This document shows, piece after piece, positions 1 through 22,300 of a stretch of 22,300 nucleotides of DNA. Below the pieces are notes generated by a model. That model worked only from the letters and a program-made list of their open reading frames with translations. It had not been told where the DNA came from and did no database searches. Made by a program: the position numbers and the translations under genes. The stretch is from positions 1 to 22,300 of the IMG/VR virus record IMGVR_UViG_3300020421_000155; one strand, given 5' to 3'. The DNA is from a virus. How positions within the stretch are numbered: position 1 is the stretch's first letter; every line of letters begins with the position of its first letter.

Positions 1-453
1 ATGCAACCACAGTTTGAAGATGAAAGTCCAATCAATCCTTTCGATCTTTGGAAGGGTGCTAACTTTAAGATCAAGATCCAGACCATCGGTGGTTACTGGA
101 ACTATGATAAGAGTGAGTTTGACTCACCTTCCGTGTTAGGTGGATTGGAAGATGATGCTCTTGAAGCAGTCTGGAAGTCTCAGCATTCTCTTAAAGAGTT
201 TACTGACCTTAAGAACTTCAAGTCTTACGAGGAGTTATCAGCACGTCTGAATATAGTTCTTAACAAGTCTTCAAGACCTGTAGTGAGATCTAATGAGGAA
301 GATGAGCAACTAGCACCTCTTACTAGTCCAGTTGTTAAAGCGGACCCACCTACCCCTACAAAGAGTGGATTTGGTGGTAAGATAAAGGAAGTTGAAGAGT
401 CGGGTGAATCACCAGACCTCTCCTACTTCGCTTCTCTAGCTAACGAAGACTGA
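1..453 (+). CDS. gp32: ssDNA-binding protein gp32, C-terminal part (5'-truncated by window)
   Basis: The reading frame is open from the first base, so the true start lies upstream and the Met at base 1 is probably internal. What remains resembles the end of T4-type gp32, the single-stranded DNA-binding protein of phage replication, recombination and repair. Visible signs are the end of the core around residues 10-45 (NPFDLWKGANFKIKI, then a GYWNYDKSEFDSP segment), a helical stretch with FKSYEELSARLN, then a long polar and acidic tail ending SPDLSYFASLANED. In T4 gp32 the acidic tail contacts other replication proteins. About 150 residues are seen; T4 gp32 has about 300. The stop overlaps the next start (TGATG at 451-455), so the small gene behind it is probably translationally coupled. 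Confidence 0.82.
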   Translation: MQPQFEDESPINPFDLWKGANFKIKIQTIGGYWNYDKSEFDSPSVLGGLEDDALEAVWKSQHSLKEFTDLKNFKSYEELSARLNIVLNKSSRPVVRSNEEDEQLAPLTSPVVKADPPTPTKSGFGGKIKEVEESGESPDLSYFASLANED

Positions 454-758
454 TGAAACGCCTGTTATTGCTCCCACTTCTACTCTTTGCTGCACCAGTC
501 AGAGCAGATGCACTTACTTGGAAAGAGTTTTGGGAGCCATTTCAGGAGAGTTACCATCATGGTCATGCTCATAGACCCGATCCTTATTGGAGGGACTGGC
601 AGTATGACCATCACCACCGTCCTAGACGGAGAAAGTGTGAGGTTATAGTTACTAAGAAATATTGGGTACCAGGTCACTACCTAGGTCGTAGTAATGCATG
701 GATACCAGGTTATTATGAGCATCGTGATGTAATCGAGTGGGAAAGGTGCAGACGTTAA
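453..758 (+). CDS. Small exported His/Arg-rich protein with WxPG(H/Y)Y repeats
   Basis: 101-residue protein of unknown function. Residues 1-19 look like a Sec signal peptide: a basic start (MKR), a Leu/Ala-rich core, and a possible cleavage site after VRA. The mature part is rich in His, Arg, Trp and Tyr (HHGHAH near residue 36, HHH near 53, RRRK near 58). It carries two copies of a W-x-P-G-[HY]-Y motif around residues 71-75 and 83-88, similar in look to short YxPG-type repeats of bacterial periplasmic proteins. Only two Cys are present. The gene overlaps the gp32 stop by one base and is followed by a strong terminator. The His clusters would suit metal binding, but that is inference. An exported, non-virion role in the host periplasm is possible; minor virion component is the alternative. 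Confidence 0.7.
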   Translation: MKRLLLLPLLLFAAPVRADALTWKEFWEPFQESYHHGHAHRPDPYWRDWQYDHHHRPRRRKCEVIVTKKYWVPGHYLGRSNAWIPGYYEHRDVIEWERCRR

Positions 759-792
759 TTCCGTATATTATTTCGATTTTTGAACAAGCAAA

Positions 793-821
793 ACCCCCGT
801 AAAAATCGGGGGTATTTTTTT
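793..821. terminator. Bidirectional intrinsic terminator
   Basis: A perfect 7-bp stem ACCCCCG/CGGGGGT (793-799 with 807-813) with a 7-base loop is followed on the plus strand by A and seven T (815-821). On the minus strand the same stem is followed by TTTTG. It sits between the end of the plus-strand gp32 block (758) and the end of the minus-strand gp53 gene (836), exactly where convergent transcription must stop. Confidence 0.88.
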
Positions 822-835
822 GCCCTGGAGGGTTT

Positions 836-1696
836 TTAAGAACTTCCGTATTGGTTACTTGTTGTAGTTTCGTTAGCACCTGCTGTGCTGGTTACAACTA
901 CTGTAGATGCATCTGCTAATACGTCACCTGCACTAATACTTGGATCTGAGGTATCAAACGTCCTAGAGGAATAATCCGCTTCAGCAGCAAAATCAATAGA
1001 ACTGGTTTGACCGATATTTGTGCTATAACTAGGTTTAACGGTTTGAAACTGTTCTGAGGTAGTTTCCTTAGATCTCTTAGTTTGGTTTTCTTCATCAACT
1101 TCCTCATTTGGAAGATATTGCACTAAATTGGTAAATTCCTCAACAAAGCTTCCAACGTATTCTTTCCTTAAAAGGTAAATATTGCGTTTAAAGTCATTTT
1201 GGGCAGATTCGTAGTCATACACTGATATCGGTCTAACTAAATCTTCTTTTGGAATTGCGGTACCATCAGGTCTAGTATAAGTCCAATTTTCGGGCACTTG
1301 ACGACCATCTTTCACTAGAATACGACCTTTCGCATCTCTGATTTCCTGAGTAACCCAATGATGGACAGAATCTGCATCCTGGTCATAGACATTATCAATA
1401 TACCTTTCTAACTCATCTTCTGACATGGGCCATTCTTCATACACATTGATAATATTGTTACATAACAATACTACCCAGTCTAAACCCATATTTCCATATA
1501 ACTCACCAGCAACTTGATCTGGTCTCTGATTGTTTTTAATTGTATATTGCTCAAAACCTAAGATAACGTCTTCTAGTTCATCACGTATTTTTATCCTTCT
1601 AAAGAGGTTTTTCGCTAGTTTATAAGGATCAACGTTATTCTGTCGATAACTAGATGTCCTTACAAATACGTCAGGTAGTTGTGAAAAGTATGCCAT
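836..1696 (-). CDS. gp53: Baseplate wedge protein gp53
   Basis: 286-residue minus-strand protein resembling T4 gp53, the wedge component that links baseplate wedges around the hub. The N-terminal half has the family look: MAYFSQLPDVFVR, then a helix (LAKNLFRRIKIRDEL), then a LysM-like stretch PDQVAGELYGNMGLDWVVLLCNN near residues 58-80, followed by an acidic helix. T4 gp53 is about 196 residues, so this copy carries an extra polar C-terminal tail (about residues 205-286, rich in Ser, Thr and Asp) that looks disordered. Its ATG overlaps the gp48 stop by one base (TAATG on the minus strand), so it is the second gene of a two-gene minus-strand operon. It ends 15 bases from the bidirectional terminator tract. 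Confidence 0.82.
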   Translation of the reverse strand: MAYFSQLPDVFVRTSSYRQNNVDPYKLAKNLFRRIKIRDELEDVILGFEQYTIKNNQRPDQVAGELYGNMGLDWVVLLCNNIINVYEEWPMSEDELERYIDNVYDQDADSVHHWVTQEIRDAKGRILVKDGRQVPENWTYTRPDGTAIPKEDLVRPISVYDYESAQNDFKRNIYLLRKEYVGSFVEEFTNLVQYLPNEEVDEENQTKRSKETTSEQFQTVKPSYSTNIGQTSSIDFAAEADYSSRTFDTSDPSISAGDVLADASTVVVTSTAGANETTTSNQYGSS

Positions 1697-2730
1697 TATG
1701 CGATATTTGCTGAGTTAGTTGACGAGAAATCACCCCATCCGCTTCGATCAAACACTCCTTGTGCCCAGGATTCCATTTCCGACTCGGTGAGTCTTCCACC
1801 AGGACCAGTGCCTGTAATTCCAGATCCCTCTGATGGTTCGAATGTATCTTTTGTAAGGTATGCAGTTTCTTTCATATTTAAAGAAAGGTTATATACCAAT
1901 GGTCCCATGTCACTCCATTTATCACCAACTGTTGATTTTAGTGATGTCCTGTCATCCAGGTCTATTGAGAAGTTGGTCATCACGAGGTTAGTGGGAAATC
2001 TAACTATTGAACTTAAAAGTCCCATACCACCATTGTCAGGATTACTGATTTCTTCTTTACCACCACCCTTATCAACGTATCTCACTATCTTCAATCTGAA
2101 GTATTCTGGTAATACTAACCAATTCTTACCATCTTTCTTAGGTAGTGTTGCTTGTCTGAATTGTCTAATAATCTTCATTATAGTGACTACATCAGCACTA
2201 CTCTTTGGTATTAATTGGAAATTGAATTTATGTTCTCTGAATCCAGTTGGACCTTCATATACTGCTTCAGCATATGGGTTGAATATCTTTCCTTGAGTTA
2301 ATGATGATAGTGTGTCTCTATTAAGATTAGGATTTGATCCTGTAGCACCTAATGCGGTATTAATTAATGAAGCACCTGCTTTATATCCAATTCCAGGCAT
2401 TGCTGATTTTGCATATCTCTCGATTTCTTTACTGAAATCTTCTTTCGTTACATCATCACTACCTATTAGTTTAGAGGCAGCATCTAGAGCTGCACCCCCT
2501 TCTGGTCCTAAGTCTACCTTACCCCACTTTTGTCCATATGCTTCAGTTAGTTTCTTGGGTAAATATAAGTATACCGAATCACCATATTGTTTATTATCTT
2601 TATGTCTGAACATGTCAAACTTAAGATAATCAATAACATTTGTAGGGAAAGCAGCATCATCTTTGATTGCTTCTCTACTACTGGTTGAATTGACTCCTAT
2701 AGGTTTAGCTTGAGGAAATACTAACGTCAT
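1696..2730 (-). CDS. gp48: Baseplate tail tube cap gp48
   Basis: About 344 residues, close to T4 gp48 (364). In T4 this protein caps the hub and, with gp54, starts tail tube polymerisation. Recognisable segments are the central FNFQLIPKSSADVVTIMKI (T4 has a similar FTWDLTPRSTEDLMAI) and, near the C-terminus, LSLNMKETAYLTKDTF (T4: LEITMREIITLNRASL), which is the tube-protein-like fold. The ATG at 2730-2728 was chosen; a longer frame starts only with TTG at 2763 and would run further into the divergent gp4 gene. With this choice gp48 and gp4 start codons share CATG at 2728-2731. There is no clear Shine-Dalgarno sequence. Transcription probably comes from the minus-strand TATAAATA at 2801-2794. 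Confidence 0.83.
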   Translation of the reverse strand: MTLVFPQAKPIGVNSTSSREAIKDDAAFPTNVIDYLKFDMFRHKDNKQYGDSVYLYLPKKLTEAYGQKWGKVDLGPEGGAALDAASKLIGSDDVTKEDFSKEIERYAKSAMPGIGYKAGASLINTALGATGSNPNLNRDTLSSLTQGKIFNPYAEAVYEGPTGFREHKFNFQLIPKSSADVVTIMKIIRQFRQATLPKKDGKNWLVLPEYFRLKIVRYVDKGGGKEEISNPDNGGMGLLSSIVRFPTNLVMTNFSIDLDDRTSLKSTVGDKWSDMGPLVYNLSLNMKETAYLTKDTFEPSEGSGITGTGPGGRLTESEMESWAQGVFDRSGWGDFSSTNSANIA

Positions 2731-3163
2731 GGCATATAAAGGAAAGTACCGACCATCAAACAAACATAAGTATAAAGGTGATCATACCAACATTATTTAT
2801 AGGAGTTTGTGGGAAAAGAAATTTATGCATTGGTGTGATCGCAATAACAATGTATTAGAGTGGGGAAGTGAAGAAATTATTATACCTTATAAGTCTCCTT
2901 TGGATAACAGGATTCACCGTTATTATCCTGATTTCTACGTCAGAGCCAGGACGAAGGACGGAAGAGTCGCCAAATCGATTATTGAGATCAAACCAGCTTC
3001 TCAGACTAAACCCCCTAAACGCAAATCGCAGAAGGCTCGCACCTTTCTGACAGAAGTTAAGAACTGGAATGTGAATAGTGCTAAGTGGAGGGCAGCAAGA
3101 CAATACTGTGCTCACTATGGATTACAATTTATTATATTGACCGAAAAACACTTAAATGTATGA
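2729..3163 (+). CDS. gp4: Head completion protein gp4 (PD-(D/E)XK nuclease-like)
   Basis: 144 residues, matching the usual length of T4 gp4 (about 150), which acts on filled heads before the neck is added. The start MAYKGKYRPSN and the IIYRSLWEKKFMHWCD helix are typical of the family. The sequence also shows the pattern of a restriction-endonuclease-like (TnsA-type) fold: helical Glu29, a strand WGSEEIIIPY, then YYPDF with Asp68, then IIEIKP with Glu86 and Lys88. This is the D...ExK signature. The C-terminus is basic, suited to DNA contact. The ATG at 2729 overlaps the gp48 ATG on the other strand; GAGGA at 2712-2716 is a rather distant ribosome site. The stop overlaps the next ATG (ATGA at 3160-3163). 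Confidence 0.82.
   Translation: MAYKGKYRPSNKHKYKGDHTNIIYRSLWEKKFMHWCDRNNNVLEWGSEEIIIPYKSPLDNRIHRYYPDFYVRARTKDGRVAKSIIEIKPASQTKPPKRKSQKARTFLTEVKNWNVNSAKWRAARQYCAHYGLQFIILTEKHLNV
2794..2801 (-). promoter_or_regulatory. Late-type promoter TATAAATA for gp48-gp53
   Basis: The plus strand reads TATTTATA here, so the minus strand reads TATAAATA, the T4 late promoter element recognised by the gp55-type sigma. It lies 64 bases upstream of the gp48 ATG and inside the gp4 coding region. About three such 8-mers are expected by chance in both strands of a window this AT-rich, so the support is its position before a minus-strand operon that has no other upstream space. Confidence 0.5.
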
Positions 3164-3639
3164 GCATTTTCACAGACGTAAAAGACTTAGCAGGTGGCAA
3201 GTCACAGTCTAAACAATGGTATAGAGAGCAACTTCAATATGGATTGGAGGACTATACTGGTGCTTTTACTGTGGGTGATATCATATTCTTTAACTATTCA
3301 GCACAGACACCAGATCTAAAGTGGTGGGATACCTTTCCTATGGTATTAGTTACAGATGTAGACTACCAAAAGATGCAGTTCTCTGGTGGTAACATGCATT
3401 ATTTAAGACCAAATAGTAGAAAAAGCATGGCAAGCACTTGGGCTTCAGGTAGTATATCTTATCCTATGCGTTGCCATCATAAATACTTTATGTCTAGTGT
3501 AACTAGTGCTTATAATGTACCTCAAGAGGAATTACGTGAAATGACACCGCTTCCAGTGGAACAGTTTGTTATCAGACCCAAAGGTCTAGGTAGGACAATG
3601 GAAGTACCAAGTAGCATAATTTGGAGTAGACTTAAATGA
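3160..3639 (+). CDS. Conserved T4-type phage protein, unassigned
   Basis: 159 residues using the ATG at 3160 (overlap ATGA with the gp4 stop); an in-frame start further upstream would overlap gp4 needlessly. I do not recognise a firm function. The middle has a pattern I associate with a widespread family of T4-like phages: a beta strand GDIIFFNYSAQTPDLKWWDTFPMVLVTDV followed by an SGGNMHYLRP stretch (roughly residues 40-90), which suggests a small beta-barrel. Some relatives may carry the label DNA end protector (gp2-like), but I cannot confirm that here. It lies between gp4 (head completion) and gp54 (tube initiation) and overlaps the next start by four bases, so a head-to-tail or baseplate assembly role is the natural inference. 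Confidence 0.6.
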   Translation: MSIFTDVKDLAGGKSQSKQWYREQLQYGLEDYTGAFTVGDIIFFNYSAQTPDLKWWDTFPMVLVTDVDYQKMQFSGGNMHYLRPNSRKSMASTWASGSISYPMRCHHKYFMSSVTSAYNVPQEELREMTPLPVEQFVIRPKGLGRTMEVPSSIIWSRLK

Positions 3640-4370
3640 GTGCCAATAGTTTTGATACCTTTAAAGAGCTGATAGTCTCTGGTAAGAGAGAACCATCTCG
3701 GTCAAACCTGTATGGTGTACAGATTCTTCTACCACCATGCTTATATGAGAATGAACCTGAATTGAGAGCATCAAGGGATGTAATGTTAGCAAATAACTAT
3801 CTTGCTGACACTGTTACTGTACCTGGTAAAACTCTTACAGAAGTGACACATGATAATAGTTTTGGTCAATCCTTTAAATTAGCATCTGGTCAGCAGAGTA
3901 ATAATGACTTGTCCATTGAATTTGTCATGGATAAGAGGTTGTTTCATCGCCAATTCTTTGAGAAATGGATGAATTATGCAGCACCAGACTCAGAGAGAAG
4001 AGTTACATTATATGATGAATATACTACCAATATTATGATAACCAAATGGGAGTTAGGATCTCCTGTTAACTGGCAAGGTATTACTGACAGTGGTAGGCAG
4101 TATACTCAGAGACTTAATAGTGTTACTGGAGTTTGGCAGTACTTCGCTGCATGGCCTAAGGATATGGCACAACTAACCTTCAATAATGGTCCTACAAACC
4201 TAGTTAAGTTCCAAGTTAGATTTAATTACGAAAGATATAGATTTGATACAGTTGGTGCTGATGAATTGGGACCAAATACTCCAGACAGATATATTAACTC
4301 TGCATCTGGCACTATTGGTACTGTAGGACTTACTTCCGCACAGGAGGATGCAGCTCGATTTGGTGTCTAA
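3636..4370 (+). CDS. gp54: Baseplate tail tube initiator gp54-like
   Basis: 244 residues of the tail-tube-fold type. The start FDTFKELIVSGKREPSRSNLY is like the N-terminal helix of T4-type tube and tube-initiator proteins, where residues of this helix pack on the neighbouring ring. Next come VTVPGKTLTEVTHDN, a strand NNDLSIEFVMDKR, then FFEKWMN, all in the order seen in gp19/gp54 proteins (strand, then a helix W-x-N). T4 gp54 has about 320 residues, so this copy is shorter. gp48 caps the hub and gp54 seeds the tube on it; here gp48 is encoded nearby on the opposite strand. gp19 itself is the main alternative, but the gp48/gp26/gp27 context favours gp54. The start overlaps the preceding stop by four bases (ATGA). 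Confidence 0.65.
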   Translation: MSANSFDTFKELIVSGKREPSRSNLYGVQILLPPCLYENEPELRASRDVMLANNYLADTVTVPGKTLTEVTHDNSFGQSFKLASGQQSNNDLSIEFVMDKRLFHRQFFEKWMNYAAPDSERRVTLYDEYTTNIMITKWELGSPVNWQGITDSGRQYTQRLNSVTGVWQYFAAWPKDMAQLTFNNGPTNLVKFQVRFNYERYRFDTVGADELGPNTPDRYINSASGTIGTVGLTSAQEDAARFGV

Positions 4371-4373
4371 ATA
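4366..4373 (+). promoter_or_regulatory. Putative late promoter, TCTAAATA variant
   Basis: TCTAAATA contains the gp54 stop codon (TAA at 4368-4370) and lies 21 bases before the gp26 ATG. It is one base off TATAAATA. The same arrangement, including the spacing to the next ATG, recurs at 22072-22079. It sits at the first real intergenic gap of the plus-strand structural block. CTAAATA strings also occur inside genes here, so the call is tentative. Confidence 0.4.
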
Positions 4374-4394
4374 GAAATATAATTATTAATTGTT

Positions 4395-5099
4395 ATGCCT
4401 TTACCTAAGTTAGCCATACCTGAGTATGAAACGACTCTGCCTGTTACAGGTACGAAAATATCATATAGACCATTCCTAGTTAAGGAAGAGAAACTACTCT
4501 ATCTCGCTATGGAGTCGCAAGACAACAAGCAGATGGTCAAAGCAGTGAAGACTATTATTAAGAACTGCACTAATCTAAAGACTAAGGTTGAAGACCTTGC
4601 TACCTTTGAGATTGAATATATCTTCTTGAAGATTAGATCTGTTGCTGTTGGTGAGACAAGTGAATTTAAAGTCACGTGTCCAGATGATGAGAAAACACAA
4701 GTTACTGTTAATATACCTCTATCAGAAGTGACTGTCCAGATTCCAGAAGGACATGATGCTAAAATCTTATTAGATGATAATGTTGGTGTGGTGATGAAGT
4801 ATCCTTCATTGGATGTCTTTATTCAGCAAAACCTTAGTGATAATCCTAATATTGATGACATCTTTGAATTAGCTGCTAGTTGTATTGGTCAAGTGTATGA
4901 TTCTGAAGAAGTATATGACTCTTTCAGTAAGAAAGAAGCACTTGAGTTTCTTGAGAATTTAAATTCCGATCAGTTTCAAAAGGTACAAGGTTTCTTCGAG
5001 TCAATGCCTAAATTGTCTTACACGATAGAAGTCGTAAACCCTGAAACTAAGGTTAAGAGTGATATGGTACTGGAGGGACTAGCAAGTTTTTTCGAGTAG
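4395..5099 (+). CDS. gp26: Baseplate hub subunit gp26
   Basis: 234 residues, similar in size to T4 gp26 (208). The start is typical for the family: LPKLAIPEYETTLPVTGTKISYRPFLVKEEKLLYLAME, followed by a helix with a cluster of Lys (KAVKTIIKNCTNLKTKVEDLATFEIEYI) and a strand-rich middle with DDEKTQVTVNIPLSEV. In T4, gp26 joins the hub with gp27, gp5, gp51, gp28 and gp29. In other long-tailed phages the protein just before the tape measure gene plays a tail chaperone role, and the order here (gp26, gp51-like, two tape-measure-like genes) matches that layout; this link is inference. It stands after a short gap with a late-promoter-like element. Confidence 0.75.
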   Translation: MPLPKLAIPEYETTLPVTGTKISYRPFLVKEEKLLYLAMESQDNKQMVKAVKTIIKNCTNLKTKVEDLATFEIEYIFLKIRSVAVGETSEFKVTCPDDEKTQVTVNIPLSEVTVQIPEGHDAKILLDDNVGVVMKYPSLDVFIQQNLSDNPNIDDIFELAASCIGQVYDSEEVYDSFSKKEALEFLENLNSDQFQKVQGFFESMPKLSYTIEVVNPETKVKSDMVLEGLASFFE

Positions 5100-5104
5100 C
5101 GTTA

Positions 5105-5290
5105 ATGCATGACAGTCTTGAGAATTACTACAAGACTAATTTTGCGTTAATGCAACATCACAACTACTCTTTGACTGAATTGGAAGACATGATACCGTGG
5201 GAACGTGATGTATATATCAATCTTCTTATTGCTCATATTCAAGAGGAAGAAAGAAGACAAAAATCAGACGAATCTCGTATGAACCTCTAA
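5105..5290 (+). CDS. gp51: gp51-like baseplate hub assembly protein
   Basis: 61 residues, acidic and helical. The core SLTELEDMIPWERDVYINLLIAHIQEEE is the recognisable piece: a W-E-R-D/E-x-Y helix seen in short cyanophage proteins named gp51 (baseplate hub assembly catalyst) and in the small second halves of tail-chaperone pairs. T4 gp51 is about 249 residues, so only a core is present. It begins five bases after gp26 and its stop overlaps the next start (TAATG at 5288-5292). By position just before the tape-measure-like genes, a chaperone for those long hydrophobic proteins is likely. Confidence 0.65.
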   Translation: MHDSLENYYKTNFALMQHHNYSLTELEDMIPWERDVYINLLIAHIQEEERRQKSDESRMNL

Positions 5291-7359
5291 TGACTATTAG
5301 AAGTTACGTTAAAATTAAACCATTAAAAGATGATGGTGCCTTTTCTGCAAATTTCAATGAAGTCAGGAAGGGTATCAATCGTACTGGAGAAGTAATTGAA
5401 AATATTGGTAGTAACTTAGTCGAGACACATAAACTAATAAAGTTTGAGAAAGAATGGTTAAGGGAGGATCAGCAGAGAGAGGTAAAGGAAGATAAGGTTG
5501 AAGCAAAGGAAAAACTCAGTGTATTCCAAAAATGGTCTAAGGGATTTAAGAGTATGTTCCGTCTCAAACAAAGAGAGGAATTAGCTGAGGATCCTAATGA
5601 TGAAGGAGAAGCAGAACAAGTAGTAGAAGATACCCTTAAAGTTAAGGTAATGAATAAAGCCGTTGATTGGTTGAAGGCTTTAGGTAATTTTTTAATGCCT
5701 ATATTTAAGTTCTTCCTATTCAGGGCAATGCTTAAATGGGCACAAGACCCAGAAAATGCTAAGAGATTAAATAAGGTTTTTAGATTAGTAGCAGGTATAG
5801 CTAAGTTTGCATGGAAGATTGGTACATTTGGTGTAGGTCTTATTGTAGGTGGACTTAAGAATATATTTGGTGCTTTTGAGAGTGGTGATGGACCTATTAA
5901 GAAGGGATTTGGTTTCTTATTTGGTGCATTCAAACTATTTGCTGGTTTTAAGACTCTTCAATACCTATTAAATCCTCTTAAGTTATTCACTGATGGTAAG
6001 AAATTACTTGGTCTCTTCAATAATGTTAATGATAAGGAAGTAGAGTGGAAGAAGCAAGAGCAATGGCGTAAGTTTGGTTATAAGGATAAGGAGAGTGGAA
6101 AGATATACACTGAAGAAGAATATAAGGCACAGAAGAAGTCAGTAGAGAGACAGCAGAAGAAATTAAGAGCACAGGGTAAGAATGCACAAGCAGATAAGGT
6201 TGGAAAGGGTTTTAATAATAGGGTAAAGAATCCTACCAGATTACAGAAGGGTAAGAATATTGGTGGGAAGTTAATGAAACCTGGTGCACAGAAGGGTATT
6301 GCTGCTGTTGGTGGTCTAACTCGTATTGCATCAGGTATTGCAATGGGTGAGGATAAGACTCAAGCAGTTGGTGCAGGTCTTGGTCAGGCAGCAGGTGGAA
6401 TGATAGGTGCTGCTGCTGGTACTGCATTATTAGGTCCATTCCTAGGTCCATTTGCACCTATTGTAGGTAATGCTATTGGTGGTTTCTTAGGTGAGTGGAT
6501 AGGTAAGACATTCTTACCATTGATTAAACCACTATTTGAACCTATCCAGAAGATGTTTAAGATGTGGTGGACCATACTTCAAGATGTTGCACAACAGACT
6601 GGTATTACAGAATTCCTTGGCACATTCTTCCAGTTTATAGGACAGATTGGTAAGGTATTATTTGATGTGCTTGGGTGGATAATGAAACCAATAACGTGGT
6701 TGTTGGGTGGTGCAATTAAGGTACTTGGAGGTGTTATAGGGTTTATAATCAATTCTGCTAAGAAAATATGGGCAATACTATCAACGCCTGGTAAAGCAAT
6801 AAGACAGATTATATGGGATAGATCGTTAAAGAATGTAGGAAATGATATAGAACTTGAAGACGTTGGTGGTAAGTCTGCTGGTGGACCTGTCAGGACTCCT
6901 GAGAAGAGGATGCGTGGTGGAATACTACCCATGAGGAAGGATCCAGATATAATTCAGAGGATGAGAGGTGGTGCTGTTACTAATATTACTAATAATAATA
7001 TAGAGTATGCTGCTGGTGGTAAATTTATTAAACAGATGTTTGCTAGTGGTGGAGATGTTACTACTAATATTAGTAGCACTGTCAGCAATAGCATTCCAAA
7101 AGAGCAATGGAATCCTACAGTTGGGAGGTTGAGTCAGACTATTCCTCAAGCACCAGATTTTGATATTGAATCGATAAGCAATAAGAGAGATGGGGTTATG
7201 AAGCAGATCAATAACAAGGAGCGTAGAGATTCTGACATGGAGGATTTTGTAATGCCACCCAAAGTTATTATTAGGAATACTACTCAAAAGGTAATAAATA
7301 ACATAGGAAGTAGTACAAATGCTGTCTATATATCCCCCACTCCAATGTTTACCTGTTAA
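5290..7359 (+). CDS. Tape-measure-like tail protein 1
   Basis: 689 residues with tape-measure architecture. Residues about 1-115 are polar and charged (likely coiled coil around 55-110). Residues about 120-235 are a run of hydrophobic and aromatic helices (FLMPIFKFFLFRAMLKWAQ and following). Residues about 250-320 are Lys/Gln-rich. Residues about 335-410 are Gly/Ala-rich with repeated GGxxGAAAGxALLGP-type turns. Residues about 440-500 are again hydrophobic, and the tail is Asn/Thr/Gly-rich with PVRTPEKRMRGG. No enzymatic motif is seen. T4 uses gp29 (590 residues) as ruler, but I see no clear gp29 here. The next gene has the same domain order, so the two look like ancient duplicates. A hub/ruler role is inferred from position between gp51 and gp27. 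Confidence 0.65.
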   Translation: MTIRSYVKIKPLKDDGAFSANFNEVRKGINRTGEVIENIGSNLVETHKLIKFEKEWLREDQQREVKEDKVEAKEKLSVFQKWSKGFKSMFRLKQREELAEDPNDEGEAEQVVEDTLKVKVMNKAVDWLKALGNFLMPIFKFFLFRAMLKWAQDPENAKRLNKVFRLVAGIAKFAWKIGTFGVGLIVGGLKNIFGAFESGDGPIKKGFGFLFGAFKLFAGFKTLQYLLNPLKLFTDGKKLLGLFNNVNDKEVEWKKQEQWRKFGYKDKESGKIYTEEEYKAQKKSVERQQKKLRAQGKNAQADKVGKGFNNRVKNPTRLQKGKNIGGKLMKPGAQKGIAAVGGLTRIASGIAMGEDKTQAVGAGLGQAAGGMIGAAAGTALLGPFLGPFAPIVGNAIGGFLGEWIGKTFLPLIKPLFEPIQKMFKMWWTILQDVAQQTGITEFLGTFFQFIGQIGKVLFDVLGWIMKPITWLLGGAIKVLGGVIGFIINSAKKIWAILSTPGKAIRQIIWDRSLKNVGNDIELEDVGGKSAGGPVRTPEKRMRGGILPMRKDPDIIQRMRGGAVTNITNNNIEYAAGGKFIKQMFASGGDVTTNISSTVSNSIPKEQWNPTVGRLSQTIPQAPDFDIESISNKRDGVMKQINNKERRDSDMEDFVMPPKVIIRNTTQKVINNIGSSTNAVYISPTPMFTC

Positions 7360-7362
7360 TAA

Positions 7363-9456
7363 ATGGCAGAAGTAAAAGCTAAGGTACAAAAAGCAGTCAT
7401 TTATAAGATGATATCTTATAAAGGGAAGACTGGTGCGAACTCATATACTCCTTTAACAGCAGCACAGAGATTACCGAAGCATGAGAGAAGTATTTCTACA
7501 GGATTTACTACTGTTATTGCTGGTTTAAATGCACTTGGTGCTACTCTTAATAGCATTGCTAATAATGTTCAGAACATGTTAGAGTTCTGGAGAGATGCTA
7601 TAAGCACCCAGATTAGAGGACAGACTGACGTATTAAAGCAAGAGAAGAAGACGGATGTACAGGAGAAGAAACAGGAGAAGAAGAAAGAGAAATTACAATT
7701 TGATAGGAGAAAATTAGAGCAGAGGGAGAAGGATGCAACTCCAGTAAAGAAACCAAAGAAGTTTAAATCAACCTTAAAGAAGAAGGAGGATAAGAAGAAA
7801 CCTTCATGGTTGCAAACTCTTTTTGAAGCCTTAGGTACTTTGGTAACTATGGCAGTCTTCAAGATTGTAGCTGAAAATCCTGAGACTATTAATAAGTTAG
7901 TTAAGGTAATACTTGCTATAGGATCATTTGCTGCTAAGGCTATTGAATTCCTTGGTGGTCTAGCACTTGATGGTATTATTGATTTTCTTGAGAATCCAAT
8001 AAGTCTGAAAGGATTCTTTGGTATATTTAAGTTTCTACTTGGTGCTGTACCTTTATTTGCTGCATTTAAGTTTCTAAAAGATCCTGGTAAAGCTGTAGGA
8101 TTAGTCGGCAAGGTGATGGGTGGCATCATCAATGGTCTCAAACGAATGTTTGGGATGAATAGTAAGGCAGATAAATTAAAACAATTTAAACTTAAGAAGT
8201 TAGGAGGTCAGAAGGGTAACTTCTTTAGCACTAGAGGAGGTAAGATTGCCACTGGTCTAGGGTCTGGATTTGCTGCTGGTGCAGCAATTAAAGCCTCTGG
8301 AGGTACTAATGCTGAGGCAATAGGTGGTGGTGTTGGAGCAGCAGGTGGTCAAATGGCAGGTGCTGCTATAGGTAGTGCTATTGGTGGTCCTGCTGGTGGT
8401 ATGATTGGTGGTATGGTTGGTACCGTTGCAGGTGGTGCTGTTGGTAAAGCGATAGGTCCTTTGATAGAACCAATCGTTGGACCTGTGAAAGAATGGTTTG
8501 GTATGATTAGTAAGGTATTCAATGATGTATTAGCAGATATCAAGGAACCCCTAGAGGAATTCTTTACTACTCTTGGGAAGTTTATGAGTCAGATACTTGA
8601 AGTAGTAGAACCTCATCTACCATTGATTAGTAAGATAATCAGTGTAGGTCTGCAAGTAATGTTTGCACCTTTATTTTTAGGTATCAGAGCATTGACTGCG
8701 GTCATGAAATTATTTACAGGTGGGGACAAGAAGAAAGACGAGGATGTTAAACCTGCTAAGGGTAAGATGGATGGTGGTAAGGTACCACCTCTTGCTAAGG
8801 GTGGTTGGATAACTGGACCTCAGTCTGGATACCCAGTTTCCTTGGATAGTGGTAAATCTATATCATTCATAGGACATGGCACTGAGTGGGTAGGTAGAAA
8901 GAGAGCGAGTGGTGGATTTGTTATACCATTTGATACTCCTGCTACTAGGACTAATAGGAGTCTAACTTCTAGGAGATATAAAGAAGCAGCTAGAGGTGGG
9001 TATACCTTACCAAGCTATGCATGGGGTGGTAAATGGTTTAAGAATAAAGTAAGTCAGGTAAAGGATAGATTAGTTGATGAGGAGGGTAAACCAAAGGGTG
9101 CAATGAGATGGTTGGCAGGTGCTGCTGATCAGGCAACAGGTGGATTCTTTGACTTTGATAAGCAAGGTCATTCAATATATCAAGCATCTGGACAACTTCA
9201 GAAGGCAGGTGAGATCATAGAGGGATTAAAGCAGAAGAGTCAAGAATCTAAGAATAAGAAAATGAGAGAGGCATTAGAAAACTCTGCACCTATGGTTGTT
9301 AATGATGAAGCACCAGCAATGCAACAGGGAGGTAGTAGTGACTCATTCCCAGTAATAGTAGATAATTCTGAAGATCACTTAGATCAAGATAAGTATATAA
9401 GACCTAAGTTTGGTCTCATTGCTGAGTTCATGACAGACCCTGTGGAGTTTATGTAA
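7363..9456 (+). CDS. Tape-measure-like tail protein 2
   Basis: 697 residues. Order of parts: polar N-terminus; a very basic coiled coil (about residues 90-146, with KKxEKK runs); hydrophobic helices (about 150-265); a Gly/Ala stretch (about 295-366) of the GGxxGxxxGxAIGGPxG type; another hydrophobic region (about 395-450); then a Gly-rich beta segment (about 470-525) with LAKGGWITGPQSGYPVSLD and FIGHGTEWVG, a pattern frequent at the end of tape measure proteins of many phages. The layout mirrors the preceding gene. It starts three bases after that gene and its stop is followed directly by the gp27 ATG, so the three are clearly one transcription unit. The hydrophobic parts could also serve in genome delivery through the membrane. 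Confidence 0.7.
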   Translation: MAEVKAKVQKAVIYKMISYKGKTGANSYTPLTAAQRLPKHERSISTGFTTVIAGLNALGATLNSIANNVQNMLEFWRDAISTQIRGQTDVLKQEKKTDVQEKKQEKKKEKLQFDRRKLEQREKDATPVKKPKKFKSTLKKKEDKKKPSWLQTLFEALGTLVTMAVFKIVAENPETINKLVKVILAIGSFAAKAIEFLGGLALDGIIDFLENPISLKGFFGIFKFLLGAVPLFAAFKFLKDPGKAVGLVGKVMGGIINGLKRMFGMNSKADKLKQFKLKKLGGQKGNFFSTRGGKIATGLGSGFAAGAAIKASGGTNAEAIGGGVGAAGGQMAGAAIGSAIGGPAGGMIGGMVGTVAGGAVGKAIGPLIEPIVGPVKEWFGMISKVFNDVLADIKEPLEEFFTTLGKFMSQILEVVEPHLPLISKIISVGLQVMFAPLFLGIRALTAVMKLFTGGDKKKDEDVKPAKGKMDGGKVPPLAKGGWITGPQSGYPVSLDSGKSISFIGHGTEWVGRKRASGGFVIPFDTPATRTNRSLTSRRYKEAARGGYTLPSYAWGGKWFKNKVSQVKDRLVDEEGKPKGAMRWLAGAADQATGGFFDFDKQGHSIYQASGQLQKAGEIIEGLKQKSQESKNKKMREALENSAPMVVNDEAPAMQQGGSSDSFPVIVDNSEDHLDQDKYIRPKFGLIAEFMTDPVEFM

Positions 9457-11025
9457 ATGGTACTTAAAAAGTTTATAGACGAAGCAACTGGTGCTTGGAG
9501 AAATGTATCCTATGGTCTCAATAGGGAGGATAGCTTTGAGAGTGGATCTCCTAGAGAATATATACTGAAGCAATTGGAACTGGAGACCCATGATGGTGAT
9601 AAGTTTGACATTGAGAATATTGTAGTAGACTTCTCATATCATGAATCTATTGAGTCTGCCTTTCTTAGGTGTGATATTAGTATTGTAGATGCTGTTAACT
9701 TTTATCAGAGGTTGCAGGGTGGAGAGAAGATCTATATTAATATAGTTACTGCTACTGCTCTTGATAAGGAGCCATTGCAAACTATAATGCAGGTTTATAA
9801 GATTGGTAGTGTGATTAAAGCTGAGAGAGGACAAATGTATATACTACATTGTGTATCTCCAGAGATGTATCATGATGAGATGAATAAGGTATTCAAAGCG
9901 TTTGGACCATATGCTTCTGGGGATGCTGGCAAAGGAGGTGATGATGGTAAGACTAAGACTAAGGTAAAGATTGTACCTAAAGTTATTTGTGAGAAGTATC
10001 TTAAGTGTAAGGGTAATTCTAGGAAGGTTAAGGAAGCAAACTTCGAGCCTCATTCTCCATATAATTTTATAGCATGTAATTGGAAACCATCTGATACCAT
10101 AGCGTATCTCTCTGATAGGGTGACTAGGGAAACTGAGTCTAAAGGATCTAATAAACAGTCGGGTTTCTTATTCTGGGAGAATAGAAATGGATTTAACTTT
10201 AGATCTATTGATGGTATTGCTCAGGGTCATGCTTCTCAGGGCAATATATACACCTACTCCTATACTATGAAGGGTAATGAGGGTGTTGATGGTAGATATG
10301 CTATAGAAAATGTTGCTTATCCAGACAAATCAAATCATCTCTCAAATATGAGAATGGGTACCTATAAGAATTCTGCTATAGGTATATCAATGGGTGCACC
10401 TAAGAATAGTTACGCACCTGATTCTGGTAAGAAGGAGGAGGCAGATGCATCTGAAAGTGTTAATAGTGAGACTGCAACTGCTACTAGTGGTACTGGTATA
10501 AACCCCGCACCAGGCGGTACTATATCAGAGCCTAGGGTGTTAACTTTTAATAGTGTATTTGGTAAGGCGAATAAGGTTACAGCAGCTAAGGGTGGGAAAG
10601 CAGCACCACCAATTGTAATTCCAGATTTCTTTGACATTGATAAGTCAAAACCTACTAGGATGAAGATAAGAGCTCTACCTGGATTAATTCATCAACCTGA
10701 CAAAGCAAATCCGAATAACGGAACAAATCCTGATGTTGACATAATGGCAGTTGCACAATATGCCTCGGCAAGGTATAATTTATTGAAGACGATCAAGTTG
10801 AATATTACCGTTCCTGGTAATAGTGAGTTAACAGCAGGATCTTTAATTAAAGTATTGATACCTGCATCGTTGCAAGATGGTGATAATGTCCAACTAGATC
10901 AACAGTTTAGTGGGTTATATGTTATTGCTGGACTGACTCATATCTGGCGTAGGACTGGTTTAACTACCAAATTATTCTTGGTTAGAGATTCAAAACCTTG
11001 GTCATCTAAGAAAAAGACAGCATAA
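9457..11025 (+). CDS. gp27: Baseplate hub protein gp27
   Basis: 522 residues. gp27 is the trimeric hub ring that holds the gp5 spike and adapts to the six-fold tube. The N-terminal third shows the family pattern: YILKQLELETHDGDKFDIENIVVDFSYHESIES, then CDISIVDAVNFYQRLQGGEKIYINI (start of the first tube-like barrel), then VYKIGSVIKAERGQMYILHCVSPEMYHDE. The last 100 residues include SELTAGSLIKVLIPAS and GLYVIAGLTHIWRRTGLTTKLFLVRDS, the usual end strands. T4 gp27 is 391 residues; the excess is a low-complexity insert (about residues 325-365, Ala/Ser/Thr/Gly rich). The usual partner gp5 follows, but two metabolic genes are placed between them. The ATG directly abuts the preceding stop. Confidence 0.82.
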   Translation: MVLKKFIDEATGAWRNVSYGLNREDSFESGSPREYILKQLELETHDGDKFDIENIVVDFSYHESIESAFLRCDISIVDAVNFYQRLQGGEKIYINIVTATALDKEPLQTIMQVYKIGSVIKAERGQMYILHCVSPEMYHDEMNKVFKAFGPYASGDAGKGGDDGKTKTKVKIVPKVICEKYLKCKGNSRKVKEANFEPHSPYNFIACNWKPSDTIAYLSDRVTRETESKGSNKQSGFLFWENRNGFNFRSIDGIAQGHASQGNIYTYSYTMKGNEGVDGRYAIENVAYPDKSNHLSNMRMGTYKNSAIGISMGAPKNSYAPDSGKKEEADASESVNSETATATSGTGINPAPGGTISEPRVLTFNSVFGKANKVTAAKGGKAAPPIVIPDFFDIDKSKPTRMKIRALPGLIHQPDKANPNNGTNPDVDIMAVAQYASARYNLLKTIKLNITVPGNSELTAGSLIKVLIPASLQDGDNVQLDQQFSGLYVIAGLTHIWRRTGLTTKLFLVRDSKPWSSKKKTA

Positions 11026-11028
11026 ATA
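11021..11028 (+). promoter_or_regulatory. Putative late promoter CATAAATA before cp12
   Basis: CATAAATA differs from TATAAATA only at the first, variable base. It contains the gp27 stop (TAA at 11023-11025) and lies 12 bases before the first cp12 ATG. A transcript from it would start around 11034. NATAAATA also occurs by chance inside genes (for example at 3478), so the position at a gene junction is the main support. Confidence 0.45.
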
Positions 11029-11040
11029 ACTATACAGCAT

Positions 11041-11280
11041 ATGGAAAGTAAAATGCAAACCATAGAACAGCATATTGAGCATGATAAGGAATTGATTTCA
11101 GATCCTACACTTAATCCTGCTGCACGTAGACATTACAAAGAAGAGCTACACGAATTACAAGAGTATGTCGGGCACCATGCGAAAGAGATTGAAGCAGGTG
11201 ATCACCACGATCCAAACGCTCTAGAACTATTTTGTGACATGCACCCTGATGAGCCTGAGTGCTTAGTATACGACGACTAA
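11041..11280 (+). CDS. cp12: CP12-like Calvin cycle inhibitor
   Basis: 79 residues. The C-terminus ALELFCDMHPDEPECLVYDD matches the hallmark CP12 end: two Cys with eight residues between them (C-D-x-x-P-x-x-x-E-C) followed by a terminal VYDD. In cyanobacteria CP12 is a small disordered protein that joins GAPDH and phosphoribulokinase into an inactive complex; phage CP12 is known as an auxiliary gene that slows carbon fixation. The N-terminal Cys pair of canonical CP12 is absent: Ser and Ala stand at those places (ISDPTLNPAA). The helix EELHELQEYVGHH corresponds to the usual VEELQAExSH core. An internal ATG at 11053 has a better ribosome site (GGAAAG at 11043) and may be the real start, giving 75 residues. 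Located between gp27 and gp5, followed without gap by cpeT. Confidence 0.85.
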   Translation: MESKMQTIEQHIEHDKELISDPTLNPAARRHYKEELHELQEYVGHHAKEIEAGDHHDPNALELFCDMHPDEPECLVYDD

Positions 11281-11736
11281 ATGGAATTTAATAATGTAGT
11301 GGGTCACTACAGGAATAGAGATCAAGCATACTCTAATCCTGCATCGTGGCCCCAGATTGACATACGAATCAGTGAACCTAGTTATGGCATCCTATTAGCT
11401 AAGTCGTGGTATAAGTATAAGGGAGAAGACGAGCCATATAACTATATACAGTACGATTGGCAGAGGATGGATGCAAACATCGTATATACTAAAACTACTA
11501 ATCTTATCACTAATACTCCTTCCTGTTCTTTCATTTGGAACTGGGATGGAATTTGGTGGAACGGTAATACTGATGGAGAATGCATCCAAGGTCCTACAAG
11601 GATGGTCTCGAAAATAAGATTCAATGGAAAGGAGTATCGTGCTATTGATACTGGATATGATTTAGAGACAGGTAAATTCCGATGGGGTAAAGAAGAGTCG
11701 GAAGGTGAGTTTGTCTTTAAAAGACTTGATAAATAA
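11281..11736 (+). CDS. cpeT: CpeT-like phycobiliprotein lyase
   Basis: 151 residues of the CpeT/CpcT type, a beta-barrel (lipocalin-like) lyase that attaches or handles bilin chromophores on phycobiliproteins of the light-harvesting antenna. Recognisable features are the start GHYRNRDQAYSNPASWPQI, the LLAKSWYKYKGEDEPYNYI strand pair, the SCSFIWNWDGIWWNGNTDGEC segment with a Cys pair, and the C-terminal YRAIDTGYDLETGKFRWGKEESEGEF block. Phage versions are shorter than host CpeT (about 200 residues) and lack the C-terminal extension, as here. The ATG follows the cp12 stop directly, so cp12 and cpeT form a two-gene unit; its stop is embedded in a late-promoter-like GATAAATA that precedes gp5. 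Confidence 0.87.
   Translation: MEFNNVVGHYRNRDQAYSNPASWPQIDIRISEPSYGILLAKSWYKYKGEDEPYNYIQYDWQRMDANIVYTKTTNLITNTPSCSFIWNWDGIWWNGNTDGECIQGPTRMVSKIRFNGKEYRAIDTGYDLETGKFRWGKEESEGEFVFKRLDK
11728..11735 (+). promoter_or_regulatory. Putative late promoter GATAAATA before gp5
   Basis: GATAAATA overlaps the last codons of cpeT (stop TAA at 11734-11736) and stands 18 bases before the gp5 ATG. It fits the NATAAATA pattern of T4-type late promoters. A copy of the same 8-mer occurs inside a fibre gene at 19684, so chance is possible. Confidence 0.42.
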
Positions 11737-11753
11737 AAGAAAACTATAATACG

Positions 11754-14486
11754 ATGGCAGTACGTACTGATTATCTTGGAAGAGATGGATACACCTGGTG
11801 GGTAGGAGAGGTCGAGGACATTGAAGACCCCTCTGAGATCGGGCGTGTCAAGGTGCGTATTCTTGGTTGGTATACTGGTAGTGGTGATTCTGAGGCATAC
11901 TTAAAAGAAGTCCCTACAAAAGTCCTTCCTTGGGCTACAGTATTATTACCTTGCGATCAACCACAAGTTAAGTCAAGTGGTACCACAACAGAATTACAGT
12001 GTGGTGCATGGGTATTAGGATTCTTCCTTGATGGTGAAGAAGCAAATATGCCATGTGTGTTGGGTGCGTTTAGAGGATTCCAACAACAGAAAGCGGATGC
12101 AATGACTACCATTGCTGATCCCACAGTAGCAACGAAATTAAAAGTTAATAATGCTAAAGCTGATAACTTAGCTGGTCAACTTCAGAAGGATGGTTCACCA
12201 TTCCCTAAGACACCCAAGACACCTGCTAGTCCTAAAGGAGCAATCGAGGAGGCAAGAGGTGCTGGTATTAATGCTGCTGAGGTAAGAGTACCAGGTAATG
12301 CTGTAACTAATCCTTCCAAACCGCCAGTAAATGCCCAGTCTATTGCTGATGGTGTTGCTGGTCCTGCTGGTAAGGGATTCGCTACTGATATGAAGAGGAT
12401 GCTCACTGAGTTAGGTGAGATGTCTGCTGCACTAGGATCTGGTCCTGGTGGATTTGTATCTGTTATTACTGGTAATCCAGTAGCAGGTGATAAGGTTAGA
12501 CAGCACCTTAGTCAGACAATGGGATTCCTTTCTGCTGGTATAGCAGGTATTCTTGCACCTCTTAAGGAGATGTTAGCGAAGTTAATCGCTGAGGTTGTAG
12601 GAATGCTGGTTAAGATTGTTTCCCAGTTTATTCCTGTCGTAGTGGTGCAACTACTGATGACATTCCTAGAGCAGATCTTTGCTCTATTCTGTGCTAAGAC
12701 ACCAATGTGGTTGGGACTGGTGAAGGGAGCACTGAGTGATACGGCAAACTTTGCTAACCAAATGGCAAGTCTTGCTGTAGATAAGATTGCTCAGAGTGAG
12801 ATTGCTGGTAAGGTTGACTCTGCTGTTAAAGGTTTAAGTAATCGTATCTTAGATGGTATCACTAATGCGATGAATCGTGTTAAGGGTGTTGCTGGTGATG
12901 TAATCTCTGCTATTGGTAGTGCTAAGGGTGCTGCTGGTCTAGGTGAGATGGGTGAAACCGTTAAGATGATATTTGAGTTTGACTTTACCTCACTAGACTG
13001 GGGTAGTTTGATGCAGATCCTTCTTGCTATTCTAGGTGCTCTATTTAAGAAGAGTTGTAATAGAAGTATAAAACGTCCCAAATCTAAGGCATGGTTCCCT
13101 CTCATAGGTACGACAGAATGTGATAACTTAGAGGATGCTATTAAGGGTACAGGGTATGAGAATGTTGATGACCTTTATAGTGAAGGTACATCTGTATTAA
13201 ATATGGCTCATGAAGGAGAGCATGGTAGTTATATTGATAAGATGTTTGAGGATACTAATCCTTACTTACAACAGACATATAGTGCACTGAATGGCACAAG
13301 AATTATAGATGATGCTACACCAGAGAAAGAGAAGAGGATGGTTACTGGTCCTGGTGGTGTAAGTAGTTTTGAAGATAAGTTTGGTAACAGACATACTAGT
13401 GTACCTAACAATGAAACCAAGATCATCTCTAAAGATAAGTGTGAGAATATTAAAGGTAACTATGCATTAACAATAGAGAAGGACATGTATCTCAAGGTAA
13501 TGGGTAACCTACACCTTGAAGTTACTGGAGCTTGGAATACACATGTTTCTCAGGGACCAGGTGCAGAAGCATCGGGTGATTCTAAGTCACCTGATACTAG
13601 TGGTACTGGTGGAGCAACATCACAGGTTGATACTGCTGTGACTTCTGGTCAGGTATCAGCAGATATTGTAGAGCAAGCAAGGACAGGTCAGGTTAGTGAT
13701 TCTGGACAGGCAAGTGTGACTGCTGCTGAGACTAGTGAATTGTATACTTCCGATAAGAGAAGGAGAGAAGTATTAGCTTCTAAGAATATAGGTGGTTTCT
13801 ATCCTGTAGATAAGATTCCATTTGCACCTGGATCAGATTATATGGGTAGGACTGCATTTGGACCTCAGTTAGCAGGAGGATTAACATCAGATACTGAGCA
13901 GAAATCATCCTCTAGATTTGAAGGTGATCGTGACATATCAGTAGGTGGTGAGTATAAGGTGCAGGGTGCTAAGGTCAGTTATGCTGCTATTGAGTCTATG
14001 TCTATTAACTCTCAGACTGTTAAGATTGAGGGTAATACTATTGAGAATATCGCTGATGGTGAGATAATCAACCAGGCCAACTGGATAACATCATTCTTAA
14101 ACTCTGGAAGATTTGAGTTTATTGCATTATTCAACCCAACCTCATCATCTTTGACTGGTCAGTTTACTATGGTTAAGGGTGCTATCGTTGATATCACTAC
14201 AGACACACCATTTCCAGCAATTGCACCACCTGCACAGGTTAGAATCACAGTAGGTACTACAATGCCTGGTAGTATGGCAGATGTACTGACTGGATCTCAG
14301 AATGCTTTCCACGCAACATTTATTACCGCACCTACTGGTGTTATTGCTGAGTTTGTACCACAGGGTGCTATCATTAACCAGTGTAACAGTGGTATGGGAG
14401 CATACGTGGTCAACAGTGGTTACTTGGCAGTTGGATGCTCTTCTGGTCCTTGTCAGGTCTTCGGGTTACCAATTCTACTAAACTAG
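11754..14486 (+). CDS. gp5: Baseplate hub spike gp5, without recognisable lysozyme domain
   Basis: 910 residues. Residues about 1-125 are the gp5 OB-fold: GWWxGxVED-type start, DPSEIGRVKVRILGWY, VLPWATVLLPCDQP, then CGAWVLGFFLDGEEANMPCVLGAFRG. Residues about 537-600 are the needle-type beta-helix, with SSFEDKFGNRHTS and alternating short strands (KIISKDKCENIKGNYALTI); a second similar piece lies near 725-775 (DISVGGEYKVQGAKVSY). Between OB-fold and needle T4 gp5 has a T4-lysozyme domain; here I find no lysozyme motif. Instead residues about 256-323 are strongly hydrophobic (GILAPLKEMLAKLIAEVVGML and following), with a second short hydrophobic helix near 420-436. The last 100 residues (NQCNSGMGAYVVNSGYLAVGC) are not recognised. 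T4 gp5 has 575 residues. The protein pierces the outer membrane and, with gp27, forms the hub. Confidence 0.82.
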   Translation: MAVRTDYLGRDGYTWWVGEVEDIEDPSEIGRVKVRILGWYTGSGDSEAYLKEVPTKVLPWATVLLPCDQPQVKSSGTTTELQCGAWVLGFFLDGEEANMPCVLGAFRGFQQQKADAMTTIADPTVATKLKVNNAKADNLAGQLQKDGSPFPKTPKTPASPKGAIEEARGAGINAAEVRVPGNAVTNPSKPPVNAQSIADGVAGPAGKGFATDMKRMLTELGEMSAALGSGPGGFVSVITGNPVAGDKVRQHLSQTMGFLSAGIAGILAPLKEMLAKLIAEVVGMLVKIVSQFIPVVVVQLLMTFLEQIFALFCAKTPMWLGLVKGALSDTANFANQMASLAVDKIAQSEIAGKVDSAVKGLSNRILDGITNAMNRVKGVAGDVISAIGSAKGAAGLGEMGETVKMIFEFDFTSLDWGSLMQILLAILGALFKKSCNRSIKRPKSKAWFPLIGTTECDNLEDAIKGTGYENVDDLYSEGTSVLNMAHEGEHGSYIDKMFEDTNPYLQQTYSALNGTRIIDDATPEKEKRMVTGPGGVSSFEDKFGNRHTSVPNNETKIISKDKCENIKGNYALTIEKDMYLKVMGNLHLEVTGAWNTHVSQGPGAEASGDSKSPDTSGTGGATSQVDTAVTSGQVSADIVEQARTGQVSDSGQASVTAAETSELYTSDKRRREVLASKNIGGFYPVDKIPFAPGSDYMGRTAFGPQLAGGLTSDTEQKSSSRFEGDRDISVGGEYKVQGAKVSYAAIESMSINSQTVKIEGNTIENIADGEIINQANWITSFLNSGRFEFIALFNPTSSSLTGQFTMVKGAIVDITTDTPFPAIAPPAQVRITVGTTMPGSMADVLTGSQNAFHATFITAPTGVIAEFVPQGAIINQCNSGMGAYVVNSGYLAVGCSSGPCQVFGLPILLN

Positions 14487-14487
14487 C

Positions 14488-14516
14488 TTGACAAGTGGTT
14501 AGGACTGATATATACT
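14488..14516 (+). promoter_or_regulatory. Sigma70-type promoter TTGACA-N17-TATACT
   Basis: A perfect -35 hexamer TTGACA (14488-14493) and a 5-of-6 -10 hexamer TATACT (14511-14516) are 17 bases apart, the optimal spacing. The predicted start is near 14523, 15 bases before the first ATG of the small-gene operon. It starts two bases after the gp5 stop codon. This is the strongest host-type promoter I saw in the window and marks the genes behind it as early or host-polymerase-read. Confidence 0.85.
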
Positions 14517-14537
14517 GTATTCAGTGACCCATCCAAC

Positions 14538-14741
14538 ATGGCAGAGATAACAGGAGATACAGACACCTATCTGGAGCATATTTGGATAGATGTGAGCAAG
14601 AGAGAAGTAAAGATCATGGATAATGAGGGATATGATGAGATTGTGACGTGGGAGTTCAGTGAAGACGGAGTGGATGGGTTCACTGAAACATTACAGCACT
14701 TTAAACGCTTAGTCCCAGACGATATGATAACATACCTATGA
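14538..14741 (+). CDS. Small acidic protein, first gene of the talC operon
   Basis: 67 residues, strongly acidic, not recognised. The pattern is a beta hairpin (YLEHIWIDVSKREVKIMDNEG, then YDEIVTWEFSEDGVDGF) followed by a helix (TETLQHFKRLVPDDMITYL), a compact fold seen in small phage regulators, but no family can be named. It is the first ORF behind the TTGACA/TATACT promoter, with a leader of about 15 bases and no Shine-Dalgarno sequence. Its stop overlaps the next start (ATGA at 14738-14741). Confidence 0.7.
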   Translation: MAEITGDTDTYLEHIWIDVSKREVKIMDNEGYDEIVTWEFSEDGVDGFTETLQHFKRLVPDDMITYL

Positions 14742-15001
14742 ATATCATTAATCTAACACAGGGGGAATTCGAGGAGAATGTCCCCTTTTCTCTTAGACTG
14801 GTAGAGAAGGGCAATACCTTGAAGGTTACGACTAACAATGGTGTTGTATGTATTATCTCACCAGTAGCATCTGTTGCTCAAGACCCTGAAGCACCTGATC
14901 TAAATATTCCAAAACCTGATGAGTTTGTTCCAGATCCCGTTGGTACACGTGCCTATGTGGATGGTGCACTCGCACAGATGACACAAGACTTGATGACATG
15001 A
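14738..15001 (+). CDS. Small protein of unknown function
   Basis: 87 residues, not recognised. The N-terminal 55 residues look beta-rich (FSLRLVEKGNTLKVTTNNGVVCIISP), the C-terminal part is Pro/Asp-rich (PEAPDLNIPKPDEFVPDP) and ends in a short helix. It overlaps its neighbours by four bases on both sides (ATGA), so it is translated as part of the operon. No signal peptide or membrane segment. Confidence 0.65.
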   Translation: MNIINLTQGEFEENVPFSLRLVEKGNTLKVTTNNGVVCIISPVASVAQDPEAPDLNIPKPDEFVPDPVGTRAYVDGALAQMTQDLMT

Positions 15002-15264
15002 AAGGACGTATCACCCGCAATTATTGCTACCTAAATGGTAAAGTAGTTGATATGTGGTACATCCAAGGCATCCCTTTCACATTTGAGGAGTTACCTCAAG
15101 CAATGGCAGAATTGGATGAAGTTGAAGAAGAGGCAGCAGACGCTAGAGGTTATAGTATGGAGGACATGTATAAATGGTCCGACTATCTAATAGCAGAGCA
15201 GTGTCACCCACTACTGTTTACAGTAGAAGATTTTATTGAAAACTATGAGGAGGTTCCTGAGTGA
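14998..15264 (+). CDS. Small acidic helical protein upstream of talC
   Basis: 88 residues, not recognised. It begins with short strands (MKGRITRNYCYLNGKVVDMWYIQG) and continues as acidic helix (LPQAMAELDEVEEEAADARGYSMEDM), with aromatic residues toward the end. The ATG overlaps the preceding stop, and its own end carries the strong ribosome site GAGGAGG (15247-15253) for talC, whose GTG overlaps its stop (GTGA). Confidence 0.65.
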   Translation: MKGRITRNYCYLNGKVVDMWYIQGIPFTFEELPQAMAELDEVEEEAADARGYSMEDMYKWSDYLIAEQCHPLLFTVEDFIENYEEVPE

Positions 15265-15950
15265 AGATTTTTTTAGATACTGCTGATGTCCCAACTATTC
15301 TCAAACACTTTGAGACTGGGTTAATCGATGGTGTCACAACTAACCCATCTCTTATTAAGAAGAGTGGTAGAGATCCAGAGGATGTCTATCGTGAGTTAGC
15401 AATGGCAGGTATACCTGACATTAGTATGGAAGTAGTAGAGGACATGATCTTCGAGGGGAGACGACTCGCTGCTGAATTTAACGAAGTGTGTACTATTAAA
15501 GTGCCGTGTACACCAGAAGGACTAAAGGCATGTAAAGTATTATCAGATGATGGAATCAAAGTTAATGTTACACTTATATTCAATGCTTCTCAGGCTATCT
15601 TATCTGCAAAGGCAGGTGCTACGTACGTCAGTCCTTTTATTGGCAGGTTGGACGACAATAGCGTTGCTGGGCTGGAGGTTATCAGATCAATAAGCGAAGT
15701 GTTTAGGGTGCAAGGTGTTAAGACACAGATACTTGCTGCATCTATTCGTGACGTATATAAGGTTAGTAGATCATTCTGGAATGGTGCTAGTATAGTTACT
15801 ATGCCACCTAAGATCTTTGAAGGAATGTATAATCATATCCTTACTGACAGAGGACTAGAGATATTCGATAAAGATTATCAAGCAACTAAGCAGTCAGTAT
15901 TTAATCCACCGACTATCAGAAACGGAAAGGACATGGACATCATACAATGA
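15261..15950 (+). CDS. talC: Transaldolase TalC (small, FSA-type)
   Basis: 229 residues, the size of the short transaldolase/fructose-6-phosphate aldolase family (about 220). It transfers a dihydroxyacetone unit between sugar phosphates in the non-oxidative pentose phosphate pathway. Visible active-site features: Asp6 in IFLDTAD, Asn28 in GVTTNPSLI, the Schiff-base Lys80 in CTIKVPCTPEG, then VNVTLIFNASQA and the Ser/Phe-rich YVSPFIGR loop. The start is GTG at 15261, seven bases after a strong GAGGAGG ribosome site, overlapping the previous stop. Cyanophage TalC is well known; it is thought to favour NADPH and ribose-5-phosphate formation while CP12 blocks the Calvin cycle. Its own stop overlaps the next ATG (ATGA). 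Confidence 0.93.
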   Translation: MKIFLDTADVPTILKHFETGLIDGVTTNPSLIKKSGRDPEDVYRELAMAGIPDISMEVVEDMIFEGRRLAAEFNEVCTIKVPCTPEGLKACKVLSDDGIKVNVTLIFNASQAILSAKAGATYVSPFIGRLDDNSVAGLEVIRSISEVFRVQGVKTQILAASIRDVYKVSRSFWNGASIVTMPPKIFEGMYNHILTDRGLEIFDKDYQATKQSVFNPPTIRNGKDMDIIQ

Positions 15951-16207
15951 AACGTTGGATTGATTTAGATCACGCTACTCCTTGGCATAAGAATCCAGAG
16001 GATGATGATTACATCCCCTCTGGTCCAGAGTATTATAAGAAAGGATCATTTCATAATAAGGTTGGAATGACCTTGATGTGGATTTTCTTTGGTATTGTTA
16101 TTGTGCAGGTCATTCATGCAGTAACAGTAATACCATTTTTTCCTATCCCTTTTACAATCTTATTGGGGTTGGGAGTTGTTGTTTATGTCGCATGGAGGGC
16201 AACATGA
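15947..16207 (+). CDS. Small membrane protein with two TM segments
   Basis: 86 residues. An acidic, aromatic soluble N-terminus of about 38 residues (HATPWHKNPEDDDYIPSG) is followed by two hydrophobic segments, MTLMWIFFGIVIVQVIHAV (about 41-60) and PIPFTILLGLGVVVYVAW (about 66-84), with a short PFF turn between them. No family is recognised. It overlaps talC and the next ORF by four bases each. A role at the host thylakoid or plasma membrane is possible but not shown by the sequence. Confidence 0.7.
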   Translation: MKRWIDLDHATPWHKNPEDDDYIPSGPEYYKKGSFHNKVGMTLMWIFFGIVIVQVIHAVTVIPFFPIPFTILLGLGVVVYVAWRAT

Positions 16208-16383
16208 TATTAAAACAAGAAGTAATTGATAAGATCCAATTGGCAATGTTACACACTAAGAAGAATGGTGACATGAATTGGTTGGATGGTGATGAGATTG
16301 ATGTATGTCTCGCTGGTACATTTGCTGGTGATAAGTTTATTACTATCATTAACAGGACACGTAGTAATACTACAAAGCAATGA
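16204..16383 (+). CDS. Small unknown protein
   Basis: 59 residues, not recognised. It opens with a helix (LKQEVIDKIQLAMLHTKKNG) followed by WLDGDEIDVCLAGTFAGDKFITIINR, which looks like a three-strand sheet. The start at 16204 was chosen because GGAGGG (16194-16199) lies four bases ahead and the ATG overlaps the preceding stop (ATGA); a longer frame from 16078 in the same phase would run inside the membrane protein gene and is unlikely. The stop overlaps the purS start. Confidence 0.65.
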   Translation: MILKQEVIDKIQLAMLHTKKNGDMNWLDGDEIDVCLAGTFAGDKFITIINRTRSNTTKQ

Positions 16384-16703
16384 GATTTAAAGCATTAGTC
16401 TTCGTTAGACTTAGAGGGTCTGTATCAGATGCTGCTGGTAATGCAGTGATGAATAATGTTAAAAGGATTGCCCCTAATCTCACACCACATCTGTTGAGGA
16501 TAGGTAAGGCAATAGATTTCTGGTTTGATGCAGAGACTGAAGAGATAGCAAGAGAGGAGATGGATCTCCTTAGTGATAGGATGCTTGCTAATACTGTGAT
16601 AGAAGATTGGACTTATGACTTAGAAGAGACTGAGGAGACAGGTATAGGTAATATATCTAATGACAATGCTGGTACATCAAAGCATCACATATTTGAAGAA
16701 TGA
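16380..16703 (+). CDS. purS: PurS-like subunit of FGAM synthase
   Basis: 107 residues. The first 80 match the PurS pattern: KALVFVRLRGSVSDAAGNAV, then HLLRIGKAIDFWFDAETEE (usual VRVGKxIDxxxxA), then DLLSDRMLANTVIEDWTYDLEE (usual LLANPVIEDYxxEE). PurS is a small dimer that, with PurQ and PurL, makes formylglycinamidine ribonucleotide in purine synthesis; it bridges the two enzymes and helps ammonia transfer. Usual PurS is about 80-85 residues; here a polar tail of about 25 residues (ETGIGNISNDNAGTSKHH) is added. Cyanomyoviruses are known to carry several pur genes. No purL or purQ is in this window, so it must pair with host or distant phage subunits. It follows talC, whose ribose-5-phosphate feeds the same pathway. 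Confidence 0.82.
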   Translation: MRFKALVFVRLRGSVSDAAGNAVMNNVKRIAPNLTPHLLRIGKAIDFWFDAETEEIAREEMDLLSDRMLANTVIEDWTYDLEETEETGIGNISNDNAGTSKHHIFEE

Positions 16704-17146
16704 ATGTAACACATTTACCATGTTGGACTCAAGTAGATATACATTGGGACCATATAATTGAGAAGATAAATGGTGATGTCAAGGATGGACAGTGGGGATA
16801 TTCTAATGATAAGACCCCAGATGAAATACTTCCTACCATTATACTAGAGGGTAACAACTTACCCTCTTCTTTTGTGCCTGTTGCTCAGAAGGTGTATAAT
16901 GATTTTGGTTTTGCTATTCTTGATACCTATGTGGCATTTACTCCACAGTCAAAGACATTTGGTAGGCATTGTGATGATCAAGATGTATTCATAGTTGGTG
17001 CTATAGGTGCCACTAAGTATAGATTTGACGACGGTAAGATATATACTATATGGCCAGGATGTGGTATTTACATACCTGCTGGCACATATCATGAGCCTAT
17101 AAGTTGCACACCGAGAGCAGTATTGAGTTTTTCTAATGATAATTGA
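16700..17146 (+). CDS. Cupin/JmjC-like putative Fe(II)-dependent oxygenase
   Basis: 148 residues. The C-terminal half has the metal-binding pattern of JmjC/cupin-type proteins: FGRHCDDQDVFIVGAIGATKYRF with His90-x-Asp92, Lys106 at the place often used for 2-oxoglutarate, then WPGCGIYIPAGTYHEPIS with the distal His131. The GAGTYHEP turn is typical of the second cupin motif. A full JmjC domain is longer, so this is a minimal double-stranded beta helix. The substrate is unknown. The ATG overlaps the purS stop (ATGA), and its last 11 bases overlap the next gene, also a putative oxygenase. 2-oxoglutarate dependence is an inference; a non-enzymatic metal cupin is the alternative. Confidence 0.68.
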   Translation: MNVTHLPCWTQVDIHWDHIIEKINGDVKDGQWGYSNDKTPDEILPTIILEGNNLPSSFVPVAQKVYNDFGFAILDTYVAFTPQSKTFGRHCDDQDVFIVGAIGATKYRFDDGKIYTIWPGCGIYIPAGTYHEPISCTPRAVLSFSNDN

Positions 17147-17786
17147 TAAAGGTGATCATAGATTCATACATCCTTGGGGTGTGCCCATATTTCATTCAAC
17201 GTTGACTGTTGATGAATTAAAGTTTTTTCAAGATCAGGCAGAAACTGCTAGAAGAGCTAAGGTGTCAGAAGAAAGGTCACTTGCTGGTAATATAAAAGAA
17301 CAGTATATTGGTGTAAAAGGTAGATATAGAGATCAACGAATTGTAGATATATTAAGTCCACATATAATAAATTATATAAAGTATGAATTATCAAGGTTAT
17401 CTGATCTAAATTCGTTTGTTAAACCTAAATATAGAAAGCCAGTACAATCATTAGACTCTATACGTTTTGATTTAGGTGGACCTTGGTTTAACTTTATGAA
17501 GAAAGGAGAGTTTAATCCTTTACATGCACATAATGGTGCTATTAGTGGTATTCTTATGATAAAAGTACCCGAGGAAATAGACAATGAAGATGAATTGTAT
17601 TCTATCGATACAAATTTAAGATGTCCTGGATATGTAGAGTGGGTATGTAATGATGGATCTCATCAGGTACGACCAAAAGAAGGAGATATTTATTTGTTTG
17701 ATGCAAGGTTAAGACATTTAGTTTATCCTTTTCAAAGTGACGTTGAGAGAATTACATCAAGTTTCAATGTATTTACAAATGCCTGA
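17136..17786 (+). CDS. Putative 2OG-Fe(II) oxygenase
   Basis: 216 residues of the phage/marine-bacterial family of putative 2-oxoglutarate-Fe(II) oxygenases (PF13759-like in appearance). Key parts: HPWGVPIFHSTL at the start; GGPWFNFMKKGEFNPLHAHNGAISGILMIKVP with His130 and His132, the region that holds the first metal ligands; then GDIYLFDARLRHLVYPFQSDVERITSSFN with His194 and Arg205, the usual distal His and the 2-oxoglutarate-binding Arg. Such genes are common in cyanomyoviruses; their substrates are mostly unknown. The ATG overlaps the preceding gene by 11 bases. Base composition here looks more AT-rich than in talC, but I did not compute it. Confidence 0.8.
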   Translation: MIIDKGDHRFIHPWGVPIFHSTLTVDELKFFQDQAETARRAKVSEERSLAGNIKEQYIGVKGRYRDQRIVDILSPHIINYIKYELSRLSDLNSFVKPKYRKPVQSLDSIRFDLGGPWFNFMKKGEFNPLHAHNGAISGILMIKVPEEIDNEDELYSIDTNLRCPGYVEWVCNDGSHQVRPKEGDIYLFDARLRHLVYPFQSDVERITSSFNVFTNA

Positions 17787-17943
17787 AGATATACAATGGT
17801 CCCTAGAGGACTTAAAGAAATCCATACTTGACAGTGCTGAAGAGTATGATAGACTATTGAAAAATGGAGAGCCAAATGACATCACCACCTTTACCAGAAT
17901 GGGGTCCGAACAGACAGAAACAGAGACACCAAGTAAAGAGTAG
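17779..17943 (+). CDS. Short acidic protein of unknown function
   Basis: 54 residues using the ATG at 17779, which overlaps the oxygenase stop by eight bases; a GTG at 17737 would lengthen the overlap without adding a ribosome site. The helix PEDIQWSLEDLKKSILDSAEEYDRLLKNGE looks like a small helical hairpin, and the end is Thr/Glu-rich. No family is recognised. It overlaps the next gene by 68 bases, the largest overlap of the operon. Confidence 0.5.
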   Translation: MPEDIQWSLEDLKKSILDSAEEYDRLLKNGEPNDITTFTRMGSEQTETETPSKE

Positions 17944-18091
17944 ATTCTATTACTTATTTTGGGGTATTGCAACATTTTCTGTAGTAGCAGGTCAACTGTA
18001 TGTTGGTAGTGGTTACAGAGACTATGCTAAGTCACTTAATAGATTATTTGATACTATTGAAGTAGAAGTGAATCAACCAAGATTCTATTGA
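17876..18091 (+). CDS. Small single-span membrane protein
   Basis: 71 residues. The N-terminus is polar and basic (PPLPEWGPNRQKQRHQVKS), followed by one hydrophobic segment YYLFWGIATFSVVAGQLYVG (about residues 26-45) and a polar tail. The Lys/Arg before the segment suggest an N-in orientation. The ATG at 17876 was preferred to 17864 because GGAGA (17866-17870) stands five bases ahead. It is the last ORF of the promoter-driven run and ends 9 bases before a hairpin. Confidence 0.65.
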   Translation: MTSPPLPEWGPNRQKQRHQVKSRFYYLFWGIATFSVVAGQLYVGSGYRDYAKSLNRLFDTIEVEVNQPRFY

Positions 18092-18100
18092 ACATTAAAA

Positions 18101-18118
18101 TACCCCCTGATGGGGGTA
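18101..18118. terminator. Hairpin terminator between convergent genes
   Basis: TACCCCC and GGGGGTA form a perfect 7-bp stem around a TGAT loop. On the minus strand the hairpin is followed by TTTTAATGTT, so it should stop transcription of the small minus-strand gene well. On the plus strand the following bases (AGAGATAC) are not T-rich, so it may be weaker or mainly protect the 3' end of the talC operon transcript. Confidence 0.75.
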
Positions 18119-18176
18119 AGAGATACACAATCTAACTCATTGGGGAGATCGAATTGAGTATGAAACATCCAGGATG

Positions 18177-18389
18177 TCAACAGAGCAGTTGTCTACAGAG
18201 TCTTTTGTCTTGCTCATTACCCTCGCTCTCAATCAGACAAGCGAAGTAATCATCTATTAATTCGTCTTGTGGTGTTGTTAAGCAACGGTTGTCATCGTGG
18301 GAGTGTTTCCACTCAGCTAATTGATTCTTTGACATTAGATTGTGCATAGTCTCTCGAATAAAGGGATATAACGAAGTTGAAGTTTTCAC
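18177..18389 (-). CDS. Small minus-strand gene with own promoter and terminator
   Basis: 70 residues from a GTG at 18389; an ATG at 18347 would give 56 residues starting MHNLMSKNQ, and I cannot decide between them. The protein is polar and helical (MSKNQLAEWKHSHDD, then TPQDELIDDYFACLIESEGNEQD) with four Cys, three of them near the end or centre. No family is recognised. Three features argue that it is real: protein-like composition, a minus-strand TATAAATA 30 bases upstream of the GTG, and a hairpin followed by a T-rich stretch downstream on the same strand. It lies alone between two plus-strand blocks. Confidence 0.62.
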   Translation of the reverse strand: MKTSTSLYPFIRETMHNLMSKNQLAEWKHSHDDNRCLTTPQDELIDDYFACLIESEGNEQDKRLCRQLLC

Positions 18390-18418
18390 ATCATCTTGTA
18401 TTTTCCTAATTCTACCAC

Positions 18419-18426
18419 TATTTATA
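18419..18426 (-). promoter_or_regulatory. Late-type promoter TATAAATA for the minus-strand gene
   Basis: The minus strand reads TATAAATA from 18426 to 18419, about 30 bases before the GTG at 18389. An AGGAAA lies in the predicted leader, 14 bases before the GTG. The element faces away from the plus-strand TATAAATA at 18513, so the two form a divergent pair. Confidence 0.55.
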
Positions 18427-18512
18427 AGATTTGGTCCTAGAACCAGGACGAAAGATACAAATATTATTGCCTACGAGTTTTTACCTATATTGAAGTAGTT
18501 AGGTTGTACCTG

Positions 18513-18520
18513 TATAAATA
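18513..18520 (+). promoter_or_regulatory. Late-type promoter TATAAATA for the fibre block
   Basis: A perfect TATAAATA lies 27 bases before the GTG start of the first fibre-type gene and opens the plus-strand structural block after the minus-strand gene. TTGAAG at 18490-18495 stands exactly 17 bases upstream of the TATAAA part, so host sigma70 could also read it weakly; T4-type late promoters need no -35. Confidence 0.62.
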
Positions 18521-18547
18521 AAACTGTAAGAATTGTACTGAAATTCT

Positions 18548-19894
18548 GTGGCAACTAAAAGAATATCCCAGTTAGAAACTATTGCAGACGCTCTAGTGAC
18601 TGGTGAAGCTATTCTTCCTATCGTTATCTCTGACCCTCTCATACCTAATAGGAAATCAAAAGTTAATCAACTTTTCCGTGGTGTTAGTGCTGGTTCAGCG
18701 ACAGCACCAGGTATAGCTTTTGACCTTGACCGAGACACTGGTGTATACCAGAGTGCGGTTGATGAGATTGGTCTGACATTTGGTACTGCTTCTCTCTACA
18801 ATAGTAGAAGAGCAAATACTGATGGATCTTCTACTCTTATTATAAGAGCAATTGACACAGGATCTGCTATAACCAGCATTGAGATACAACCACAAAGTAG
18901 TGGTTATTTTACTGTTGCTGGACAGATGATCCAGACAGATACTAATTTTTACTTACAAGGTGATCAGAATACTGCTAAGAGAGCACATTTTAATGTAGAT
19001 ACCATATCAACACAGTCGGGTACACGTCGCTTTGACTTACCTAACGTTGGTACTAATACAAGCACTACTATAGTTGCTAATGATACTTTCCAAACTTTAA
19101 CTAATAAGACACTTATTATTAAAGACGCAGAATTGCAGATTACTGGATCTACTGATACTTCAAAGATCGCTAAGTTTGAGACTGATGCTTGGGAATCACC
19201 AGGTGCTCACACTTATAAACTACCTGACTTTGGTGCTGCACAGACACAATCAACATTGCTTGATGACATTACTGAGCAGAATATCTTCAATAAGAACTTG
19301 GTGAATCCCACCATGTCTAACACACCATCTGGTGATGAAGAGAATAACCCTACAAGGTATGCTATATTTGATCAGTCATTACTTACGCAGAATAGAACAG
19401 TTCAATGGCCCGACCTTAATATTAGGGTAGTTGGTGAAGCGTCAGCACAGACAATCCAAAATAAAGTTTATAGTGGGGCAGTATTTAGTGATACTGATCC
19501 TACTGATGGTGCAGGTAGAAAGGTACAGTTTGATCTCTCTAATATAGAGAATAACCAAACTTATACCTTTAGTTTCCCAGATAACGAACCAACAGCACCA
19601 TTAAATAATGCTGGCGCATCTAACATGCTTGTTGCTGAGAAGAAGACTCAGACCTTAGTCAATAAGACTATGGAAGTAATGAAGATAAATAACCCAGGCG
19701 ACCTTGATGGTCTTATAACCATCGATGCATCTAATATAGATGGTCCCGTTTCGATTCAGTTTCCTAATGCTGATGCAACACTATTATCTACTAATAACAT
19801 TAGTGATGTTGCGATTAGTTTCGGTGGAGCACTAGCAGCACCTGTATTAGGTGGACAACTAAGAATACAACAACATTTCATGTCAGGATGGTAA
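18548..19894 (+). CDS. Repeat-built virion/tail-fibre-type protein
   Basis: 448 residues starting at GTG 18548. The N-terminus MATKRISQLETIADAL is a common opening of cyanomyovirus fibre or virion structural proteins, likely the attachment helix. From about residue 140 the chain is made of modules of about 57-66 residues: a strand pair ending in PN/PD, then a Q-T-[LI]-x-N-K-T motif (TFQTLTNKTL at 19086-19113, QNIFNKNLV, QTIQNKVYS, TQTLVNKTM). This is the well-known repeat of phage collar/fibre shafts. The C-terminus ends GGQLRIQQHFMSGW. It is probably trimeric. Its host-range role is inferred. The next ORF starts seven bases after its stop. Confidence 0.72.
   Translation: MATKRISQLETIADALVTGEAILPIVISDPLIPNRKSKVNQLFRGVSAGSATAPGIAFDLDRDTGVYQSAVDEIGLTFGTASLYNSRRANTDGSSTLIIRAIDTGSAITSIEIQPQSSGYFTVAGQMIQTDTNFYLQGDQNTAKRAHFNVDTISTQSGTRRFDLPNVGTNTSTTIVANDTFQTLTNKTLIIKDAELQITGSTDTSKIAKFETDAWESPGAHTYKLPDFGAAQTQSTLLDDITEQNIFNKNLVNPTMSNTPSGDEENNPTRYAIFDQSLLTQNRTVQWPDLNIRVVGEASAQTIQNKVYSGAVFSDTDPTDGAGRKVQFDLSNIENNQTYTFSFPDNEPTAPLNNAGASNMLVAEKKTQTLVNKTMEVMKINNPGDLDGLITIDASNIDGPVSIQFPNADATLLSTNNISDVAISFGGALAAPVLGGQLRIQQHFMSGW
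18970..19830 (+). repeat. Five degenerate fibre-shaft modules
   Basis: Protein-level repeats within the fibre gene. Each module is about 57-66 residues and has the form F-D/N-x(4)-I...Rx(3)PN...LV/IVxxxxxQTLxNKTL. The QTLTNK-type motifs fall near 19091, 19276, 19446 and 19645, and the last copy (from about 19700) ends without the motif. At the DNA level the copies have diverged; no long identical repeat is visible. Confidence 0.65.
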
Positions 19895-19901
19895 CTAACA
19901 A

Positions 19902-22076
19902 ATGACCGCAGGAAGATTAGCCGCCAAGAAACCTGGCGCAACAACAAACACAGTTCTATATCGGACACCAATTGATAAGAGTGCAAGCACAGTTTTAAAT
20001 GTTTGCAATCAATCAGGAGGTGCTTTGTCATACAGAGCAGCATTAAGAGATTACGAGCAAGTCCTTCACTTAGATGGATTGAATGCTTCTGGATATAAGT
20101 TTGCCATAGGCAATCCTATATCAGCATATAAGATTACATTATCACCAGGATTTCAGGATATACAAGCAGTGCCTGGTACTTCATTCACAACTACTAATGG
20201 TGCTACTGCTACTATTTTAGATGTGTTTAAACCAACTTCGGAAGTTGTTTATTATACAAAGGTATTGCCTGTTAGTACTACCTCATTAGCAGGAGACAGT
20301 CTTGCTGGTACCCCAACGATGGGTGAGACTCTTACTGGATCTACTTCTGGTTACACTGCAATACTTAGGGGTAGTGATGGAGGTACTAACTTCAACATAC
20401 AATATACTGATATAGCATCTGGAGCAACATCTCTTCCAATATCAAGAACAACTGGTCTTGCTGATGGAATGTATCTTACTACTGGATATACTGGTACTCT
20501 TGGTGGACAAGTAATAAGTATCAATGCATCTGGTATTAATACTACTACTAACGTATTAACAGTTACTAGGAGTGCACTAGGATCTACTACTGCTGCAATT
20601 CCTGCTGGATCTGCATCTATTGCTTGGTCTGCATCTGCAACAGTTACAACCATAGCAGAGGGTGCTACCTATGTTACTGGTGATACAACTCTTACTGTTG
20701 CTAACTCTACTGGAATAACATCTGGTGGTATTGTAAAGATTGATAATGAGTTAGTCGAGGTTAGTGAAGTTAATGGTAACGATCTTACTGTTGTAAGAGG
20801 ACGTTATGGCACATCTGATGTGGATCATAACGATGGAGTTAACGTAACTCTATTAACCAATAACGGCACATACTTGGTAAACTATTGGAGTGAAGGTGAG
20901 ACAGTTACTGGTGGTACTTCTAATGCTACCGCTACTATGGGATTTGATGCTAACACTGCCGCAGTGATAGAAATTAAGTATCTACTTAGCACAACTGGCG
21001 TATCAGCAACTGATCACGCAATATTATTAACTCCAAATTTGGATATTGATAGGACTTATAAGTTTGATCTAACAGACTCTACTTGTACTAACTATCCACT
21101 GAAATTCTCAGGAGATGATGCTGAAGGTCCAAATGGATCAGGTACTGAGTATACTGCTGGAGTTAGTAAGGTAGGTACTGCTGGATCAGGTGGAGCATAC
21201 ACGTCTATTGCTGTTACTATAGACACTCTCCAAAGTCTTAACATATATGCTGATGGAGCACCTGGAGGATCAACTACTGGTGTTGGTCTACAGATAAACG
21301 TGCAACAGGATCCATCATATACAGATTTGTACATCTATGATATTAAAGGTGAAGCATTGGCAGCAGCAGATACATTTACTATCGCTGCTATTACTCAGAC
21401 TGTACAGGCAAATGGTGTTACTGCTGGTCCTTTTGGATACGTCCAAGATTTTGATGCAGCACAATGTCATTTGAAGGTTACTATAGGAGAAGGATCAGAA
21501 GCATTCGCTGCTGATGATTCATTCTATGATTCTCCAACACTGGTAAACGGTGTTAGACAATTAGCTACTGTCAGGACTGGTAAAGCATTGACAGTTGATA
21601 GTGTTAGTGGTGCTGATGGATCTCGTACTGCTGGTACCTATACAAATATTTCACCTAACGCAACTAATGGGTCTGGTAATTTAACCACAACCAAATTTAC
21701 TGTGGTGGTTGATGGATCTGGAGCAGCAACTGTCACTATACTCAACGGTGGGTATGGACACACTGCTGGTAATACTTTAACCATTAATGACTCCCAACTT
21801 GGTGGTGGAGGTGCTGCTAACTTAACATTTAATGCTGCAACAGTTAGCACAGGTATTCATACAGATCAAACTGGAGTTTATTCAGCAGAAGATTATCTCT
21901 TCTATGGTAATGCAGTAGCAGCAAATGTTACTGATAAGAATAGTTCACTTATAGTTGGTCCTGGTCAGAACCTTCTAGTCTATTCCTCAGCAGGTGATAT
22001 TAGTTACGTCCTTAATGGATTTGAGACATCTTCTGACGACTACACAGTAGTCAACTCGACCAAAGCACAAGTCTAA
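19902..22076 (+). CDS. Large virion structural protein with beta-repeat modules
   Basis: 724 residues. The N-terminal 90 residues (MTAGRLAAKKPGATTNTVLYRTPIDKS and following, with a VCNQSG strand) form a conserved head seen in cyanomyovirus structural proteins, with TVLNVCNQSGGALSYR-type beta-sandwich. Then come modules of GETxTGxTSxxTA type (near 20321 and 20896; a related piece near 20176) alternating with modules of the type DTTLTVANSTGITSGGIVKI...LTVVRGRYGT (near 20427 and 20687). The end has DGSGAATVTILNGGYGHTAGNTLTI, a common phage beta repeat. Composition is Thr/Gly/Ala/Ser-rich without Lys/Arg clusters, typical for an extracellular fibre or baseplate-attached protein. Function on the virion is inferred; no enzyme motif is visible. 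Confidence 0.72.
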   Translation: MTAGRLAAKKPGATTNTVLYRTPIDKSASTVLNVCNQSGGALSYRAALRDYEQVLHLDGLNASGYKFAIGNPISAYKITLSPGFQDIQAVPGTSFTTTNGATATILDVFKPTSEVVYYTKVLPVSTTSLAGDSLAGTPTMGETLTGSTSGYTAILRGSDGGTNFNIQYTDIASGATSLPISRTTGLADGMYLTTGYTGTLGGQVISINASGINTTTNVLTVTRSALGSTTAAIPAGSASIAWSASATVTTIAEGATYVTGDTTLTVANSTGITSGGIVKIDNELVEVSEVNGNDLTVVRGRYGTSDVDHNDGVNVTLLTNNGTYLVNYWSEGETVTGGTSNATATMGFDANTAAVIEIKYLLSTTGVSATDHAILLTPNLDIDRTYKFDLTDSTCTNYPLKFSGDDAEGPNGSGTEYTAGVSKVGTAGSGGAYTSIAVTIDTLQSLNIYADGAPGGSTTGVGLQINVQQDPSYTDLYIYDIKGEALAAADTFTIAAITQTVQANGVTAGPFGYVQDFDAAQCHLKVTIGEGSEAFAADDSFYDSPTLVNGVRQLATVRTGKALTVDSVSGADGSRTAGTYTNISPNATNGSGNLTTTKFTVVVDGSGAATVTILNGGYGHTAGNTLTINDSQLGGGGAANLTFNAATVSTGIHTDQTGVYSAEDYLFYGNAVAANVTDKNSSLIVGPGQNLLVYSSAGDISYVLNGFETSSDDYTVVNSTKAQV
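20170..20990 (+). repeat. Alternating beta modules in the structural protein
   Basis: Two module types recur. Type A (about 30-40 residues) has FTTTNGATATIL, GETLTGSTSGYTAIL or GETVTGGTSNATATM followed by a strand ending in Y-x-T/Y-L. Type B (about 60 residues) has TSLPISRTTGLADGMYL or TTLTVANSTGITSGGIV followed by a strand with LTVTR or LTVVR and then GS/GT. The order is A, A, B, B, A. The copies are diverged at the DNA level. Confidence 0.55.
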
Positions 22077-22079
22077 ATA
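22072..22079 (+). promoter_or_regulatory. Putative late promoter, TCTAAATA variant
   Basis: TCTAAATA contains the stop codon of the preceding gene and stands 21 bases before the next ATG, the same arrangement as at 4366-4373 in front of gp26. One base off the T4 late consensus. Confidence 0.4.
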
Positions 22080-22100
22080 CTAGGTAAGGTTTAAAAATAA

Positions 22101-22300
22101 ATGGCACTTACTCGTCTTAAAAATATCATCACGTCGAGGACGGGACGTATTATATACGTTAACCCCGACGATTTTGATGCATCGGATGCATATGACAACC
22201 GAGGTAACTCAGCATTGCGTCCTTTTAAGACGTTGCAACGTGCTTTCCTTGAGGTAGCACGATTTTCATATAGAGTTGGACTTTCAAACGACGAGTTTGA
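22101..22300 (+). CDS. Virion structural protein, N-terminal fragment (cut by window end)
   Basis: 66 codons are visible from the ATG at 22101; the frame is open at the window end. The start MALTRLKNIITSRTGRIIYV followed by NPDDFDASDAYDNRGNSALRPFKTLQRAFLE looks like the opening of large right-handed beta-helix (pectate-lyase-like) structural proteins of cyanomyoviruses, where NPDDFD...RPFKTLQRAxxEAA is the usual beginning of a parallel beta-helix. The rest of the gene is outside, so a tail spike or baseplate role is only suggested by its place after two other fibre-type genes. Confidence 0.7.
   Translation, partial: MALTRLKNIITSRTGRIIYVNPDDFDASDAYDNRGNSALRPFKTLQRAFLEVARFSYRVGLSNDEF

Follow-up and report, generated by a model that had tools for sequence, protein, structure and literature searches.

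The window analysed here, 22,300 nucleotides of IMG/VR record IMGVR_UViG_3300020421_000155, is a fragment of a marine T4-like cyanophage (Kyanoviridae). Among its tail genes it contains a run of eleven overlapping genes. We consider it very likely that this run represents cargo carried at an insertion hot spot flanked by gp5 and a gene for a 448-aa virion protein, consisting of a conserved promoter, leader genes and swappable genes that would be expressed ahead of the late genes.

Results

The eleven ORFs fill the slot between gp5 (baseplate hub/lysozyme) upstream and the 448-aa structural gene downstream. All are co-directional on the plus strand, the run ends at 18091, and not a single intergenic base separates them. 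An earlier note on this DNA had described TTGACA-N17-TATACT followed by 11 gapless ORFs with ten successive overlaps, seven of them of 4 bases, and both descriptions hold: the promoter elements lie at 14488–14516, and the ORF coordinates give, in order, seven junctions of −4 (six ATGA, one GTGA) and then −11, −8 and −80. Such tight packing is not exceptional among cyanophages: in stretches of annotated genomes, overlaps were seen in 54% of neighbouring gene pairs (exactly 4 bases long in 20%), and a 10-gene run occurs in S-TIM5. The small ORFs are genes, as had been claimed, with homologues of all 11 under purifying selection (median dN/dS 0.12–0.40; the value for the weakly sampled ORF9 comes from 3 homologues). 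Because of this selection and the conservation of the promoter, the run is more than a chance arrangement. Searches across the window found no Rfam family and no tRNA.

The σ70-type promoter ahead of ORF1 (14488–14516, plus strand) comprises TTGACA at 14488–14493, a 17-nt spacer and TATACT at 14511–14516, matches the consensus at 11 of 12 positions and has a predicted start at about 14523. It is the top-scoring of the promoter-like sites between 12 and 20 kb, a region with no overall excess of them (21 observed versus 26.0 expected). An equivalent promoter was found in all 22 non-redundant talC-bearing cassettes, in 21 of them with 10 or more of the 12 positions matched. Matches of at least 10/12 occurred in 69% of 42 non-redundant slots, compared with 0.7% of shuffles, and the cultured phage P-SSM7 (L142) has TTGACA-N17-TATACT ahead of its gp5-slot genes. 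The −10 element ends about 21–28 nt before ORF1 in talC-bearing cassettes that have a clear start.

The location of the −35 element relative to gp5 varies. In the window, as in L007 and L180, it lies 3′ of the gp5 stop codon; in L002, L009, L012–L015 and others it falls (as TTGCCA) within the final codons of gp5. In L003 and L010 an unrelated gene is interposed, and the −35 element is then immediately 5′ of ORF1. Retention of TTGCCA within gp5 is partly due to coding constraint, as it belongs to the conserved GLPVLLN end of the protein. The promoter is not universal, since in P-RSM6, S-WAM1 and the L247–L248 type ORF1 abuts gp5 and no recognisable site is present. With TTGACA/TATAAT-like hexamers, 17-nt spacing and a conserved position, the 14488–14516 site has the features of a σ70 promoter, and comparative evidence supports its being genuine, as the earlier claim of a strong host-type promoter had it.

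The late-promoter motif is distributed differently. The 448-aa gene is preceded by TATAAATA (18513–18520, plus strand); ATAAATA was found upstream of this gene in 42 of 42 relatives, versus 0 of 41 before the cassette and its ORF1. The slot is closed, judging by family match and the slot survey, by a convergent gene (phrog_665; 18177–18389, minus strand), with a hairpin-plus-T-run terminator at 18118–18101 and its own TATAAATA at 18426 on the minus strand. From these sequence comparisons, the 11 ORFs very probably form a single early/middle transcription unit within the late region. An internal TTGACA-16-TAGACT (17828–17855) could supply a separate start for ORF11.

We surveyed 74 gp5/448-aa slots, seeded from the 448-aa gene and hence not selected on talC. 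ORF1 was present in 67, ORF2 in 68 and ORF3 in 49 of them, and these three genes also lead slots that lack talC. The window belongs to this set, having gp5 upstream, the 448-aa gene downstream, and a DUF7294 gene and a Phd-like small gene at the head of the slot, in the same order as in P-SSM7. There the slot contains gp5, DUF7294, the Phd-like antitoxin, members of the ORF11 and ORF6 families, purS and 2OG oxygenases. talC, ORF10, ORF11 and a neighbouring gene occurred together in 19 of the 74 slots, all from one clade, and what these 19 share may therefore be plain inheritance. ORF8 was found in 13 slots, ORF9 in 3 (at only ~30% identity), ORF6 in 1, and purS and ORF5 in none of the 74. By gene content, ORFs 5, 6, 7 (purS), 8 and 9 are variable cargo, and talC is standard cargo of its clade to which purS is a separate addition. 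The co-occurrence of the small ORFs with talC, proposed earlier as a check, was thus borne out in part: within one clade ORFs 1–3, 10 and 11 regularly accompany talC (a few members lack ORF3), whereas ORFs 5, 6, 8 and 9 are variable.

Of the leaders, ORF1 (14538–14741, plus strand) belongs to DUF7294/phrog_662 (PF23966, E 2.5e-24; dN/dS 0.12), and its profile gave no convincing match to solved structures. ORF2 (14738–15001, plus strand; phrog_31964) has a predicted Phd/YefM fold. It matched the Phd-like antitoxin family phrog_375 (E 3.9e-5); PF02604 was matched by 9 of 26 ORF2-family members (best 1.3e-5) and not by the window's ORF2, so that membership by sequence is weak. The structural model had a pLDDT of about 90 over residues 1–40, where the N-terminal β-α-α-β-β fold was sought, and Foldseek ranks 1–19 were all Phd/YefM/VapB46, with E values of 0.03–0.28 and none at or below 0.001. 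No toxin partner was found among the cassette ORFs (Pfam, PHROGs, PADLOC). The modelled fold suggests, speculatively, that ORF2 may (auto)regulate the cassette promoter; inverted repeats near the promoter, a candidate ORF2 operator, showed only weak enrichment, with a z of 2.6 on the downstream side of the −10 element and 2.2 in the spacer, the comparison region. ORF3 (14998–15264, plus strand) matched phrog_4134 and its homologues are under selection; GAGGAGG close to its 3′ end is a candidate ribosome site for talC.

The earlier naming of talC (15261–15950, plus strand, GTG start) was correct. The small transaldolase scored 173.3 bits against PF00923 (TAL_FSA; cutoff 27, E 9.3e-51) and matched phrog_440 and PDB 1vpx (E 9.6e-53). 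Against the TIGR00875 equivalog it scored 213.5 bits, under the curated cutoff of 245.95, so the assignment rests on PF00923 and phrog_440. The lysine in IKVPCT aligns with that in IKIPMT of 1vpx, which we take to be the Schiff-base (catalytic) residue of the family. ORF10 (17779–17943, plus strand; dN/dS 0.40), the clade-specific tail gene of the cassette, and ORF11 (17864–18091, plus strand), a phrog_2000 small membrane protein, are each present in 19 of 19 talC slots. A likelier start for ORF11 is the ATG at 17876, 3′ of GGAGAG, which would reduce its overlap with ORF10 to about 68.

Between talC and ORF10 lies a mobile block, ORF5-ORF6(-purS). ORF5 (15947–16207, plus strand) encodes a small membrane protein, with hydrophobic segments seen by eye; it adjoins ORF6 in many relatives, and in all 18 examined its neighbours include neither gp5 nor the 448-aa gene. 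ORF6 (16204–16383, plus strand; 59 aa) matches phrog_475/T4-GC 41, a family with a mean column identity of 86%. In 18 of 72 purS loci it stands immediately 5′ of purS and overlaps it by the identical 4 bases, for the most part away from gp5; five further loci have ORF5-ORF6-purS with an 83-nt gap, AG-345-O18 has the three genes in this order, and L109 matches ORF6 plus purS at 87.5% over 502 bp of DNA. Elsewhere ORF6 neighbours a phosphoribosyl transferase (P-SSM2), gp55 (S-SSM7), denV (P-HM2), talC, ORF8 or a 2OG oxygenase. Its model (pLDDT 74) gave no informative match in fold comparison, and its profile no convincing match to solved structures. A search of defence families gave ORF6 one marginal restriction-enzyme hit (E 0.004, 14.2 bits), which covers little of the 359-position profile and was taken as chance.

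The naming of purS (16380–16703, plus strand), the FGAM synthase small subunit, also stands. It passed the cutoffs of PF02700 (54.7 versus 22.2; E 1.2e-14) and TIGR00302 (43.7 versus 39 bits), matched the PurS structure 1t4a, and scored 57.6 against PRK05974, under its cutoff of 75. Cyanophage annotation frequently labels purS as purL. ORF8 (16700–17146, plus strand) is a cupin/JmjC-like putative Fe(II) oxygenase (JmjC_2, E 5.6e-6, above the Pfam cutoff) with H..D..H visible in its sequence. ORF9 (17136–17786, plus strand) is a 2OG-Fe(II) oxygenase (PF13759, E 7e-16; 58.9 versus a cutoff of 27), with 3 relatives at 56% located outside the gp5/448-aa slot.

Discussion

A conserved σ70-type promoter precedes the leaders ORF1-ORF2(-ORF3), which in this clade are followed by talC, with ORF10-ORF11 closing the cassette; phages differ in the genes they carry from talC to ORF10 (here ORF5-ORF6-purS-ORF8-ORF9). 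We propose that host RNA polymerase would transcribe the cassette early or in the middle period, ahead of the flanking late genes using TATAAATA. Recombination would swap cargo as whole start-to-stop units, and the 4-base overlaps of stop and start codons would couple a newcomer's translation to its upstream neighbour. In 76% of cases DNA homology set in no more than 10 bp from a gene start, versus 6% at random, and no DNA match crossed the end of talC; matches ended at gene stops in only 38%, which counts against exchange in start-to-stop units. TalC would raise pentose-phosphate flux and PurS would aid purine synthesis, two parallel contributions to making phage DNA rather than the work of a single complex. 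ORF2 might, more speculatively, autoregulate the promoter. A bolder version can be entertained only tentatively: that many T4-like cyanophages share the gp5 slot as a site dedicated to expressing cargo, with a promoter that re-forms when its context changes, a toxin-free Phd-fold autorepressor (ORF2) and exchangeable ATG-to-TGA units linked through 4-base overlaps. If true, a new metabolic gene would be expressed at once, needing no promoter or ribosome site of its own.

The earlier note had instead seen the 11 ORFs as one undescribed, co-adapted system for host takeover, whose small proteins partner or regulate TalC and PurS. The tight overlaps, single promoter, selection on every ORF and constancy of talC, ORF10 and ORF11 agree with this, but overlaps are common in cyanophages, purS, ORF5 and ORF6 are all but missing from other slots, talC lies within 4 kb of purS in just 7 of 80 purS loci, and ORF6 has unrelated neighbours elsewhere. 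The slot survey largely refutes joint function, which we now regard as highly improbable. A narrower form makes ORF6, alone or together with ORF5, a functional PurS accessory travelling with purS. It draws on the recurrent ORF6-purS junction, the shared gene order and the strong conservation of ORF6, and still seems unlikely to us: ORF6 is not a dedicated purS partner, as only one purS locus in four has it directly upstream and elsewhere it lies beside unrelated genes, and its fold model was uninformative. The cassette could also have no promoter of its own and be expressed by late read-through from gp5, the hexamers being accidental or merely a consequence of what gp5 encodes. The lack of regional excess, the overlap of TTGCCA with the GLPVLLN end and the absence of the site in some relatives fit such a view. 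Re-formation of the site outside gp5 or past an inserted gene, its steady distance from ORF1, its frequency over shuffles and the absence of the late motif before ORF1 speak against read-through and make it quite improbable.

The insertion hot-spot reading also agrees with earlier work. A hot spot near gp5, with talC/cp12 and tRNA genes nearby, was published in 2010 (Sullivan et al. 2010, PMC3037559), and like the window it combines variable small and metabolic genes beside gp5. In P-HM2, talC expression falls in the middle cluster (PMC5082946). We find the same slot in P-SSM7, P-TIM40, P-RSM6, S-WAM1 and S-SZBM1. Unlike the published site, the window has no tRNA; S-WAM1 and S-SZBM1 have tRNA genes at the slot and P-SSM7, P-TIM40 and P-RSM6 have none, so tRNA proximity is an association of the slot and not a requirement. 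The window also differs in uniting talC, purS and two oxygenases, a combination that is new, and the available text of PMC3037559 does not describe the conserved promoter or the Phd-fold leader for the hot spot. The g15–g18 hyperplastic region of cyanomyoviruses (Millard et al. 2009, via PMC2984593 and PMC3037559) is likewise a variable block of host-type genes within a structural module, but at another position and with zwf/gnd/petE/PTOX rather than talC/purS. The window's talC belongs to the known cyanophage family (phrog_440, PF00923) and differs in lying between gp5 and tail genes, since 66 of the 80 relative loci searched lack this neighbourhood. ORF2 resembles Phd/YefM antitoxins in predicted fold and is the second gene behind the promoter, and differs from them in its weak sequence membership and in having no toxin gene found near it.

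Tight overlaps alone are no ground for inferring joint function. The constant parts of the site (promoter, ORF1 and ORF2) would define it, so that the cargo of many marine phage contigs could be compared. The proposed arrangement would also explain how auxiliary metabolic genes lie inside the late structural module and yet are expressed earlier.

Results

The TTGACA-N17-TATACT promoter at 14488-14516 lies immediately 3′ of the stop of a 910-aa ORF, and the 11 overlapping ORFs that the earlier note had read behind it are borne out, running to 18091 with junctions of -4 (seven times), -11, -8 and -80. Neither the length of this run nor its 4-base overlaps are exceptional, because in stretches of annotated cyanophage relatives neighbouring genes overlap in 54% of cases and share exactly 4 bases in 20%, and S-TIM5 contains a 10-gene run. 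The 910-aa gene encodes gp5, the baseplate hub and lysozyme, whose closest matches all come from Kyanoviridae (P-TIM40, P-RSM6, S-SZBM1 and S-WAM1). The rest of the window includes genes for baseplate, tail-tube cap, head-closure and DNA-end-protector proteins and for CpeT. Downstream of the cassette are a convergent minus-strand phrog_665 gene (18177-18426 including the upstream TATAAATA; terminator-like hairpin at 18118-18101) and then a 448-aa virion gene. Lying between gp5 and the virion gene, the cassette is thus an insert within the late structural module. On the other side of gp5, a 79-aa phrog_627 gene (11041-11280), preceded by an ATAAATA motif at 11021, is 69% identical to a P-TIM40 gene annotated CP12, so that cp12 and talC flank gp5, one per side.

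The cassette encodes a DUF7294 protein (ORF1), a protein weakly similar to Phd-like antitoxins (ORF2), phrog_4134 (ORF3), TalC (ORF4), a membrane protein of no family (ORF5), phrog_475 (ORF6), PurS (ORF7), a cupin/JmjC-like protein (ORF8), a 2OG-Fe(II) oxygenase (ORF9), a protein with no family match (ORF10) and the membrane protein phrog_2000 (ORF11). Against homologues, dN/dS was well under one for all 11, mostly 0.12-0.24, with 0.40 for ORF10 and 0.36, from three homologues only, for ORF9. The codons of the conserved YEEVPE end of ORF3 (15246-15264) include GAGGAGG, some 8 nt upstream of the GTG that starts talC; this protein end may thus double as a ribosome site. Cyanophage "purL" genes of about 107 aa (in P-SSM7 and P-SSM2) are PurS homologues, and their annotated name is misleading. 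Distinct 2OG-Fe(II) oxygenases occupy differing cassette positions in relatives (L002:3077-3679, L006:7418-7996, L008:6874-7455, L180:6412-6987), as if this function had been re-supplied repeatedly.

Judged from the window alone, the promoter could be a chance occurrence and called for caution, because promoter-like sites at 12-20 kb showed no excess (21, against 26.0 in shuffles), even if this one was the best of the 21. In relatives, a TTG[AC]CA-N17-TATA-type site precedes ORF1 in all 22 non-redundant talC-bearing cassettes, with at least 10/12 consensus matches in 21. Across 42 non-redundant slots (the interval between gp5 and the 448-aa gene), 69% reach at least 10/12 matches, versus 0.7% of shuffled sequences and 0-24% of other gene starts in those loci. 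In many relatives the -35 element, TTGCCA, lies within the last codons of gp5; the window has TTACCA there, and TTGACA after the gp5 stop instead. In two loci an unrelated gene separates gp5 from the promoter (L003:4024-5220, 398 aa, phrog_15918, with a ParB-like stretch; L010:4336-5247, 303 aa, phrog_5931), and the promoter is still directly 5′ of ORF1. The element thus holds its position while its context changes. Some more distant slots (for example, P-RSM6 and S-WAM1) have no recognisable promoter, and ORF1 abuts gp5. A further promoter-like sequence, TTGACA-N16-TAGACT (17828-17855; 10/12 matches), lies inside ORF10, 5′ of ORF11.

The late motif ATAAATA precedes the 448-aa gene in 42/42 relatives and ORF1 in 0/41. 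In cyanomyoviruses sigma-70-like promoters precede early genes and NATAAATA precedes late genes (PMC2984593), and talC of P-HM2 belongs to the cluster with middle-phase expression (PMC5082946); it is from these promoter classes and this cluster that we infer the timing of cassette expression. The cassette is very probably a real, promoter-led transcription unit.

The earlier note suggested that the 11 genes function jointly. Loci were fetched by the 448-aa gene, so that talC was not a selection criterion, giving 74 complete slots, some of them near-duplicates. ORF1, ORF2 and ORF3 were present in 67, 68 and 49 of these, ORF8 in 13 and ORF9 in 3 (about 30% identity). The genes talC, ORF10, ORF11 and the phrog_665 gene (a plus-strand match in a few relatives: L006, L009, L175, L177) occur jointly in the same 19 slots, whereas ORF6 was found in one and purS and ORF5 in none of the 74, and talC was within reach in only 7 of 80 loci found with purS. 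The unity of the 19 slots may reflect shared inheritance, since they belong to one clade. Such neighbourhoods are evidence for talC and purS being carried independently of each other.

ORF5-ORF6-purS probably entered from other loci, as a block or stepwise. This is indicated by DNA matches to the cassette, which start at most 10 bp from a gene start in 76% of cases (6% at random) and none of which crosses the end of talC, by the best donor-like match (L109; ORF6 and purS, 87.5% over 502 bp), and by recurring pairs: ORF6 lies directly 5′ of purS, with the same -4 overlap, in 18 of the 72 purS loci with enough upstream sequence, and ORF5-ORF6 pairs also recur among the loci surveyed. ORF6 is a promiscuous neighbour, lying beside a phosphoribosyl transferase gene in P-SSM2, gp55 in S-SSM7, denV in P-HM2, talC in L176 and ORF8 in L003. 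Both ORF6 and purS are in the slot in P-SSM7 (non-adjacent) and in L159 (adjacent), which suggests that they reached it repeatedly.

An alignment of ORF2 relatives from other slots shows a pattern like that of Phd, centred on the core E.G.TI.I, and 9 of 26 family members match PF02604. The AlphaFold2 model of ORF2 was confident over residues 1-40, and Foldseek ranked only Phd, YefM or VapB46 structures at positions 1-19, though at E-values of 0.03-0.28. Comparison of the cassette ORFs with Pfam, PHROGs and PADLOC revealed no recognisable toxin gene beside ORF2. ORF2 may regulate the promoter of its own cassette; looking for inverted repeats in the vicinity of that promoter gave an only weakly positive result.

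Discussion

The promoter-led unit of the earlier note stands, but it is of a known kind: Sullivan et al. 2010 (PMC3037559) already list a hot spot near gp5, and talC and cp12 near gp5. The cassette, likewise near gp5 and likewise carrying talC, belongs to this known kind of insertion hot spot. What the present analysis adds to that account is the conservation of the promoter, leader genes of which one has a predicted Phd fold, this particular set of cargo genes, and evidence for talC and purS being separate passengers.
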